This document shows positions 1 to 64,000 of a stretch of 64,000 nt of DNA, one piece after another. A program made the position numbers and the translations under genes. A model generated the notes under the pieces. The model saw only the letters and a list, made by a program, of their open reading frames with translations. It ran no database searches and was not told where the DNA came from. The stretch is from positions 1,116,001 to 1,180,000 of the forward strand of contig NC_014377.1 in the NCBI RefSeq assembly GCF_000144645.1. The letters are read 5' to 3'. The stretch comes from Thermosediminibacter oceani DSM 16646. GTDB lineage: Bacteria; Bacillota; Thermosediminibacteria; Thermosediminibacterales; Thermosediminibacteraceae. Position 1 is the stretch's first letter. The number at the start of each line of letters is the position of its first letter.

Positions 1-896
1 ACTCTACTGTTACCGTAAGTCGTAAAGCGGCATCCGTAAGAGGCTCTTCCTTTCACCTGGAGCCTGGAGAAACTATGTCTCTGGAAAGCATGCTTTACGG
101 ACTGTTGCTACCATCAGGCAATGACGCTGCGGTAGCAATTGCAGAACATATAGGAGGAGACGTTAAAACTTTCGTGGAGCTTATGAATTTAAAAGCCCGG
201 GAAATAGGTGCTTTTAACACCCATTTTAAAAATCCCCATGGGCTGGACGAGCCCGGGCATTTTACTACGGCGAAGGACCTGGCTTTAATTACGCGCTACG
301 CTTTAAATATTCCAAAGTTCAGAGAAATAGTGAGAACGAAAGACATAATAATCACCGAGGGAAGGCGTCCGAGGCATATATACAATACCAACCGATTGCT
401 CAGGGTCTCCGAAGAGATAGATGGCGTGAAAACGGGTTATACGGGAAAGGCCGGCAGGTGTCTTGTGGCGACAGCAGAGAGAAATGGCATGCGCCTTATA
501 TCGGTAGTACTTGACGCCCACGACCACTTTTCCAATACACTCAAGCTTTTAAACTACGGTTTTAGTACCTACAGGTTAAATAAGTTGGTCCAAAAAAATA
601 ATATTTACGCTGCCGTTCCTTTGAAAGGCGGCATCATCAACAAGGCGGTCCTTATTGCCGGAGAAGATGTGGCCTTACCCATGCGGGATGGTGAAAAGGC
701 TCATTTAAAACTTGTTATACCTTCTTTCGTACCGGCTCCAGTCTTTAAAGATCAGGTCGTGGGTGAGATACAGGTGTTCATAGATGGTGTTTTAGTCCGC
801 AGAGTCCCACTTTTATCGATTCAGGATATCAGGAAAAAGACGTTTTTTGACAGGTTTTACAGGATAATGATGGAATGGGTTACCTCTGGCGTATAG
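1..896 (+). CDS. D-alanyl-D-alanine carboxypeptidase, 5' partial (DacF/PBP5-like)
   Basis: Serine DD-carboxypeptidase that trims the terminal D-Ala of peptidoglycan stem peptides at the outer face of the membrane. The frame is open from position 3, so the gene starts before the window; the first Met at 75 is internal, because the preceding residues (STVTVSRKAASVRGSS) are normal family sequence. Visible motifs are SGN (LLPSGNDAA) and KTG (DGVKTGYTGKAG); the SxxK catalytic serine lies upstream and is not seen. The last 90 or so residues form the beta-rich PBP5 C-terminal domain and end in an amphipathic tail (FDRFYRIMMEW) typical of membrane anchoring. Family assignment is secure; whether it is the sporulation-specific DacF is inference. 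Confidence 0.92.
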   Translation, partial: STVTVSRKAASVRGSSFHLEPGETMSLESMLYGLLLPSGNDAAVAIAEHIGGDVKTFVELMNLKAREIGAFNTHFKNPHGLDEPGHFTTAKDLALITRYALNIPKFREIVRTKDIIITEGRRPRHIYNTNRLLRVSEEIDGVKTGYTGKAGRCLVATAERNGMRLISVVLDAHDHFSNTLKLLNYGFSTYRLNKLVQKNNIYAAVPLKGGIINKAVLIAGEDVALPMRDGEKAHLKLVIPSFVPAPVFKDQVVGEIQVFIDGVLVRRVPLLSIQDIRKKTFFDRFYRIMMEWVTSGV

Positions 897-1115
897 GCTT
901 TTTTTTTTACTATGAAAAATACTTGGGATAAGAAGGATTGCAAATATGCATGTCGAATTAATAAAAGCCCATGAAAAGCACCTGCATAGACGAAAACGGA
1001 CAGATTATAGGAAATCGCGTGCGATGGGGCTGTAAAGGCTCTTGTCAAGCTGATGGAAATTGTTGCGAAATACAGCTGGTATCTTGACTAACTGTTTTAT
1101 TGGGGGGTTATAAAA

Positions 1116-2399
1116 ATGGCTAAAGTTGTAGTCGTAGGTGGAGGATGGTCGGGGTGTGCCGCTGCTCTGGCAGCCAAAAAAGCCGGAGCGGAAGTAGTAC
1201 TACTTGAAAGGACGGACATGCTGCTGGGGACCGGCCTGGTAGGCGGTATTATGCGAAATAACGGCAGATTTACGGCTACCGAAGAAATGATTGCTATGGG
1301 AGCCGGAGAGCTATTTCATGTTACGGACGCGGCAGCTAGGCATAAAAACGTTGAATTTCCCGGTCATAAGCATGCAACTCTTTATGACGTGGCTAAAGTA
1401 GAGCCGGCGGTGAGAAAAGTACTGTTGGACGCCGGAGTAGAGGTTCACACTAGAAGCCGTGTGAAAGATGTTGAAATGGATGGAAACAGAATAACGGCTG
1501 TTATAACCGATAACAACGAAAAGTTCCATGGTGATGTTTTTGTCGAATGTACCGGCACTGCCGGACCTCAGAGCAATTGTACCAAATACGGCAACGGGTG
1601 TGCTATGTGCATAATACGGTGTCCCAGTTACGGTGGGCGTGTGAGCATAGCCGCAAAGGCCGGTGTAAAAGAGATGATGGCAAAAAAAGCCGATGGCACT
1701 TACGGAGCTATGAGTGGTTCCTGCAAATTGCTCAAAGCGTCATTATCTCCGGAAATAGTCGATAAGCTCAACTCTACCGGCGTTGCAGTTATTCCTGTCC
1801 CGAAAGATGTTAGAGAAGATGAATATATACTCACAAAAAAAGCATGCCAGCAGTATGCTTTGAAGGAGTTCATTGAGAACGTGGTACTTTTGGAAACAGG
1901 GCACGCCAAATTGATGGCCCCGTATTTTCCGCTGGACCGGTTGCGCAAAATACCGGGATTTGAAAATGCTCGTTTTGAGGATCCATACGCAGGTGATATT
2001 GGAAATTCCATCAGGTATATGGCAATGTCCCCCAGGGATAACTACCTCAAAACCCTTGGGGTTGAAAACCTCTTTTGCGGAGGGGAAAAGGCAGGGCCGC
2101 TTGTAGGACATACGGAAGCCATCTGTACAGGAACCCTGGCCGGAGCGAATGCAGTAAGGTATGCTGCGGGGGTTAACCTGGTGGAGATTCCAACCGATTT
2201 AGCGGTGGGAGATGCTATTTCCTATGTAAACGAGCAGATGAAGACTGAAGAAGGGATTTCAAAAAAATACACTTTCTCGGGTTCCGTCTATTTCGAAAGG
2301 ATGAAACGGCTTGGGTTATATACCACCGATATAGAAGAAATAAAAAATCGCGTCCGGAAAGCTGGAATGATAGATTTCTTCAACCGGAAAGTTATATAG
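1116..2399 (+). CDS. FAD-dependent oxidoreductase, copy 1 of a paralogous pair
   Basis: A 427-aa flavoprotein with an N-terminal Rossmann dinucleotide site (VVVGGGWSGCAAALAA, then a Glu at the end of strand 2) and a C-terminal FAD-closing motif (GVENLFCGGEKAGP). It resembles the FAD_oxidored/GidA-like superfamily. A Cys cluster CAMCIIRCP near residue 165 (C-x2-C-x3-C) and further conserved Cys (SGSCKL, KACQQYA) suggest a redox or Fe-S site, which is inference. The start is ATG after a GGGGGG Shine-Dalgarno. It is strongly similar to the gene at 3570, and a DHODB-like reductase lies between the two, so the three probably work together. The substrate is unknown. Confidence 0.8.
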   Translation: MAKVVVVGGGWSGCAAALAAKKAGAEVVLLERTDMLLGTGLVGGIMRNNGRFTATEEMIAMGAGELFHVTDAAARHKNVEFPGHKHATLYDVAKVEPAVRKVLLDAGVEVHTRSRVKDVEMDGNRITAVITDNNEKFHGDVFVECTGTAGPQSNCTKYGNGCAMCIIRCPSYGGRVSIAAKAGVKEMMAKKADGTYGAMSGSCKLLKASLSPEIVDKLNSTGVAVIPVPKDVREDEYILTKKACQQYALKEFIENVVLLETGHAKLMAPYFPLDRLRKIPGFENARFEDPYAGDIGNSIRYMAMSPRDNYLKTLGVENLFCGGEKAGPLVGHTEAICTGTLAGANAVRYAAGVNLVEIPTDLAVGDAISYVNEQMKTEEGISKKYTFSGSVYFERMKRLGLYTTDIEEIKNRVRKAGMIDFFNRKVI

Positions 2400-2414
2400 A
2401 AAATGGGACAAAAA

Positions 2415-2439
2415 GGGGCTTTACTGCCCTCTTTTTTTT
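2415..2439 (+). terminator. Rho-independent terminator after FAD oxidoreductase 1
   Basis: Stem GGGGC/GCCCT (one G-T pair) with a 6-nt loop, followed by a run of T. The remaining 170 bases up to the next gene hold no recognised element. Confidence 0.7.
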
Positions 2440-2611
2440 GTACAAAAATAGGGGTATTTCGATAGCCGACGATGACGAGAAATTTTAAAAGCTGATGGCT
2501 CGGTCGCCAGAAATAGGCCCAATTCCTGGAATTCGGTTTTTTATCACCAACCGGCTGTAACATTCATAATGTATTAATAATGTTATGTTTATTTTCAAGG
2601 GGGGGTTCGCA

Positions 2612-3577
2612 ATGGCTCTAAATTACCAGTGCATAGATGCGGCATCACCTTATTGCCCCTGCTATCTGGCAGAGATCAACAGCTGTATCGTTTGCTCTAT
2701 AGTACAGGGTAAGGAGACATGTGATTGCCGATGGCAGGGATTTTGCGTTTACCAGGAATTCATATGGAACGGCAGGAGGAAAAAAGAACCCCGGAGAACT
2801 CTGGAAGTAAAGATAATTGAAAAAAGGACGGTTACCAATAACCTAATCGTATTTAAAGTCTCTCTCCCTTTTCCTATTTTAAGTAGGGAATACAGTCAGC
2901 CCGGAACATACGCGTTTCTAAGGGCAGTAAATTCCCCCTGCTATTTTGAGTTTCCCCTTTGTGTGATGGATACGGATGATGATAAAAATGCTTTAACCTT
3001 CGCCATGCAGATAATAGGTCCTAAGACAAGAAATCTAGCTCAGGAAAATAGGATATTGCTTTTAAGAGGCCCTTATTACAACGGCATTTTCGGGTTAAAA
3101 CATATAAAATCGAGCGTGAATAAAAAGTGCCTGCTGATTGGGAGGGGTATAGGTCAGGCATCCCTGGTGCTGGTTGCAAAGACCCTCGTTAGAGGTGGGA
3201 ATGATATAACGGCATTTCTGGACCCGGGAGCCATAAATTGTAACCCAGTCAGGGAACTCCTAGAATCTCTTGGCGTAAGAGTTCATGTTTTCGAGTTTTC
3301 GGGTTCTTCCTACAAAAAGTACCTCGGTGAATTAATTGAAAACGGCGGTTATGAAATCATTTACAGCGGTGGTTCGCAGATCCAGCATAATATGATAAAG
3401 AACTTAGTGGAGAAAAGCGGCCGAAAAATAGCTCTTGCTGTTTCCAATAATGCCAAGATGTGCTGCGGTGAAGGGGTCTGCGGCAGCTGTGAGACGCTGA
3501 CCGGTGGCGAAAGACTTCGACTCTGTAAGGTCCAAACCGATATCCACAATGTAATGGGGGTTAATGTATATGCCTAG
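2612..3577 (+). CDS. DHODB-like NAD(P)H/FAD/2Fe-2S reductase with Cys-rich N-terminus
   Basis: A 321-aa protein of the ferredoxin-NADP reductase superfamily, closest in layout to the electron-transfer subunit of dihydroorotate dehydrogenase (PyrK). Residues 1-50 are a Cys-rich segment (CPCYL..., CIVC, CDCRWQGFC). Residues 60-160 are the FAD-binding barrel, and residues 175-280 the nucleotide-binding domain (GRGIGQASLVLVAK). The C-terminal 2Fe-2S motif is CCGEGVCGSC...C. The start chosen is the ATG after GGGGGGG; the ATG 27 bases earlier has no ribosome site. It overlaps the next gene by 8 bp. Expected role: passing electrons between NAD(P)H and the neighbouring flavoproteins (inference). It is not pyrK, since no pyr genes are nearby. 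Confidence 0.8.
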   Translation: MALNYQCIDAASPYCPCYLAEINSCIVCSIVQGKETCDCRWQGFCVYQEFIWNGRRKKEPRRTLEVKIIEKRTVTNNLIVFKVSLPFPILSREYSQPGTYAFLRAVNSPCYFEFPLCVMDTDDDKNALTFAMQIIGPKTRNLAQENRILLLRGPYYNGIFGLKHIKSSVNKKCLLIGRGIGQASLVLVAKTLVRGGNDITAFLDPGAINCNPVRELLESLGVRVHVFEFSGSSYKKYLGELIENGGYEIIYSGGSQIQHNMIKNLVEKSGRKIALAVSNNAKMCCGEGVCGSCETLTGGERLRLCKVQTDIHNVMGVNVYA

Positions 3578-4868
3578 GGTAATAATAATAGGTGGAGGCT
3601 GGGCCGGTTGCGGTGCAGCTCTTGCAGCCAAAAAGGCAGGAGCCGATGTGGTACTTCTGGAAAAAACCGATATGCTTCTGGGCTGCGGACTGGTAGGAGG
3701 TATAATGAGAAACAACGGCCGGTATACGGCGGCCGAGGAGGCGATTGCGCTTGGAGCAGGCGAGCTATTCGATATCGCCGATGCCACAGCAAGACATCAC
3801 AATGTGAATTTTCCCGGTCATTCCCACGCAACCCTTTACGATGTGACAAAAATAGAGCCCCGGGTGAGGGAATTTCTGCTGAACCTTGGGATCGAAATAC
3901 GATTCCAAGCTCGAGCCGTTGATGTCAAGATGAAAGGGAAGACCATAACCGGCATTATTCTGTCCGACGATGAGGTGGTCGAGGGTGATGTGTTCGTTGA
4001 GACCACCGGATCGTCGGGGCCAGTAGGTAATTGCTTAAAGTACGGGCATGGTTGCTGCATGTGCGTACAGAGGTGTCCTGCCTTCGGGCCCAGGGTAAGT
4101 ATCAGCAAAAAAGCGGGTGTTGAAGACCTGGTTGGCAAAAGATCCCCGGACCTGTGCGGGGCAATGAGCGGTTCATGTAAGTTGAATAAGGAATCTCTAG
4201 GGGACGAAATTAGAAGGGAACTCGAAGAAAAAGGTGTCGTCGTCATAGAGTTGCCCGAAAAATTCATTCATAAAGAAAAGCTTTCGATGAAAGTTTGCCA
4301 GCAGTACGCTCTGGAAGAATACGCAAGGAGCATCATTCTGCTGGATACAGGGTATGCGAAGCTAATGACTCCGTTTTTCAAATTAGAGGAACTTCGGAAA
4401 ATAAAAGGTTTTGAAAATGCCCGCTTCGAGGATCCTTATGCTGCCAGCAAGGGCAACTCGATTCGATACATGTCAATGGCGCCCCGGGACGATTTCATGA
4501 AAGTTCAAGGAGTAGAAAATCTTTTCTGCGCCGGTGAGAAATCCGGCCCTGTTGTAGGTCACACCGAAGCTATATGTACGGGAATTCTTGCGGGCCACAA
4601 TGCAGTGCGAAAGGCGCTAAAGATTGAAATGTTAAAACTGCCCAGAGAGCTAGCCATAGGCGATTTCATAGCCTTCGTCAACGAAGAAGTGAAAAAACCC
4701 GAAGGTCTATACAGACGTTATACTTTTGCCGGAGCCCTGTATTTCGAAAGAATGAAAAAACTGGGACTTTACCTCACGGAAAAAGAGGCGATTAAGGAAA
4801 AGGTTAGTCGCCTAGGGCTTTCAGGAATTTTTAATGAAAATATAGTTGTCAATGAAGGAAAAAGATAG
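3570..4868 (+). CDS. FAD-dependent oxidoreductase, copy 2 of a paralogous pair
   Basis: A 432-aa paralogue of the gene at 1116, similar over the whole length by eye, with the same dinucleotide site (IIGGGWAGCGAALAA), Cys cluster (CCMCVQRCP) and closing motif (ENLFCAGEKSGP). The ATG at 3570 is preferred over the one at 3564 for its spacing to the GGGGG site. It overlaps the end of the DHODB-like gene, so the pair is translationally coupled and copy 2 may be the direct partner of the reductase. A heteromeric complex with copy 1 is possible. The reaction is unknown. Confidence 0.8.
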   Translation: MPRVIIIGGGWAGCGAALAAKKAGADVVLLEKTDMLLGCGLVGGIMRNNGRYTAAEEAIALGAGELFDIADATARHHNVNFPGHSHATLYDVTKIEPRVREFLLNLGIEIRFQARAVDVKMKGKTITGIILSDDEVVEGDVFVETTGSSGPVGNCLKYGHGCCMCVQRCPAFGPRVSISKKAGVEDLVGKRSPDLCGAMSGSCKLNKESLGDEIRRELEEKGVVVIELPEKFIHKEKLSMKVCQQYALEEYARSIILLDTGYAKLMTPFFKLEELRKIKGFENARFEDPYAASKGNSIRYMSMAPRDDFMKVQGVENLFCAGEKSGPVVGHTEAICTGILAGHNAVRKALKIEMLKLPRELAIGDFIAFVNEEVKKPEGLYRRYTFAGALYFERMKKLGLYLTEKEAIKEKVSRLGLSGIFNENIVVNEGKR

Positions 4869-4913
4869 GAGCGCGTATAATAATATAACTAATAACAAAA
4901 GGGGAGTTGTTCA

Positions 4914-5627
4914 TTGGAGATAAGGTTGCAGAAGTTTCTCGCAATGGCCGGAATTGCATCGCGGCGAGCCTGCGAAAAATTAATCCTAGAGGGTCGCGTT
5001 CAAGTTAACGGTAAAACCGTAAGAGAACTCGGTGTTAAAGTTGATCCGGCTCTAGACGAAGTCAGGGTAGATGGTAACGTTTGCCGTCTCAATAATAAAC
5101 CCATATATATACTTATGAACAAGCCGAAAGGTATACTGACAACTGTAAAAGATCCTTTTGGCCGTCCCACGGTAATAGATTTGTTAAAAGGTGTAAGAGA
5201 GAGGGTTTTCCCGGTGGGGCGCCTAGATAAAGATACAGAGGGATTGCTTATTTTAACCAACGACGGTGAACTATCATACAGGCTCACTCATCCTAAACAT
5301 GAAATAGAAAAGACTTATGTAGCTAAGGTCGTGGGTACTCCGGATGAGAGCGATTTTATCAGGCTAAGGCGCGGAATAGTTCTGGAAGACGGGAGGACCG
5401 CCCCTGCAAAGGTGAGGATACTGAAAGCGGGAAGAGATTTTACTGTGCTGGAAATTATCATTCATGAAGGTCGAAAAAGACAGGTGCGGCGCATGTGCAA
5501 AGCTATAGGTCACCCGGTTATTTCTCTGAAAAGAACGCGCATAGGGAAACTGAACCTCAGGGGGCTGGCTCCCGGCTGCTGGCGGTATATGACAGAGGCA
5601 GAAATAAAGTACCTGAAAAACCTGTAA
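4914..5627 (+). CDS. rluB: 23S rRNA pseudouridine synthase RluB family
   Basis: A 237-aa RsuA/RluB/E/F pseudouridine synthase acting on 23S rRNA helices of the large subunit. Residues 1-60 are an S4 RNA-binding domain (RLQKFLAMAGIASRRACEKL). The catalytic motif GRLDKDTEGLLILTNDG holds the active Asp, and HEGRKRQVRRM is typical of the C-terminal part. Translation starts at TTG after GGGGAG. In many Firmicutes this gene follows dacF/scpB; here the FAD gene set has come in between. Confidence 0.93.
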   Translation: MEIRLQKFLAMAGIASRRACEKLILEGRVQVNGKTVRELGVKVDPALDEVRVDGNVCRLNNKPIYILMNKPKGILTTVKDPFGRPTVIDLLKGVRERVFPVGRLDKDTEGLLILTNDGELSYRLTHPKHEIEKTYVAKVVGTPDESDFIRLRRGIVLEDGRTAPAKVRILKAGRDFTVLEIIIHEGRKRQVRRMCKAIGHPVISLKRTRIGKLNLRGLAPGCWRYMTEAEIKYLKNL

Positions 5628-5745
5628 ACGAAGGGTTCGAAAATATACTGAAAACAGCGGTGCTGGGGACATAAGGTATTGGGGAACATTTCATGGTGGC
5701 TGAAGAGAGCCATACCAGCCTGGCGACGGGGGGTTAGAAATATAT

Positions 5746-5783
5746 GGGAATACCGCTATACTCAGGTCTATAGCGGTATTCCC
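5746..5783 (+). repeat. Perfect 15-bp inverted repeat (hairpin)
   Basis: GGGAATACCGCTATA, an 8-nt spacer, then its exact complement. No T-run follows on either strand, so it is not a normal terminator. It could end a transcript from rluB, be part of a small RNA, or be an operator or element end. Confidence 0.75.
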
Positions 5784-5938
5784 TGAATTTCAACATAAGG
5801 GCGTTGATCAATAATGCCAATCGACGCGGTGTGAGCAGGGTATTCCTTTTAAAGGCTGTCCATGTTCCGCTGTTCTGATGAAGCTGGTAATAAATAATTT
5901 TTTCAATAACACCGGTTGCAGGAGCTGAGGTTTTATAT

Positions 5939-5967
5939 TTGAATGTTTGCCTTTTATTTGGTATAAT
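5939..5967 (+). promoter_or_regulatory. Sigma-A type promoter of speE-speB
   Basis: TTGAAT, 17 bp, TATAAT, about 45 bp before the speE start. Confidence 0.7.
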
Positions 5968-6012
5968 TTTTCCGATATAAAAGTAATCCCATAAGAGGAG
6001 GAGTGAAAAGAT

Positions 6013-6840
6013 TTGGAACTCTGGTTCACCGAACTGCAGTCTAAAAGTATAAAAATGAGCTATAGGGTAAAGGATGTCCTACATACCGAAAAGACCAAGT
6101 ACCAGAATCTCGCCATAATCGAAACCGAGCATTTCGGTAGAATGCTTATTCTGGACGATGTTGTCCAGCTAACGATGAAGGATGAGTTTATTTATCACGA
6201 AATGATGGCCCACGTCCCTCTGGTTACCCACGGCAATCCCGAGAGGGTGCTGGTAATCGGTGGCGGGGATGGGGGTACCCTCAGGGAAATACTGAAGCAC
6301 CCGGTAAAAGAGGCTCATCTCGTGGAAATCGACGAGCGGGTGATCGAAGCCTCCAAGAAATTTTTCCCCGCTCTTAGTGTAGCTTTTGAAGATCCAAGGG
6401 CTAAAGTGTTCTGCGAAGATGGCATAGCTTATGTTAAAAGGTTCAAGAACTATTACGACGTCATAATTGTCGATTCAACGGACCCAGTAGGCCCTGCCGT
6501 GGGATTGTTTGCGAAGGAATTCTATAAAGACATTTACGAAGCCTTGACCGATAAGGGTGTTTTTGTGGCTCAGACCGAATCCCCCTTCTATTACGAGGAT
6601 CTGCTTAAGAATGTATACAGTGCTGTTTCAAGTATTTTCCCGCATACGGCTGTGTACACAGCTACAATTCCGACTTATCCCGGCTCATTATGGACTTTTA
6701 CAATGGGTTCCAAGCAAATCGACCCCCTCACCAGCGATATTTCGAATATACCTGACCTGGATACAAAGTATTATACGCCGTCTATTCAAAGAAGTTGCTT
6801 CAATCTGCCGGCTTTTATAAACGAAATCATTTCGAAATAG
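6013..6840 (+). CDS. speE: Polyamine aminopropyltransferase (spermidine synthase)
   Basis: A 275-aa enzyme transferring the aminopropyl group of decarboxylated SAM to putrescine or agmatine. The Rossmann SAM-binding motif GGGDGGTLREIL and acidic strand-2 end (VEIDERVIEA) are present, as is the catalytic region DSTDPVGPAVGLF. It starts at TTG after AAGAGGAGGAG. speB follows after 13 bp and speD lies 9 kb downstream, so the aminopropyl donor and acceptor routes are both encoded nearby. Confidence 0.95.
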   Translation: MELWFTELQSKSIKMSYRVKDVLHTEKTKYQNLAIIETEHFGRMLILDDVVQLTMKDEFIYHEMMAHVPLVTHGNPERVLVIGGGDGGTLREILKHPVKEAHLVEIDERVIEASKKFFPALSVAFEDPRAKVFCEDGIAYVKRFKNYYDVIIVDSTDPVGPAVGLFAKEFYKDIYEALTDKGVFVAQTESPFYYEDLLKNVYSAVSSIFPHTAVYTATIPTYPGSLWTFTMGSKQIDPLTSDISNIPDLDTKYYTPSIQRSCFNLPAFINEIISK

Positions 6841-6853
6841 AGAGGGGAACGAA

Positions 6854-7717
6854 TTGAAGGGATTCGATAAACTACTGGACCAGGGCAAATTTCTGCGGTC
6901 AAAGGATAATTACGAGGAAAGCAGAGCCGTCATAGTTGGAGTTCCTATGGATTTTACCGTAAGTTTCAGACCGGGGACCCGAATGGCGCCCAGGAAAATC
7001 CGTGAAGTGTCGTACGGTTTGGAAGACTACAGCCCCTATTCCGACGATTCGCTTAACGACAAGAAGTATTACGACGCGGGCGATTTGGACATACCTTTCG
7101 GCAATGTAAGGAAGAGCCTGGAGATTATAGAGCAGGCTGCTGCGATGATACTAAAAGACGGGAAAATACCCGTTTTTATCGGGGGAGAACACCTGATAAC
7201 ATACCCCGTAGTAAAACAGGTGGCAAAAAAATATCCCGAACTTAAGGTCATCCAGTTCGATGCCCATGCAGACCTGAGGGATACTTTTTTCGATGAAAAA
7301 CTTTCCCATGCTACGGTAATGCGGAGGGTGTGTGAGTGCATCCGAGAAAACCACCTTTATCAGTTCGGCATAAGGTCCGGTGTAAAAGAGGAATTCGCGT
7401 TTGCCGAAAAGTACACGAATATGAATCTTATAGATGTAAAGGCCCCATTTATGGAGAACTTGAATGAATTAAGAGGATATCCCGTTTACATTACGGTCGA
7501 TATAGACGTGGTGGATCCAGCTTTCGCACCGGGTACCGGAACGCCCGAACCGGGTGGTTGCAGCTCAAAAGAAATCCTTGAAGTGGTTTCCTGTTTCAGG
7601 GAACTGAACATAGTCGGTTTTGACCTGGTGGAAGTATCACCGATTAATGATTTGTCCGAGAGGACTTCCTTGCTCGCAGCTAAAATTTTAAGGGAGTTGT
7701 TGCTGGCAGTCTGCTGA
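6854..7717 (+). CDS. speB: Agmatinase / aminopropylagmatine ureohydrolase
   Basis: A 287-aa ureohydrolase with the binuclear manganese ligands visible: GGEH, DAHADLRD and DIDVVDPAFAPGTGTPEPGG. It starts at TTG after GAGGGG. It is co-transcribed with speE. In Thermus this pairing works in the order SpeE on agmatine and then SpeB on N1-aminopropylagmatine; whether that order holds here cannot be told from sequence. No arginine decarboxylase is in the window. Confidence 0.92.
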   Translation: MKGFDKLLDQGKFLRSKDNYEESRAVIVGVPMDFTVSFRPGTRMAPRKIREVSYGLEDYSPYSDDSLNDKKYYDAGDLDIPFGNVRKSLEIIEQAAAMILKDGKIPVFIGGEHLITYPVVKQVAKKYPELKVIQFDAHADLRDTFFDEKLSHATVMRRVCECIRENHLYQFGIRSGVKEEFAFAEKYTNMNLIDVKAPFMENLNELRGYPVYITVDIDVVDPAFAPGTGTPEPGGCSSKEILEVVSCFRELNIVGFDLVEVSPINDLSERTSLLAAKILRELLLAVC

Positions 7718-7733
7718 AAAGGAGAACATTAAT

Positions 7734-8981
7734 ATGCCTGGACTCGAAGTGAAAAACTTGAGTTATAGTTATAAAGACAAAAGCATCCTGGAAGACGTCT
7801 GTCTGGAGATAAATCCGGGGGAATTTGCCGGCATTCTGGGGCCTAACGGTTCCGGTAAAACCACCCTGTTAAATAACATTAACCGGTGGCTTGTACCACA
7901 AAAGGGCAGCATATTAATAGAAGAACAAAAAGTTGAGAGTCTCTCACCTAAGACTTTAGCTCAATATGTGGCTACGGTGCCGCAGGAAACTTCGCTGGAC
8001 CTTAGCTTTACCGTGGAAGAAATCGTTATGATGGGGAGAAACCCCTATTTGAAGACTTTCGAGCGGGAAAAGCCCCGGGACAAAACTATTATAGAAGAAT
8101 GCATGAAAGCCGTAGGCATATGGAATTTAAAAGACAGGTATATCAATGAACTGAGCGGAGGAGAAAAGCAGCGGGCTTTAATAGCCCGCGCTCTCGCTCA
8201 ACAGCCTAAAGTTCTGGTACTGGACGAGCCTATATCCCACCTGGACATAAATTATAAATGGGAAATTCTCGAATTGTTAAAAAATCTCTGTAAGAACATG
8301 AAAATAATTGTGCTGGCGGTCCTTCACGATATAAACCTGGCATCACTGTTCTGCGACAAATTGCTTCTTTTAAAAGATGGGAAGATTTTCAAATCAGGAT
8401 CGCCTGAAGAAGTAATAACGGAGCAAAACATACGAGAAGTATTTGACGTCGATGTAAAGATTAACATACAACCCCAAAGCGGCCGCCCCATGATAACTTT
8501 TATTTCGCCGGTACATAAAGACACAAGACCGAGGAGCTGTGAAAGAATCCACGTTGTCTGCGGTGGCGGAGCGGGAGAAAAGATATTGCAGTACCTGAGG
8601 GAAAGAGGATACCAGGTATCGGCTGGAGTTTTGAATATCGGCGATACCGACTGGAAAACAGCAAAAAACCTCGGGGTTGATGTGATTGAGGACCTGCCCT
8701 TTTCACCGGTTTCCGAGGAAAAGGCAGAAGAAAACAAGTTGTACTTGGATAGAGCTGAGGCAATTATTATTTGTAACATACCCTTTGGCCATGGAAATTT
8801 AAAGAACCTCATCTTACTAAGAGATGTTGTTGCTAAAGGTGAAAAAAAGATTTTCGTTTTGCACGAGACTCCAATAGGACAGAGGGATTATACGGGCGGA
8901 TTAGCCGCAAAAATCTATTCCCAAATTCTGAAGGAATCCGTAGTAATTAATTCCATTGAGGAATTACGAGACTTTTTTTAA
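7734..8981 (+). CDS. ABC transporter ATPase (FepC/BtuD type) with C-terminal extra domain
   Basis: Residues 1-250 are a complete iron-siderophore/cobalamin-type ABC ATPase: Walker A GPNGSGKTT, Q-loop VPQET, signature ELSGGEKQR, Walker B VLVLDEP and switch His. Residues 265-415 form an additional alpha/beta domain (VVCGGGAGEKIL, VLNIGDTDW, NIPFGHGNLKN) that looks like a nucleotide-binding fold but that I cannot name. No permease or binding-protein gene is adjacent, so the partner is elsewhere or the protein serves another role. The start is ATG after AAGGAG. Confidence 0.85.
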   Translation: MPGLEVKNLSYSYKDKSILEDVCLEINPGEFAGILGPNGSGKTTLLNNINRWLVPQKGSILIEEQKVESLSPKTLAQYVATVPQETSLDLSFTVEEIVMMGRNPYLKTFEREKPRDKTIIEECMKAVGIWNLKDRYINELSGGEKQRALIARALAQQPKVLVLDEPISHLDINYKWEILELLKNLCKNMKIIVLAVLHDINLASLFCDKLLLLKDGKIFKSGSPEEVITEQNIREVFDVDVKINIQPQSGRPMITFISPVHKDTRPRSCERIHVVCGGGAGEKILQYLRERGYQVSAGVLNIGDTDWKTAKNLGVDVIEDLPFSPVSEEKAEENKLYLDRAEAIIICNIPFGHGNLKNLILLRDVVAKGEKKIFVLHETPIGQRDYTGGLAAKIYSQILKESVVINSIEELRDFF

Positions 8982-8998
8982 AGTATGGAGGGCCAATT

Positions 8999-9460
8999 AT
9001 GGTCAAAGTTAAACTGGGAGACGAAGTAGTACAGAGCAAAATAAAGTTCAGGGTGAGAATGGATTTTAAAGGCGAATATAAACCCGGAAAATTTTTGTTC
9101 GGAGGCAAGCCAATTGAGCAGGTTGCCCAAAACGTCAGAGAAGAACAGGTATCGCTTCTGCGAAACATACCCATACAGGGTATTTCCTTCGAGGATTGCG
9201 ATGTATCGTCGGAGCCTTATGTGGTTTACGATGACGTATTAGGTGAAAAGGTAGCTTATGCCCCAGCTTTTCTCACTATTAACGCCGATTCTATCGAAGA
9301 TATGATACGGTTTGTAATGCGGGAAGAGTTCAGGAAGATAGAAGTTTTAGAGCCCACACAAATGATAATAACCAATAAAGATCTGGAGAAAATACTATTT
9401 AAAATGGGTGAAGAACTCAGATCTCAACTTTTGCTTCTTGCAAGAAAACTTAAAAAATAA
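8999..9460 (+). CDS. Conserved-looking hypothetical protein, 153 aa
   Basis: A soluble 153-aa protein with an N-terminal beta-rich half and a C-terminal helical part (MIRFVMREEFRKIEVLEP, then a long Lys/Leu-rich helix). It has no signal peptide, membrane segment or Cys cluster. ATG follows GGAGGG. It is packed between the ABC ATPase and the YhiN gene, so it is probably co-transcribed. I do not recognise the family. Confidence 0.75.
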   Translation: MVKVKLGDEVVQSKIKFRVRMDFKGEYKPGKFLFGGKPIEQVAQNVREEQVSLLRNIPIQGISFEDCDVSSEPYVVYDDVLGEKVAYAPAFLTINADSIEDMIRFVMREEFRKIEVLEPTQMIITNKDLEKILFKMGEELRSQLLLLARKLKK

Positions 9461-9480
9461 CGGAGATGAGCATCGAAACC

Positions 9481-10728
9481 ATGCCAAACAGAGTAGCGAT
9501 CGTCGGAGGGGGAGCTGCCGGCCTTATGGCAGCTTATCAGGCATCTTTTCACGGCGCTGACGTGACATTGTTTGAACGAAATCAGAACTTGGGTAGGAAA
9601 ATTTTAATTTCCGGCAAAGGACGCTGTAACCTGACAAATGCAAAAGACTTAGATGAATTTATCCAGAATATTCCCGGAAACGGAAAATTTCTTTACAGCG
9701 CTTTGACTAGATTTTCAAACAGGGATCTCATTTCCTTTTTTTACGGTCTGGGTGTTAAAACAAAAGTAGAGCGAGGGGGAAGAGTTTTCCCCGAATCGGA
9801 TAAGGCCTCGGATGTTGTGCGAGCCTTTGAGAACGCTCTGGTCGAAACCGGGGTTAAAATCAGATACGGGATGAGGGTTAAGGAAGTTATAGCAGAAAAA
9901 GGAGCAGTAAAAGGTCTAATTTTTTATGATTCCGAAGAATTTTTTCCATGTGACAGGGTTATAGTGGCGACAGGAGGATTATCTTATCCATCAACCGGCT
10001 CCACCGGGGACGGGTATAATATTGCAAGAAAACTTGGGCATACTGTTGTGGAGCCACGACCTTCACTGGTGCCTCTTATAACTAAAGAAGATTGGGTGAA
10101 AAATCTTCAGGGTCTGACCCTTAAGAATGTGGAGGTAACCGCTTACTGCCAGGGTAGAAAGCTGTATTGTGAATTTGGCGAAATGCTATTTACCCATTAC
10201 GGCGTTTCGGGCCCGATCATACTTACCATCAGCCGCAGTGTAGTGGACCATATTGAAAAAGGCGTGATACTGTCAATTAATTTAAAACCCGCTCTCGACC
10301 GCGAACGGCTGGAGAATCGTTTGAAGAGAGACTTTCAGAAATACAGCCGAAAACATATCAAAAACGCCCTTGACGACTTGTTACCCAAAAGATTGATACC
10401 TGTTTTTATCGATGTATGCAGGCTCGATCCAGAAAAGCCGGTAAACCAGCTGACCAGGGAAGAGAGAAATATTATTCTTGAAAAGTTAACCGATTTTAGG
10501 GTAACCGTCATAGGATGTATGGAAAAAGAAGCCATTGTGACCCGTGGAGGAGTTTCCGTAAAAGAAATTGACGCAAGAACAATGGAGTCAAAAATAATAA
10601 AAGGCCTTTATTTTGCGGGAGAAGTCATCGATGTGGACGGCTTTACCGGTGGCTATAATTTACAAGCAGCTTTTTCTACCGGGTATCTGGCGGGCGTAAA
10701 TGCGGCATCGAATGACCGAAGGGGATGA
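9481..10728 (+). CDS. NAD(P)/FAD-dependent oxidoreductase, HI0933/YhiN family
   Basis: A flavoprotein of about 415 aa of the BaiN/YhiN type. The FAD site is VAIVGGGAAGLMAAYQA, followed by the family signature NLGRKILISGKGRCNLTNA, then ATGGLSYPSTGSTGDGY and the closing motif GLYFAGEVIDVDGFTGGYN. The ATG at 9481 is chosen because GGAGATGAG lies 10 nt upstream; the in-frame ATG at 9466 touches the Shine-Dalgarno directly. In Clostridia this gene commonly precedes cmk, as here. The physiological substrate of most members is unknown. Confidence 0.88.
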   Translation: MPNRVAIVGGGAAGLMAAYQASFHGADVTLFERNQNLGRKILISGKGRCNLTNAKDLDEFIQNIPGNGKFLYSALTRFSNRDLISFFYGLGVKTKVERGGRVFPESDKASDVVRAFENALVETGVKIRYGMRVKEVIAEKGAVKGLIFYDSEEFFPCDRVIVATGGLSYPSTGSTGDGYNIARKLGHTVVEPRPSLVPLITKEDWVKNLQGLTLKNVEVTAYCQGRKLYCEFGEMLFTHYGVSGPIILTISRSVVDHIEKGVILSINLKPALDRERLENRLKRDFQKYSRKHIKNALDDLLPKRLIPVFIDVCRLDPEKPVNQLTREERNIILEKLTDFRVTVIGCMEKEAIVTRGGVSVKEIDARTMESKIIKGLYFAGEVIDVDGFTGGYNLQAAFSTGYLAGVNAASNDRRG

Positions 10729-10732
10729 TTAT

Positions 10733-11743
10733 GTGAAGGTTAGAGGTGTCAGAGGCGCGATCACCGTTGAAGAAAACACGGCTGCTGCCGTGAAGGATGC
10801 TACAAGAGAGCTTCTTTCTAGGATGATGGAATTGAACGATGTAGCACTTGAAGATATATGTTTTATTTTGTTCAGCGCCACTCAGGATATAGATGCAGCT
10901 TATCCGGCATCCGCGGCAAGGGAAATGGGTCTGGATCTGGTACCTTTGCTGGATGTTGGGCAGATGTCTGTACGGGACGGTTTGAGAAAGTGCATCAGAA
11001 TATTGCTGGTGTACAATACCGATAAAGGTCTTAAAGATATAAAACACGTTTACCTGAGAGGTGCAAAGGTCTTAAGGCCGGACCTCGTCTACAGCGTGGC
11101 AATAGATGGACCGGCAGGTGCGGGAAAGAGTACCGTAGCCAGGATAATAGCGGACAGATTGAATCTTACATACGTAGACACGGGGGCCATGTACAGAGCG
11201 ATTACGTTAAAAGCTCTCGAAAAAGGCGCTCTAATGACCGAGGAAATAATAAATATAGCCGAGAATTGCAGCATAGAAATAAAAAAGGGTCGTATTTACC
11301 TCGATGGAAGAGATGTAACCGAAGAGATAAGAAAACCCTCTGTAGATGAGAAGGTATCGAAGGTTGCCTGTATTCCACAAGTGCGGCAGAGGTTGGTGAA
11401 ACTGCAAAGAGAAATGGCAAAGGATTGCGGAGTCGTTATGGACGGAAGGGATATAGGAACCACAGTGCTCCCCGATGCAAAATATAAATTCTACCTGACC
11501 GCCGATATAAAGGTAAGGGCAAAGCGCAGATACGATGAAATGTTAAAGAAGGGGATAAAGACCGACTTAAAAAAAGTAGAGGAAGAATTGGCTGAAAGAG
11601 ATCGACAGGACAGGGAAAGAGAGTGTTCACCCCTTAAAGCAGCGGAAGATGCGATAATAATAGATACCACCGACAAGACCTTGGATGAAGTCGTCGATGA
11701 AATTTTAAGCCATATAAAGAGAAGGGAGAAAAATGTTTTATAA
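10733..11743 (+). CDS. cmk: Fused chorismate mutase (AroH) - cytidylate kinase (Cmk)
   Basis: One frame encodes two enzymes. Residues 1-118 are an AroH-type chorismate mutase (VRGVRGAITVEENT at the start, CIRI and HVYLRGAKVLRPDL later). Residues 120-336 are cytidylate kinase, which phosphorylates CMP/dCMP (P-loop IDGPAGAGKSTVA, then DTGAMYRA, VMDGRDIGTTVLP and AERDRQDRER). The junction is direct, with no linker. The start is GTG, 8 nt after AAGGGG and overlapping nothing. At the place of the Bacillus AroH catalytic Glu78 the sequence has Gln (VGQMSV); the Arg7, Arg63, Arg90 and Tyr108 equivalents are kept. The plsC start overlaps its end. Confidence 0.92.
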   Translation: MKVRGVRGAITVEENTAAAVKDATRELLSRMMELNDVALEDICFILFSATQDIDAAYPASAAREMGLDLVPLLDVGQMSVRDGLRKCIRILLVYNTDKGLKDIKHVYLRGAKVLRPDLVYSVAIDGPAGAGKSTVARIIADRLNLTYVDTGAMYRAITLKALEKGALMTEEIINIAENCSIEIKKGRIYLDGRDVTEEIRKPSVDEKVSKVACIPQVRQRLVKLQREMAKDCGVVMDGRDIGTTVLPDAKYKFYLTADIKVRAKRRYDEMLKKGIKTDLKKVEEELAERDRQDRERECSPLKAAEDAIIIDTTDKTLDEVVDEILSHIKRREKNVL

Positions 11744-12317
11744 TTTCGCTAAGTTTGTCTGCTCGCTTTTAATTAATTTACTCTTCAAAATTCAGGTTGA
11801 GGGTCTGGAATTTTTCCCGGAAAAAGGGGCAGCAATAGTCTTTTCCAACCACAAAAGCTGGTGGGACCCAATTATAGTAGGCTGCATTTTAAAAAGACCG
11901 GTTTTTTTTATGGCGAAAAAAGAACTTTTTAAAATCCCCGTTTTTGGCTTTCTTCTCAGGAAACTAAACGCTTTCCCGGTTAACCGCGGAGCTCCAGATA
12001 GAAAAGCGATAAAGAAAGCATTGGAGATTCTGAATGATAAAAAGGTATTGGGCATATTTCCGGAAGGCACCAGGAGCAAGGACGGAAGTCTAAAAGAACC
12101 CGAACCCGGAATTGCCCTGCTGGCAGCGAAGGTGAAGGAGGTGGCGCTGGTGCCCGTGGCCATAACCGGGGACTACAGGTTTTTCAGTCTGATTACCGTT
12201 AGGATAGGAAGGCCCATGCGGCTTTCTCTCAAAGAAGAAGCAAAATTAAATTCGAAAAAACTAACCGAAATAAGCAGGGCTATTTTTAATGAAGTGTCAA
12301 AATTACTATTGGATTGA
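11733..12317 (+). CDS. plsC: 1-acyl-sn-glycerol-3-phosphate acyltransferase
   Basis: A 194-aa PlsC making phosphatidic acid at the membrane. The catalytic NHKSWWD (HX4D) is at about residue 35 and FPEGTRS at about 107; a hydrophobic N-terminus (FAKFVCSLLINLLF) provides membrane contact. It overlaps cmk by 11 bp, and the order cmk-plsC-ispH-rpsA is the usual one in Clostridia. Confidence 0.93.
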   Translation: MFYNFAKFVCSLLINLLFKIQVEGLEFFPEKGAAIVFSNHKSWWDPIIVGCILKRPVFFMAKKELFKIPVFGFLLRKLNAFPVNRGAPDRKAIKKALEILNDKKVLGIFPEGTRSKDGSLKEPEPGIALLAAKVKEVALVPVAITGDYRFFSLITVRIGRPMRLSLKEEAKLNSKKLTEISRAIFNEVSKLLLD

Positions 12318-12401
12318 TCGTGCTTTTTAAGTTTAAGAAGGAATTATTGGATTTATATAGAATTCAAATAATGCAAAAAATAGCATTGGGAAGTGAGTTT
12401 T

Positions 12402-14420
12402 ATGCAAATTATAGTAGCAGAGAATGCTGGCTTTTGTTTTGGAGTAAAAAATGCCGTGCGATTGCTGGAAGATCTGATAAAAAAAAGGGAAAAAACCTAC
12501 ACTCTAGGGCCTATCGTGCACAACCAGCAGGTAGTTGAGAAAATGGAGAACCTGGGCGTTAAAGCTGTGGACTTGGATGATATAAGCGAAGGGAATCTGG
12601 TTATTCGAACCCACGGGGTACCGCCCGATGTTATAGAACAAGCCCGCCAAAAGGGTTTAAACGTGATTGATGCCACCTGTCCGTTTGTTAAAAAAGTTCA
12701 GAAACTGGCTCGAGATATCTCCGAGAAGGACTGCACGGTGGTGATAATCGGCGACCCCAACCATCCAGAAGTGAAAGGTATAAAAGGTTGGTGCCCCGGC
12801 GAGGCGGTAGTAATCGAAAACGAGGAGGACGCCAGGAAGTTCTTTACGGATAAAAGGGTGGGGGTCGTCGTCCAGACGACCCAAACCGAAGAAAACGTGA
12901 AGAAGATAATGGATATATTGAAAGAGAAACTGGATCTGGCGTTTTTTTATAATACCCGGTGTAACGCCACCCACCAAAGGCAGAAAGCGGCGAAAAAAGT
13001 TGCGGAATCTGTTGAAGTAATGCTGGTTGTGGGCGGTAAGAACAGCTCCAATACGAAAAAACTGGCGCAGGTCTGTCAGAATGTAGGGGCAAAAGTGTAC
13101 CACATTGAGACCGCAGACGAAATAAAAAAAGAGTGGTTTCGGGGAGTCGAAAAAGTCGGAATAACTGCAGGTGCTTCTACACCTGACTGGATTATAAAGG
13201 AGGTTATTTCCAAAATGGAAGAAATTTCTAGAGAAATGGAAAATCAACAAGGAGAAGTAGCTTACGAGGATGGAATTTCGGAACTCGCAGAAGGTAAAAT
13301 TGTTGAAGGCACTGTCGTGAAGGTAAGCGACAAAGAGGTTCTGGTGAATGTAGGCCATAAATCGGACGGCATAATACCCCTTAACGAGCTGTCGAACTTA
13401 CCTTTCTCATCGCCTTCTGAAATTGTAAAAACTGGGGATCGGATCAAAGTGCAAATTTTAAAACTTGAAGATAATGAGGGTAATTTGATTCTTTCAAAAA
13501 AGAGAGCCGATGTAATCGAGGCTTGGAGATATCTGGAGGAGGCTTTTGAAAAGAAACAAACCGTAGAGGGAAGGGTTATAGAGAGCATAAAAGGCGGTCT
13601 CCTAGTCAACGTCAAGGGAGTGAGAGGTTTTATTCCTGCATCCCACGCTGACCTTAAATACGTAGCTGATCTATCGGTCTACGTGGGGAAAGACCTGAAA
13701 TTAAAAGTAATAGAACTGGACAGGGATAAAAAGAGAGTTGTGCTTTCACACAAATTGTTCCTCCAGGAAGAAAAAGAGAAGTTGAAGGAGGAAATCTGGG
13801 AAAAAGTAAAAGAGGGCCAGGTCATTCGTGGGACGGTCAGGAAATTGACCGATTTTGGAGCTTTTGTGGACATAGGAGGATACGACGGGCTGATTCACAT
13901 ATCCGATCTGTCATGGCAGAGGGTAAACCACCCCTCCGAAGTTTTGAGTGAAAATCAGGAAGTAGATGTAAAGGTATTAAAAGTAGATAAGGAGCGAGGC
14001 CGTATATCCCTGGGACTAAAACAACTCACCCCCGATCCGTGGGAAAATATAGAACAGAAGTACGCTATAGGGCAAGTAGTCCAAGGCAAGGTGGTAAAAC
14101 TTACCAATTTCGGTGCTTTTGTGGAATTAGAACCGGGGGTAGAAGGTCTAGTACACGTATCTCAGATTTCTAAAAAGCGTGTGGCTACCCCGAAGGATGT
14201 GTTAAAAGAGGGGGAAACCATAAAGGTAAAAATTCTTGATATAAAGCCAGAAGAAAAGAGGATAAGCCTCAGCATAAAACAGGCGCTCAACGAAGAACAG
14301 CCGCCGAGAAAAGAGGAAAAAGGAAAAAGAGAAGAGAAAACATCCTTTCCCAGGGAAGAACTTAACGTAACCATAGGTGACGTGGTGGGCGATATCTTGA
14401 AAAAAGGATTAAAACAATAA
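12402..14420 (+). CDS. ispH: Fused IspH (HMBPP reductase) - ribosomal protein S1 type protein
   Basis: A 672-aa bifunctional protein. Residues 1-285 are IspH/LytB, the 4Fe-4S enzyme of the last MEP-pathway step, with cluster cysteines C12 (GFCFGV), C93 (DATCPF) and C187 (TRCNAT). Residues 295-640 hold four S1 RNA-binding repeats (VEGTVVKVSDKEVLVNVG, VEGRVIESIKGGLLVNVK, IRGTVRKLTDFGAFVDIG, VQGKVVKLTNFGAFVELE), followed by a charged tail. The ATG at 12402 is chosen over the GTG 9 bases upstream for spacing to GGGAAG. This fusion is known in several Clostridia. fni downstream uses the IPP made here. Confidence 0.95.
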   Translation: MQIIVAENAGFCFGVKNAVRLLEDLIKKREKTYTLGPIVHNQQVVEKMENLGVKAVDLDDISEGNLVIRTHGVPPDVIEQARQKGLNVIDATCPFVKKVQKLARDISEKDCTVVIIGDPNHPEVKGIKGWCPGEAVVIENEEDARKFFTDKRVGVVVQTTQTEENVKKIMDILKEKLDLAFFYNTRCNATHQRQKAAKKVAESVEVMLVVGGKNSSNTKKLAQVCQNVGAKVYHIETADEIKKEWFRGVEKVGITAGASTPDWIIKEVISKMEEISREMENQQGEVAYEDGISELAEGKIVEGTVVKVSDKEVLVNVGHKSDGIIPLNELSNLPFSSPSEIVKTGDRIKVQILKLEDNEGNLILSKKRADVIEAWRYLEEAFEKKQTVEGRVIESIKGGLLVNVKGVRGFIPASHADLKYVADLSVYVGKDLKLKVIELDRDKKRVVLSHKLFLQEEKEKLKEEIWEKVKEGQVIRGTVRKLTDFGAFVDIGGYDGLIHISDLSWQRVNHPSEVLSENQEVDVKVLKVDKERGRISLGLKQLTPDPWENIEQKYAIGQVVQGKVVKLTNFGAFVELEPGVEGLVHVSQISKKRVATPKDVLKEGETIKVKILDIKPEEKRISLSIKQALNEEQPPRKEEKGKREEKTSFPREELNVTIGDVVGDILKKGLKQ

Positions 14421-14435
14421 GTATTAAATGTAATT

Positions 14436-14459
14436 GGGAGGATTTTTCCTCCCTTTTTT
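14436..14459 (+). terminator. Terminator after ispH-rpsA
   Basis: GGGAGGA, TTTT loop, TCCTCCC, then six T. It sits just before the fni ribosome site, so fni may depend on readthrough or its own promoter. Confidence 0.85.
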
Positions 14460-14472
14460 AGAGGGGAGCTTT

Positions 14473-15522
14473 ATGAGTAAAAGATCCAGGAGGAAGATGG
14501 AACATATAAAATACAGCCTTTTGCTGGAAAAGAAATTGAAGCGAAACGTTTTTTCCGATATAACATTGCTCCACAACTGTCTATCGGAGGTAAATCTCGA
14601 TGAAATAGACATTTCTACAAACCTCCAAAACCTCCGGCTAGAAAAACCCATAATTATAAACGCCATAACCGGCGGTTTTTCTTTTGCACTTGCCATAAAC
14701 CGTGAACTGGCCAAGATTGCTAGAGAATTTGGCCTTGCCATGGCCGTGGGGTCTCAACGGATTGCTATAAAAGATAAATCTGCTCAAGCAAGCTTTAAAG
14801 TCGTAAGAGAGGAGAACCCTGAAGGCTTAATTTTTGCGAACATCGGCGCTGACGCTTCCCTTGAGGAGGTCGCCGAAGTGGTTGAGATGATAAACGCCGA
14901 TGCCGTGCAGATTCATCTGAATACACCTCAGGAGATAGTCATGGCTGAAGGCAGAAAATGTTTTGCAGGCACTGTGGACAACATAAAGCGAATAGCAGCT
15001 GGTGTAAAGGTACCGGTAATAGTAAAAGAAGTTGGATTCGGAATAGCCAGAGAAGAAGCCAGGATGCTGGTCGATTGCGGGGTAAAAATAATCGATGTGG
15101 GAGGGGCCGGGGGAACCGATTTCATAGCCATTGAAAACCGAAGGAATAGAAAGAATGCGGTAACCACCCTGGAGGGCTGGGGCATTCCTACGCCGGTGAG
15201 CCTTATTGAAGTAATAAGCGAAATCGGAGATAGGGCCGATATAATTGCATCGGGCGGATTAAAAACCGGACTTGACGTAGCAAAGTCGCTGGCGCTGGGA
15301 GCTAAGGCGGCGGGTCTTGCCGGCACAGTCCTGTACAAGTTGTTGAAGGGTGGCCCGGTAGCCCTCAGAAAATATCTACGCCAAGTGGAAAGGGAACTTA
15401 GATACTCAATGGCGATGGTGGGGGCCAATAATTTATCTGAGTTGAGAAAAAGACCATTAATCATTACAGGAAAAACGTATAAATGGTTGAAATTCAGAGG
15501 TATTCAAATAAAACCTCGATGA
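14473..15522 (+). CDS. fni: Isopentenyl-diphosphate delta-isomerase type 2
   Basis: FMN-dependent type-2 IDI, 349 aa, interconverting IPP and DMAPP. Family features are INAITGGF near residue 60, the AMAVGSQR motif, VKEVGFGIA, a Gly-rich FMN phosphate site (IDVGGAGGTDF), and IIASGGLKTGLDVAKSLALGA. The ATG follows GAGGGGAGC; upstream codons in frame belong to the terminator hairpin. It is functionally linked to ispH directly upstream. Confidence 0.93.
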   Translation: MSKRSRRKMEHIKYSLLLEKKLKRNVFSDITLLHNCLSEVNLDEIDISTNLQNLRLEKPIIINAITGGFSFALAINRELAKIAREFGLAMAVGSQRIAIKDKSAQASFKVVREENPEGLIFANIGADASLEEVAEVVEMINADAVQIHLNTPQEIVMAEGRKCFAGTVDNIKRIAAGVKVPVIVKEVGFGIAREEARMLVDCGVKIIDVGGAGGTDFIAIENRRNRKNAVTTLEGWGIPTPVSLIEVISEIGDRADIIASGGLKTGLDVAKSLALGAKAAGLAGTVLYKLLKGGPVALRKYLRQVERELRYSMAMVGANNLSELRKRPLIITGKTYKWLKFRGIQIKPR

Positions 15523-15566
15523 AATTGCGAACAGGAGGAATTTTTCAAGGATTTTTCTCGAATCTA

Positions 15567-15594
15567 TTGACATTCTTCAATAATCTGCTACAAT
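15567..15594 (+). promoter_or_regulatory. Sigma-A type promoter of speD
   Basis: TTGACA, 16 bp, TACAAT, about 45 bp before the speD start. Confidence 0.75.
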
Positions 15595-15640
15595 TTAATT
15601 TGATTGATTTAATTTATATGAAGGGGGCTGTGATAGCAAG

Positions 15641-16015
15641 ATGAAAGCTTTGGGCCGTCACATCTTAGCGGAAATTTACGACTGTGATCCAAACGTACTA
15701 AACGACAGGGATTTAATCGAAGAAATAATGGTAAAAGCCGCACTTGAAGCTGGAGCAGAAGTCAGGGAAGTCGCCTTTCATAAGTTCAGTCCGCAGGGTG
15801 TCAGCGGAGTAGTGGTGATTTCAGAATCTCACCTTACCGTTCATACATGGCCCGAACTGGGATATGCTGCAGTTGACGTTTTTACGTGCGGAGACAAGGT
15901 GAATCCCTGGGATGCCTGCAATTACATTGCCGAAAAATTCAAAGCAAATCATATGACCGCCTCCGAAGTAAAAAGGGGTGTGTTTGAAAAACCCGTAAAG
16001 GTGGTCAACTTTTAA
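15641..16015 (+). CDS. speD: S-adenosylmethionine decarboxylase proenzyme
   Basis: A 124-aa class-1B AdoMet decarboxylase that supplies the aminopropyl donor for SpeE. The self-cleavage site is visible at E62-S63 in [13 protein letters not shown], where Ser63 becomes the pyruvoyl group; His68 and Cys83 (FTCGD) fit the active site. It starts at ATG after AAGGGGG. It is monocistronic, with its own promoter and two terminators downstream. Confidence 0.96.
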
Positions 16016-16080
16016 AATTTAATAACGGAAGAAGGGGATAGGTTGATTTTTGAAAAACCCTTTGAATACGGATTTCAGTA

Positions 16081-16125
16081 ACGGAAAAAATGCGTGGACG
16101 ATAGGTCGCGCATTTTTTCCGTTTC
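16081..16125 (+). terminator. Terminator-like hairpin downstream of speD
   Basis: 14-bp stem ACGGAAAAAATGCG with its complement at 16109-16122; the arm itself supplies the T-run on either strand. Confidence 0.6.
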
Positions 16126-16185
16126 TGTATAAATATTTTTGTTTTGGGTTATATTATTGAATGAAGACCCCCTTTACATTAGCCC

Positions 16186-16224
16186 CCATGATACACGATT
16201 TCGTGTATCATGGACTTTTTTTTT
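16186..16224 (+). terminator. Strong terminator before cheR
   Basis: Perfect 13-bp stem CCATGATACACGA/TCGTGTATCATGG with a tiny loop, followed by nine T after GAC. Confidence 0.85.
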
Positions 16225-16286
16225 TCAAATTTGCGATCGGGTACGATATAATATAGCATGAGTTTGAGTGGTAGGGGGTTTTGCTG

Positions 16287-17060
16287 TTGGACGGCTACCA
16301 GGAATTTATCGTCAGCGTTAAAAGATTGACAAATATTGACCTTTCCTTGTATAAGGAAAAGCAGATGAGAAGGCGCATAGACTCTCTTATGAAAAGAAAT
16401 AACATGCCGGACCTAATAAGCTACTTCAGGCTTTTAAAGCAGAGCGAGAAGCACCTGAAGGAATTTTTGAATTACATAACCATAAACGTGTCGGAATTTT
16501 TTCGAAATCCCATACAGTGGCAGGTGCTGGAAAAAGACATCTTGCCATACCTTATATCGAGCAGGAAGGTCTTGAAGGTATGGAGTTCGGCGTGCGCTTC
16601 CGGAGAAGAAGCGTATTCTCTGGCCTTGCTCTTCGAAAAAATTAATTACGACAGGGTTGAAATCCTTGCCACCGATATAGACGATGAGGCGCTGGAAGCG
16701 GCCCGGTTGGGAGTTTATTCGGAAAAAAGCGTGGAGAATATACCGGAAAATCTAAAGAAAAGATATTTTACGGTGAAAGAAGGTCAGTATGCGATAAATG
16801 ATGAAATAAAAAGGAAGGTAAAATTTAAAAACCTCAACTTGCTGGAAGACGAATTTCCGGCAAACTGCCATCTTATTTTGTGCAGGAACGTTATGATATA
16901 TTTTACTGAGGAGGCTAAAGACAGGCTCTACAGGAAATTTTATAATTCGCTGGCCGATGACGGTGTATTCTTTGTCGGCAATACGGAGCAGATTATTATG
17001 CCGCAAAAATACGGTTTTGTGAGCATTAAAAGCTTTTTTTATAAAAAGATAAAGTTATAA
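16287..17060 (+). CDS. cheR: CheR-type protein-glutamate O-methyltransferase
   Basis: A 257-aa SAM-dependent methyltransferase for chemoreceptor glutamates. The all-helical CheR N-terminal domain covers residues 1-70 and the Rossmann domain the rest, with WSSACASGEEAYSLA as the SAM loop and CRNVMIYF typical of the family. The TTG at 16287 is preferred for spacing to AGGGGG over the TTG at 16281. No other chemotaxis gene is nearby and strong terminators lie on both sides, so it is a stand-alone unit. Confidence 0.92.
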   Translation: MDGYQEFIVSVKRLTNIDLSLYKEKQMRRRIDSLMKRNNMPDLISYFRLLKQSEKHLKEFLNYITINVSEFFRNPIQWQVLEKDILPYLISSRKVLKVWSSACASGEEAYSLALLFEKINYDRVEILATDIDDEALEAARLGVYSEKSVENIPENLKKRYFTVKEGQYAINDEIKRKVKFKNLNLLEDEFPANCHLILCRNVMIYFTEEAKDRLYRKFYNSLADDGVFFVGNTEQIIMPQKYGFVSIKSFFYKKIKL

Positions 17061-17096
17061 TACCGCTAATTAAAGTAAGAGAAGAAATTCGAAAGC

Positions 17097-17121
17097 AAGA
17101 GCTCTTTCGGGGCTCTTTTTT
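17097..17121 (+). terminator. Terminator after cheR
   Basis: AAGAGC/GCTCTT stem followed by four more T. Confidence 0.75.
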
Positions 17122-17282
17122 CATGTCTAAAATAAAAGAGGCCGTTACGGCCTGTCATGTTAAATATACTAATATCCCGGCGTAGATTGATATGCTCCCA
17201 TTGTAGTAGACAGTTGAAATAATAAAAACTGTTACTTCAAGGGGGGCATATTTGTTTATTGCATAATTAAAATGGACAGAGT

Positions 17283-18200
17283 TGCAAAATAAAATCCCCA
17301 CTTTTGCAACTCAAAAATCCCCAAATTTGCAAAGGTCATTGCAGGCACCCCTAAAAACCTTTACCCTTGTAGTTAGGGACAACTTAACTGCAAGGGAGGA
17401 TTGGAGGATGCTCACAATGACCCAAATTAATGATATCAGAAAAGCATTCTTTATGAAAGGGCAAAATATCAGCGAGATAGCCCGGGAGTTCCAAAAAGAC
17501 CGAAAAACGATACGCAAGTATATCTATCAAGTGGACTGGAACACCAGGGTTAAAGTTGAAGAAGTTAAACATACCTTCCCAAAACTCGACCCTTTCAAGG
17601 CGGATATAGATAAGTGGCTTGTCGCAAAAAGCAGAGGCATACCGCCAAAGCAGGACCTAAAAGATTGCAAATTTCTCGAAGAAAAGAAAAACCTGATCCT
17701 TTACGGCAACGTGGGAACCGGCAAAACCCATCTTGCCACAGCTATCGGTGTGGAGGCCTGTAAAAAGGGATTCAACGTAAAATTTTTCCGCACTGCAGCA
17801 CTGGTAAACCGGCTGGTAGAAGCCCGGAAGGGAGGTGAACTTTCCGGGTTACTGAAACAGCTTTCCAAACCGGATCTTCTGACTGCGACGAATGGGGCTA
17901 TGTTCCTTTGGACCGCGAAGGAGCGCAGCTACTTTTTCAGGTGATTTCGGACTGCTATGAACGTCGCAGTGTAGTAATTACCACTAACCTGGAATTCAGC
18001 CGCTGGGCGAGCATTTTCTACGATGAGCAGATGACAGCAGCAATGATTGACCGGCTAATACACCACAGTTACCTATTGATCTTTGATGGTCAAAGCTACC
18101 GGATGAGGCAATCACTCATGAGGCAGTTAAGTTAACATAAAAATTCCCCACCGGTGCCTGGGGAAAAATCTTTGCAAAAATGGGGAATTTCCTCTTGCGA
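17283..18200 (+). mobile_element. Decayed IS21-family element nested in the IS3 remnant
   Basis: The left end (TGCAAAATAAAATCCCCAC) and right end (reverse strand CGCAAGAGGAAATTCCCCA) are matching inverted repeats. The coding part is a deletion fusion of istA and istB. About 900 bp remain, against more than 2 kb for a full IS21. Confidence 0.75.
17417..18135 (+). pseudogene. IS21 istA-istB deletion fusion, frameshifted
   Basis: It starts as IstA (MTQINDIRKAFFMKGQNISE, a helix-turn-helix that binds IS ends) and after about 70 codons jumps into the middle of IstB, the AAA+ helper ATPase (Walker A LYGNVGTGKTH). Around 17880-17890 the frame is lost, and the IstB C-terminus (ISDCYERRSVVITTNLEFSR...) continues in another frame up to 18135. 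The whole transposase domain is gone. Shine-Dalgarno GGAGG is still present. Confidence 0.85.
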
Positions 18201-18205
18201 AAAAC

Positions 18206-18580
18206 ATGTTTGAGACTTTTGATATAGCGGTTGCCAGCCATCCTGATGCAAAACTCATCTTTCATAGTGACCGTGGATTACAATATACAAATAAAGCATT
18301 TAAAGCAAAACTGGATAAGGTAGGAATGACACAGAGTATGTCTAGGGTAGGCCGCTGTATAGATAATGGCCCTATGGAGGGATTCTGGGGAATCCTGAAA
18401 TCGGAGATGTATTACTCACATAAGTTTGATGACTATGATAGCTTGAAAAAAGCGATTGAGGAATACATAGATTACTACAATACAAGGAGATACCAGAAAC
18501 GTTTAAAATGCATGACGCCTATGGAGTATAGCAACTATCTTGCCTGTATGCAGCATAAAGAAAGCACCAACCATTTTTGA
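18206..18580 (+). pseudogene. IS3-family transposase OrfB, C-terminal fragment
   Basis: 124 residues of the DDE integrase core: FHSDRGLQYTNKAF contains the second catalytic Asp, and DNGPMEGFWGILKSEMYY the Glu, followed by the usual YYNTRRYQKRLKCMTPMEY end. The first catalytic Asp and the orfA frame are missing because the IS21 element replaces them. Confidence 0.88.
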
Positions 18581-18720
18581 TTGGTGCCTTACATAGAATT
18601 TTAATTATTTCCACTGTCTACTTGACAGGGGGCAGTTCAGATCCGGGGGTGATTTTGTTTTTTTATTTGACCTAAATTGTGACTTTTTCACAATTTTATC
18701 CATTTTAAAAGGTCATGAAA

Positions 18721-18743
18721 ATAACCTCCGTTATAGGAGGATT
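18721..18743 (-). terminator. Probable terminator of the tRNA operon
   Basis: Read on the minus strand: CCTCC, 6-nt loop, GGAGG, then TTATTTTC, 12 bases past the tRNA-Lys CCA end. Confidence 0.6.
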
Positions 18744-18756
18744 AAGGTATAAAAAA

Positions 18757-18832
18757 TGGTGGGCCATGTAGGCTTCGAACCCACGACACCCTGATTAAGA
18801 GTCAGGTGCTCTACCAACTGAGCTAATGGCCC
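18757..18832 (-). tRNA. tRNA-Lys (anticodon CTT)
   Basis: Complete cloverleaf with acceptor GGGCCAT/ATGGCCC, anticodon loop CTCTTAA and encoded CCA. Last of four tRNAs in one minus-strand operon. Confidence 0.95.
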
Positions 18833-18842
18833 ACATTAGATA

Positions 18843-18928
18843 TGGTGGAGAGAGGTGGATTCGAACCACCGAAGGCATCGCCAGCAGATTTACAGTCTGC
18901 CCCCTTTGGCCAGCTCGGGAATCTCTCC
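18843..18928 (-). tRNA. tRNA-Tyr (anticodon GTA)
   Basis: 86 nt with a long variable arm, acceptor GGAGAGA/TCTCTCC, anticodon loop CTGTAAA, CCA encoded. Confidence 0.95.
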
Positions 18929-18937
18929 ACATTTTTA

Positions 18938-19013
18938 TGGAGCCGACGATGGGACTCGAACCCGCAACCTGCTGATTACAAATCAGCTGCTCTGCCAATT
19001 GAGCTACGTCGGC
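18938..19013 (-). tRNA. tRNA-Thr (anticodon TGT)
   Basis: Acceptor GCCGACG/CGTCGGC, anticodon loop TTTGTAA, discriminator U, CCA encoded. Confidence 0.95.
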
Positions 19014-19018
19014 AAAAT

Positions 19019-19095
19019 TGGTGGGCCCACTAGGACTCGAACCTAGAACCGGCCGGTTATGAGCCGGCTGCTCTGACCGGTTGAGCTATGGGCCC
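19019..19095 (-). tRNA. tRNA with anticodon CAT (Met elongator or lysidine Ile2)
   Basis: Acceptor GGGCCCA/TGGGCCC, anticodon loop CTCATAA, CCA encoded. The acceptor stem begins with a G-C pair, so it is not an initiator. The body (TTAGAGCA-like D arm, CGGCTCATAACCG) resembles both Met elongator and Ile2 tRNAs; the sequence alone does not decide. Confidence 0.93.
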
Positions 19096-19117
19096 TCATT
19101 CCCGAAACGCAATTTAA

Positions 19118-19146
19118 AGTATACAATAAAATCTCGTTTTCGTCAA
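19118..19146 (-). promoter_or_regulatory. Promoter of the Met/Thr/Tyr/Lys tRNA operon
   Basis: Minus strand: TTGACG, 17 bp, TATACT, ending 22 bp before the first tRNA. The A/T-rich block just upstream (19151-19165) could act as an UP element and abuts the IS481-like copy. Confidence 0.8.
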
Positions 19147-19165
19147 TACGTTTTTAAAAAAAATT

Positions 19166-19751
19166 TGTAGATGAGCCACAGTTTCGTTCACACTACTTTA
19201 TTAAAGTGAAAAAGACATTGCAAAGGGTGGGTATCCCTGGGGTATTATGATGGAATGGCACAACAAAAACCCTAAGGAGGGATCACACTCAATGACATTA
19301 TAGCAAAAACTTAAAGCTTCTGGTAATCCCCAGGTTATCGCTCAAATTACTATCTCTTTGTTAGAGTTCCATTCCTTTAAGGAAACCGCTAAAATTTTAG
19401 GTGTTTCTACAAGATGGATCTATAAAATAGTGGAGCGTTTTATAAGAAGGCGCTATGGTATACGCTGCCGTAAACACAGGACAGTTAACGGTTCTCGCCG
19501 CTTTGCAGTAGATTTCTCAGCATTTGAACCTTTTTCAATTACAGGTGGCCGCTTTGGCAAAAACATGAACGGAATGATTCCTGTTGCTGTTGAGGCGTTA
19601 AAGTTTTATCGCTGCCTTTATCATTCTGCAATTGGTTCTATGCCTTTTAGATCATTTTTCTAATTCCGTTTTCTTGCTTTTTGATATACTCTGCCCTGGG
19701 ATAACATACTCAGAATAAAAAGCTATTGAATGAAGCTATGGTATATCTACA
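19166..19751 (+). mobile_element. IS481-like element, internally deleted copy
   Basis: The left end TGTAGATGAGCCACAG is identical to that of the intact copy at 33699, and the right end reads TGTAGATATACCATAG on the minus strand. It is 586 bp against 1270 bp for the intact copy; two internal stretches are missing. It lies 19 bp upstream of the -35 box of the tRNA operon. Flanking 15-mers are both A/T-rich but only partly alike, so any target duplication has decayed. Confidence 0.85.
19292..19663 (+). pseudogene. IS481-like transposase, nonsense mutation plus two deletions
   Basis: The ATG after AAGGAGG is followed by TAG at codon 4, where the intact copy has a Tyr codon. The frame then continues (LLEFHSFKETAKILGVSTRW) but jumps from the helix-turn-helix to RRRYGIRCRKH and again from FSAFEPF to GRFGKNMNGM, removing all catalytic residues. 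Confidence 0.88.
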
Positions 19752-19770
19752 CAGTTTTAGAAAAATATAA

Positions 19771-19799
19771 TTGACAAGATAGGTGAGAAAAAATATAAT
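19771..19799 (+). promoter_or_regulatory. Perfect consensus sigma-A promoter
   Basis: TTGACA, 17 bp, TATAAT, 19 bp after the right end of the deleted IS copy and about 115 bp before the small peptide gene it should transcribe. Confidence 0.8.
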
Positions 19800-19919
19800 T
19801 AAATTATTATTAGAAAAATTTTAATAGTATGTATTAAATGATAAAGGTTTTTTAACGTGAATCTCTGAAATCAATAAGAATCTATTGTATAAATTACTGA
19901 GAGAAAGGAGGGAAGTGAA

Positions 19920-20003
19920 ATGATCGAGATTATATTTGAAGAAGTAAAAGTTGAGGATTTGGAAATTGAAAATGTAGTAGAGTCGAAGTCTCATGCTCAT
20001 TAA
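19920..20003 (+). CDS. Orphan 27-residue acidic peptide
   Basis: The ORF reads MIEIIFEEVKVEDLEIENVV followed by ESKSHAH and stops. The Shine-Dalgarno GAAAGGAGGGAAGTGAAATG is among the strongest in the window, an exact consensus promoter lies upstream and a hairpin terminator right after, so it has the layout of a real gene. The first 20 residues are acidic/hydrophobic, like a RiPP leader; the tail is His/Ser-rich. No radical-SAM, protease or transporter gene is adjacent. Function unknown; a leader peptide, secreted signal or RiPP precursor are all possible. Confidence 0.55.
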   Translation: MIEIIFEEVKVEDLEIENVVESKSHAH

Positions 20004-20012
20004 AATTTTAGA

Positions 20013-20044
20013 AGAATCAGATACTTGTTTATCTGATTCTTTCT
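20013..20044 (+). terminator. Terminator after the 27-residue peptide gene
   Basis: Perfect 11-bp stem AGAATCAGATA/TATCTGATTCT with a 6-nt loop and a short T-rich tail. Confidence 0.75.
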
Positions 20045-20092
20045 CGTTTAATAATGTAAAATATTATGGCCTCGTATGCTTTGATATAAAGT

Positions 20093-20626
20093 TCAGATAG
20101 TAAAAAAAACAGTCGTTAATCCTGCGGTTTTAATGACGAAGGGGAATTTCTTTTCTCTAAGAGGCCTGGAATTCCAGGCTGTAACAATAGGGTCAAGGTT
20201 TTTACATAGTTCAGAGATTGTAGATTTTGAAAACTCGGTACCGCAAAGCTCGTAGGTTATTTCTTCAATTTTCCGGGTAGATACCCCGTTAACCACCATT
20301 TCCATTAATGCCAGTAAGAGAGCCTGTTCGCTTTTCTGGTAACGGCGAAAGATGTCAGTAGTGAGCTTACCGTTGCGGAGCCTTGGAACTCTTAACGTAA
20401 GGGTGCCGACTCTGGTAACAAGATTTCTCTGATGGCAACTGTTAAGGTAATCTTTTCTCTCTTCGGTTCTTTCATAAGGTTCAGCTTTGATTTGCTCGGT
20501 GGCCTGTGCTTGTAGTATTTGGTTGAGTACGGACTCCAATAGTTTGGCCATCTCTTCATCTTTAGCTCCTTTTAAAAAGAGGTGGTGCAAAATTTCAGAA
20601 TCAATGGTAATATTATATTGAGCCAT
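20093..20626 (-). pseudogene. IS256/Mutator transposase, truncated
   Basis: About 163 residues match the start of IS256-type transposases, including LRVPRLRNGKLTTDIFRRYQ and the ISELCKNLDPIVTAWNSRPL segment just before the first catalytic Asp. The frame departs after KKFPFVI into 10 unrelated residues, so the DDE domain is absent. Confidence 0.85.
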
Positions 20627-20755
20627 TTCTCATTCCTCCAGTTAGGTGTTTGGGGTCTCAATTTAATTCTAACCAGAGGGGTGAGGGTGGCTCAACCTTT
20701 TTAAAACTCCCTTTTTATACAATTATATGGACTTAACTTTTAACACTCCTTTGAT
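20093..20755 (-). mobile_element. IS256-family fragment
   Basis: Holds the N-terminal 40 percent of a Mutator-type transposase and the upstream end of the element, read on the minus strand as GGAGTGTTAAAAGTTAAGTC near 20755. The other end is missing. Confidence 0.7.
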
Positions 20756-20939
20756 ACTGACTCAAAGATTGGAAGGAAATAAGTGCTAAATAGGTGTAGA
20801 TCTAACGGAAAAGCGAATGAAAATTTTTTACAAGACTAAGATTTTGATATTTATATACGCTTCTTATAAATTTTTGTCCCAAATGCAGGAAACTTAGAAA
20901 AGTTGTAGAAGTAATAATCTAAAGAGAGGGGGAGTAAAT
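20627..20939 (+). other. 313-bp non-coding stretch between the IS256 fragment and the M42 operon
   Basis: The first 130 bases are the IS256 upstream end. The rest is A/T-rich with a plausible promoter at 20828-20856 (TTTACA, 17 bp, TTTATA) for the peptidase operon. No ORF with a ribosome site is seen. Confidence 0.5.
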
Positions 20940-21989
20940 TTGGATGTCAGGGAATTGCTGATGGAACTTTTATCAGCTGATATACCGTCCGGATGCGAAG
21001 TGGACAGATCTAACTACTTGGTACAAATCTTTCAAAGGTACTGCGAAGATGTATCGGTTGATAAGCTGGGCAACGTAATAGCAAGAAAAGGAGCAAAGGA
21101 CGCAAAAATAAAGGTCATGCTTGCTGCGCATATGGATGAAATAGGTTTGATGGTAAAACAGATCGACGATAGGGGATTTATCCGTTTCTCCTATATAGGA
21201 GGTATAGATCATCGTATATTACCTGCCCAGGAAGTAATAATTCACGGTAGGGAAAAAGTTCCGGGTGTAATAGGCAGCAAGCCTCCTCATATGCAGGAAC
21301 CTGAAGAGAGGAATAAAGCCCTTAAGCCCGAGGACATGTTCATCGATACCGGCTTGCCGGCAGAAAAAGTAAGAGAATTGATCAGGATCGGGGATGTTAT
21401 TACCTTCAAAAGAAAACCGTGTGAACTTTTGAATGGGTGTTTTTCCGGAAATGCTCTAGATGACAGGGCGGGAGTGGCCACTATTCTTTATTGCCTCGAG
21501 GAACTCGATAAATTACAGTTTTCTGCAGAAGTTTATGCCGTAGCTACCGCCCAGGAAGAAGTGGGGCTTAGAGGAGCTATAGTAAGCAGTTATCATCTCT
21601 ATCCAGATATAGGTATAGCGGTTGATGTCTGCCATGGCAATATGCCGGATGTGTCTGAAGAGGAAACCCACAAGCTGGGCAAAGGTCCGGCTATCGCCCT
21701 GGGACCCAATATCCATCCGAAGCTGTTTGATAGGCTAAAAAGCATCGCGGAAGATTACAACATTCCGTACCAGTTAAATCCCGAACCCTCAGCAACGGGT
21801 ACCGATGCCTGGGCAATGCAGATAACCAGGCAGGGTATTCCCACAGCGTTGATTTCAATTCCGCTCAGGTACATGCACACTACGGTAGAAACGCTCAACC
21901 TTGATGATATAAAGATCAGTGGACGGTTGCTGGCACTTTTCATATCGTCGCTCGATAGAGGTTTTGTGGAGGGGTTAAGATGTTATTAA
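20940..21989 (+). CDS. M42-family metallo-aminopeptidase, 1 of 3 in tandem
   Basis: A 349-aa M42 (FrvX/YsdC/PepA-like) peptidase, a family that forms dodecameric tetrahedral shells trimming peptides. The two-metal site is visible: AAHMDE, ALDDRAG, the catalytic QEEVGLRG, AVDVCHG and RYMHTT. It starts at TTG after GAGAGGGGG. The ATG of the next gene overlaps its end by 10 bp. Confidence 0.93.
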   Translation: MDVRELLMELLSADIPSGCEVDRSNYLVQIFQRYCEDVSVDKLGNVIARKGAKDAKIKVMLAAHMDEIGLMVKQIDDRGFIRFSYIGGIDHRILPAQEVIIHGREKVPGVIGSKPPHMQEPEERNKALKPEDMFIDTGLPAEKVRELIRIGDVITFKRKPCELLNGCFSGNALDDRAGVATILYCLEELDKLQFSAEVYAVATAQEEVGLRGAIVSSYHLYPDIGIAVDVCHGNMPDVSEEETHKLGKGPAIALGPNIHPKLFDRLKSIAEDYNIPYQLNPEPSATGTDAWAMQITRQGIPTALISIPLRYMHTTVETLNLDDIKISGRLLALFISSLDRGFVEGLRCY

Positions 21990-22993
21990 AGGAATTGACG
22001 GAGGCTTTCGGCGTTTCCGGAGCAGAGGAAGAGGTTAGAAATATCCTTAAACGTGAAATAGAAGGTCTGGCAAAGCTGAGGACCGACGCCCTGGGCAACC
22101 TTTTCTTTGAAAAACCCGGAAAAGATAAAAAACCTAAGATAATGCTGGCCGCCCATATGGATGAAGTCGGCCTTATGATCACGTCTATAGGTAAAAACGG
22201 CTGGCTTAAGTTTGACACTGTTGGTGGAATAGACGACAGGATCCTGGTCTCAAAAACGGTTCTAATAGGTCCTAAGAAGGTGAAAGGGGTTATAGGGGCA
22301 AAAGCCATACATCTGCAGGAACCTAAGGAACGGGAAACAGCGTTAAAGTCAAAGAATCTATACATAGATATAGGTGCCAAAGATAAGGAAGATGCGGAAA
22401 AAAAGGTCAAAGTAGGCGATTATGCCGTTTTCGATTCCCAGTTTGAACGCATCGGTGATTTGATCAAAGCAAAAGCCCTAGATGACAGGGTAGGCTGCTA
22501 TATAATTACCGAGATCCTGAAAAAAAATTATGACCTTACTATCGCTGGTGCCTTTACAGTTCAGGAAGAAATAGGCCTGAGAGGTTCTGCAGTGGCAGCT
22601 TACGCCATCGAACCCGATGTGGCGATCGTTATAGAAGGGACTTTTGCCGCCGACGTGCCTGAAAACAAAGAAGAAGGTTATAGTACCACCCTAGACAAAG
22701 GACCTGCAGTTACCCTAATGGACAAAACGTATATCGCCGACAGGCGACTGGTAGATAGAGTGATTCAGGTTGCGGAAAGAAAGGGAATTCCCTGCCAGCT
22801 GCGCAGGACCGCTTTTGGTGGTACTGACGCAGGTAGGATACATACGACAAAAGAAGGCATACCTACGATAGTGATTTCGGTGCCGTGCCGGTACATACAT
22901 TCACCTGCTGGGTTGGCGAGCCTTACGGATATACAAAATACAATAGCCTTAATAGACGCCCTCATTATAGATTTTCAGGAAAGGGGTTTATGA
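21980..22993 (+). CDS. M42-family metallo-aminopeptidase, 2 of 3
   Basis: A 337-aa paralogue with AAHMDE, ALDDRVG, QEEIGLRG and RYIHSP. Where copies 1 and 3 have Asp in AVDV, this one has VIEGTFAAD with Glu, a variant metal ligand that marks another M42 subgroup and may shift substrate preference. It is translationally coupled to both neighbours. Confidence 0.93.
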   Translation: MLLKELTEAFGVSGAEEEVRNILKREIEGLAKLRTDALGNLFFEKPGKDKKPKIMLAAHMDEVGLMITSIGKNGWLKFDTVGGIDDRILVSKTVLIGPKKVKGVIGAKAIHLQEPKERETALKSKNLYIDIGAKDKEDAEKKVKVGDYAVFDSQFERIGDLIKAKALDDRVGCYIITEILKKNYDLTIAGAFTVQEEIGLRGSAVAAYAIEPDVAIVIEGTFAADVPENKEEGYSTTLDKGPAVTLMDKTYIADRRLVDRVIQVAERKGIPCQLRRTAFGGTDAGRIHTTKEGIPTIVISVPCRYIHSPAGLASLTDIQNTIALIDALIIDFQERGL

Positions 22994-23973
22994 AGATGAA
23001 AGAATTGATAAAAAAGCTGACCGAAACTTATGGCCCCTCGGGCGAAGAGAGCAAAATCCGGGAAGTTATAATAGATGAAATAAAGGACTATGTCGATGAG
23101 ATTCGCGTGGATGTCCTGGGAAATATAATCGCAAGAAAAGCCGGGACGGGCGAAAAGATGATGCTGGCTGCCCACATGGATGAAATCGGCGTTATAATCA
23201 CAAACATTGACGACAAAGGTTTTCTCAGGTTTTCCAACATCGGAGGGGTATCGCCCTTTACCCTAATAGGCGAGAGAGTTATTTTTGAAAACGGGACCGT
23301 AGGTGTTTTCGGGATGGAAAAACTGGACTCAATAAAAGATTTGAAGTTCAACAAGATGTTCATCGACATCGGCGCGAGATCCAAAGAAGAAGCGCTAAAG
23401 AAGGTGCGCCTGGGAGACAAGGCGGTCTATTACAGGAGCTGCGATATAATCGGAGATTGCGTAACAGCCAAGGCCCTGGATGACAGGGCAGGATGCGCCG
23501 TACTGATACGAGCTTTGCAGAATCTTAAAAATCCTAAGTTCGATACCTATTTCGTGTTTACGGTACAGGAAGAAGTTGGCCTGCGTGGTGCCAGAACTTC
23601 GGCTTACGGAATAGAGCCGGATCTTGCCATTGCCGTAGATGTGACGTCAACCGGAGACACGCCCGAAGCGGAGAAAATGGCGGTGGAGCTGGGCAAAGGA
23701 CCTGCTGTGAAGATAATGGACCGATCGGTGATTTGTCATCCGAAGATAAAGGAGATGCTGATAGAGACCGCTGAAAAAAATAATATCCCCTATCAGTTAG
23801 AAGTGCTAGAATGGGGCGGAACCGATACGGGAGCCATTCACCTTACCAAGGCCGGAGTTCCATCCGGTTGTCTTTCCATACCGACAAGATATATCCACAC
23901 GCCATCGGAAGTGGCTTCAATTGATGATATCGAAAAAGCAACAGAACTGCTGCTACGCGTTCTGGAAAAATAA
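22990..23973 (+). CDS. M42-family metallo-aminopeptidase, 3 of 3
   Basis: A 327-aa protein starting in an ATGA overlap with copy 2 (an ATG two codons later is also possible). Motifs are AAHMDE, ALDDRAG, QEEVGLRG, AVDVTSTGD and RYIHTP. Three coupled paralogues suggest either mixed-subunit shells or division of labour by residue type, as described for archaeal TET peptidases. Confidence 0.93.
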   Translation: MKMKELIKKLTETYGPSGEESKIREVIIDEIKDYVDEIRVDVLGNIIARKAGTGEKMMLAAHMDEIGVIITNIDDKGFLRFSNIGGVSPFTLIGERVIFENGTVGVFGMEKLDSIKDLKFNKMFIDIGARSKEEALKKVRLGDKAVYYRSCDIIGDCVTAKALDDRAGCAVLIRALQNLKNPKFDTYFVFTVQEEVGLRGARTSAYGIEPDLAIAVDVTSTGDTPEAEKMAVELGKGPAVKIMDRSVICHPKIKEMLIETAEKNNIPYQLEVLEWGGTDTGAIHLTKAGVPSGCLSIPTRYIHTPSEVASIDDIEKATELLLRVLEK

Positions 23974-24003
23974 TCCGAGGGAAATCCCTCGGATTATTTT
24001 AAT
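23969..24003 (+). terminator. Terminator of the M42 operon
   Basis: 12-bp perfect stem TAATCCGAGGGA/TCCCTCGGATTA, 2-nt loop, then TTTTAATTT. Confidence 0.85.
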
Positions 24004-24085
24004 TTGAAAAAAAATATGCACGAGATTCTCATGTCTCCCATAGATTTATATTGATAAAACGAAAGGGAGGCGTGGGAACATTAAC

Positions 24086-24397
24086 ATGGAGATACATTGC
24101 CCTTTTTTAAAAAAATACAAGGTTTTTGATCTCATCAATGCAAAAAGTGTAATTTACAGGTGCGAGCTCGGAAAGGTTCTTTTAAAACAGAAGGACTTAA
24201 GCAAAAAATGGGCCTGCGGGGGTTGTACAGTGCCCTGGATACTGGCGGGCGAGCACTGTAAGTATTTAAAACCAAGAAAGGATTTTATATTAAGGGGTTC
24301 GAGCCAGACATGGTTCACCTGCGAATTGCTGGATATATGTCTTGAAAGACCCTACGAATTCTGTGATGCCCATTGCCAGCATTACATTCCGGTTTGA
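24086..24397 (+). CDS. Cys-rich hypothetical protein, 103 aa
   Basis: A small soluble protein with nine cysteines: HCPF, YRCEL, WACGGC, EHCKY, FTCELLDIC and FCDAHC. The spacing suggests two metal or Fe-S sites. ATG follows GGGAGG at moderate distance. It stands alone between the M42 operon terminator and the TPR gene. I do not recognise the family. Confidence 0.7.
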   Translation: MEIHCPFLKKYKVFDLINAKSVIYRCELGKVLLKQKDLSKKWACGGCTVPWILAGEHCKYLKPRKDFILRGSSQTWFTCELLDICLERPYEFCDAHCQHYIPV

Positions 24398-24512
24398 AGG
24401 TATCTGGTATGGGCATATTTTCATACAAGAGTACTCAACATAACGACTCACTTAGCAGGAAAATAAAAGAAAAAATAGAATAATATGTAATAAAAAGGAA
24501 GGGGGGGATTGG

Positions 24513-25676
24513 ATGAATAAAACAGAAGCTCTGCACCTTCTTTCTAGGGCTTTCAACAGGAGATTTGTATCTATACCGCACTTTTATTTGAGCATTTTGT
24601 ACAGAACAAACATGTACGATCTCGCTCTTGATTATGTCAGGAAAATGTTACTTAAGTCACCCGGATTCGATCTATTCTGCTGGGGTGGGCTAATTTGCTA
24701 TTTCAAGAGGGATTTGAACGGGGCTTTGCGTTATTTTGAAAAGGCTCTTTCTGTAGAGGATGCCCAAGAAATAAGTTATTTCCTCGGAGAAATATACCTG
24801 GAATTGATGGAGTTTGAGAAGGCGGAGAAAAATTATGCCTCGATAGTGGACAACCCGGCATTAAAGGCAAAAGCGATGTACGGGCTTGCTTTGTGTAAAA
24901 TTGAGAAAAACCAGCACAGGGAGGCCTTGAAGCTGCTCAACGATGCTTTAACAGAAGCCAAAAGTGCTGACTACGTAAAGATTCAGAACAAAAAAGGGCT
25001 TTGCCTGATGGAAATGGGACTCTTGGAAGAAGCGAAGGCATGTTTTTACGACTGTTTGAACCGGGCACCGGGAGACAATAACGCAAAGTTGAATTTGGCT
25101 CTGGCACTGAGCAAATCGGGGGAATACGAAAAAGCTATAAATCTATATAAATCGGCTTTATCCAGATTTCCACATGATATAATTGCTATTAACAACCTGG
25201 CATTATGCCTTGCCGCATCGGGGCGCTACGATGAGGCCCTTGAGTACTGCGAGAGGGGGCTGGCTATGGACCCTCTTAACGGAGATCTCCTGATAAACAA
25301 GGGCTACTGCCTGTACAAACTGGCGGACTATAAAAAAGCCATAGACTGCTTTAAGGAAGCCGAAAAGCATGTCAAGGATGACTTTGTAGTGAAGAACAAT
25401 ATGGCGTTGTGTCTTATGGCTTTAAAAAAATACGGTGAGGCCCTCCAGTTGTTGGAGGATGTTTTGCAAAAACAAAGGAGCGATGATATATTAATAAATA
25501 AGGCCTTCTGCCTACTAAAGATGGGACTTTATCAGGAGGCGGCAGAATGCTATAAAGAGCTAGAAACAAGGATCGCGAACAAGGCCGATATTTATACCAT
25601 GCTTGGTATATGTTTTGAGAAAATGGGAGAGACTGAAAAAGCTGTTGAATATTACAACAAGGCATTAATTGCTTAA
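24513..25676 (+). CDS. Tetratricopeptide-repeat protein
   Basis: 387 aa, made almost wholly of about ten 34-residue TPR units (for example NNLALCLAASGRYDEALEYCERGLAMDP and the last, IYTMLGICFEKMGETEKAVEYYNKA). No signal peptide or membrane segment, so a cytoplasmic scaffold is likely. ATG follows GGAAGGGGGGG. Its stop precedes the surE start by 16 bp, so the two are co-transcribed. The partner is unknown. Confidence 0.88.
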   Translation: MNKTEALHLLSRAFNRRFVSIPHFYLSILYRTNMYDLALDYVRKMLLKSPGFDLFCWGGLICYFKRDLNGALRYFEKALSVEDAQEISYFLGEIYLELMEFEKAEKNYASIVDNPALKAKAMYGLALCKIEKNQHREALKLLNDALTEAKSADYVKIQNKKGLCLMEMGLLEEAKACFYDCLNRAPGDNNAKLNLALALSKSGEYEKAINLYKSALSRFPHDIIAINNLALCLAASGRYDEALEYCERGLAMDPLNGDLLINKGYCLYKLADYKKAIDCFKEAEKHVKDDFVVKNNMALCLMALKKYGEALQLLEDVLQKQRSDDILINKAFCLLKMGLYQEAAECYKELETRIANKADIYTMLGICFEKMGETEKAVEYYNKALIA

Positions 25677-25692
25677 GGACAGGGGTGCAGTA

Positions 25693-26454
25693 ATGAAAAT
25701 TCTTATTACAAATGACGATGGCATATACGCCGAAGGCCTTTTTGCGATGGCAAGGGAGATATCCAAAATTGCCAAGGTGACGATTGTGGCTCCCGACAGA
25801 GAAAGGAGCGCCACGGCACATGCTATAACCATGCACAAACCTTTAAGGGTGGAGAGGGTCAATCTTCACGACTGCCACGTGGAAAGCTGGATGGTGAACG
25901 GAACTCCGTCGGACTGCGTAAAGCTGGCCCTCGACGCACTGCTCAACGATGTACCGGATCTGGTGCTGTCGGGAATAAACAGGGGCCCCAATTTAGGCAC
26001 CGACGTAATTTACTCCGGCACGGTATCGGCCGCTATCGAAGCGGCGATTTACGGGATTCCTGCAGTGGCCTTTTCCGTCGCCGCGTATGAGAACGTATCG
26101 TACGATTATCCGGCGCGCTTTGCGAGAAAGCTTTGCGTGAGCGTAATGGAAAAGGAGTTTCCCAAGGATACTTTATTGAACGTCAACATACCTCCCTTAG
26201 ACGAAGAGGACATAGCAGGCGTTTTAATAACGCACCTGGGGAGCAGAAAGTACAAAAACTGCTTTGACAGAAGGCAGGACCCGAGAGGCAAGACCTATTA
26301 CTGGCTGGCAGGAGAGGCGGTCGAGGACCTGGATGACACCGGTTCCGACGTTTGGGCGATCAAAAATAATTATATTTCGATTACACCAATTCACTTTGAT
26401 TTGACTAATTACGAAGTAATTGATACTATAAAACAATGGGAATTGAAACCATAA
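25693..26454 (+). CDS. surE: 5'/3'-nucleotidase SurE
   Basis: 253-aa SurE, a metal-dependent nucleoside monophosphate phosphatase. Signature ITNDDGI at residues 5-11 carries the metal-binding Asp pair, and SGINRGPNLGTDVIYSGTVSAA completes the active site. The ATG at 25693 after CAGGGG is chosen; the longer frame upstream lacks a ribosome site. Confidence 0.95.
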   Translation: MKILITNDDGIYAEGLFAMAREISKIAKVTIVAPDRERSATAHAITMHKPLRVERVNLHDCHVESWMVNGTPSDCVKLALDALLNDVPDLVLSGINRGPNLGTDVIYSGTVSAAIEAAIYGIPAVAFSVAAYENVSYDYPARFARKLCVSVMEKEFPKDTLLNVNIPPLDEEDIAGVLITHLGSRKYKNCFDRRQDPRGKTYYWLAGEAVEDLDDTGSDVWAIKNNYISITPIHFDLTNYEVIDTIKQWELKP

Positions 26455-26477
26455 AAAAATTGGAAAGGAAAGTTTGA

Positions 26478-26639
26478 ATGGAAGCTAAACTGGAATTGGT
26501 GGCCAAAAAAGAATTTAATTACAACGACGAACTGTATCGGCTGGTGGATTTCCTTAATAAATCGTTAAAAAAGAAGGGTTTTATTTTTGGCCTATCAAAA
26601 GAAGGCGATAAAGCTCTGATAACAATATATGAGACCTGA
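26478..26639 (+). CDS. YpmA-like small protein (DUF4264), 53 aa
   Basis: A short ORF that follows surE after 23 bp with GGAAAGG as ribosome site. The sequence (FNYNDELYRLVDFLNKSLKK, then a C-terminal ALITIYET) resembles Bacillus YpmA in length, order of charged and aromatic residues and the final IY-x-T. The function of the family is unknown. Confidence 0.75.
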   Translation: MEAKLELVAKKEFNYNDELYRLVDFLNKSLKKKGFIFGLSKEGDKALITIYET

Positions 26640-26704
26640 CATACACCAATCGTGCCTCCTTTTAATAAGCTGTATATGAAAGGCTTTTTAGAGGAGGCAT
26701 TTTT

Positions 26705-27817
26705 ATGGAAGGACGTATAAAAAGATTTTTTCCCGGCGGAAGCACTTGTAGGGGGTACGTGTCGTTTTTTGATCATATACTGCCATGGGCACAGGCGAGT
26801 AAAATTTTCGTAATAAAAGGAGGACCCGGGGTCGGAAAATCCACCTTCATCCGGGAAATAGGAGAACGTATCTCGAAAAGAGGAATAGATATAGAATTTC
26901 TTCACTGTTCGGCCGATAGTGGTTCTCTGGATGGGGTTGTAATACCCCGATATGGCATTGCCCTTATTGATGGAACGGCACCCCACGTGATTGATCCTAA
27001 GTATCCTGGATGTGTGGACGAAATCATAAATCTAGGGGACTTCTGGGATGAAACTGGTATAAGAAAGCATAAAAAGGATATGCTTGCACTACAGGAAGAA
27101 ATAAGCAGGTGCTATAAGAGGGGTTTTGGTTATCTGAAAGCGGCCAAAACTGTATTTGATGAAATGCAGGAAATATATTCATGGAGTATTGATGAAAAAA
27201 AGGTTTGCCAAACCTGTGAAGAAGTAATTAATAAAGTATTTTCAGATGTCCGTAACAAAGAGAAAGTGTCAAGGCAAAGGCATCTGTTCGCCAGTGCCAT
27301 AGCACCGGAAGGCTTGGTAAATTTTTTAGATAATCTTTTTGAGGGTGTTAAAGAGCGTTTCATTTTGAAAGGCGCGCCGGTGTTGGCAAGAACCCGTCTG
27401 CTCAATGCGGTACTGGACATGGCCCTGATGAAGGGGCTTGATGTTGAGATTTTCCATTGTCCTTTGTCTCCCGAGAGAGTGGAGCATATCATAATTAAAG
27501 ATCTGAATGTAGGATTTATTACTTCGGTAGAACCGCATGTTCTTTCGCAGGAAAAGCCGGATGATTTGATAATAAACTTTGATGAAGCACTCACCGACTC
27601 AGAGTTCAGCAGATACGTGGACGACGTTGAATACTATAGAAAGATTTTGGCTGAACTGTTGGATAAAGCCGTCGGGTGTTTTGGTCGAGCTAAAGCTCTG
27701 CACGATAGACTGGAAAGTTTTTATATAACAAACATGGATTATAATAGAATTAACCGAAAAATGGAAGATACTTACGGAGCAATCATAAAATTAATTGATA
27801 GTGTCAACAGCGAGTAA
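26705..27817 (+). CDS. PRK06851-type P-loop ATPase with duplicated domain
   Basis: A 370-aa protein with two halves of the same fold. Half 1 has an intact Walker A (IKGGPGVGKSTFI, residues 38-50). Half 2 (about 220-360) has the degenerate counterpart LKGAPVLARTRLL, lacking the Lys-Ser/Thr. Both halves carry an IEFLHCS/VEIFHCP strand. It resembles a family common in spore-forming Firmicutes without known function. ATG after GAGGAGG. Confidence 0.8.
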   Translation: MEGRIKRFFPGGSTCRGYVSFFDHILPWAQASKIFVIKGGPGVGKSTFIREIGERISKRGIDIEFLHCSADSGSLDGVVIPRYGIALIDGTAPHVIDPKYPGCVDEIINLGDFWDETGIRKHKKDMLALQEEISRCYKRGFGYLKAAKTVFDEMQEIYSWSIDEKKVCQTCEEVINKVFSDVRNKEKVSRQRHLFASAIAPEGLVNFLDNLFEGVKERFILKGAPVLARTRLLNAVLDMALMKGLDVEIFHCPLSPERVEHIIIKDLNVGFITSVEPHVLSQEKPDDLIINFDEALTDSEFSRYVDDVEYYRKILAELLDKAVGCFGRAKALHDRLESFYITNMDYNRINRKMEDTYGAIIKLIDSVNSE

Positions 27818-27820
27818 AAA

Positions 27821-27844
27821 AGGGGGGATTCCCCCTGTTTTTTA
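27821..27844 (+). terminator. Terminator after the PRK06851-type gene
   Basis: AGGGGG/CCCCCT stem with a short loop, then TGTTTTTT. Confidence 0.85.
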
Positions 27845-27915
27845 TTGTTTTAAGAAGGAAAACTAAAAGTAGATGAAGAATATCTTATGAAGATACTGCT
27901 TTCAGGGGGACTAAA

Positions 27916-28647
27916 GTGATGATATATAGTAGTTTAAAGTCGGCAAAATATTTCGCAGTTTACGTAATAGCGACCTTAATTATTTCCATGGTTTTGGCTG
28001 GTTGCGGCGACAGGTTCAAAGATCTGTCACCAAAAGAAGCAGTCATTAAAGCCAACGAAAAATTAAAAAATGTATCAGGTTATAGAATGAATGTCGATGC
28101 TGAATTGATGATAAAGGACATTAAACAACAGCTTACCCTTACGGGAGAAGTAAGGAACCCGGATCAGGTTCATTTGGCCGGAGATCTTGCAGGCATGGAA
28201 ATTGAAATTTACCAGAAGAAAGACAAATTTTTTATAAAAAACCCTCTTACCGGTAAATGGGTTGAGACTAAGGAAATGGGGCTCGGGGATATGAACGAGA
28301 TCATTTCAACTCCAGAAAAGACTTTAAACGATTTGAAGGACATGATATCGGAAGCTGAATACCTGCCCGATGAAAAGGTAAACGGGATCGACTGCAAGGT
28401 AATAGAATACATACCTGATCAAGAAAAGTTGAAAAAAATCGTGTTTGAAGGCACCGAGCCCGGGAGTATAAAAAAGGCAAAGTACAGGATATGGATTGGC
28501 AAAAATGACTTTTTAATTTACAAAATGAATATTGATATTAAATACGATGCTGCTAAAACAGGAGAGCAATCTATAAATATGACGGTACTGCTTTACGATT
28601 TCAATAATGATATAAATATAAATTACCCGAAAGAATTGGCATCCTGA
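27916..28647 (+). CDS. Lipoprotein, LolA/GerS-like fold
   Basis: About 243 aa. The N-terminal signal ends in the lipobox VLAGC (Cys near residue 30), so the protein is lipid-anchored outside the cell. The mature part starts with KEAVIKANEKLKNVSGYRM and runs as a beta-sheet series (LTLTGEVRNPDQVHL, DKFFIKNPLTGKWVE), like LolA-type lipoproteins, some of which act in germination (GerS); the exact role is inference. Either the GTG at 27916 or the adjacent ATG fits GGGGG. Confidence 0.75.
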   Translation: MMIYSSLKSAKYFAVYVIATLIISMVLAGCGDRFKDLSPKEAVIKANEKLKNVSGYRMNVDAELMIKDIKQQLTLTGEVRNPDQVHLAGDLAGMEIEIYQKKDKFFIKNPLTGKWVETKEMGLGDMNEIISTPEKTLNDLKDMISEAEYLPDEKVNGIDCKVIEYIPDQEKLKKIVFEGTEPGSIKKAKYRIWIGKNDFLIYKMNIDIKYDAAKTGEQSINMTVLLYDFNNDININYPKELAS

Positions 28648-28690
28648 TTTTTATAAAAAATATAATAAATAATAAGGAGGGTCTTACTAG

Positions 28691-29890
28691 ATGAATCTTT
28701 CTCACAAAGCACGCAACATCAGTCCCTCTCCCACGTTGGCGGTTGACGCTAAAGCAAAACAGCTCAAAAGCGAAGGGTACGATGTTATCGGCTTTGGTGC
28801 TGGTGAACCTGATTTTGACACGCCGGATTTCATAAAGTCCGCCGCTGTAAATGCCATTAATCAAGGCTTTACCAAATATACTCCCGTTGCAGGCATTCCC
28901 GAGCTCAAAAAAGCCGTGGCTGATGTATTAAGACAGGATATAGGCGTTTCCTATGAAGCCAATCAGATTATAGTATCGAACGGTGCAAAACAATGCCTCT
29001 TTAATGCCTTATATTGCCTGTGCGATCCCGGAGACGAAGTTCTGGTCCCATTGCCGTACTGGGTGAGCTACCCGGAGCTCGTAAAATTGTGCGGTGGAAC
29101 TCCGGTCATGGTGCCCACATCGGAGGCGCAGGACTTCAAGTTAAAAGCAGACGCTATAAAACCCCTTATAACCAAAAAGACCAAGGTACTGATAATCAAC
29201 AGTCCTAATAACCCCACCGGAAGCGTTTATACGAGAGAAGATCTGGAAGAAATAGCTAAGTTAGCGCTGGAAAACGATATTTTTGTAATATCCGACGAGA
29301 TCTACGACAGGCTCGTCTACGACGGGGAAACCCATGTAAGCATAGCATCGCTCAACAGCGATATCTACAACAGGACACTGGTAGTAAACGGTGTTTCTAA
29401 AGCTTATGCAATGACAGGGTGGAGGATAGGTTTTGCGGCAGGTCCCCGGGAACTCATCAAGGCGATGACCGATTTACAAAGTCATGCAACGTCAAACCCT
29501 AACTCTATAGCCCAGAAAGCCAGCCTTGAAGCTTTGACGAACCCCGCCAGAAAGCAGGTCATTGAGGCTATGGTGAGGGAATTTTCAAGGAGACGGCAGT
29601 ATATGGTGGAGAGAATAAACAAAATAGAGGGACTGTCCTGCCGGATGCCGAAAGGGGCATTCTACGTAATGATGAACGTATCGGAAACCTTCGGCAAATA
29701 CATAGACGGTAGGATTATTAAGGATTCCACAACCTTTGCCGAGGCTTTGCTTGAAAAATATAAGGTTGCGGTGGTACCAGGTATTGCCTTCGGAGCCGAC
29801 GATTATGTAAGGCTTTCCTATGCCACTTCTATGGAGAATATAGAGAAGGGATTGGACAGAATACAACAGTTTGTTGGTGATTTGAAATAA
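28691..29890 (+). CDS. aspB: Aspartate aminotransferase-type PLP enzyme
   Basis: 399-aa class-I aminotransferase, subgroup Ib. Motifs are GAGEPDFDTPDFI near the N-terminus, the PLP ring contact NSPNNPTGSVY, SDEIYDRLVY, and the Schiff-base Lys in NGVSKAYAMTGWRIGF. ATG after AAGGAGG. Aspartate versus aromatic or prephenate specificity cannot be set from sequence alone. Confidence 0.9.
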   Translation: MNLSHKARNISPSPTLAVDAKAKQLKSEGYDVIGFGAGEPDFDTPDFIKSAAVNAINQGFTKYTPVAGIPELKKAVADVLRQDIGVSYEANQIIVSNGAKQCLFNALYCLCDPGDEVLVPLPYWVSYPELVKLCGGTPVMVPTSEAQDFKLKADAIKPLITKKTKVLIINSPNNPTGSVYTREDLEEIAKLALENDIFVISDEIYDRLVYDGETHVSIASLNSDIYNRTLVVNGVSKAYAMTGWRIGFAAGPRELIKAMTDLQSHATSNPNSIAQKASLEALTNPARKQVIEAMVREFSRRRQYMVERINKIEGLSCRMPKGAFYVMMNVSETFGKYIDGRIIKDSTTFAEALLEKYKVAVVPGIAFGADDYVRLSYATSMENIEKGLDRIQQFVGDLK

Positions 29891-29919
29891 AGCAGGCGTT
29901 ATTTCCTGCTTTTTATTTT
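29891..29919 (+). terminator. Terminator between aminotransferase and purB
   Basis: AGCAGG, 8-nt loop, CCTGCT, then TTTTATTTT. Confidence 0.85.
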
Positions 29920-29938
29920 AGAAAAGGAGCTGACATGG

Positions 29939-31366
29939 ATGAAGCAGTATTTTGAGAATCCTTTAGCAGCAAGATACGCCAGCGAGGAAATGCTAGAAAA
30001 TTTTTCTCCGAATAAAAAGTTTGCAACCTGGCGAAAATTGTGGATAGCTTTGGCTGAGGCCGAAAAGGAACTCGGGCTTCCAATTACCGAGGAGCAGATA
30101 GATGAGATGAAGGCCCACGTAGAGGACATTAACTTTGAAGATGCCGAAAGGTTTGAGAAAATCACCAGGCACGACGTAATGGCACATATATGGGCCTTTG
30201 GAAAACATTGTCCCAAAGCAAAACCCATCATACACCTTGGGGCTACAAGTGCCTTTGTAGGAGATAATACCGATATTATTCTGATGCGGGACGGTCTTCA
30301 TATAATAAAGAAAAAGCTTGTAAACGTTATCGACAATTTAAAGCAGTTCGCACTGAAATACAAGGACATGCCGACCCTCGGTTTTACCCATTTTCAGCCG
30401 GCCCAGCTTACTACCGTCGGCAAGCGAACGTGTCTTTGGATTCAAGACCTGGTCATGGACCTTTGGGACCTGGAATACACCGAGCAGAACCTTCGGCTAA
30501 GAGGGGCCAAGGGTACAACCGGTACCCAAGCGAGTTTTATGAAACTTTTCGAAAATGATGAGGAAAAGGTCAGAATGCTGGACCGGTTAATAGCTCAAAA
30601 AATGGGATTCGACAGTACTTTCCCCGTGACAGGCCAGACGTATCCGAGAAAACAGGATTCCCGTGTACTCAGGGTGCTGCAGTCCATTGCCGAAAGTGCC
30701 CATAAATTCGCTTGCGATATAAGGCTGCTGGCGAGTTTGAAAGAAATCGAAGAACCTTTTGAAGAAACCCAGATAGGTTCGTCAGCTATGGCTTATAAGA
30801 GGAATCCCATGCGCTGTGAGCGCATGACTGCCCTGTGCCGTTATGTGATAGTCAACGGTCTCAACCCGTATCTTACCGCCGCAAATCAGTGGTTTGAGAG
30901 GACCCTTGATGATTCTGCCAATAGAAGACTCGTCATCCCGGAGATGTTCCTGGCAGCAGACGCTATACTGAATATTTACATGAACGTGAGCAAGGGGTTG
31001 GTGGTTAATCCTAAAGTTATTGAAAAACACGTGATGGAAGAACTGCCTTTTATGGCGACGGAAAATATACTGATGGAAGCGGTGAAGAGGGGCGGTGACA
31101 GGCAGGAACTCCACGAAGCCCTGAGGATATATTCTTTAGAAGCTGCAGCTGAGGTGAAGGAAGGGAAACCCAATAATTTGATCAACAAAATTGCCGGCGA
31201 TACCAGATTCAAAATGACTAAAGAAGAGATCATTAAAATGATGGATCCTTCTATTTTCATAGGCCGAAGCCCGGGGCAGGTGCTAGAATTCGTCCATGAA
31301 ATCGTCGATCCGATATTAAATAAATACAAACAATACCTGGGAGCTACAGCCGATCTCAAAGTATGA
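29939..31366 (+). CDS. purB: Adenylosuccinate lyase
   Basis: A 475-aa fumarase/aspartase-superfamily enzyme acting twice in purine synthesis (SAICAR and adenylosuccinate cleavage). The signature [17 protein letters not shown] near residue 280 carries the mobile catalytic loop, and [18 protein letters not shown] is the His segment. The in-frame ATG 9 nt after AAGGAG is used. It stands outside any purine operon. Confidence 0.94.
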
Positions 31367-31453
31367 TTTTTAAATATTCCCCTCGTATAGCTACTATTAG
31401 GCTTATGCCTGTAAATATAATTAGTATTAAAATAACTTTTGGGAGGGGTAATC

Positions 31454-31699
31454 TTGTACACCTTGCCGGCCTTTAAAATCCAGTGCAAGCCCTCTTATAT
31501 CGAAGGCATCGAAACCTGTGAAGATGCAATGCGGCGACAGGATTGGGGCGGTGAGATGCTAGGGGTTAGGTGCCCGAAGTGCGAAGAGCTTTTCTTTCTG
31601 TTTTGCACCTACCAAAAAGACGATTTTGGTAGCTTTAAAAAAATGTGGGGGTTCTGCACTGGATGCGGGCACAGGTTTGAGGCTGTAGTTAACAAATAA
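31454..31699 (+). CDS. Small zinc-ribbon-like hypothetical protein, 81 aa
   Basis: Starts at TTG after GGGAGGGG. Two CxxC pairs (RCPKCEELF and FCTGCGHRFE) in the second half form a likely zinc ribbon. The N-terminal part (YIEGIETCEDAMRRQDWGGE) is not familiar. It has its own terminator downstream. Confidence 0.65.
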   Translation: MYTLPAFKIQCKPSYIEGIETCEDAMRRQDWGGEMLGVRCPKCEELFFLFCTYQKDDFGSFKKMWGFCTGCGHRFEAVVNK

Positions 31700-31711
31700 G
31701 TTTTTGCTAAT

Positions 31712-31747
31712 AACCCGCCAGCAATGAATCCGGTGGGTTTCTTTTTT
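31712..31747 (+). terminator. Terminator after the zinc-ribbon gene
   Basis: AACCCGCC/GGTGGGTT stem, 12-nt loop, then TCTTTTTT. Confidence 0.8.
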
Positions 31748-31814
31748 ACGAAAAAAACTTTATAATTTATTATTGAGGTTTTTTAATAAGATCTACAGCA
31801 AAGGAGAATGTCGC

Positions 31815-32024
31815 ATGCCGACCTATGATTTTGTGTGCAAGAAATGCGGTCATAAGTTCAGCGAATTTGTTTCTTTGAGAGAGAAGGAAAATGTAAAATG
31901 TCCGGTGTGCAATGGGAATGTTGAACAGCGCTTTACTGATTTTATGTATATGGGGAAAGGTGGGGCTGGAGGCTCCGCATCCGGAGGCTGCAGCGGCGGA
32001 TGTGGCAACTGCAGCGGTTGTTGA
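31815..32024 (+). CDS. FmdB-family zinc-ribbon protein with Gly/Cys-rich tail
   Basis: A 69-aa FmdB-type regulatory-protein-like ribbon: MPTYDFVCKKCGHKFSEFVS followed by KCPVCNG gives four Zn ligands. The last 20 residues are GlySer with CSGGCGNCSGC, adding four more Cys, an extension common in anaerobe FmdB proteins and possibly metal-binding. ATG after AAAGGAG; the longer upstream frame is not needed. Confidence 0.85.
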   Translation: MPTYDFVCKKCGHKFSEFVSLREKENVKCPVCNGNVEQRFTDFMYMGKGGAGGSASGGCSGGCGNCSGC

Positions 32025-32124
32025 TAGGAGGGTGTACTGCATTTAAGAGCCTTCAAAAAGTCCGCCTCCGTGTTTATGAATCTTGGATGAGCGTAGTGGA
32101 ATAATAACTTTAGGAGGTGGATTT

Positions 32125-32289
32125 ATGAAGGGCAATACCACGAGCTGGGTAGTTGCGTGTGTCGGGGCAGTCGTGGCTGGAGTCGGCACAATGGTAGGAG
32201 GTACTCTGGGCGCCGGTATAACCGGCTTCGGACTTGCGCACATAGTCCTCGGCATACTCGATATGTTCAGACCTACCGTCCGCCAGTGA
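32125..32289 (+). CDS. Small glycine-rich membrane protein, 54 aa
   Basis: Two hydrophobic glycine-rich stretches (WVVACVGAVVAGVGTMVGG and GAGITGFGLAHIVLGILDM) make a membrane hairpin. The GFGLAHIVLG-x-x-DM end is like short conserved Firmicute proteins often mislabelled in databases. ATG after TTAGGAGG. Function unknown. Confidence 0.7.
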   Translation: MKGNTTSWVVACVGAVVAGVGTMVGGTLGAGITGFGLAHIVLGILDMFRPTVRQ

Positions 32290-32296
32290 TTTTATA

Positions 32297-32327
32297 AACC
32301 CTGCAGAAAACGCAGGGTTAATTTTTG
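32297..32327 (+). terminator. Terminator after the 54-aa membrane protein gene
   Basis: AACCCTGC/GCAGGGTT with 7-nt loop, then AATTTTTG. Confidence 0.85.
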
Positions 32328-32395
32328 TTTCAGCAACTTTATATTTATATTGAAAAATAACGACGTTGATATAGAATAAGTCTGGGGGGATTTTT

Positions 32396-33532
32396 ATGTC
32401 GAAGGTAGCTATAATCAGATGCGACGAGTATGACAGAACCTTGATTGAAAGCGGATTGGAAAAGGCGATGGATGCAATTGATGCAGATCTTTCCGGATAC
32501 CGAAAAATCTTACTGAAACCTAATCTGGTTATGAGGAAAAAGCCGGAGGATGCTGCCACAACTCACCCCGAAGTAGTCGGAGCAATGATCAACCTTTTGA
32601 AGAAGAAGGGGATATCTCCGCTAGTTGCGGAAAGCCCGGGAGGACCGTACACTCGAAAAAGACTCGAAGCGGTTTACGAAACCACTGGAATTAAAGACGT
32701 GTGTCTTCAGACAGGAACGGATTTAAATACTGATCTTTCGTCCAGAGAAATAAGTATCGATACCGGGTCTGCGTTGAAAAAGATTTCCGTTATTTCTCCT
32801 CTTCATGAGTGCGATGGTGTAATTTCTATGGCAAAGTTCAAAACCCATAGAATGGCTGTATTTACCGGCGCTGTGAAAAACCTCTTCGGTTTAATTCCGG
32901 GAGGGCAGAAGATAGAACTTCACTTCAGGTTTCAGGAACCACTCAGATTTATGGATATGCTTCTTGATTTGTACCTTGCTACTTCACCGGTTCTTTCGGT
33001 GATAGATGGCATATGGGCTATGGAAGGAGAAGGTCCAACAGCTGGAAACCCGCGAAAGCTTGGGATAATAATAGTATCGCAAGATGGGATCGCAGCGGAT
33101 TACGTTGCGGCGAAAATAATAGGCCTTAAAATCGAAGAATTTCCTCTGATAAAAAGAGCTCTGGAAAGGGGATTGTTTAGAGAGGAAGACGTAAAGGTAA
33201 ATGTGGTGGGAGGAAAGCTTGAAGACTTAATGGTTTCAGATTTTAAAATACCGCGAAGAAAGGATATTAACTTCCTTAAACGCTACTTACCGGGTAGGAT
33301 CGAAAAGTATGTGAGGGATATATTGACGCCGAGGCCCGTGTTTGTAACCCGAAAATGTCTGGGGTGCGGTGAATGTTATGCTACCTGCCCGGCTAAGGCA
33401 ATAACTATAAAAAATAAAAAAGCAGTAGTGGATCTAAAAAAATGTATAAGGTGCTATTGCTGTCACGAACTTTGTCCTGAAAAAGCGGTGGAGATAAAAA
33501 GAAATATAATTTTTGAGACAATTTTGAAGTAA
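32396..33532 (+). CDS. DUF362 protein with C-terminal 2x[4Fe-4S] ferredoxin domain
   Basis: 378 aa. Residues 1-300 are DUF362 (ILLKPNLV near 40, the GGPYTRK loop, ISMAKFKTHRMAVFTGAVKN and WAMEGEGPTAG). Residues 315-365 hold two ferredoxin motifs, CLGCGECYATCP and CIRCYCCHELCP. The reaction of DUF362 proteins is not established; electron transfer is implied by the clusters. ATG after TCTGGGGGGA; monocistronic. Confidence 0.88.
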   Translation: MSKVAIIRCDEYDRTLIESGLEKAMDAIDADLSGYRKILLKPNLVMRKKPEDAATTHPEVVGAMINLLKKKGISPLVAESPGGPYTRKRLEAVYETTGIKDVCLQTGTDLNTDLSSREISIDTGSALKKISVISPLHECDGVISMAKFKTHRMAVFTGAVKNLFGLIPGGQKIELHFRFQEPLRFMDMLLDLYLATSPVLSVIDGIWAMEGEGPTAGNPRKLGIIIVSQDGIAADYVAAKIIGLKIEEFPLIKRALERGLFREEDVKVNVVGGKLEDLMVSDFKIPRRKDINFLKRYLPGRIEKYVRDILTPRPVFVTRKCLGCGECYATCPAKAITIKNKKAVVDLKKCIRCYCCHELCPEKAVEIKRNIIFETILK

Positions 33533-33563
33533 TAAATAACATTGTACATTGTACATAAAAAAA

Positions 33564-33639
33564 TGGCAGGGGAGACAGGACTCGAACCTGCAGCCGGCGG
33601 TTTTGGAGACCGCTACTCTGCCAATTGAGCTACTCCCCT
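33564..33639 (-). tRNA. tRNA-Trp (anticodon CCA)
   Basis: Acceptor AGGGGAG/CTCCCCT, anticodon loop CTCCAAA, discriminator G, CCA encoded. Single gene with its own promoter. Confidence 0.95.
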
Positions 33640-33650
33640 GCGACAATTAT

Positions 33651-33679
33651 ATTATATAATATCTTAATTATAATGTCAA
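33651..33679 (-). promoter_or_regulatory. Promoter of tRNA-Trp
   Basis: Minus strand: TTGACA, 17 bp, TATAAT, an exact consensus, ending 11 bp before the tRNA. The IS481-like element begins 19 bp upstream of the -35 box. Confidence 0.85.
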
Positions 33680-33683
33680 AGGG

Positions 33684-33698
33684 TTATTTCTCGGCATT
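33684..33698. repeat. 15-bp target-site duplication, left copy
   Basis: TTATTTCTCGGCATT, repeated exactly at 34969-34983 on the far side of the IS. Confidence 0.9.
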
Positions 33699-34968
33699 TG
33701 TAGATGAGCCACAGTTTCGTTCACACTACTTTATTAAAGTGAAAAAGACATTGCAAAGGGTGGGTATCCCTGGGGTATTATGGATATGGAACAACAGAAA
33801 CCCACTAAGGAGGGATCCCACCCAATGACATTATACCAAAAACTTAAAGCTTCGGGTAATCCCCAGGCTGTTGCTCAAATCACTATCTCTTTACTTGAGT
33901 CTCATTCCGTTAAAGAAACCGCTAAAATCTTGGGTGTTACTCCAAGATGGGTGTATAAATTAAGAGAGCGTTTCAGGCTTTCTAATGGGGATATATCGGC
34001 CTGTATCAAAAAACGAGGACCTAAATTCCGCATGCCTAACAGAACTCCGGAGCACATCGAAAATTTGGTCGTTACTCTGGCAAAAGAAACTAATCTGGGC
34101 TCTAAAAGGCTGGCATTGTTCATTAAAAATACCTTCAATATTCAACTTTCCCCTTTTACTATTCGAAATATTAGAAGACGTTACGGTATACACTGCCGTA
34201 AACACAAGACGCTTACCGGCTCCCGCCGATTTGCTACAGATTTCTCCGCCTTCGAACCTTTGCAGCTCTGGCAGATCGATGCAAAACATATCGCCGATCA
34301 ATCGGCTTTGCCTCCCGAAGCTTATGCATCTATTTTCAAAAATAAGCTGCCTCCTTTTCAGTTCACTGCTATTGATATTAAAACAAGGTTGCGCTTTATT
34401 GCGTATGCCGATTCTCTCGATTTTAAAAATGGGTTGACTTTCATGCTGCTTGTGGCAGCCTGGCTTAGAGCCTTCGGTGTAAAACATCAACTCTTCTTTC
34501 AAACAGACAATGGAGCAGAGTTCGGAGGCAGTGCCGGCTCTCGTAAAAGAAAACTCATTCAAAAACTTATTTTCGATCATTGGAACGTATCTTTGCTTAA
34601 TATCCCGGAAAGGAATAAGGAAACAAATTGCTTCGTTGAACGCTCTCACCGCACTGATGATGAGGAGTTTTACGCTTTAAACTTGAAAAAAGTAACTTCA
34701 AGGACTTCATTCCTAAAGATGGCTCAAAATTGGATACTATATTTCAACTACAGGCGGCCGCATTTTGGCAAAAACATGAATGGAATGACTCCTGTTGAGG
34801 CGTTGAAGTTTTATCGCTGCTTTTATCATCCTGCAATTGGTTCTATGCCTGTAGTTGTTTTGGATCAGCTTTCTAATTACACTTCTTTGCTTTTTGACAT
34901 CTCTTCTTTGCCCTGGGATAACCTGCCCAGAAATAAAAAGCTATTGAACGAAACTATGGCACATTACA
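33699..34968 (+). mobile_element. IS481-like insertion sequence, complete copy (1270 bp)
   Basis: The ends are TGTAGATGAGCCACAGTTTC on the left and, on the minus strand, TGTAATGTGCCATAGTTTCG on the right; the repeat continues for over 30 bp. It is flanked by a perfect 15-bp duplication. It carries one transposase gene that opens towards the right and has no stop before the right end. A second, deleted copy lies at 19166. Confidence 0.92.
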
Positions 34969-35090
34969 TTATTTCTCGGCATTCCTCATTATATATCTCT
35001 TTATCGGTTTTGTTTTGTTATAATATTGTTAAGAAATCCCCGAGTCAACGGTTAGAGGGTAGAGGGTGTAAAATTACAAGGAGCAGGTAA
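33825..35090 (+). CDS. IS481-like DDE transposase
   Basis: 421 aa. The N-terminal helix-turn-helix (SVKETAKILGVTPRWVYKLRERF) is followed by a second HTH region and the RNase H-like catalytic core: LWQIDAKHI (first Asp), FFQTDNGAEFGG (second Asp), and NCFVERSHRTDDEEFY (Glu). FNYRRPHFGKNMNGMTPVE is the usual end of rve cores. The ATG after AAGGAGG is chosen. The frame runs past the IS right end (34968), through the target duplication and about 35 codons of host DNA before stopping, so the C-terminus depends on the insertion site. Confidence 0.92.
   Translation: MTLYQKLKASGNPQAVAQITISLLESHSVKETAKILGVTPRWVYKLRERFRLSNGDISACIKKRGPKFRMPNRTPEHIENLVVTLAKETNLGSKRLALFIKNTFNIQLSPFTIRNIRRRYGIHCRKHKTLTGSRRFATDFSAFEPLQLWQIDAKHIADQSALPPEAYASIFKNKLPPFQFTAIDIKTRLRFIAYADSLDFKNGLTFMLLVAAWLRAFGVKHQLFFQTDNGAEFGGSAGSRKRKLIQKLIFDHWNVSLLNIPERNKETNCFVERSHRTDDEEFYALNLKKVTSRTSFLKMAQNWILYFNYRRPHFGKNMNGMTPVEALKFYRCFYHPAIGSMPVVVLDQLSNYTSLLFDISSLPWDNLPRNKKLLNETMAHYIISRHSSLYISLSVLFCYNIVKKSPSQRLEGRGCKITRSR
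34969..34983. repeat. 15-bp target-site duplication, right copy
   Basis: TTATTTCTCGGCATT, identical to 33684-33698. Confidence 0.9.
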
Positions 35091-35106
35091 TAGCGGGAAA
35101 AGGGGG

Positions 35107-35442
35107 GTGTTGTTCCTGAAAAATGATTCGTTAAAAGAGAAAAATAAATTTGAAAAGGATATAGAAGATTTGCAGGATTGGTTAGATCATCAGTATAATC
35201 CCTGGCACTATGTAGGTACGGGCCGAGTCCCGAGACCTGTGAGCAAGTTGAGTAAATATCCTCTTTTACTCATTATTTTCGGTGTATTAAATATTGTTCC
35301 TGTCATAATGTTTTTCATTTTTTCGGAAATTACCTGGTCTTCTTTAATATCTTTAATCATACCTTTCCTTATATCTATTGGTCTTATAATCGGAGGTATT
35401 CAAAAATATTCACGAATGAGAGGTCGTAAGAAACACCTATAA
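35107..35442 (+). CDS. Small membrane protein, 111 aa
   Basis: Charged N-terminal half with KDIEDLQDWLDHQYNPWHYV, then two transmembrane helices (about residues 50-72 and 80-98) and a basic end RMRGRKKHL. The start is uncertain: GTG 35107 or TTG 35110, both close to GGGGGG. I do not recognise the family. Confidence 0.65.
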   Translation: MLFLKNDSLKEKNKFEKDIEDLQDWLDHQYNPWHYVGTGRVPRPVSKLSKYPLLLIIFGVLNIVPVIMFFIFSEITWSSLISLIIPFLISIGLIIGGIQKYSRMRGRKKHL

Positions 35443-35444
35443 TG

Positions 35445-35482
35445 AATAAGCCCTGCTTTTTTGGCAGGACTTATTTTATTAT
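35445..35482 (+). terminator. Terminator after the 111-aa membrane protein
   Basis: AATAAG-CCCTGC paired with GCAGG-A-CTTATT (one mismatch), then TTATT. Confidence 0.65.
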
Positions 35483-35576
35483 TAATCTTGCTTTTTAGCT
35501 GTAAGTTTACATAATATATATTATCGGACGTTGTATCTATCCCGAAAATTAGTTTATACATCCTATCCCATTTTTT

Positions 35577-35615
35577 CAAACAAATGTTTAAAAAAACCGT
35601 AAGTTGTGGTATAAT
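35577..35615 (+). promoter_or_regulatory. lexA promoter with overlapping SOS-box-like palindrome
   Basis: AAAC-AAAT-GTTT (35578-35589) resembles the Gram-positive LexA box GAAC-N4-GTTC and overlaps a weak -35 (TTTAAA); TATAAT follows after 17 bp at 35610. Autoregulation is inferred. Confidence 0.45.
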
Positions 35616-35650
35616 TATTTAAAATTTTATTTTACGGAGTGATAATTATA

Positions 35651-36256
35651 ATGTATGAAAGCCTAACACCCCGCCAGAAACAGATACTAGATTATATTTA
35701 CGATTTTTTAAATAAAAGAGGTTATCCTCCTTCAGTGCGGGAAATATGCTCTGCAACTAACTTAAAATCTACCGCTACCGTTCATTCCTACCTCGTACAA
35801 CTTGAGAAAAAAGGATATATTTCAAGGGATCCTCAAAAGCCTAGGGCTATAGTCGTGATGGATAAAAAAACTTTAGGCAAGGATATAGTTCCGGTGCCGC
35901 TGGTAGGCAAAGTAACCGCCGGCCAGCCCATGCTTGCTGAAGAAAATATCCAGGGCGTTTTTTCCCTTCCAAAAGAAATGGTTCCAGACTCGGAAGTATT
36001 CATGTTAAAAGTTCAGGGCGACAGCATGATCGATGCAGGTATTTTTGACGGTGATTATGTGATTGTCAAGGTAACCAGTACCGCAGAAAACGGCGACATT
36101 GTGGTGGCCCTATTGGGGGATGAGGCCACGGTAAAAAGGTTTTTTAAAGAAAAAGACCATATAAGGTTGCAGCCTGAAAACCAGTACATGGAGCCTATCA
36201 TCGTAAAAGACGTTAAGATCCTGGGAAAGGTAATCGGCCTCTTTAGAAAATTTTAG
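35651..36256 (+). CDS. lexA: LexA repressor
   Basis: 201-aa SOS repressor. Winged helix residues 1-65 ([20 protein letters not shown]), self-cleavage site A90-G91 in KVTAGQPM, catalytic Ser125 (QGDSMIDAG) and Lys162. ATG at 35651 after CGGAGTGAT. It is placed tail to tail with the ynbB gene, as in many Firmicutes. Confidence 0.95.
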
Positions 36257-36257
36257 T

Positions 36258-37553
36258 CTACTTTAGGCTGTAAATACCTTCGTCTATCATGTTTTGTAAG
36301 GCTTTCATGGCTCCTACTTTTACGTGAAAAAAGCTGATTCCTCCCTGCACGTATACCACATACGGTTCTCTAATGGGTGCATCAGCGCTTAATTCGATCG
36401 AAGCCCCTTGTATGAAGCTGCCGCAAGCCATGATAACTTGATGGTCATAACCGGGCATATCCCACGGTTCGGGGACGATACGGGCGTCCACGGGGCCGAC
36501 TTTCTGTAACCCCCTACAGAAAGAGGTAAGCAATTCCCTGCTCCCCATTTCGATGGCGGTGACTATATCGCTTCTTTTTTCATTGTATGCGGGGTATACT
36601 TTAAATCCTGCCATTTCAAAAAACCTGGAGATAAAAATGGAACCTTTCAAGGCTTCTCCCACTACCATCGGGGAATAAAACAACCCTTGAAGGGCTAAGC
36701 GGTTGAAAAGCAGCGATGGTCCGCAATTTTTTCCCAATCCCGGTGCGAAAAGACGGTAGGCGCACCGCTCTATCAATTCGTGTTTTCCAACTACATACCC
36801 CCCGGTAGGTGTAATACCTCCGCCGGGGTTTTTTATTAAGGATCCGGCGCAAAGGTCTGCACCGACTTCCGTCGGTTCGCTACTTTCCACAAATTCACCG
36901 TAACAGTTATCGACAAGGCAGATGACGTCTTCCTTGATTCCTTTTATGTACTTTATAAGCCCTTTTATACTTTCTATATCAAGGGAAGGCCTCAGACTAT
37001 AGCCCCTCGAACGCTGGATTAATACCATTCTGGTCTTTTCATTTATTTTTTTGCGGATCCCGTCGTAATCCGGTTTTCCATCCAATAAATCAACCTGGGA
37101 GTATGAAATATTATAATCTTTAAGAGAACCGCAATTTTCTCCAGATATAACGTCCTTTAAGGTATCGTACGGCTCGCCTGTAACGCATAACAATTCGTCC
37201 CCAGGCCTTAATATGCCAAAAAGACAAAGAGTAATGGCGTGGGTTCCGGAGATAATCTGTGGTCTTACAAGGGCGTCCTCGGCTCTAAAAATATGGCTGT
37301 AAATGGCTTCGATCCTATCACGACCTATGTCGTTATACCCGTATCCTGTTGAATCGGTGAGGTGGAAATCGCACAGGTCGTTTTCTATCATTGCTGCCGT
37401 AACCTTCAGCTGGTTGTATTCTACTATCCTCTCTACTTTTTCGAATTCAGGCTTTATATCTTCCATTACGGAATTCGCCAAAGTTTCAACCTCATCGCTT
37501 ATAGCATATCGAATTTTAAGCATTTCCGATATTCTACGGTGCAATCCGATCAC
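36258..37553 (-). CDS. Aluminium-resistance/methionine gamma-lyase-like PLP enzyme (YnbB)
   Basis: 431-aa fold-type I PLP enzyme of the YnbB family. The aminotransferase-like core shows VRPQIISGTHAI, VDNCYGEF with the PLP-ring Asp, and the Schiff-base Lys in GSLIKNPGGGITPTGGY. It starts at GTG within a GTGA overlap with the stop of the small gene upstream. It belongs to the miaB-to-ynbB block. True substrate not known. Confidence 0.9.
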   Translation of the reverse strand: MIGLHRRISEMLKIRYAISDEVETLANSVMEDIKPEFEKVERIVEYNQLKVTAAMIENDLCDFHLTDSTGYGYNDIGRDRIEAIYSHIFRAEDALVRPQIISGTHAITLCLFGILRPGDELLCVTGEPYDTLKDVISGENCGSLKDYNISYSQVDLLDGKPDYDGIRKKINEKTRMVLIQRSRGYSLRPSLDIESIKGLIKYIKGIKEDVICLVDNCYGEFVESSEPTEVGADLCAGSLIKNPGGGITPTGGYVVGKHELIERCAYRLFAPGLGKNCGPSLLFNRLALQGLFYSPMVVGEALKGSIFISRFFEMAGFKVYPAYNEKRSDIVTAIEMGSRELLTSFCRGLQKVGPVDARIVPEPWDMPGYDHQVIMACGSFIQGASIELSADAPIREPYVVYVQGGISFFHVKVGAMKALQNMIDEGIYSLK

Positions 37554-37786
37554 TGCTCCCTATCTTTTTTATCTAACATTTTATCACAGTAATCTTCTTT
37601 GTTCAACGCTCTAAGGCATAAGGGACAAAGAGAGTGTTCCATCATATCTCTTTTTAAGCTGAGAAGTTTTGTGGCACCACCTTCTTCGAAGCCCTCCTTT
37701 TTACCGATCCTCCTTCCGATGGCGTACCCGGATAAAAAAATCGAGAGTATCAGGATTACAATCGGTAGAATCTGGTTAAATATTAT
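37550..37786 (-). CDS. Small single-pass membrane protein without a canonical start codon
   Basis: An open frame of about 78 codons: an N-terminal membrane helix (ILPIVILILSIFLSGYAIG), a basic/acidic linker (RRIGKKEGFEEGG) and a C-terminal Cys pair (HSLCPLCLRAL). The stop overlaps the YnbB start (GTGA) and its 5' end overlaps the UbiA-like gene, so it sits naturally in the operon. No ATG, GTG or TTG is in frame before the helix; ATA or ATT after GGGGAGG are the nearest candidates. Either a rare start or a damaged gene. Confidence 0.45.
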   Translation of the reverse strand: MIFNQILPIVILILSIFLSGYAIGRRIGKKEGFEEGGATKLLSLKRDMMEHSLCPLCLRALNKEDYCDKMLDKKDREQ

Positions 37787-38381
37787 CCGACACCTCCCCG
37801 CAGTGTATTAACAATAATTTTATTATGTAAACAATTGATAGGGTTGAAAAAGCTGCCGCAGTGGCTTTTACGGGATCCAAGTAATATGCAGCTAATAAGC
37901 ATATAATTGAAAGCAGAATGCACTCTACCCTGCCCAGTTTATTCGCAAGATTCTTTCTGGTAATCGAGTCTTCCCTGTAATCCCTCCAGTCATCCCAGAG
38001 CTGTATAGCTAAGATTGTTAATATTGAAGAAAACATCTCGAAAGCACCGAGAATAAAAATTCCAGCAAAAAACATTAAAAGCGATTCCTGATACCCGTAT
38101 AGGCCTGACGGCATTCTTGCGTTTAAATTCGTGACCATGCCTATTATAAAACTTGAGTAAAACAAGCTTATCGAGGTTTTGAGTTCCAGCAGGCATGCCA
38201 AAGAAAAGATTATGATTGCATAAGGAAGGACCCCGGTTTTCAGGTGATCCATTAGGTTTTTCCTTCCGATCAGTATATCGTATTCGTGGTCTATAAAGTC
38301 GTCGGTCATTTTAATTACTATACCCGTAAAAAACACGGCCAGCGCTTTTTTTATAACGGGGTCAGATATTATATGCAACAA
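37776..38381 (-). CDS. Short UbiA-like membrane protein
   Basis: 201 aa with about six hydrophobic helices. Two Asp-rich segments, KMTDDFIDHEYD and LWDDWRDYREDSITRKN, stand where UbiA prenyltransferases carry their two metal-diphosphate motifs, but the protein is about 90 residues shorter than normal UbiA and lacks the first helices. It starts at TTG after AGAGGTG, overlapping the GTPase pseudogene by 20 bp. The prenyltransferase activity is inference. Confidence 0.65.
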   Translation of the reverse strand: MLHIISDPVIKKALAVFFTGIVIKMTDDFIDHEYDILIGRKNLMDHLKTGVLPYAIIIFSLACLLELKTSISLFYSSFIIGMVTNLNARMPSGLYGYQESLLMFFAGIFILGAFEMFSSILTILAIQLWDDWRDYREDSITRKNLANKLGRVECILLSIICLLAAYYLDPVKATAAAFSTLSIVYIIKLLLIHCGEVSDNI

Positions 38382-38954
38382 AAGTTTTCACCTCTTTAAA
38401 CCCCCTCTTAAACAGAGCCGATATCGGAATTATGAGGTTTCCGTGAAACTCCCTTTCTATACTTTTTAGCCCTTCTTTGGCTTCAGGTAAATCCATTTTA
38501 TTGACAAGGATCGCATATCCCTTTTTCGATTGTGCGAATTTAGCTATCTGGTAATCCACATCACTGGGCGAACTTAAAAGATCTTTACGATTTACTGCTG
38601 AACCGTCTATAATATGTAGTACGACGTCAGAATCGAGGATCGCTGAAAGGGTCTGTGACATAGCTTTGCGCACTTCCTCCCGGTTATGAATGCCGTCAAT
38701 TAAACCGGTTGTATCTATAAGCTGTATTTTTTTTTTGCCCTTTCCTACAGGCAATTCGACTGTTACAGTTTGGAGGTTGAGGGTTTTATGCGGAATCCCG
38801 TCTACAAGCTGCCGAAAGGCTAGTTTATATGTATATTTTTTCTTGAGTTTTGTACCGTCGGGTAATAGAAAATCAAATTCCAAATTTTTTACCCCCAGGT
38901 ATTCGGCAAAATTTATAATAAAATAGGTTTACCTATTATGACGCATTTTTTCAA
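38362..38954 (-). pseudogene. Era/TrmE-like GTPase with P-loop deleted
   Basis: From TTG 38954 (after GAGGGAGGTG) the frame reads MKKCVIIGKP and then hits a stop, exactly where the G1 loop (NVGKT or similar) should follow. The remaining protein continues in another frame as INFAEYLGVKNLEFDFLLPD with normal G3 (DTTG), G4 (NKMD) and G5 (SAL) motifs. Frame arithmetic gives a loss of 13 or 16 bp. The remaining frame has an ATG at 38883, but a protein made from it could not bind GTP phosphates. Confidence 0.8.
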
Positions 38955-39013
38955 GATTATACTTCACCTCCCTCTTGCTAAAAAATATGCTGGATTTAAA
39001 GATATTATCCCTT

Positions 39014-39979
39014 TCACATTTCCTCCATTTCGGCTATGTCTTCTTCCTTTATGTATATTAGATCCTCCCGGGAAATGTGTTTTTGATTTACCAGTCTCAA
39101 CGCTTGTCGTCTTATGGCCTTTTCTATGAGGTTTCTCACCAGTCTGGCGTTGCCCATTTTATCGTAATACGCACTGTTTTTGCTGCCTTTTAAAACTCGT
39201 TCAAGCTTTGCATAGGCTTCCGGAGTCAACTTGTACTGCCTTTTTTCTACCATGATCTTTGCTATCTCCATTAACTCTTCTATGGTGTAGTCGCTGAACT
39301 CTATTTGAATCGGAAATCTGGACCTTAATCCGGGATTTGTCCTTAAAAACCAGTCCATTTCGTCTTTATATCCTGCGAGTATAACAATAAGGTTGTCTTT
39401 GTGGTCCTCCATCGCCTTTACAAGGGTATCGATGGCTTCTTTGCCGAAGTCCTTCTCCCCTCCCCTGGCCAAAGAGTAAGCTTCATCTATAAACAGTATA
39501 CCGCCCAGAGCGCGTCTTATCTGTTCTCTGGTTTTCTGAGCTGTATGGCCTATGTATTCGCCTACCAGGTCCGCCCTTTCGACCTCTACCAGATGGCCCT
39601 TTTGGAGCACGTCCATCTGCTTAAATATTTTACCGAACAACCTTGCCACAGTGGTTTTTCCGGTGCCCGGATTTCCTTTGAAAATCATATGAAGCACCAG
39701 GGGCTCCGATACAAGTTGTTCCTTTTGCCTTCTTTTTTGAATCTCCACAAAGGCCTGTATCTCTTTTACTAACTGCTTCACCTTAGTAAGTCCCACCAGG
39801 CTGTCCAGCTCTTTCATAATATCTTCAATCTTCTCTTCTGTTGGAGGCTTTACAGCTTCAGACTTCTTTTCGTCGATTTCTTTAAACAGTATAAAAGCTT
39901 CAACAGGGGTTATGGTTCCCTTAGCAAGCATGTCAATGACCTGGTTGGGATTTTCTACCCTGCACTTTAAATTGATCAT
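39014..39979 (-). CDS. spoVK: Stage V sporulation protein K, AAA ATPase
   Basis: 321-aa CbxX/CfqX-type AAA+ protein. Walker A FKGNPGTGKTTVARL, Walker B GGILFIDEAYSL, sensor and Arg finger GLRSRFP; a lid domain of about 80 residues closes the protein. The start chosen is the ATG after GGGGTG, ten codons inside the longest frame. Length and context (next to hfq) match SpoVK, which acts in the mother cell. Confidence 0.9.
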   Translation of the reverse strand: MINLKCRVENPNQVIDMLAKGTITPVEAFILFKEIDEKKSEAVKPPTEEKIEDIMKELDSLVGLTKVKQLVKEIQAFVEIQKRRQKEQLVSEPLVLHMIFKGNPGTGKTTVARLFGKIFKQMDVLQKGHLVEVERADLVGEYIGHTAQKTREQIRRALGGILFIDEAYSLARGGEKDFGKEAIDTLVKAMEDHKDNLIVILAGYKDEMDWFLRTNPGLRSRFPIQIEFSDYTIEELMEIAKIMVEKRQYKLTPEAYAKLERVLKGSKNSAYYDKMGNARLVRNLIEKAIRRQALRLVNQKHISREDLIYIKEEDIAEMEEM

Positions 39980-40045
39980 TGTTTCACACCCCGTCATACA
40001 AAATTCCACATTAATTAATTATATTCAGCCTGGTGACTTAGGGAC

Positions 40046-40083
40046 TCAAAAATCAAAAACTCCCAAGACCTTTCTTGGGAGTT
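40046..40083 (-). terminator. Terminator after hfq
   Basis: Minus strand: AACTCCCAAGA, 4-nt loop, TCTTGGGAGTT, then TTTGATTTTT. Confidence 0.85.
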
Positions 40084-40089
40084 TGCCTT

Positions 40090-40347
40090 TTATTGAACTT
40101 CTTCTGCTTTTTTCTCCGTCGAAAGACTGGTAAATACCACAGGCCTCTGAGGAGATATGGTCGATATAGCGTGTTTGTAAATCAGCAGCTGTTTGCCTTC
40201 GGAATCGAGCACCACGGTAAAATTGTCAAAACCCCGAACGTGCCCTTTTAATTGAAACCCGTTTACTAAATAAATAGTTACAGGAATGTTTTCCTTTCTC
40301 ACTTGGTTTAAAAATCCATCCTGAATATTGATTTGAACTTTGGTCAT
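40090..40347 (-). CDS. hfq: RNA chaperone Hfq
   Basis: 85 aa, Sm-like ring protein that pairs small RNAs with mRNAs. Sm1 ([21 protein letters not shown]) and Sm2 with the YKHAISTI motif are intact; a short charged tail follows. ATG after AAGGGGGAC. Gene order miaA-hfq is conserved. Confidence 0.95.
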
Positions 40348-40387
40348 CCTTTGTCCCCCTTTTAAATTATGTGTATTAAATTATATT

Positions 40388-41332
40388 CTAGGAATTTTTC
40401 AATTTTCCTTCAACGGATTTAACAATATTTTCTATAATTTTTCTCTCGCCTTCTCTGGATACGTCAAGCCAGATAATATTTTTATCCTTTCTGAACCAGG
40501 TATATTGCCTTTTTGCGTAACGGCGCGTATCTCTGGATATCAGATAAATGGCTTCCTCCAATGTTATTCGGCCTTGCAGGTAGTCAATAATCTGCCGGTA
40601 TCCAAGGCCCTGCATAGGATTGAGGTCTTCGGAATACCCCATCTCCAGGAGCCTTTTTACTTCATCTACAAACCCCTTTTCAATCATCAATAATACTCTT
40701 TTATTTATCCTTTCATAAAGCTCTTCTCTTGGCCTGGTCAATCCGAAAATCAGAAGATCATAGGGGCTCTCCTGCTGTTTTGTCAACTCCTCAGAATATG
40801 AAAAAGGCACACCCGTTTTTATGTAAACTTCAAGGGCTCGTATAATCCTTCTCAGGTTGTTGGGATGAATTTTCTCCGCAGCTTTCGGGTCTACCTGCTT
40901 GAGCTTTTCGTAGAGAAATTCATTGCCGTATTTTTCGGCTTCGCTTTTTAACTGGAGTCTTAGTTCTTCATCCTTTTCAAAGTCGCAGAATGCGTAATTA
41001 TAACAGACCGCGTTAACGTAAAGGCCGGTGCCACCCGAAAGTATCGGCAGCTTCCCCCGTGCGTGAATATCTGCGATACAATCCTTGGCCATTGATTGGA
41101 AGTCTGCTACGCTGAATTCCTTATCAGGGTCTACAATATCAATCATATGATGGGGAACTCCTTTTCTTTCACTTAGGGTAGGTTTAGCGGTGCCGATATC
41201 CATATATCTATAAATCTGCATGGAATCCGCGGATATTATTTCACCGTTCAATCTCAGTGCTACTTCGATAGCTATTTCGGTTTTCCCCACAGCAGTAGGG
41301 CCTACGATGGCGAGAAGCAGTTTTTTAACCAT
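40388..41332 (-). CDS. miaA: tRNA dimethylallyltransferase MiaA
   Basis: 314 aa, adds dimethylallyl to A37 of tRNAs reading UNN codons. P-loop GPTAVGKTEIA, SADSMQIYRYMDIGTAKP, and the DMAPP/tRNA elements (GGTGLYVNA, RNTKRYAKRQ-like RDTRRYAKRQYTWFRKD). It works ahead of MiaB, whose gene is in the same block. It overlaps mutL by 8 bp. Confidence 0.95.
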   Translation of the reverse strand: MVKKLLLAIVGPTAVGKTEIAIEVALRLNGEIISADSMQIYRYMDIGTAKPTLSERKGVPHHMIDIVDPDKEFSVADFQSMAKDCIADIHARGKLPILSGGTGLYVNAVCYNYAFCDFEKDEELRLQLKSEAEKYGNEFLYEKLKQVDPKAAEKIHPNNLRRIIRALEVYIKTGVPFSYSEELTKQQESPYDLLIFGLTRPREELYERINKRVLLMIEKGFVDEVKRLLEMGYSEDLNPMQGLGYRQIIDYLQGRITLEEAIYLISRDTRRYAKRQYTWFRKDKNIIWLDVSREGERKIIENIVKSVEGKLKNS

Positions 41333-43106
41333 TTATCCTCCTGAATTTTTTTTCAAGTTCATATAGCGATATGGAAATCATCGTAGGCCTTCCGTGGGGA
41401 CATGTATAGGGGTTTTGGGTTCTCATTAACTGATCCAGGAGTTCCCGCATTTCATCGGGAGAAAGGGTATCCCCCGCCTTGATTGCCGTGTGACAGGCCA
41501 TAGATGCAAGAATCTTTTCGCGGGAACGGAGTCTAAATTCCCCGTTCTCTTTTAATTCATCCATTATTTCTTGTAAAGACGCGGGTTCCACCGGTTTGTT
41601 GAAAAAATACGGAACGGATCTGATCAATACTGTATCTTTTCCGAATACCTCGATATCGAATCCCATCCTCTTTATAAAATCGCGGTTTTCCTCGATAAAA
41701 TTGATTTCTTCAAAGGTAAGTTTCAGAATAAATGGGGAAACCAGTTCCTGAGAAATTACCGGCAAATCCATGCCGCAGGAATAATACTCGTAAAGTATCC
41801 TCTCGTGAGCAGCGTGCTGGTCTACAAGGTAAAATTCCCCGTTACCCTGGACCACAATATAAGTTTCAAAGAGCTGTCCCAGGATTCTTGAAAAATATAT
41901 TTCAGGTGCTTTTTTTTCTTCTTTGATGTTCGGAGCGGAGTGCTTTTTCGTTTCGCTTGGAACCGCTGTTTCGGTAAAAACCGGTTTGTTTTCTATTTTT
42001 CCACTTGTTCTGGTAAAATATTCTTCTTTCAAGAAATTCTCGTTCACTGCTCCATCGTAGTTTTTTGGTTTCGGAAAAGTCGTTTTAGGAATCGGCAGAT
42101 CTTCTTTTGGCACCAGGGTGTTGCTAAAGAGGCCTTCTTTTACCGTCTCATACAGTGCCTGGTGAACTTCGTTTTCTCGCTGGAATCTAATTTCTATCTT
42201 TGCGGGGTGCACATTAACATCTACCAGGGAACCGTCTATGCTTATTTTTATAAAGGCTATAGGAAATTTATCACCGGGCAGCAGTGTTCTGTAGGCCTTT
42301 TCGAGAGAAGCGCTCAGTCCTCTGTCTTTAACAAGGCGTCCGTTGACAAAAAAAGTTTCCCAGGACCTATTACCTCTGGTGTACTTGGGAGGAGATATAA
42401 AACCATCTATACGACCGAAATCGAAGGTCTTGTTTATATGGATCAAATCTTTTGCCAGGTTGAAGCCGTAAATTCGGGCAATAACTTCCTTCAGGTTGCC
42501 GTTTCCCGGTGTGTAAAGCACTTCTTTGCCATCCACGGACAGTCTGAAAGAAATATCCGGGTGGCCTATGGCGTACCTGGTAACAAGGTCCACTACGAGC
42601 GATGCTTCCCTGGAATCGGACTGAAGAAATTTAAGCCTTGCCGGGGTATTGAAAAAAATATTCCTTACGATTACGCAACAGCCTTCCGCCACAGCTGCTT
42701 CCTCAAATTTTTCGATAACTCCCCCGTTTAACACGCATTTTGTGCCAACCACTGAACCGTGGGTTTTCGTAAGGACCGTCAGCAGGGAAACCGCCGCGAT
42801 ACTGGGGAGGGCTTCACCCCTAAAACCCAGGGTTTTAATATTGAAAATATCATCCAAGCTGGAAATCTTACTGGTAGCGTGCCTTTCAAAAGCAAGCCTC
42901 ACATCTTCCGGGTCCATTCCCTCACCATCGTCAATGACCTTTATTAAACTTTTTCCTCCTTTTTCGATTTCTACAAAGATGTGCCTGCTGCCGGCATCGA
43001 TGGAGTTTTCGACAAGTTCCTTCACCACCGATACGGGCTTTTCTATTATTTCTCCGGCCGCTATTTTGGAGGATATATTCTCATCCAGGACTTTTATTTT
43101 CCCCAT
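41325..43106 (-). CDS. mutL: DNA mismatch repair protein MutL
   Basis: 593 aa. N-terminal GHKL ATPase (LVENSIDAGS, DDGEGM, GFRGEAL), transducer domain (VNVHPAKIEIRF), a Pro/Lys linker, and a C-terminal dimerisation domain with the endonuclease motif DQHAAHERILYE and the final CPHGRPT Zn site, so the protein should nick DNA itself. Confidence 0.96.
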   Translation of the reverse strand: MGKIKVLDENISSKIAAGEIIEKPVSVVKELVENSIDAGSRHIFVEIEKGGKSLIKVIDDGEGMDPEDVRLAFERHATSKISSLDDIFNIKTLGFRGEALPSIAAVSLLTVLTKTHGSVVGTKCVLNGGVIEKFEEAAVAEGCCVIVRNIFFNTPARLKFLQSDSREASLVVDLVTRYAIGHPDISFRLSVDGKEVLYTPGNGNLKEVIARIYGFNLAKDLIHINKTFDFGRIDGFISPPKYTRGNRSWETFFVNGRLVKDRGLSASLEKAYRTLLPGDKFPIAFIKISIDGSLVDVNVHPAKIEIRFQRENEVHQALYETVKEGLFSNTLVPKEDLPIPKTTFPKPKNYDGAVNENFLKEEYFTRTSGKIENKPVFTETAVPSETKKHSAPNIKEEKKAPEIYFSRILGQLFETYIVVQGNGEFYLVDQHAAHERILYEYYSCGMDLPVISQELVSPFILKLTFEEINFIEENRDFIKRMGFDIEVFGKDTVLIRSVPYFFNKPVEPASLQEIMDELKENGEFRLRSREKILASMACHTAIKAGDTLSPDEMRELLDQLMRTQNPYTCPHGRPTMISISLYELEKKFRRING

Positions 43107-43118
43107 AAAGCTTTCTCC

Positions 43119-45710
43119 TCAAATAATCTTTTGTTTTATTGAATAGAGTAAGTTCAAAGCCTCCAGCGGAGTTATCGTATTTATATCCAGCTCCTTTATC
43201 ATGCGGATAACCTGCTCGTTCTTTAAACTCTCAATATTGAGCTGGACATCATCGAAAGGCGTATCTTTCGTTGCCGCTATTTGAGGTTCTCTAGCCCTTG
43301 CGCCGTCATTTTGTTCCAGATCCTTCAGGATTTCCTGAGCCCTCAGTATTACGCTTTTAGGTAAGCCTGCAAGTTTGGCCACTTCGATACCGTAACTTCT
43401 ATCGGCCTCGCCGGGCACGATTTTTCTCAAGAATATGATATCTTCTCCTCGCTCTTTTACCATCACTTTGAAGTTTTTTACTCCCTTGAGCTTTTTGAGT
43501 TGGGTTATTTCATGGTAGTGGGTGGCAAAAAGGGTTTTTGCCTTTATATTTTTGTGTATGTATTCAATTACGGCCCAAGCGATGCTCAAGCCGTCGTAAG
43601 TGCTGGTACCTCGACCTATCTCATCGAGTATGAGCAAGCTCTTGGGAGTTGCATGCTTCAAAATATTGGCCACCTCGGTCATTTCCACCATAAAGGTGCT
43701 CTGTCCAGAGGCTAGGTTGTCTGAAGCGCCAATACGGGTAAATATACGGTCCACAATACCGATTTGGGCACTTTTAGCCGGTACAAAGCTCCCTATCTGG
43801 GCCATAAGTACGATTAATGCTACCTGCCTCATGTAGGTGGATTTCCCGGCCATATTAGGGCCCGTTATGATCGATATCATGGAATCGCTGCAGTTTATAT
43901 GAGTGTCATTGGGTATGAACATTTCATCCTTTAAAGTCAATTCGACTACAGGATGACGGCCTTCCACTATATTTATTTCGTCGTTTAATGTGAGCTCAGG
44001 TTTGACGTAATTATTGCTGGAAGCTACCTCAGCCAACGATACAAGCGCATCAAGAACCGAAACTACCTGAGCACTTTTTTTCAGTCTGGTGATTTTGGTA
44101 ATCAGGTCTTCCCGGATTTTGCAGAAAATCTGGTATTCAAGGTCCAGCAGTTTTTCCTCGGCACCCATTATGAGTGATTCGTATTCCTTTAACTCTTCGG
44201 TGATAAACCTCTCTCCGTTGGCTAGAGTCTGTTTCCTTATATAATCCTTTGGAACCAGAGACAAATTAGCTTTTGTTATTTCAATATAATAACCGAAAAC
44301 CTTGTTATAGCCAACTTTTAGCGATTTTATACCGGTTCTTTCCCGCTCTTTTCTTTCAAGTTCGGCTATCCATGATTTACCTTCAGTGGAAGCTTTTCTT
44401 AATCTATCTACTTCTGAGTCAAACCCGTCTTTTATTATGCCTCCTTCTTTAACTGATATGGGTGGATCGTCGTTTATTGCTTTCTCTAAAAGTTCGTACA
44501 CGTCATTCAGCAGATCCAATTCATTGTATAGCGTTATCAGTAATTTTGACCGGCACCCGGCCAGTAACTCCTTTATTTTCGGAAAATGCTTTACTGTGTT
44601 TTTTATAGCCAGGAGGTCCCTGGCGTTAAGGTTTCCACAGACCAACTTTCCCGTCAATCTTTCAAGGTCATAGAGGTTTTTAAGCTGCTCCCTGAGTTCC
44701 TGCCTTAAAAAATAGTTTTGATACAGTTCTTCTACGGCATCCTGCCTCTCTTTTATTTTTATGATGTCTATTAAAGGTTGTTCAATCCATTTTCTCAGGG
44801 TCCTGCCCCCCATGGACGTTACGGTCTTATCAAGGACCCATAATAAACTCCCCTGCTTTTTACCGTCCATGAGGGACTGGGTCAGTTCCAGGTTCCTCCT
44901 ACAGGTTACGTCTAGAGCCATGTATTCGGTTCTCTCGTAATACCTAATGGAGTTAATGTGACTTAAAGAAAGCCTCTGGGTTTCTCTAAGGTAGTTAAGG
45001 CATGCACCCGAGGCAATAGTGGCAAAAGGCCTTTTGAAAATGTCTTCTAGCTCGTTTCCGCTGAATTGAGACATTAAAAGCTCTCTAGCTGACTCTGCCT
45101 GAAAGTAATCGTTTTCTTTAAAAGTGAGGAGAATATTGAAATTTGTATTTACAGCCTTATTAAGGAACGTATCTTGTAAAAATCCGGCATTGACAAGGCA
45201 TTCTCGCGGTTCAAGCTTTGAAAGCTCATCAAGTAGTTCCTGATAGGGATAAGCACAGTGTATTTCAGTAGTTAGAAATTCACCTGTCATCAGGTCCGTC
45301 GCTGCTATTCCGAAATCGTTATTTTCTCTGTATATGCACACCAGATAATTATTCTTCTTTTCCTCCAGCGCGCTAATTTCCGTGATGGTGCCCGGGGTTA
45401 TGATTTTTACGACTTCTCGTTTTACTATTCCCTTTGCCTGTTTGGGATCTTCCACCTGCTCACATATTACAACTTTGTAACCTTTGCTGATGAGCTTATA
45501 TATATACTGATCTGCTGCATGATAAGGGACCCCGGCCATTGGCACTCTATTTTCAGGGTCCCTTGAGGTTAGAGCGATCTCTAGCTCCCGGGCGGCTATG
45601 TGAGCATCGTCAAAAAACATTTCGTAAAAATCCCCGAGGCGGAAAAACACGATATAGTCTTTGTACTTTTCTTTAATCTCTCTGTACTGTTTTAACATCG
45701 GAGTATCCAT
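43119..45710 (-). CDS. mutS: DNA mismatch repair protein MutS
   Basis: 863 aa. The mismatch-recognition domain carries FFRLGDFYEMF (Phe-x-Glu type wedge), then connector, core and clamp domains, and the ABC ATPase with GPNMAGKSTYMRQ and LILDEIGRGTSTYDG. The C-terminus NINTITPLEALNLLY is the usual tetramer/beta-clamp end. 12 bp before mutL in one operon. Confidence 0.96.
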   Translation of the reverse strand: MDTPMLKQYREIKEKYKDYIVFFRLGDFYEMFFDDAHIAARELEIALTSRDPENRVPMAGVPYHAADQYIYKLISKGYKVVICEQVEDPKQAKGIVKREVVKIITPGTITEISALEEKKNNYLVCIYRENNDFGIAATDLMTGEFLTTEIHCAYPYQELLDELSKLEPRECLVNAGFLQDTFLNKAVNTNFNILLTFKENDYFQAESARELLMSQFSGNELEDIFKRPFATIASGACLNYLRETQRLSLSHINSIRYYERTEYMALDVTCRRNLELTQSLMDGKKQGSLLWVLDKTVTSMGGRTLRKWIEQPLIDIIKIKERQDAVEELYQNYFLRQELREQLKNLYDLERLTGKLVCGNLNARDLLAIKNTVKHFPKIKELLAGCRSKLLITLYNELDLLNDVYELLEKAINDDPPISVKEGGIIKDGFDSEVDRLRKASTEGKSWIAELERKERERTGIKSLKVGYNKVFGYYIEITKANLSLVPKDYIRKQTLANGERFITEELKEYESLIMGAEEKLLDLEYQIFCKIREDLITKITRLKKSAQVVSVLDALVSLAEVASSNNYVKPELTLNDEINIVEGRHPVVELTLKDEMFIPNDTHINCSDSMISIITGPNMAGKSTYMRQVALIVLMAQIGSFVPAKSAQIGIVDRIFTRIGASDNLASGQSTFMVEMTEVANILKHATPKSLLILDEIGRGTSTYDGLSIAWAVIEYIHKNIKAKTLFATHYHEITQLKKLKGVKNFKVMVKERGEDIIFLRKIVPGEADRSYGIEVAKLAGLPKSVILRAQEILKDLEQNDGARAREPQIAATKDTPFDDVQLNIESLKNEQVIRMIKELDINTITPLEALNLLYSIKQKII

Positions 45711-45738
45711 TGAAAGCCTTAAGACCCCCTTAAAAAAC

Positions 45739-47058
45739 TTACTTCAGCACTTCGCCTATTAGAGACCAAGTATGGGGTTCGGTTATTCTCACTTCAACCA
45801 ACTTTCCTATCAAATCGGCGGGGCCTTCAAAATTTACAACCTTGTTTGTCCGGGTCCTGCCGGTTAGTTTCTCTGGGTTGTTCCGGCTTGGGCCTTCGAC
45901 CAAAACTTCAACGACCTGTCCTTTGAGTGCTTTATTCTTTTTTGCGCTTATAGAGTCCTGAAGGCGCATCAACCGGTCTAATCTTTCCTTTTTTACGTCT
46001 TCGTCAACTTGATTTTCCATTTCGGCAGCGGGGGTACCCTTGCGTTTTGAATATACGAACATAAAAGCCTGGTCATATTCAACTCTTCTCACGAGGTCAA
46101 GCGTATCCTGAAAATCCTCTTCGGTTTCCCCGGGAAAACCTACTATAATGTCGGTAGAAATCGCGATATCTGATATGGCATCCCTCAGTTTTTTCACCAA
46201 TTCCATATAGTGTTCCCTTGTATATCTCCTGTTCATCGCCTCTAGGATCCTGTTGCTGCCGGCTTGAACAGGCAGGTGGATGTGTTCGCATACCTTTTTA
46301 CAGTCCCTCATTGCATAAATCAATTCGTCGGAAAGGTCCTTTGGATGGGATGTGGTAAACCTTATTCGCTCAATCCCGTCGATATCATTTAAGCGTCTTA
46401 AAAGTTCCGGAAACGTAACGGCACCACCTAGGTCCTTTCCGTAAGAATTCACGTTCTGCCCCAGCAGGTTTATTTCCTTGAATCCCTGCTTTGCGAGTTC
46501 TTCCACTTCTCTTACAATGTCTTCGGGATTTCTGCTTTTTTCCCTGCCTCTAACGTAAGGCACTATACAGTAGGTGCAGAAATTATTGCATCCGTAGGTA
46601 ATAGTAACCCAGGCTTTAATCTTATCTTCCCGCTCTACAGGGAGGTCCTCCTCTATTTGCGAAGATTCGCCGCCGGTTTCAATTACCGTCATATTGGCAA
46701 GCCTTGCATTTTCTATTAACTGGGGCAATTTATGGACGTTGTGTATGCCGAATATGAGGTCTACGTATGGGAAGTGTTCTGTGATGTACTCTACGACATG
46801 CGGTTGCTGAATCATACAACCGCATATACCCAGCACCAGGTTGGGATTTCGCTGTTTAAACTGCTTCAACTGGCCGATTCGACCGTATACCTTTCTTTCC
46901 GCGTTCTCCCTGACGCAACAGGTATTGAGGATTATCAAATCGGCTTCCTTTAAATTGCCAGCCGGGCAATATCCCATTTTCTGCAGTACGCCGGAAATAA
47001 CTTCCGTATCATGAAGGTTCATCTGGCAGCCCCATGTCAATATGTGGTATTTTAGCAT
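45739..47058 (-). CDS. miaB: tRNA-2-methylthio-N6-dimethylallyladenosine synthase MiaB
   Basis: 439-aa radical-SAM methylthiotransferase. UPF0004 domain with the auxiliary-cluster Cys ([21 protein letters not shown]), radical-SAM [11 protein letters not shown] and C-terminal TRAM domain ([12 protein letters not shown]). First gene of the miaB-mutS-mutL-miaA run; it uses the product of MiaA. Confidence 0.95.
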
Positions 47059-47144
47059 TTATGTGATCCCTCCAATGGACGGTCAAAATTACTGTTCATT
47101 TTTTTAATTATAGCCCTTTTTTATGGGCAAAACAATGCGACGTT

Positions 47145-47903
47145 TTAGTTGAATTTGTAATCAGAAAGTTCCCGAACCTTTTCTATAGCTTTATTAAAAT
47201 CACCCCAAACCTGCCATTTAACTCTCTTTAGAGTTTCTCCACCCTGGCGCAGAATATAAGCAGGATGGAAGGTCGGCATTATCCAGAATCCTCTTTTATA
47301 TATCCACTGCCCTCTGCTTTGCATAATGCTGCTGTTCGGCTTGAAATAGTTTAGAGGAACCGATCCCAGGGTTATTATAACCTTTGGCGCTATAAATTCA
47401 AGTTCCAGTTCGAGTATTCTTTTACAGGCTTTAATCTCTTTTGACTGGGGCGTTCTGTTCATTGGTGGCCGGCACTTTACCACATTGGTGATGTAAACTT
47501 TTTTGCGATCGATGTTAAGCTTATTTAAAATTGCTGTAAGCAGCTGCCCCGCACGGCCGACAAAGGGTTTTCCCTGTTTGTCCTCTTCAAATCCCGGACC
47601 TTCGCCTATGAGCATCAAGGGAGAATTCCAATCGCCATCACCCGGAACCTTTTGAGTGTGACATTCCGCCAGGTGAAGCGGACATTCCCCGCACTCGTAA
47701 AGCAGTTTGAGGACTTCGTTTTTGAGAAAATCCCTCATTTTAGCGGATTGTTCGCCTTTATCATGAACCATTTTAATTATTTCGCCGTAAGATATTTCGG
47801 ATATACCGTATTCTTTTTTTAAAGACATTAAAATTCTAATATGATGTGGCAGGGTAATTTCTTTACCGCCGAAAATCGCCTTTAGTCTATCTAAATTCTC
47901 CAT
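47145..47903 (-). CDS. Family-4 type uracil-DNA glycosylase
   Basis: 252 aa. The UDG core motif GEGPGFEEDKQGKPFVGRAGQ and FHPAYILR are clear; the cysteines (ECGECPLHLAEC, VVKCRPP and one more) fit the 4Fe-4S cluster of thermophile UDGs. The first 65 residues are an N-terminal extension. ATG after GGAGGG. It removes uracil from deaminated cytosine, in keeping with the nearby repair genes. Confidence 0.9.
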   Translation of the reverse strand: MENLDRLKAIFGGKEITLPHHIRILMSLKKEYGISEISYGEIIKMVHDKGEQSAKMRDFLKNEVLKLLYECGECPLHLAECHTQKVPGDGDWNSPLMLIGEGPGFEEDKQGKPFVGRAGQLLTAILNKLNIDRKKVYITNVVKCRPPMNRTPQSKEIKACKRILELELEFIAPKVIITLGSVPLNYFKPNSSIMQSRGQWIYKRGFWIMPTFHPAYILRQGGETLKRVKWQVWGDFNKAIEKVRELSDYKFN

Positions 47904-47961
47904 TTTTTAACCCTCCGCACGTCCTAATTGTTATTATAACATATTAGAATCCGATGCTAAA

Positions 47962-47982
47962 TAAAAAACCCCTTTCGGGGTT
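47962..47982 (-). terminator. Terminator after the VanW-family gene
   Basis: Minus strand: AACCCC, GAAA loop, GGGGTT followed by TTTTATTT. Confidence 0.85.
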
Positions 47983-47996
47983 ATCGTTAATAATTT

Positions 47997-49418
47997 TTAT
48001 TGATTTACAGTTTCCGGTTGTTCAGACGGCGGATGGTTGTCGGCGGGCGTTTTCGCGCTTTCTTTGCTTTTCGTGGGGTCGGTTTTAGCCGGAGGTTCTT
48101 TTTTACCTACGAACATGATGGTAGCGGTGGGATTGTACGTATCTATCGATAAGAGCTTTTTCTCTTGAGTTCCATTATGGGAGACTATTTTCCATACTTT
48201 AACCTGATAACCGGGCCTTCCTTCCTGAATCTCTATTTTGCCTTTTTCCAAGCTATAATCCTCTTTTACTGTAACGGGTGGCGGTATTTTTTTTACCACT
48301 TCCGTCACTATTTTTATCTTTTTATCATTCTTCTTGCTTCCGTAAAATTTTACAGTCAGTGTGTCCTCTTTAACTTCGGCATGGAGGAGCAGGTACCCTC
48401 CAGTATTGTTTTTGAACTTTAAATCTATGAGTCCATAATTTACCGTTGCATCCCTACCCAGCGGTACGTAATTTACCGGCAGGGAGTGATTTGATCTTTC
48501 CACGATCTCGAGATCAGTTATTAATGCCAGGTTATAAAGAGTGCTGGAGAGCTGACATACTCCTCCTCCGATGCCGGAGATAACTTCGTTATTAAAAAAA
48601 ATGGGAGCTTCTTTATAACCCTCTTTACTGCTACGCTCTCCTACGGCGTCGTTGAAAGAAAAAACCTCTCCTGGAGGAATTATGTAACCATCAAGCTTTT
48701 TTGCTGCCAGTTTTATGTTTGTACTTCTCCCTACCTGGGTTTTATCAAATTTTGTGGAGAAACTTGCCATTTCTACTTTTATATTCATTTTCATTAGAGC
48801 TTCGCTGGTTACTTCGGGTTTTATAGTAATTACAGGAACTTGTATTTTCTTCTCCTGACTCCAAATAGCATCTAGTATTTTCTGTTTTAAATTTTCTGTA
48901 TCCACCTGGATTCCTTCTATTTCTTTTTCAATCATTACTATATCATCGACTATTTTAAATCTGGCGTTTTGTGGTTTCCGAGCTATGTCTTTAGAGATCC
49001 TTTCTATAATGGCTTTAAACGGATCAACTTTAATTTCTGCAGCAAGGTCAATTTTTTTTGGTATTCTAGACAGTTTTAAACGGTTAAAAAATCTTAATAT
49101 AAAATTTCCGCTCTTTCCCTCGGAAATCGCTTCATCTATAGCTTTTTCCAGTTTTACATTGATAATCTCTTTCGGGTTGAGGTCCCATATTTTATCTGAA
49201 TAATACAGGGTAACTGTATTATTTAAGTTCTCTTCAACGTATTTTTTTACTTTCTCTTCTGCCTCCTCGCGAAAGAGACCTCCTACATAAACCTGGCCGA
49301 TGTATACTCCTCCCAAAACATCATCGCTATGTCTTCTTTCATAGCAATATATACCGTAAACGGAGCATATTATAAATAAAAGCAGAATTACAACAATGAT
49401 GTTAAACTTTTTTTTCAT
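47997..49418 (-). CDS. VanW/YoaR-family cell-envelope protein with G5-like domain
   Basis: 473 aa. N-terminal membrane anchor (KFNIIVVILLLFIICSVYGI), about 200 residues of YoaR-type peptidoglycan-binding-like sequence, the VanW domain (GVCQLSSTLYNLAL and DATVNYGLIDLKFKNNT), a G5-like beta domain near 380-430 and a Pro/Lys-rich tail. ATG at 49418, just after AAGGTGAT, is preferred to the GTG inside the ribosome site. Likely extracellular; precise role in wall biology unknown. Confidence 0.88.
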   Translation of the reverse strand: MKKKFNIIVVILLLFIICSVYGIYCYERRHSDDVLGGVYIGQVYVGGLFREEAEEKVKKYVEENLNNTVTLYYSDKIWDLNPKEIINVKLEKAIDEAISEGKSGNFILRFFNRLKLSRIPKKIDLAAEIKVDPFKAIIERISKDIARKPQNARFKIVDDIVMIEKEIEGIQVDTENLKQKILDAIWSQEKKIQVPVITIKPEVTSEALMKMNIKVEMASFSTKFDKTQVGRSTNIKLAAKKLDGYIIPPGEVFSFNDAVGERSSKEGYKEAPIFFNNEVISGIGGGVCQLSSTLYNLALITDLEIVERSNHSLPVNYVPLGRDATVNYGLIDLKFKNNTGGYLLLHAEVKEDTLTVKFYGSKKNDKKIKIVTEVVKKIPPPVTVKEDYSLEKGKIEIQEGRPGYQVKVWKIVSHNGTQEKKLLSIDTYNPTATIMFVGKKEPPAKTDPTKSKESAKTPADNHPPSEQPETVNQ

Positions 49419-49487
49419 CAAAATCACCTTTTTGCAATTTCTACTTTTATGTATAATCTTGCTACCATAAAATAATTCATCAAAAAA

Positions 49488-49520
49488 ATTAAATAAAAAA
49501 ATAACCCCCTTTCGGAGGTT
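49488..49520 (-). terminator. Terminator of the methylmalonyl-CoA/carboxyltransferase operon
   Basis: Minus strand: AACCTCC, GAAA loop, GGGGGTT, then ATTTTTTTATTT, directly after the oadA stop. Confidence 0.85.
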
Positions 49521-50920
49521 TATACTGGATAATAATTAAATTTACTATCCTCATTTGCAAGATTCTGGTCTATATGGTACTTTTGCGCCTGCCTTTCCTG
49601 GAAAAATTTCATTGCAATTTGTGGGAACAATGTATAGGTGAGCACATCTTCTTCTTTTTCCATATAATAAGCAACAGCCTTATACGCCTTTTCCAGTTCG
49701 GGTTCTAAAAGGTCTGCCGGGCGGCATGTTATTATTTCTTCATTGCCGATGATTTTTTGTTTTATATCCGGTTTTATGGGAGCAGGTGGTCTGCCGTAAA
49801 GTCCTTTCACGTAGTTTTTTACTTCGTTTATTACAACTTTGTATCTCTCGCCGGTTATTACGTTTATAACCGCCTGGGTTCCCACTATTTGACTTGTAGG
49901 AGTTACCAGAGGCGGATACCCCAGGTCTTCCCTTACCCTCGGGACCTCTCTTAAAACCTCGGGGAGTTTGTCTAGGGCATTCTGTTCCTTAAGCTGACTT
50001 GTAAGGTTTGACAGCATACCACCCGGAATTTGATAGTTTAGCACTGCGGTATCGACCATAGTCACGACACTGTCGATTTTATAACCCGCGCGTACCTTTT
50101 TAAAGTATTCTGCTATGTGCGATAAAAGTTCCATATCAAGACCGGTGTCAAAGGGGGTGTCTTTTAGAACTGCCACCATTGCTTCCGTCGCAGGTTGGGA
50201 GGTTCCCATGGCGAAGGGCGATATTGCCGTATCTATGATGTCTACCCCGGCTTCTACTGCCTTGAGGTAAGTCATTGACGCCATTCCGCTGGTGTAATGG
50301 CTGTGAAGCTGCACAGGTACTTTAATTTCTTTCTTTAACCTGGTTATCAGATCGTATGCGTTGTAGGGTGTGAGTAAACCAGCCATATCTTTAATGCAGA
50401 GCGAGTCAACGCCAATTTCAACCAGACTTTTTGCCAGGGAAACGAAATAATCGTTATCGTGCACTGGGCTTATGGTGTATACAACTGTCCCCTGGACGTG
50501 AGCGCCACTTTTTTTTGCAACTTCTATGGATTTTTGCATGTTTCTTATATCGTTCAGTGCATCAAATATCCTGATTATGTCTATGCCATTTTCTACAGAT
50601 TTTTTAACAAAGAGCTCTACTACGTCGTCAGGGTAATGTCGGTATCCCAGCAGGTTCTGGCCCCGTAGAAGCATCTGTAGGGGCGTCTTTTTGATTTTCT
50701 CCTTAAGCTTTCTAAGTCTAATCCAGGGGTCTTCGTTAAGATAGCGGATGCAGCTGTCAAAGGTTGCTCCTCCCCATACTTCCAGGGAGTGAAAGCCAAC
50801 CTCATCGAGTTTTTCAGCGATCGGAAGCATCTCTTCAATTTTCATCCGGGTTGCTATAAGGGATTGATGCGCGTCCCTTAAAATAGTATCGGTAATTCCG
50901 ACTCTACGCTTTTGCGTCAT
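49520..50920 (-). CDS. oadA: Oxaloacetate decarboxylase alpha / transcarboxylase 5S-type carboxyltransferase
   Basis: 466-aa biotin-dependent carboxyltransferase (pyruvate/oxaloacetate side). TIM-barrel with ITDTILRDAHQSL, the metal-binding LHSHYTSGMA and the Lys in SLCIKDMAGLL; then the conserved PYC/OADA domain. It ends without a fused biotin domain; the carrier is the separate gene at 51100. ATG after GAGAGGG. Either half of a Na+ decarboxylase or of a transcarboxylase. Confidence 0.92.
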   Translation of the reverse strand: MTQKRRVGITDTILRDAHQSLIATRMKIEEMLPIAEKLDEVGFHSLEVWGGATFDSCIRYLNEDPWIRLRKLKEKIKKTPLQMLLRGQNLLGYRHYPDDVVELFVKKSVENGIDIIRIFDALNDIRNMQKSIEVAKKSGAHVQGTVVYTISPVHDNDYFVSLAKSLVEIGVDSLCIKDMAGLLTPYNAYDLITRLKKEIKVPVQLHSHYTSGMASMTYLKAVEAGVDIIDTAISPFAMGTSQPATEAMVAVLKDTPFDTGLDMELLSHIAEYFKKVRAGYKIDSVVTMVDTAVLNYQIPGGMLSNLTSQLKEQNALDKLPEVLREVPRVREDLGYPPLVTPTSQIVGTQAVINVITGERYKVVINEVKNYVKGLYGRPPAPIKPDIKQKIIGNEEIITCRPADLLEPELEKAYKAVAYYMEKEEDVLTYTLFPQIAMKFFQERQAQKYHIDQNLANEDSKFNYYPV

Positions 50921-50962
50921 CAAAAGATCCCTCTCTTAAAATATTAATATACCGGCCTGAAA

Positions 50963-51055
50963 TTATCCCCCGTACAGCGAAAGCAGCACGCCTGCAACGA
51001 TGGCAGAGCCTATGAAAGGCAGCCACGTTGGGACCCACGGCGTGCATCCAGTATT
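50963..51055 (-). pseudogene. Relic of a Na+-pumping decarboxylase beta subunit (OadB/MmdB/GcdB)
   Basis: About 30 codons survive. One frame reads WMHAVGPNVAAF and, after a one-base insertion, the next frame reads IGSAIVAGVLLSLYGG and stops. This is the typical C-terminal end of the beta subunit. The other roughly 340 codons of the membrane protein are absent; the biotin carrier gene lies directly upstream. Confidence 0.75.
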
Positions 51056-51099
51056 TAGTATAAAGTTGTGGTCAATGAGAGTTATTATAAAAAGTTTGT

Positions 51100-51510
51100 T
51101 TATTCCATAACAGCTAGAATATCACCGGTGTTGACGGAAGCCCCTTCGCTTACTTCTATGGAAAGGATGGTGCCGTCCTGGGGTGCTTGGATTTCGTTTT
51201 CCATTTTCATAGCTTCAAGGATCATTATTACCTGGCCTTTTTTGACGCTCGAGCCCGGTTTTGCTTTTATCGAAAGAATTGTGCCGGGCATGGGGGCGTC
51301 TATCGTGAGTTTTCCGGCAGCAGCGGCTTTTTTAGGTGCCTTTGCAGGGGCTGGTGCCGCTTTGGGGGCTTCGGCTTTTGGCGCCTGAACCGCTTCTTTT
51401 TTGGGAGCAGGTGCTGGTGCTGCCGCAGGGGCCTTTATTTCTTCACCCCCTAATTCTTCCACTTCAACTTCGTAGGTCTTTCCGTTTACCGAGATTCTGT
51501 ATTTTTTCAT
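51100..51510 (-). CDS. Biotin carrier protein of the carboxyltransferase complex
   Basis: 136 aa: a short N-terminal domain, an Ala/Pro/Lys linker (about 27-66) and a biotinyl domain with EAMKMEN, where Lys102 carries biotin. Equivalent to the 1.3S subunit of transcarboxylase or the gamma carrier of Na+ decarboxylases. ATG after GAAAGGGG. Confidence 0.93.
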   Translation of the reverse strand: MKKYRISVNGKTYEVEVEELGGEEIKAPAAAPAPAPKKEAVQAPKAEAPKAAPAPAKAPKKAAAAGKLTIDAPMPGTILSIKAKPGSSVKKGQVIMILEAMKMENEIQAPQDGTILSIEVSEGASVNTGDILAVME

Positions 51511-51534
51511 GGTATTTCCCCTTTCTTTTGATTT

Positions 51535-51870
51535 TTACTCCATTGGATTCAGCCTTGATTCCATACCCCAGATTGGGGTCGTTTGATGGATTCTCCTAAT
51601 TAACCCTATTTTTATCCGGTCAGCGGGTTTTTGAAGGTATGCCGAAAGAGCGGCCGTTATGACGGCCACAAGTTCCTCTTCGCCTTCTTCTGTTTCTTCC
51701 TTAATCACCATTTCTTCCTGTGCCGGGCCTGACAGGTTTTCGGGTTCATTTTTGTCAGGCCTGTTAAATACGGCCCGAATGAAGTCTGAAAAGAGGGATA
51801 GCGCGATGAGGGGTATTCCAGCGCCGAGAACTCCACCACCTAGGGATTCTGTAAATGTAAGTTCTGTCAT
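51535..51870 (-). CDS. OadG-like gamma/delta subunit
   Basis: 111 aa. N-terminal hydrophobic helix (LGGGVLGAGIPLIALSLFSDFI), then an acidic linker (EEMVIKEETEEGEEEL) and a C-terminal segment VAVITAALSAYLQKPADRIKI typical of OadG/MmdC. The helix is unusually rich in Gly. ATG after AGGGGGATGAAA. In Na+ decarboxylases this subunit joins the membrane beta subunit, which here is only a relic. Confidence 0.82.
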   Translation of the reverse strand: MTELTFTESLGGGVLGAGIPLIALSLFSDFIRAVFNRPDKNEPENLSGPAQEEMVIKEETEEGEEELVAVITAALSAYLQKPADRIKIGLIRRIHQTTPIWGMESRLNPME

Positions 51871-51887
51871 TTTCATCCCCCTTTCTT

Positions 51888-53441
51888 TTAGACGGGCATG
51901 TTGCCGTGTTTCTTGGCGGGCCGCTTTTCTCTTTTTGTCGCCAGCATTTCAAGAGCGCTTATTAGCTTTACTCTGGTTGTGGAGGGTTCTATTACGTCGT
52001 CGATGTAGCCTCTTTTGGCGGCTTGATACGGTGTTGCGAATTTATTCCGGTATTCTTCGATCTTCTCTTTCCTGGTGGCAGCAGGATCTTTAGACTGTTC
52101 GATTTCTTTTCTGAATATGATGTTGGCCGCTCCTTCAGGGCCCATTACGGCTATTTCGGCGGTAGGCCAGGCAAATACCTGGTCGGCTCCCAGGTGTTTG
52201 GAGCACATGGCTATATACGCTCCGCCGTAGGCCTTCCTCACTATCACCGTTATCTTGGGCACGGTTGCTTCGGAGTAGGCGTAAAGGAGTTTTGCGCCGT
52301 GCCTTATGATGCCGTTGTGCTCCTGCGTTACACCGGGCAGATAACCCGGAGTGTCGGTGAAGGTTATTATGGGGACGTTGAAGGCATCGCAAAAGCGCAC
52401 GAATCTTGCGGCTTTGTCGGAGGCGTTTATGTCGAGGCAGCCTGCAAGGACTTTGGGCTGGTTGGCCAGGATACCCACGCTTCTGCCGTTAATTCTCGCA
52501 AAGCCGGTTATCATGTTCTGAGCAAAGTGAGGCTGCACTTCGAAGAAGTCGCCGCCGTCCACTATCTTTTTGATGACTTCTTTCATGTCGTAGGGTCTGT
52601 TGGGGTCTGCTGGCACAAGACTGTTCAATTCTTCTATTATTTTAAAGGCTTCGTCTTTGGGTTCGACATACGGTGGGTCTTCCAGGTTGTTCGACGGTAT
52701 ATATGAGAGCAGTTTCTTTATGCTCTCGATGCACTCTTCTTCGTTTGCCGCTAAAAAGTGGGCAACGCCGCTTTTTGTGTTGTGAGCAAGGCCGCCACCC
52801 AGTTCTTCGGGGCTCACTTCTTCGCCAGTTACGGCTTTTATTACCTGGGGGCCGGTTATGAACATTTTGCTTATGCCGTCCACCATGAATATGAAGTCGG
52901 TGAGGGCCGGAGAATATACGGCGCCGCCGGCGCAGGGCCCAAGAATTACCGATATCTGGGGTATGACGCCGGATGCTATGGTGTTCCTGTAGAATATGTC
53001 GCCGTAGCCTTTTAAGGCGTCGACGCCTTCCTGGATCCTGGCTCCCCCTGAGTCGTTGAGGCCTATGACGGGAGCACCCATTTTCATGGCCATGTCCATT
53101 ATTTTGCATATTTTTGCGGCATGCATTTCTCCTAAGGAACCGCCTATTACGGTGAAGTCCTGGGCAAAGACAAATACGAGTCTTCCGTTTACGGTGCCGT
53201 AGCCGGTGACGACTCCCTCGCCCGGTGCTTTCGTATCTGCCATGTCAAACTCTATGCAGCGGTGTTCTACAAAAGCGTCGATTTCTACAAAGCTTCCTTC
53301 ATCCAGGAGTTTTTCGATCCTCTCCCGGGCGGTGAGTTTACCGCTCTCGTGCTGTTTTTTTATCTTACCCTCGCCGCCACCGAGCTGGACTTCATTTCTC
53401 TTTTTCCTCAGTATCTCGAGTTTTTGCTCCATGGTCTCCAT
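51888..53441 (-). CDS. mmdA: Methylmalonyl-CoA carboxyltransferase / decarboxylase alpha subunit
   Basis: 517-aa acyl-CoA carboxyltransferase, the 12S-type subunit, two crotonase-fold halves. Motifs are KQHESGKLTARERIEKLLDEG at the start, GGARIQEGVDALKGYG, GPCAGGAVYSPALTDF, and in the second half FTDTPGYLPGVTQEHNGIIRHG. The ATG 12 bases inside the longest frame has the better spacing. It moves CO2 between (S)-methylmalonyl-CoA and biotin. Confidence 0.94.
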   Translation of the reverse strand: METMEQKLEILRKKRNEVQLGGGEGKIKKQHESGKLTARERIEKLLDEGSFVEIDAFVEHRCIEFDMADTKAPGEGVVTGYGTVNGRLVFVFAQDFTVIGGSLGEMHAAKICKIMDMAMKMGAPVIGLNDSGGARIQEGVDALKGYGDIFYRNTIASGVIPQISVILGPCAGGAVYSPALTDFIFMVDGISKMFITGPQVIKAVTGEEVSPEELGGGLAHNTKSGVAHFLAANEEECIESIKKLLSYIPSNNLEDPPYVEPKDEAFKIIEELNSLVPADPNRPYDMKEVIKKIVDGGDFFEVQPHFAQNMITGFARINGRSVGILANQPKVLAGCLDINASDKAARFVRFCDAFNVPIITFTDTPGYLPGVTQEHNGIIRHGAKLLYAYSEATVPKITVIVRKAYGGAYIAMCSKHLGADQVFAWPTAEIAVMGPEGAANIIFRKEIEQSKDPAATRKEKIEEYRNKFATPYQAAKRGYIDDVIEPSTTRVKLISALEMLATKREKRPAKKHGNMPV

Positions 53442-53459
53442 TTGCCCTTTCACTCTCCT

Positions 53460-53861
53460 TTATCTCTCGCAAAGTTCTATGAGCACGCCTTTCGTAGCTT
53501 TGGGATGGATGAAGGCGATTTTCGCTCCCCCTGCACCGTATCTGGGTTTTTCATCGATTAGCCTTACACCCTTTTGCTTGAGCTCTTCCAGAGCTTTTTC
53601 AATATCGTCCACCCGGAAGGCTATGTGCTGTATCCCCTCGCCGTTTTTCTCTATGAACCGTGCGATAGGGCCTTCGGGGTCGGTGGATTCAAGAAGTTCC
53701 ACTTCGCTTTCTCCTACCGGTATGAAGGCTACTTTTACTTTCTGCTCCGCCACCTCTTCCACGCCGTGCATTTCAAGCCCTAAAAGTTCGGTGTATATTT
53801 TCGACGCCTCTTCTATGCTTTTTACGGCTATCCCTATGTGGTCGATTTTCAAGGTTTTCAT
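53460..53861 (-). CDS. mce: Methylmalonyl-CoA epimerase
   Basis: 133-aa glyoxalase-fold epimerase that links (R)- and (S)-methylmalonyl-CoA. Metal ligands are in DHIGIAV, the VELLE strand and QHIAFRV. ATG after AGGAGG; 12 bp downstream of meaB. Confidence 0.94.
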
Positions 53862-53873
53862 GATTTTTACCTC

Positions 53874-54803
53874 CTAAAATATTTCTTTTGTAAGGATATC
53901 TAAGGCTGTATACGGGTCAACCGTCCGATTGGATATATCACGCACCAGCATGTCTATTTTGGATTCGTTCTTCTGGAGTATCAGCCTGGTGATATGTTCT
54001 TTTAGTAGTTCCATGAATTCTTCCTTTACTCTCGTCTTTCTTTTTTGTTCCAGAATTCCATTTTTGCATAAATAGTCGAGGTGCTCGCTTATCCTGCACT
54101 CCAGGACATCTATACCTTCGCCGGTAACGGCAACGGTTTTGACGATTGGAGGCCTGAAATCGAAATCTTTCTGTGAAAGTTCCATCATCATTTCGATTTC
54201 GTGAACCAGCCTGTCGGCTCCCTCCCTGTCGGACTTGTTTACAGCAAAAATATCGGCTATTTCCATTATCCCCGCTTTTATAGCCTGTACGTCGTCGCCA
54301 AGGCCGGGGACCAGTACAAGCACGACTGTATCAGCTAGCTTCACAATGTCTATTTCCGTCTGACCTACACCCACGGTTTCGATTATAACGTAATCCATAC
54401 CATAAGCATCCAGCACTTTTACTGCGTCGTAGGCGGCTTTTGTTATACCGCCCAAGGAGCCGCGGCTGCCCATACTTCTGATGAAGATACCTTCGTCCAG
54501 TGTTAAATCCTGCATCCTTATTCTGTCGCCCAGCAAAGCGCCCCCGGTGAAGGGGCTGGTGGGATCGACGGCTATTATCCCCACCGTTTTGCCCTTCTCC
54601 CGGATTTTTTTGGCTAGCTCGTTGACAAGGCTGCTCTTGCCGGCGCCGGGTGGTCCGGTGATACCTATGACAAAAGAATTTCCCGTGTACTTATACAGTT
54701 TTTTTAAGGCCTCTCTAGCTTCTAAGTTCTCGCGCTCTATGAGGGTTATGAGTCTTGCTACAGCCCTCTTATCCTTTTGTAATATTTTTTCCGCCAGGTC
54801 CAA
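53874..54803 (-). CDS. meaB: MeaB/ArgK GTPase, methylmalonyl-CoA mutase chaperone
   Basis: 309-aa G3E GTPase that loads and protects B12 in the mutase. P-loop GITGPPGAGKSSLVNEL, switch DPTSPFTGGALLGDRIRM, NKSD specificity motif. The TTG at 54803 has good spacing to AGGGG; the GTG nine bases earlier is almost on the ribosome site. Confidence 0.93.
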   Translation of the reverse strand: MDLAEKILQKDKRAVARLITLIERENLEAREALKKLYKYTGNSFVIGITGPPGAGKSSLVNELAKKIREKGKTVGIIAVDPTSPFTGGALLGDRIRMQDLTLDEGIFIRSMGSRGSLGGITKAAYDAVKVLDAYGMDYVIIETVGVGQTEIDIVKLADTVVLVLVPGLGDDVQAIKAGIMEIADIFAVNKSDREGADRLVHEIEMMMELSQKDFDFRPPIVKTVAVTGEGIDVLECRISEHLDYLCKNGILEQKRKTRVKEEFMELLKEHITRLILQKNESKIDMLVRDISNRTVDPYTALDILTKEIF

Positions 54804-54818
54804 ATTGTACACCCCTAA

Positions 54819-55220
54819 CTATTTCTTAACATTGTTTTTTATAAACTCCACTATTTGAGAAATAGGTGTGCCCGGGGTAAATATCTCTGCTATGCCGCAC
54901 TCCTTCAGGTAAGGAATGTCATCGTGGGGTATTACACCTCCGCCAACTACCAGGATATCATCGGCTCCCTTTTCCCTCAAAAGTTCTATTACCCTGGGGA
55001 AGAGCACGTTGTGGGCTCCGGACAGTATCGAAAGCCCTATTACGTCTACGTCTTCCTGGATGGCGGCTTCTACTATCTGTTCAGGAGTCTGGCGAAGTCC
55101 GGTGTAGATTACTTCCATCCCCGCGTCTCTCAAAGCCCTGGCTATTACTTTTGCTCCACGGTCATGGCCGTCAAGGCCCGGTTTTGCTATCAATACTCTT
55201 ATCGTCTTTGTTTCCTGCAT
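54819..55220 (-). CDS. Methylmalonyl-CoA mutase, B12-binding small subunit
   Basis: 133-aa cobalamin-binding domain: [18 protein letters not shown] holds the DxHxxG His ligand, followed by SILSGAHN and [11 protein letters not shown] separate polypeptide from the catalytic domain, as in many anaerobes and archaea. ATG after GAGGGG. Confidence 0.95.
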
Positions 55221-55235
55221 TTTTTTCACCCCTCG

Positions 55236-56915
55236 TTAAAAGGTTACGGTAGCCTTGTATTCGCCGAATACCCGGCGCAGGGTGTCGCATATTTCACCCA
55301 GAGTGGCATACGCCTTTACGCAGTTTATTATGCTCGGCATGAGGTTTTCATCGGTGGCAGCTTTTTTGGAGAGTTCCTCCAGTGCGTTTTGGACGGCTAT
55401 GTTGTCCCTGGTTGCCCTCAGTGTTTCGAGTTTCTTTTTCTGTATTTTTTCGACTTCCGGATTTACTTTTAGGAGGTTCTTCGGCGGTTCTTCTTCTATC
55501 TGGAATTTGTTTACTCCCACTACTATCCTGCGGCCCGATTCGATTTCCTGCTGGTATCTGTAGGCGCTGTCTTGGATTTCCTGCTGGATGTAGCCTTTTT
55601 CTATGGCCTTCGGGGCGCCTCCAAGTTCGTCGATTTTTTGTATATATTCCATGGCTTTTTGTTCTATGAGGTTTGTGAGGTGTTCTACATAGTAGGAACC
55701 AGCAAGCGGATCTATTGTCTCCGTTACTCCGCTTTCGTAAGCTATTATCTGCTGGGTCCTCAGAGCTATTCTCACGGATTCTTCGGTCGGTAAAGCCAGT
55801 GCTTCGTCTCTTGAGTTGGTGTGCAGCGATTGGGTGCCTCCCAGCACTGCTGCCAGAGCCTGGATGGTTACCCTTACTATGTTGTTGTCCGGCTGCTGAG
55901 CGGTAAGGGTGGACCCACCGGTCTGGGTGTGGAAGCGCAGCATCATTGATTTCGGGTTTTTGGCTTTGAAACGTTCTTTCATTATACGGGCCCACAGTCT
56001 CCTCGCTGCTCTGAATTTGGCCACTTCTTCCAGCAGGTCGTTGTGGGCGTTGAAGAAGAAGGAAAGTCTCGGAGCAAATTCGTCGACGTCAAGGCCAGCT
56101 TTTATTGCGGCTTCTACGTAGGCTATACCGTTGGCCAAGGTGAAGGCCACTTCCTGTACCGCCGTGGCTCCCGCTTCCCTTATGTGGTAGCCGCTTATGC
56201 TTATGGTGTTCCATTTTGGCACGTGCTTGGAGCAGAATTCAAAGATGTTGGTGATGAGCCTCATGGATGGCTCCGGCGGGAATATATAGGTGCCCCGCGC
56301 CACGTATTCTTTCAGTATGTCGTTCTGGATGGTCCCCGATAGTTTGTCGGCGCTCACTCCCTGTTTTTCCGCCACAGCTATATACATGGCAAGAAGTACC
56401 GAAGCAGGAGCGTTTATGGTCATGGATGTGCTGACCTGATCCAGGGGTATGCCGTCAAACAGTATCTCCATGTCTTTCAGCGAGTCGATGGCTACGCCTA
56501 CTTTGCCCACTTCACCTTGAGCTAGGGGATGGTCAGAGTCGTAGCCTATCTGGGTGGGCAGGTCGAAAGCCACACTCAAGCCTGTCTGTCCCTGGGACAG
56601 GAGATATTTATATCTTTCGTTGGATTCTTCAGCGGTGCCAAAGCCCGCATACTGCCTCATGGTCCAGAAGCGGCCTCTATACATTGTGGGCTGAATTCCC
56701 CTGGTGTAAGGGTATTCACCGGGAAAACCCAGGTCTTTCATATAGTCTAGTTCTTGTACATCTAATGGTGTATACAGGCGGTCCACTTCTAAGTTGGAGC
56801 CGGTGTAGAATTTTTCATGCCTCTCTGGAGTCTTTTTTATGACTTTGTCTACTGTTGTACTTTCCCATCTTGTCTTTTCTTGTTCAAGTTTTTTGAGGGA
56901 TTCCTTATCAAACAT
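55236..56915 (-). CDS. Methylmalonyl-CoA mutase, large catalytic subunit
   Basis: 559-aa TIM-barrel of the B12-dependent mutase interconverting succinyl-CoA and methylmalonyl-CoA. Substrate loop [44 protein letters not shown] and [16 protein letters not shown] are the expected motifs. First gene of the seven-gene operon. ATG after GGAGGG. Confidence 0.95.
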
Positions 56916-57000
56916 CAACAGCCCTCCTATGTTTTATACTTTATCAATATAAATTATTTTCTCCTCTAACTATTTTCTACAAATAAAGGGAAAATCCTTT

Positions 57001-57035
57001 TTAAAATCCCTCCCCGCAGCGGGGAGGGATTTTAA
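57001..57035 (-). terminator. Terminator after gdhA
   Basis: 17-bp perfect inverted repeat TTAAAATCCCTCCCCGC with a single-base centre; it ends four bases from the gdhA stop and its own arm gives the T-stretch. Confidence 0.8.
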
Positions 57036-57038
57036 TTT

Positions 57039-58286
57039 TTATATCCTGCCTCTGAGTTTCAGTCCTTCAGCAATTCTCTTAATAGCTACCATGTATGCGG
57101 CTTCTCTCATTTTTACACCATGTTCTTTATGCATGCTGTATACTTCGTTGAAAGCTTTTACCATTATTTGTTCGAGTCTGCTGTTTACCTCTTCCTCAGT
57201 CCAATAGAAATTCATCAAGTTCTGAACCCATTCAAAGTAGGAGACCGTTACACCGCCGGCGTTGCAGAGGATGTCTGGTATTACCAGTATGCCCTTCTTA
57301 TACAGTATTTCATCAGCTTCAGGGGTCGTCGGACCGTTTGCAGCTTCACCGACGATCTTCGCTTTTATATTGGCAGCATTCTTGCTGGTAATTACGTTCT
57401 CCAAAGCTGCGGGCACCAGGATGTCCACATCAAGCTCGAGCAGTTCTTCGCCTGTGATATCTTTGCTGCCCGGGAAGCCTTTAACGGTTTTGTTTTGTTT
57501 TTTGTATTCATTTAAAGCCATGGGGTCCATACCTTCGGGATTGTAGGCTCCACCCTGGGAGTCATTTACGGCAACGATCTTGCAGCCCAGTTCGGACAAT
57601 AGCCTTGCCGCTACGCTGCCGGCATTACCGAATCCCTGAATGGCCACCGTTGCTTTCTTTAAGTCAAGGCCTATCTTATTGGCGGCTTCTCGGATTGTAA
57701 ACATAGCTCCTCGAGCTGTTGCTTCACTCCGGCCTAGAGAGCCGCCGAGAATGATGGGTTTACCGGTAACAACTCCCGGAGTATAGTACCCCTTAAGCTG
57801 GCTGAATTCGTCCATGAACCATGCCATTACCTGAGCATTTGTGTAAACATCGGGCGCTGGGATGTCTTTTTCAGGACCGACAATAGGGCTTATCGCACGG
57901 AAATATCCGCGGGCCAACCTTTCAAGCTCACCCTTTGATAATTCCTTCGGATTGCAGCGTACTCCGCCTTTGCCGCCGCCATAAGGAATACCTACAACTG
58001 AGCACTTAAACGTCATCCAGGCTGAAAGAGCTTTTACTTCATCCATGGTAACGTCCGGATGGAACCTTACGCCGCCTTTAGCGGGCCCTAAAACGGTGCT
58101 GTGCTGAGAACGATATCCGATGAAGGTTTTTGTTGTACCGTCGTCCATTTTTACCGGAATGGAAACCTCGAGTACTCTTTCGGGATTCTTTAGCACTTCG
58201 TAAACCGAATCCTCGAGTCCTAGTTTGTCGCAGGCAGCTTTAATCTGTTTCTGAACAATCTCAAATGGATTTAAAGTTTCTGCCAT
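57039..58286 (-). CDS. gdhA: Glutamate dehydrogenase
   Basis: 415 aa, oxidative or reductive amination of 2-oxoglutarate. Catalytic Lys in GPAKGGVRFHPDVT and PYGGGKGGVRCNPK, and Rossmann VAIQGFGNAGSVAARLL. Length and motifs match the NAD-linked hexameric enzyme of Clostridia. The kor genes next door would use the 2-oxoglutarate produced. Confidence 0.95.
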   Translation of the reverse strand: MAETLNPFEIVQKQIKAACDKLGLEDSVYEVLKNPERVLEVSIPVKMDDGTTKTFIGYRSQHSTVLGPAKGGVRFHPDVTMDEVKALSAWMTFKCSVVGIPYGGGKGGVRCNPKELSKGELERLARGYFRAISPIVGPEKDIPAPDVYTNAQVMAWFMDEFSQLKGYYTPGVVTGKPIILGGSLGRSEATARGAMFTIREAANKIGLDLKKATVAIQGFGNAGSVAARLLSELGCKIVAVNDSQGGAYNPEGMDPMALNEYKKQNKTVKGFPGSKDITGEELLELDVDILVPAALENVITSKNAANIKAKIVGEAANGPTTPEADEILYKKGILVIPDILCNAGGVTVSYFEWVQNLMNFYWTEEEVNSRLEQIMVKAFNEVYSMHKEHGVKMREAAYMVAIKRIAEGLKLRGRI

Positions 58287-58361
58287 TTGAAAACTACCTC
58301 CTATATATTTGTTAGCTAAGTTAACAGGAGCTTTTTGAAATCTCTATAATCCCCCCCCTGC

Positions 58362-58898
58362 TCAGGATAATTGTTCACCTAATTCAAATCCAGCATAAAG
58401 GGCTTTTTTATTCAATTCTTCAGTTCCCTTAGGTACCCTGTTCAGAACCGCTTTTTCTACTGCTTCCCGGGACACCACCTTAGTTAGAGCTGTAATAACG
58501 CCTACAGCCACTATATTTGCGACCATGCTCTTGCCTATTCTATCCCGAGCGGTTTCAATAATCGGTAACTGTATTACTTTATATGGAGTATCAGGCTTAT
58601 TAATTGACGAATCTATTATGATGATCCCGTCAGATGCAAGGTTATCTTTAAATTTATTTAGAGCCTCATTGGTTAATGCTAAGAGTACTTGAGGCTTTGT
58701 CACCTTGGGGTAATCAATTTCCTCGTCGCTGATAACAACTTCTGCTCTGCTGGCACCTCCACGGGCTTCAGGCCCGTAGGACTGGGACTGCACGGCGTTT
58801 TTGCCGTCAAGGATGGCCGCTTCCGCAAGTATGATACCGGCGAGAATGAGGCCCTGTCCCCCGGAGCCGCTAAGTCTTATTTCTAAGCGCTCTTCCAT
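58362..58898 (-). CDS. korC: 2-oxoacid:ferredoxin oxidoreductase gamma subunit
   Basis: 178 aa: SGSGGQGLILAGIILAEAA at the N-terminus and QSYGPEARGGASRAEVVISD are diagnostic. Last gene of a four-gene minus-strand operon (delta-alpha-beta-gamma). Confidence 0.93.
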   Translation of the reverse strand: MEERLEIRLSGSGGQGLILAGIILAEAAILDGKNAVQSQSYGPEARGGASRAEVVISDEEIDYPKVTKPQVLLALTNEALNKFKDNLASDGIIIIDSSINKPDTPYKVIQLPIIETARDRIGKSMVANIVAVGVITALTKVVSREAVEKAVLNRVPKGTEELNKKALYAGFELGEQLS

Positions 58899-58901
58899 CT
58901 T

Positions 58902-59720
58902 CTATTCCTCCCCTTGAGCCTTTTGGATAATCTTTTTATACTCCTCAGTATATTCCGGGGCATTTTCTTCGTAAAATTCACCAATGACGATCTTATTTGC
59001 CAGTTCTTCCCTCGACATTTTTTCAGCTGCCTTTACGGTAACAGAATTATCCCTCAACATCTCCATCATTTTTACGGGAGATCCCATCTTATTCTTACGC
59101 CCAAAGTAAGTCGGACAGATGCTTACGGTCTCCACTACAGAAAATCCCTTATGCTGTAATGCTTTTTCGATAATTTTTATCAATTGTGGTACATGATATA
59201 CCGTTCCTCTTGCTACGTAAGTGGCGCCAGAGGCCTGGGCTAATTTGCAAAGATCGAAATTCCGGTCAATATTTCCATAAGGAGCGGTTGTAGCATAAGC
59301 TCCTGCCGGCGTCATGGGAGAATACTGACCGCTCGTCATTCCATAGATGCTGTTATTGAAAACAACAGTTGTTATGTCAATGTTTCTCCTGCAAGCATGT
59401 ATAAAGTGATTGCCTCCAATGGCAGTGCAATCTCCGTCACCTGTTAAAACTATGACTTTTAAATCCGGATTCGCAAGTTTTAAGCCAGTCGCGAAAGCCA
59501 GAGCCCTTCCATGAGTTGTATGAAGGGTGTTGAAGTTAAGATATCCGGGCGCACGGGAAGAACAGCCAATCCCTGATACTATACATATTTTGTCCTTGTC
59601 CAATTTTAAATTATCAATTGCTCTGACCACTGCACCTGTTATTATCCCGTGACCACACCCGGGGCACCAGATGTGGGGCAATTTGTCAATACGAAAATAT
59701 TTTTCTAGATTCTTACGCAT
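58902..59720 (-). CDS. korB: 2-oxoacid:ferredoxin oxidoreductase beta subunit (TPP)
   Basis: 272 aa. WCPGCGHG with Fe-S cysteines, the TPP motif TGDGDCTAIGGNHFIHACRRN, and the MTSGQYSP signature of 2-oxoglutarate/branched-chain types. Overlaps korA by 8 bp. Confidence 0.94.
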   Translation of the reverse strand: MRKNLEKYFRIDKLPHIWCPGCGHGIITGAVVRAIDNLKLDKDKICIVSGIGCSSRAPGYLNFNTLHTTHGRALAFATGLKLANPDLKVIVLTGDGDCTAIGGNHFIHACRRNIDITTVVFNNSIYGMTSGQYSPMTPAGAYATTAPYGNIDRNFDLCKLAQASGATYVARGTVYHVPQLIKIIEKALQHKGFSVVETVSICPTYFGRKNKMGSPVKMMEMLRDNSVTVKAAEKMSREELANKIVIGEFYEENAPEYTEEYKKIIQKAQGEE

Positions 59721-60861
59721 TTTTGTTTACCTCCCGGACTTTTGCTATGACCTCATCGGGACTTATTAGTTCTCCGTTAAATTTATTCAATCCGATTACG
59801 TTAAATCTACCCTTTGCGGACGCCTCTACCACTTCTATCAACTGGCCATAATTCATCTCAGCAACAATGATGTTTTTTGTCGTCGGCGCTAGTTCCTGTA
59901 TAGCTTTATGCGGGAATGGCCATATTGTTTTCAGGCGCAGCACGCCGACTTTTTCCCCTTCTTTTCTCAAGATCTTTGCAGCTCTTATTGCAGAACGTGC
60001 TGTGGAGCCAAAAGATACCACAACAGTCTCGGCATCTTCCGTATATAGTTTTTCGTAGTCAATTATATCGTCCAGGTTGTCATTGATTTTCCTCATAAGC
60101 CTGGATATTAAATACTCTGTAACAGCTGGACTCGTCGAGGGGAATCCTGTTATATCGTGAATTAGGCCTGTAACGTGATAAGGAACACCTTCGCCAAAGT
60201 TTACCATTGGAGGTACGCCGTCACCGTCATAATCCTGATAGGGATTGTATTGCTCTATTTTAGAAAAATCAGGCCTTTTTCTGTTAATTACTTTTATAGA
60301 AGCCGGATCGGGCAATTCTACTCTTTCGCGCAGGTGTCCCACAACTTCATCCATTAGGAGGATGCAGGGGACCCTGTATTTTTCCGAAAGGTTGAAAGCC
60401 CTTATGGTCATGTCGAAGACTTCCCTCACGTAAGAGGGAGACAGTGTTATTATCGGATGGTCTCCGTGGGTTCCCCATCTAGCCTGCATCACATCTCCCT
60501 GAGCCGGCATTGTGGGCTGCCCGGTACTTGGTCCTCCCCTTTGAACGTCTACAACTACACACGGAACCTCGGTCAGGCAGGCAAAACCTAAGTTTTCTTG
60601 TTTCAAAGAGAATCCGGGTCCGCTGGTAGCAGTCATTGCTTTAAGGCCGGCGAGAGAAGCACCTATTACAGCCCCCATACTGGCTATTTCGTCTTCCATC
60701 TGAATAAATTTGCCGCCTACTTTTGGCAGTCTTTCGGCAGCGATTTCCGCTATTTCCGTCGATGGGGTTATGGGATATCCGGCATAGAACCTCATTCCTG
60801 CAGCTATTGCACCTTCAACGCAGGCTTCGTTACCCTGCATCAATCTTGGCTTACTGGTCAT
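59713..60861 (-). CDS. korA: 2-oxoacid:ferredoxin oxidoreductase alpha subunit
   Basis: 382 aa. GNEACVEGAIAAGMRFYAGYPITPSTE and the central TATSGPGFSLKQENLGFA are typical; domain II ends the protein. The ATG at 60861, 9 nt after GGAGGAG, is chosen; it overlaps korD. Substrate most likely 2-oxoglutarate, but branched-chain 2-oxoacids cannot be excluded. Confidence 0.93.
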   Translation of the reverse strand: MTSKPRLMQGNEACVEGAIAAGMRFYAGYPITPSTEIAEIAAERLPKVGGKFIQMEDEIASMGAVIGASLAGLKAMTATSGPGFSLKQENLGFACLTEVPCVVVDVQRGGPSTGQPTMPAQGDVMQARWGTHGDHPIITLSPSYVREVFDMTIRAFNLSEKYRVPCILLMDEVVGHLRERVELPDPASIKVINRKRPDFSKIEQYNPYQDYDGDGVPPMVNFGEGVPYHVTGLIHDITGFPSTSPAVTEYLISRLMRKINDNLDDIIDYEKLYTEDAETVVVSFGSTARSAIRAAKILRKEGEKVGVLRLKTIWPFPHKAIQELAPTTKNIIVAEMNYGQLIEVVEASAKGRFNVIGLNKFNGELISPDEVIAKVREVNKNA

Positions 60862-61063
60862 TGTCATCATCTCCTCCAACCACTATGGCAAAATCCGGGC
60901 ACCTGAGCTCGCACAACTTGCATTTTATGCAAGCTTCGAGATTAACCACAACGGGTTTTCCGTTTTCCAACGAAAACACCTTTTTCGGGCAAAAAGCAAC
61001 ACAGATGCCACAACCCTTACAGACTTTTTCTTTGACCATAATTTCTAACTTTTTTTCTGTCAC
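60851..61063 (-). CDS. korD: 4Fe-4S ferredoxin (delta) subunit of the 2-oxoacid oxidoreductase
   Basis: 70 aa with two clusters, CKGCGICVAFCP and CIKCKLCELRCP. GTG start after AGAGGTGAT; the much longer upstream frame is not coding-like. First gene of the kor operon. Confidence 0.9.
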   Translation of the reverse strand: MTEKKLEIMVKEKVCKGCGICVAFCPKKVFSLENGKPVVVNLEACIKCKLCELRCPDFAIVVGGDDDNDQ

Positions 61064-61180
61064 GGTATCACCTCTATCTCTTCGGTACGACATATTTCGA
61101 TGTATTATGTATTCTATATTCCAGGGAAATATCCTTCTGTATATTGAGGGAAAAAATAAAAATACACAAAAAATTGGTTT

Positions 61181-61192
61181 ATTGTATACAAT
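61181..61192. promoter_or_regulatory. 12-bp palindrome upstream of the kor operon
   Basis: ATTGTATACAAT, a perfect palindrome similar to FadR/GntR-type operators, about 120 bp before korD. No GntR gene is in the window, so the assignment is a guess from shape. Confidence 0.35.
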
Positions 61193-61206
61193 CGAGTGCA
61201 GGGATT

Positions 61207-62013
61207 TTATATTTTTTTGAATCGCTTTAGCTCGACGACATATTCGTAAGGCACCGGTCGGCTTCCCATGAGCAGAGGAACTCCGTGACAATCGGAACCT
61301 CCCGTCATCAGAAGCCCGTATTTCATCGCGATTTTTTTATAGTATTTAACTCTTTCATCATCGTGTTCTTTGTGATATACTTCAATTCCCTGTATGCCAT
61401 AATTTATCAAGGATTTTACTATTTCCTGTTTTTTCAAAACGCCGGGATGGGCTATAACCGCTATTCCTCCGCATTTTTTTATTAAATCCACAGCAAAGTA
61501 TGGGGTAAGTTTTTGCCTTGGCACATAGGCCGGCTTTCCCTGGTCAAGGTAGAGGGCAAAGGCTTCATCTACCGAGGAGACAATTTTTTTATCAATAAGC
61601 ACTCTTGCCACGTGGGGTCTACCGATCGATGATCCCGACGCTTTTGCTTGGACTTCTTCAAAACTTATTTCGATCCCTAGTTGTTGGAGTTTCTCAATTA
61701 TTTTTTTTATACGATTGATGCGTTCCTCCTGCAGCGCACTCAATGTCGATTTCAGAGTATTTCCTAGATAGTCGATGTAATATCCAAGAATGTGGACTTC
61801 TTCGCCGTAATAGGTGTTTATCTCGATACCTGGAATTACCTCAAGCATCGGATATTTTTTTGCCCTCTCCACAGCTGGAACTATACCGTCCACGGTATCA
61901 TGATCGGTTATGGCAATTGCTCTTAAATTTAAAGAGAATGCTTTGTCCACCACCTGTTCCGGTGTAAGGGTACCGTCGGAAAAGGTGGTATGCAGGTGAA
62001 GATCGACTTTCAT
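61207..62013 (-). CDS. PHP-domain phosphoesterase (TrpH/YciV-like)
   Basis: 268 aa. VDLHLHTTFSDGTLTPEQVV carries the first metal ligands, TDHDTVDG the next, then IPGIEI, VIAHPG and GGSDCHG. This family includes 3',5'-nucleoside bisphosphate phosphatases and 5'-3' RNA exonucleases; the exact substrate is open. ATG after GGAGGCG. Confidence 0.9.
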   Translation of the reverse strand: MKVDLHLHTTFSDGTLTPEQVVDKAFSLNLRAIAITDHDTVDGIVPAVERAKKYPMLEVIPGIEINTYYGEEVHILGYYIDYLGNTLKSTLSALQEERINRIKKIIEKLQQLGIEISFEEVQAKASGSSIGRPHVARVLIDKKIVSSVDEAFALYLDQGKPAYVPRQKLTPYFAVDLIKKCGGIAVIAHPGVLKKQEIVKSLINYGIQGIEVYHKEHDDERVKYYKKIAMKYGLLMTGGSDCHGVPLLMGSRPVPYEYVVELKRFKKI

Positions 62014-62025
62014 TCTTTCGCCTCC

Positions 62026-62061
62026 AAAATCTAAAAAGCCTGTTTATTAAATAAACAGGCT
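62026..62061 (-). terminator. Terminator after spoVS
   Basis: Minus strand: AGCCTGTTTATT paired with AATAAACAGGCT, then TTTTTAGATTTT. Confidence 0.85.
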
Positions 62062-62107
62062 AAAATGCTAATAATCCACCAAACAACACCACATTATTTT
62101 TGGTCTA

Positions 62108-62368
62108 TTAACGGGGTTCTACAATTAGTTTTATGGCCGTTCTCTGCTGACCATCTATTTCTATATCCGTAAATGCCGGAATGCATATCAAATCTATTCC
62201 GCTAGGGGCTACATATCCTCTGGCAATGGCTATTGCTTTTACTGCCTGATTCAAAGCCCCGGCTCCGATTATTTGAATTTCTGCTCCTCCTTTTTCTCTT
62301 ATTACACCGGCTAAGGCTCCAGCTACTGCATTAGGATTGGATTTAGCCGATACTTTTAATACTTCCAT
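62108..62368 (-). CDS. spoVS: Stage V sporulation protein S
   Basis: 86 aa, Alba-like fold protein of spore-formers: MEVLKVSAKSNPNAVAGALA and VKAIAIARGYVAPSGIDL are near-invariant in the family. ATG after GGAGGAA. Placed between ymdB and later genes as in Bacillus and Clostridia; single-gene unit with its own promoter and terminator. Confidence 0.96.
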   Translation of the reverse strand: MEVLKVSAKSNPNAVAGALAGVIREKGGAEIQIIGAGALNQAVKAIAIARGYVAPSGIDLICIPAFTDIEIDGQQRTAIKLIVEPR

Positions 62369-62405
62369 TTGTGAATTCCTCCTTATATCATTTGCTAATT
62401 AAATT

Positions 62406-62432
62406 ATTCTATGTGTTTTGGTAAATTCCTGT
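62406..62432 (-). promoter_or_regulatory. Sigma-H type promoter of spoVS
   Basis: Minus strand: ACAGGAATT, 11 bp, ATAGAAT, a full match to the Bacillus sigma-H consensus (RnAGGAwWW, 11-12 bp, RnnGAAT), about 40 bp before the start. spoVS is sigma-H dependent in B. subtilis. Confidence 0.7.
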
Positions 62433-62452
62433 TATTTTAGGAAGAATTTTAA

Positions 62453-63229
62453 TTATTTTATATTTATCCTTTGAATTTTTCGGGCAAGACCTGATGTATT
62501 ATCTATTTCAACGACAATGGCATTGAGCTGGGATATGCCTTTGGCCACTTCGAACTTGCTGGGCATCTGTGTCAGGAATTTTCTTATTACGGGCTCACGT
62601 TCAATACCGAGGATCGAATCGTAAGCTCCGGTCATTCCGACATCGGTTATATAAGCGGTTCCTTCAGGCAGTATTCTCTCGTCGGCGGTCTGTACATGGG
62701 TATGGGTGCCGGCAACCAGGGATACTCTGCCGTCAAGGTACCACCCCATGGCCTGTTTTTCCGAGGTGGCTTCCGCGTGAAAATCTACTACTATTATATT
62801 TGTAACTTTTTTGAGCTTTTCTAGCTCTCTGTCAGCGGCACGGAAAGGACAGTCCAGGCTTGGCATGAATACCCTTCCGGAAATATTAAGTATTCCTATT
62901 CTTAAACCTTCGTCTATGTCCACAACCTGCGAACCTCTTCCGGGCGTTCCCGGTGGATAATTGGCCGGCCGTACCATTCTTAACTCTTCTTCTATAAAGT
63001 TAAATACGTCCTTATTATCCCAGACGTGATTCCCCATCGTTAGAAAATCTATTCCGCATGCGAAAAGTTCCTCCGCGATTTTTTTTGTAATGCCGTTACC
63101 TCCTGCGGCATTTTCAGCATTGGCTATAACGAAATCTATATTTAATGATTTTCTAAGATCAGGAAGAGTTTCTCTTATAATACTCCTGCCAGGTCTTCCT
63201 ACTATGTCTCCTATTAACATTATGTTCAA
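62453..63229 (-). CDS. ymdB: YmdB-type metallophosphoesterase (TIGR00282)
   Basis: 258 aa. MLIGDIVGRPGR, NAENAAGGNG, MGNHVWDN, FHAEATSEK and AGTHTHVQT show the two-metal phosphodiesterase site. In Bacillus YmdB is a cyclic nucleotide phosphodiesterase that affects the biofilm switch. TTG at 63229 gives correct spacing to AAGGAG and the usual family N-terminus; the TTG 9 bases upstream abuts it. Confidence 0.92.
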   Translation of the reverse strand: MNIMLIGDIVGRPGRSIIRETLPDLRKSLNIDFVIANAENAAGGNGITKKIAEELFACGIDFLTMGNHVWDNKDVFNFIEEELRMVRPANYPPGTPGRGSQVVDIDEGLRIGILNISGRVFMPSLDCPFRAADRELEKLKKVTNIIVVDFHAEATSEKQAMGWYLDGRVSLVAGTHTHVQTADERILPEGTAYITDVGMTGAYDSILGIEREPVIRKFLTQMPSKFEVAKGISQLNAIVVEIDNTSGLARKIQRINIK

Positions 63230-63254
63230 TGTTTTCAACTCCTTTTACATTTTG

Positions 63255-63283
63255 CAAAAAAAGTGCGCAAAGGCTGCGCACTT
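63255..63283 (-). terminator. Terminator after rny
   Basis: Minus strand: AGTGCGCA, loop, TGCGCACT, then seven T; starts one base from the rny stop. Confidence 0.85.
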
Positions 63284-64000
63284 TTATTTTGCATATTCAG
63301 TAGCTCTGGTTTCTCTTATTACGTTAACCTTAATCTGGCCCGGATATTCAAGTTCTTCTTCAACTTTTTTCGCGATGCTTCTCGCGAGCTCTATGGCTCC
63401 TAAATCATCCACTTCTTCAGGTTTTACCATTATCCGCACTTCGCGACCTGCCTGAATAGCGTAGGCTTTTTCAACACCTTTAAACGAATTGGCAATTGCT
63501 TCAAGTTTTTCCAGCCTTTTAATATAAGCTTCCAGGGTCTCTCTGCGAGCGCCCGGCCTGGCCGCTGAAATAGCGTCAGCCGCCTGAACCAATATGGCTT
63601 CAATTGTCATCGGTTCTACATCGTTGTGGTGAGCCGCTATAGCATTCACCACTTCGGGAGATTCACCGTATTTTCTAGCAAGTTCCGCACCTATCAGCGC
63701 ATGAGGACCTTCTATATCCTGATCGACGCTCTTTCCTATATCGTGCAGCAAACCGGCCCTTTTGGTTATCTGCACATCTACTCCGAGTTCTGCCGCCATG
63801 GCTGCTGCCAGGTGAGCAACTTCTATGGAATGCTGCAGCACGTTCTGCCCGTAGCTGGTCCTAAATTTAAGTTTACCCATATATCGGATAAGATCGCTGT
63901 GGAGGCCGTGAATGCCCGTATCGAAGGTAGCTTTTTCTCCTTCTTCCCGTATAATGTTTTCAATCTCCTTCTGAGCTTTCTCTACCATTTCTTCGATTCT
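63284..64000 (-). CDS. rny: Ribonuclease Y, 3' part (gene continues beyond window)
   Basis: The C-terminal 239 codons are present; the frame is open to the window edge. The HD domain is complete ([41 protein letters not shown]) and is followed by the RNase Y C-terminal region ([25 protein letters not shown]...). The membrane anchor, coiled coil and KH domain should lie outside. RNase Y starts mRNA decay in Firmicutes. The neighbours ymdB and spoVS are its usual ones. Confidence 0.94.

Follow-up and report, generated by a model that had tools for sequence, protein, structure and literature searches.

A sigma-A unit for an acidic 27-residue peptide in Thermosediminibacter oceani beside the probable relic of an IS481-like kind of element found at a fixed distance upstream of sigma-A promoters

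Why does a well-formed expression unit for a peptide of only 27 residues stand amid the debris of insertion sequences, and does the peptide or its mobile neighbor make the locus worth attention? The locus lies in a window of 64,000 nucleotides, by which we mean the whole stretch of DNA analyzed (positions 1116001-1180000 of the 2,280,035-bp T. oceani chromosome). We are fairly confident that it is a complete sigma-A unit for an acidic peptide and that its neighbor is the relic of an IS481-like kind of element that inserts upstream of promoters.

The peptide unit and its insert

The unit and the mobile element that follows it consist of these parts:

19771-19799, plus strand: sigma-A promoter of the peptide gene, TTGACA-17-TATAAT, 12/12 matches to the consensus, with the start of the -35 box 19 nt from the end of an IS
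19904-19912, plus strand: Shine-Dalgarno sequence AAAGGAGGG, 7 nt upstream of the ATG at 19920
19920-20003, plus strand: open reading frame of 27 codons, MIEIIFEEVKVEDLEIENVVESKSHAH, encoding an acidic peptide (pI 4.4, charge about -6)
20011-20042, plus strand: 13-bp hairpin, a probable intrinsic terminator (-15.1 kcal/mol, z -5.1)
20133-20742, minus strand: fragment of an IS256-like (Mutator) element with a truncated transposase, recognized by sequence matches

The consensus promoter, the strong ribosome site, and the 27-codon frame with its ESKSHAH tail are all present as the initial annotation had described them; the peptide has no cysteine and no hydrophobic signal. The terminator stem that was also proposed holds as a hairpin (z -5.1) but is 13 pairs long instead of 11; its T tail is interrupted, and a scan for intrinsic terminators, which found none, made no call there.

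The unit is improbable by chance. When the 378 bp of 19755-20132 were shuffled with dinucleotides preserved, a perfect promoter (spacer of 16-18) appeared in 0.025% of 20,000 shuffles, an ATG properly spaced from AGGAGG in 0.6% of 20,000, while 1.25% of 2,000 formed a perfect hairpin of at least 10 bp. The 64-kb window contains two perfect promoters, the second at 33679 on the minus strand, and on both strands the peptide unit is the sole combination of a perfect promoter, a Shine-Dalgarno sequence, and a frame of at least 20 codons. The G+C content of 19755-20050 is 25%, against 43.5% for the window. The description of a well-formed expression unit amid IS debris is one that we support.

That debris is 1.69 kb of mobile DNA, and its extent, 19167-20854, is absent from a sister species of the same genus (G001), where the tRNA array directly adjoins a peptidase gene that we take to be of the M42 type. 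The array likewise stands beside the peptidase gene without the insert in five other genomes of the family, and in the seventh genome compared the contig stops before the tRNAs. The insert holds an internally deleted IS481-like remnant (hereafter IS A, as are its full copies), the peptide unit, and the truncated IS256-like element, which starts about 90 nt past the hairpin in antisense orientation; within 19167-20854, the only open reading frames of at least 60 residues are IS fragments. Since the insert is missing in the relatives and its other recognized parts are IS pieces, the peptide gene is a lineage-specific acquisition without a gene of its own beside it. The unit probably came on AT-rich foreign DNA beside the tRNA array, and it now stands between two IS remnants.

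Other features of the neighborhood were also recorded. A second insertion of about 1.69 kb (17060-18748), also missing in the sister species, flanks the tRNA array at its opposite end and holds fragments of istB (IS21) and of an integrase core (rve). Three tandem paralogous peptidase genes (20940-23973), about 40% identical to the first, occur in 8/9 family genomes searched. At 12393-14420, a single frame of 675 residues is, by sight, presumably a fusion of IspH (LytB) and ribosomal protein S1.

Readings of the peptide gene

The initial annotation had offered the peptide as a RiPP precursor or signal peptide parted from its maturation genes. An orphan precursor or signaling peptide whose modifying and export genes were lost in IS rearrangement would account for the short, acidic, leader-like sequence, the strong expression signals, and the mobile context; the searches that it had suggested for relatives and for SHAH tails, nonetheless, brought no support. 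In overlapping sets of genomes from the order (22), the class (26), and the phylum (398), the query was the sole credible match; the strongest foreign one in the phylum set had an E of 0.32 within a frame of 316 residues, and no relative was found in phages or plasmids. Neither Pfam, NCBIfam, nor PHROGs gave a family match, and a PDB search gave two weak chance matches. The tail pattern had 12 matches in the GTDB contig collection; none of the 11 checked (8 out of frame, 3 in frame) resembles the peptide, and in viral contigs one tail pattern gave no match and another gave 24, all out of frame. At the DNA level, plasmids contained no match to 19740-20140, and the match in phages was one of 37 bases due to chance, in two records of one phage.

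Maturation genes are also wanting: the insert has no maturase and no frame of at least 60 residues other than the IS fragments, no maturation or export gene adjoins the unit, and no conserved leader was found in the related genomes. The two maturation families searched for, SPASM and PqqD, have one match each in the genome, both far from the peptide gene; the gene beside the PqqD match, named by sight, is presumably an OPT-type transporter. The peptide, furthermore, has no cysteine and no hydrophobic signal, as mentioned above. We consider an orphan RiPP precursor or signaling peptide unlikely. The main text of a survey of RiPPs in anaerobes (PMC4289311) does not name Thermosediminibacter.

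A structured functional RNA, which the initial annotation had also entertained, found no backing: 192/200 shuffles fold at least as well as the leader RNA, only tRNAs pass the Rfam gathering score over 17000-21200, and the one Rfam match over the peptide unit is a chance match to a snoRNA (E 4.4, below the cut-off). A leader-peptide attenuator whose regulated gene was removed by the IS256-like element would fit a short frame followed after 7 nt by a hairpin, with the IS256-like fragment about 90 nt further on. When the transcript was folded without the 3' arm, however, the 5' arm of the terminator was predicted to form short pairings and no clear antiterminator; the frame has no run of one codon, and downstream there is only the antisense IS256-like fragment in place of a regulated gene. 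An attenuator accordingly seems to us quite unlikely.

Because no relative of it was found, and because it has no neighboring gene of its own, no unusual leader structure, and no clear predicted antiterminator, the peptide gene is probably an acquired orphan small-protein gene. Judged from its signals, it is predicted to be transcribed and translated, probably both, and it is probably near neutral, with nothing pointing to a conserved function. Small monocistronic protein genes of Bacillota have a promoter, a strong ribosome site, a very short frame, and a terminator, and the peptide unit shares all of these but differs from them in that no relative of the peptide was found. Unless a relative or a transcript comes to light, the peptide gene is of little import.

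The IS481-like remnant and its relatives

The annotated distance of 19 bp between an IS481-like end and the promoter proved to be the most important clue: the remnant ends at 19751, an edge set by reading its ACA terminus, and 19 nt separate it from TTGACA. The remnant and an intact copy elsewhere in the window are laid out as follows:

19118-19146, minus strand: promoter of the tRNA-Met/Thr/Tyr/Lys array, TTGACG-17-TATACT, with 19 nt between the start of the -35 box and the remnant's left end
19166-19751, plus strand: internally deleted IS481-like remnant (IS A) with ends TGTAGAT...ATCTACA, matching other genomic copies in separate segments at 79-89% identity
19752-19766, no strand: position expected for the 15-bp target duplication on the right side of the remnant, by the rule from the other copies (left counterpart, 19151-19165)
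33651-33679, minus strand: perfect promoter of tRNA-Trp, TTGACA-17-TATAAT, with 19 nt between the -35 box and the left end of the intact IS A copy
33684-33698, no strand: left copy of the 15-bp target duplication, TTATTTCTCGGCATT, read from the sequence
33699-34968, plus strand: intact IS A copy of 1270 bp, TGTAGATG...CATTACA, upstream of tRNA-Trp, read from the sequence; the type example
34969-34983, no strand: right copy of the 15-bp target duplication, read from the sequence

At the intact copy, the order is thus the -35 box, 4 bp, the duplication, the element, and the second copy of the duplication. The left ends of IS A lie about 19 nt (the 15-bp target duplication plus 4) from an outward sigma-A -35 box. 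In T. oceani, 9/10 detectable left ends have a promoter of 10-12/12 matches with the start of the -35 box 17-20 nt away, and the tenth (L100, G000:C1:864400-866300), without a promoter, comes immediately behind another copy's target duplication. Of the eight well-formed sites in this genome, three are tRNA promoters (Met array, Trp, and Ser). One right end (L098) has a promoter of 11/12 at offset 40, off the standard place.

At the peptide gene itself, the geometry is less simple. The left end of the remnant faces the tRNA promoter, which the sister species also has, there without the IS, while the peptide promoter faces the right end, as judged by the coding sequence. Among the other right ends, none has a promoter at the standard place, be it the seven in T. 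oceani or the 51 of the related group 2 described below. This right end, read inward on the minus strand, starts TGTAGAT as left ends do, whereas the intact copy has TGTAATG. The flanks of the remnant (19151-19165 and 19752-19766) match poorly in the 15-bp register, with mismatches at 7/15 positions, although the empty site of the sister has GTTTATAGAAAAAT, to which the right flank, GTTTTAGAAAAAT, is similar. The remnant between the two promoters may be either one old insertion amid divergent promoters or the product of two fused events.

Elements with the TGTAGATG ends, which we call group 1, repeat the arrangement in distant relatives. Across 10 genomes, a promoter of at least 10/12 stands at the standard offset in 15/18 detectable left ends and a -35-like hexamer at the standard place in 17/18; the background in the window is 33 such promoters in about 128,000 positions. 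In the nine genomes besides T. oceani, 7/9 left ends have the promoter in place at 10/12 or better, and the remaining two have TTGACA there, followed in one by masked sequence. One of the genomes is that of Thermovirga lienii (Synergistota), with the element on a plasmid; a search for the transposase in viral contigs confirmed none, and in plasmids only that of T. lienii was found. The count takes loci with a recognizable left end and was drawn from 24 rows, leaving out the right end in the window and five loci (L060, L063, L073, L144, and L209) that have 7-8 mismatches and no such transposase known beside them; L124, with 7 mismatches, was kept as it adjoins a transposase match, and the remnant L102 (11/12 at offset 17) was left out.

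A larger set is provided by group 2, whose transposases are 32-35% identical to that of IS A and whose end sequences are different. Of the 13 genomes of one family, 12 carry it, and these belong to a single genus; one genome has 29 left-end matches. As it was found with one query in one genus, its sites share the element, not the flanks. The query had 89 left-end matches, of which 9 were left out (8 not starting at the first base of the element, and one 31 bases long); 6 of the 80 flanks fetched were duplicates, which left 74 distinct ends.

At 46/74 left ends, a promoter that matches at 10/12 or better points outward at offset 17-21 (58/74 at a threshold of 9/12), and at none of the 74 does one point inward, while shuffled flanks gave a mean of 0.32 and a maximum of 3 in 500 rounds. 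At right ends, the corresponding counts of outward promoters are 0/51 and 1/51. The orientation is thus constant and the spacing is fixed: over the 46 sites, the -35 box lies at offset 18.8 with a standard deviation of 0.70 nt. Exact duplications of 14-16 bp flank 35 of the 51 full copies, 24 of which have a promoter of at least 10/12; the other 16 copies show no exact duplication. The -35 and -10 signals are paired. Indeed, 30 sites have a -35 box of at most 4/6 matches, and a -10 box of at least 5/6 is in place in 19 of them, against a mean of 4.07 and a maximum of 10 in 300 shuffles.

Fifteen of the 74 sites (including L175, L186, L200, and L204) show nothing promoter-like at the standard place; three of these (L183, L216, and L217) have a signal of at least 10/12 at offset 24-33, and another (L212) is a poor left-end match with 13 mismatches. 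At such sites, another sigma factor may be involved, or targeting may be relaxed. From these 15 sites, the 16/51 copies without an exact duplication, and the T. oceani end inside another copy, it follows that targeting is not absolute. In the insert of the peptide gene, the stretch that leads from the IS256-like fragment to the old flank (20743-20854) has no other match in the genome, and AAATAGGTGTAGATCT at about 20787 resembles a group-2 left end by eye; clear homology to group-2 elements was not found for this stretch or for the peptide segment.

The best NCBIfam match for the transposases of both groups is the IS481 family (NF033577), at 124.6 and 110.1 bits, about half of the curated cut-off of 224; since the scores are below that cut-off, we call the elements only IS481-like. 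D167, D243, and E287 (numbering of the window transposase) are invariant in 4/4 sequences, and we take them to be the DDE catalytic triad. When the transposase profile was run against the PDB, the one match, weak and spanning 36 residues, was to a protein that is not a transposase. The IS481 family has TGT...ACA ends and duplicates a target of at most 15 bp. Group 1 shares with it these ends and a single frame in about 1.27 kb, and has a 15-bp duplication; group 2 has other ends and exact 14-16 bp duplications; and both share with it a DDE-type transposase with an N-terminal helix-turn-helix. The elements described here differ from the family in their long 15-bp duplication and in their fixed position upstream of sigma-A promoters.

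Proposed promoter recognition and its meaning

How might such sites be chosen? That the spacing reflects selection only, with insertions landing anywhere and surviving where genes stay intact, has in its favor that DNA inserted directly ahead of a promoter is expected to do little harm. Survival, however, cannot give a spread of 0.7 nt, nor can it give one fixed orientation (46/74 left ends against 0/51 right ends), and we regard selection alone as highly improbable.

The transposase might instead recognize the -35 hexamer simply as a DNA sequence, RNA polymerase being uninvolved. The offset to the -35 box is indeed tighter than that to the -10 box (standard deviation of 0.90 nt) and does not covary with spacer length in group 2, and the N-terminus of one group-2 transposase weakly matches sigma-70 region 4 (E 5e-4, below the cut-off); this match is a lead only, because other helix-turn-helix families match there too. 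The hexamer alone, nonetheless, cannot explain the good, well-placed -10 boxes at 19/30 sites with a poor -35 box. Reading of the plain hexamer is thus possible but doubtful. Since weak -35 sites often keep a strong -10, it looks as though working promoters are recognized rather than a lone hexamer.

We lean, with some reserve, towards the reading that this IS481-like group, found in Bacillota-type genomes and on a Synergistota plasmid, finds sigma-A promoters through contact with the holoenzyme or through mimicry of sigma region 4. The target would be recognized through the RNA polymerase holoenzyme or through a -35-binding domain of the transposase. On strand transfer, 15 bp starting 4 bp upstream of the -35 box are duplicated, at about -40 to -54 if that box is placed near -36; the element lies with its left end towards the promoter and its transposase gene pointing away, and the core promoter would presumably remain active after insertion. 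The stretch from -40 to -54 is where the C-terminal domains of the alpha subunit bind UP elements, and A-rich columns at offset 10-13 of the group-2 sites are consistent with it. A pre-insertion site was compared at one locus, namely the tRNA array of the sister species.

Simple insertion sequences that choose their sites are already known, and sigma-A promoter spacing is not among the literature matches listed; among these matches, drawn from open PMC papers, no report of IS insertion at a fixed position upstream of sigma-A promoters was found. To our knowledge, few simple insertion sequences choose a functional site over a short sequence. One comparison is with the ISAjo2-type elements (IS1202 family), which are reported (PMC10132070) to enter pdif and dif at a distance of 5 bp from the XerC site, and for which direct contact with bound XerC is suggested there. 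By that description, they resemble the present elements as simple IS without accessory targeting genes, with a constant orientation and a fixed distance to a protein-bound site, but their target is dif/pdif with a 5-bp duplication, whereas here it is sigma-A promoters with 15 bp.

A broader parallel is offered by yeast. Ty1 and Ty3 land safely just upstream of transcription units through the transcription machinery; they are retroelements that use RNA polymerase III factors, and the likeness to the IS described here is drawn as one of strategy, not of homology. Insertion at a fixed distance upstream of the start signals of genes would, in the same manner of safe landing, let mobile DNA land with genes unbroken. 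If the proposed homing is true, the reading of promoters to about one nucleotide would explain how these IS spread with little harm, and it would open a direct route to the question of how promoters, or RNA polymerase bound to them, are sensed by a transposase; the left ends of these elements would, furthermore, mark sigma-A promoters in genomes without transcript maps.
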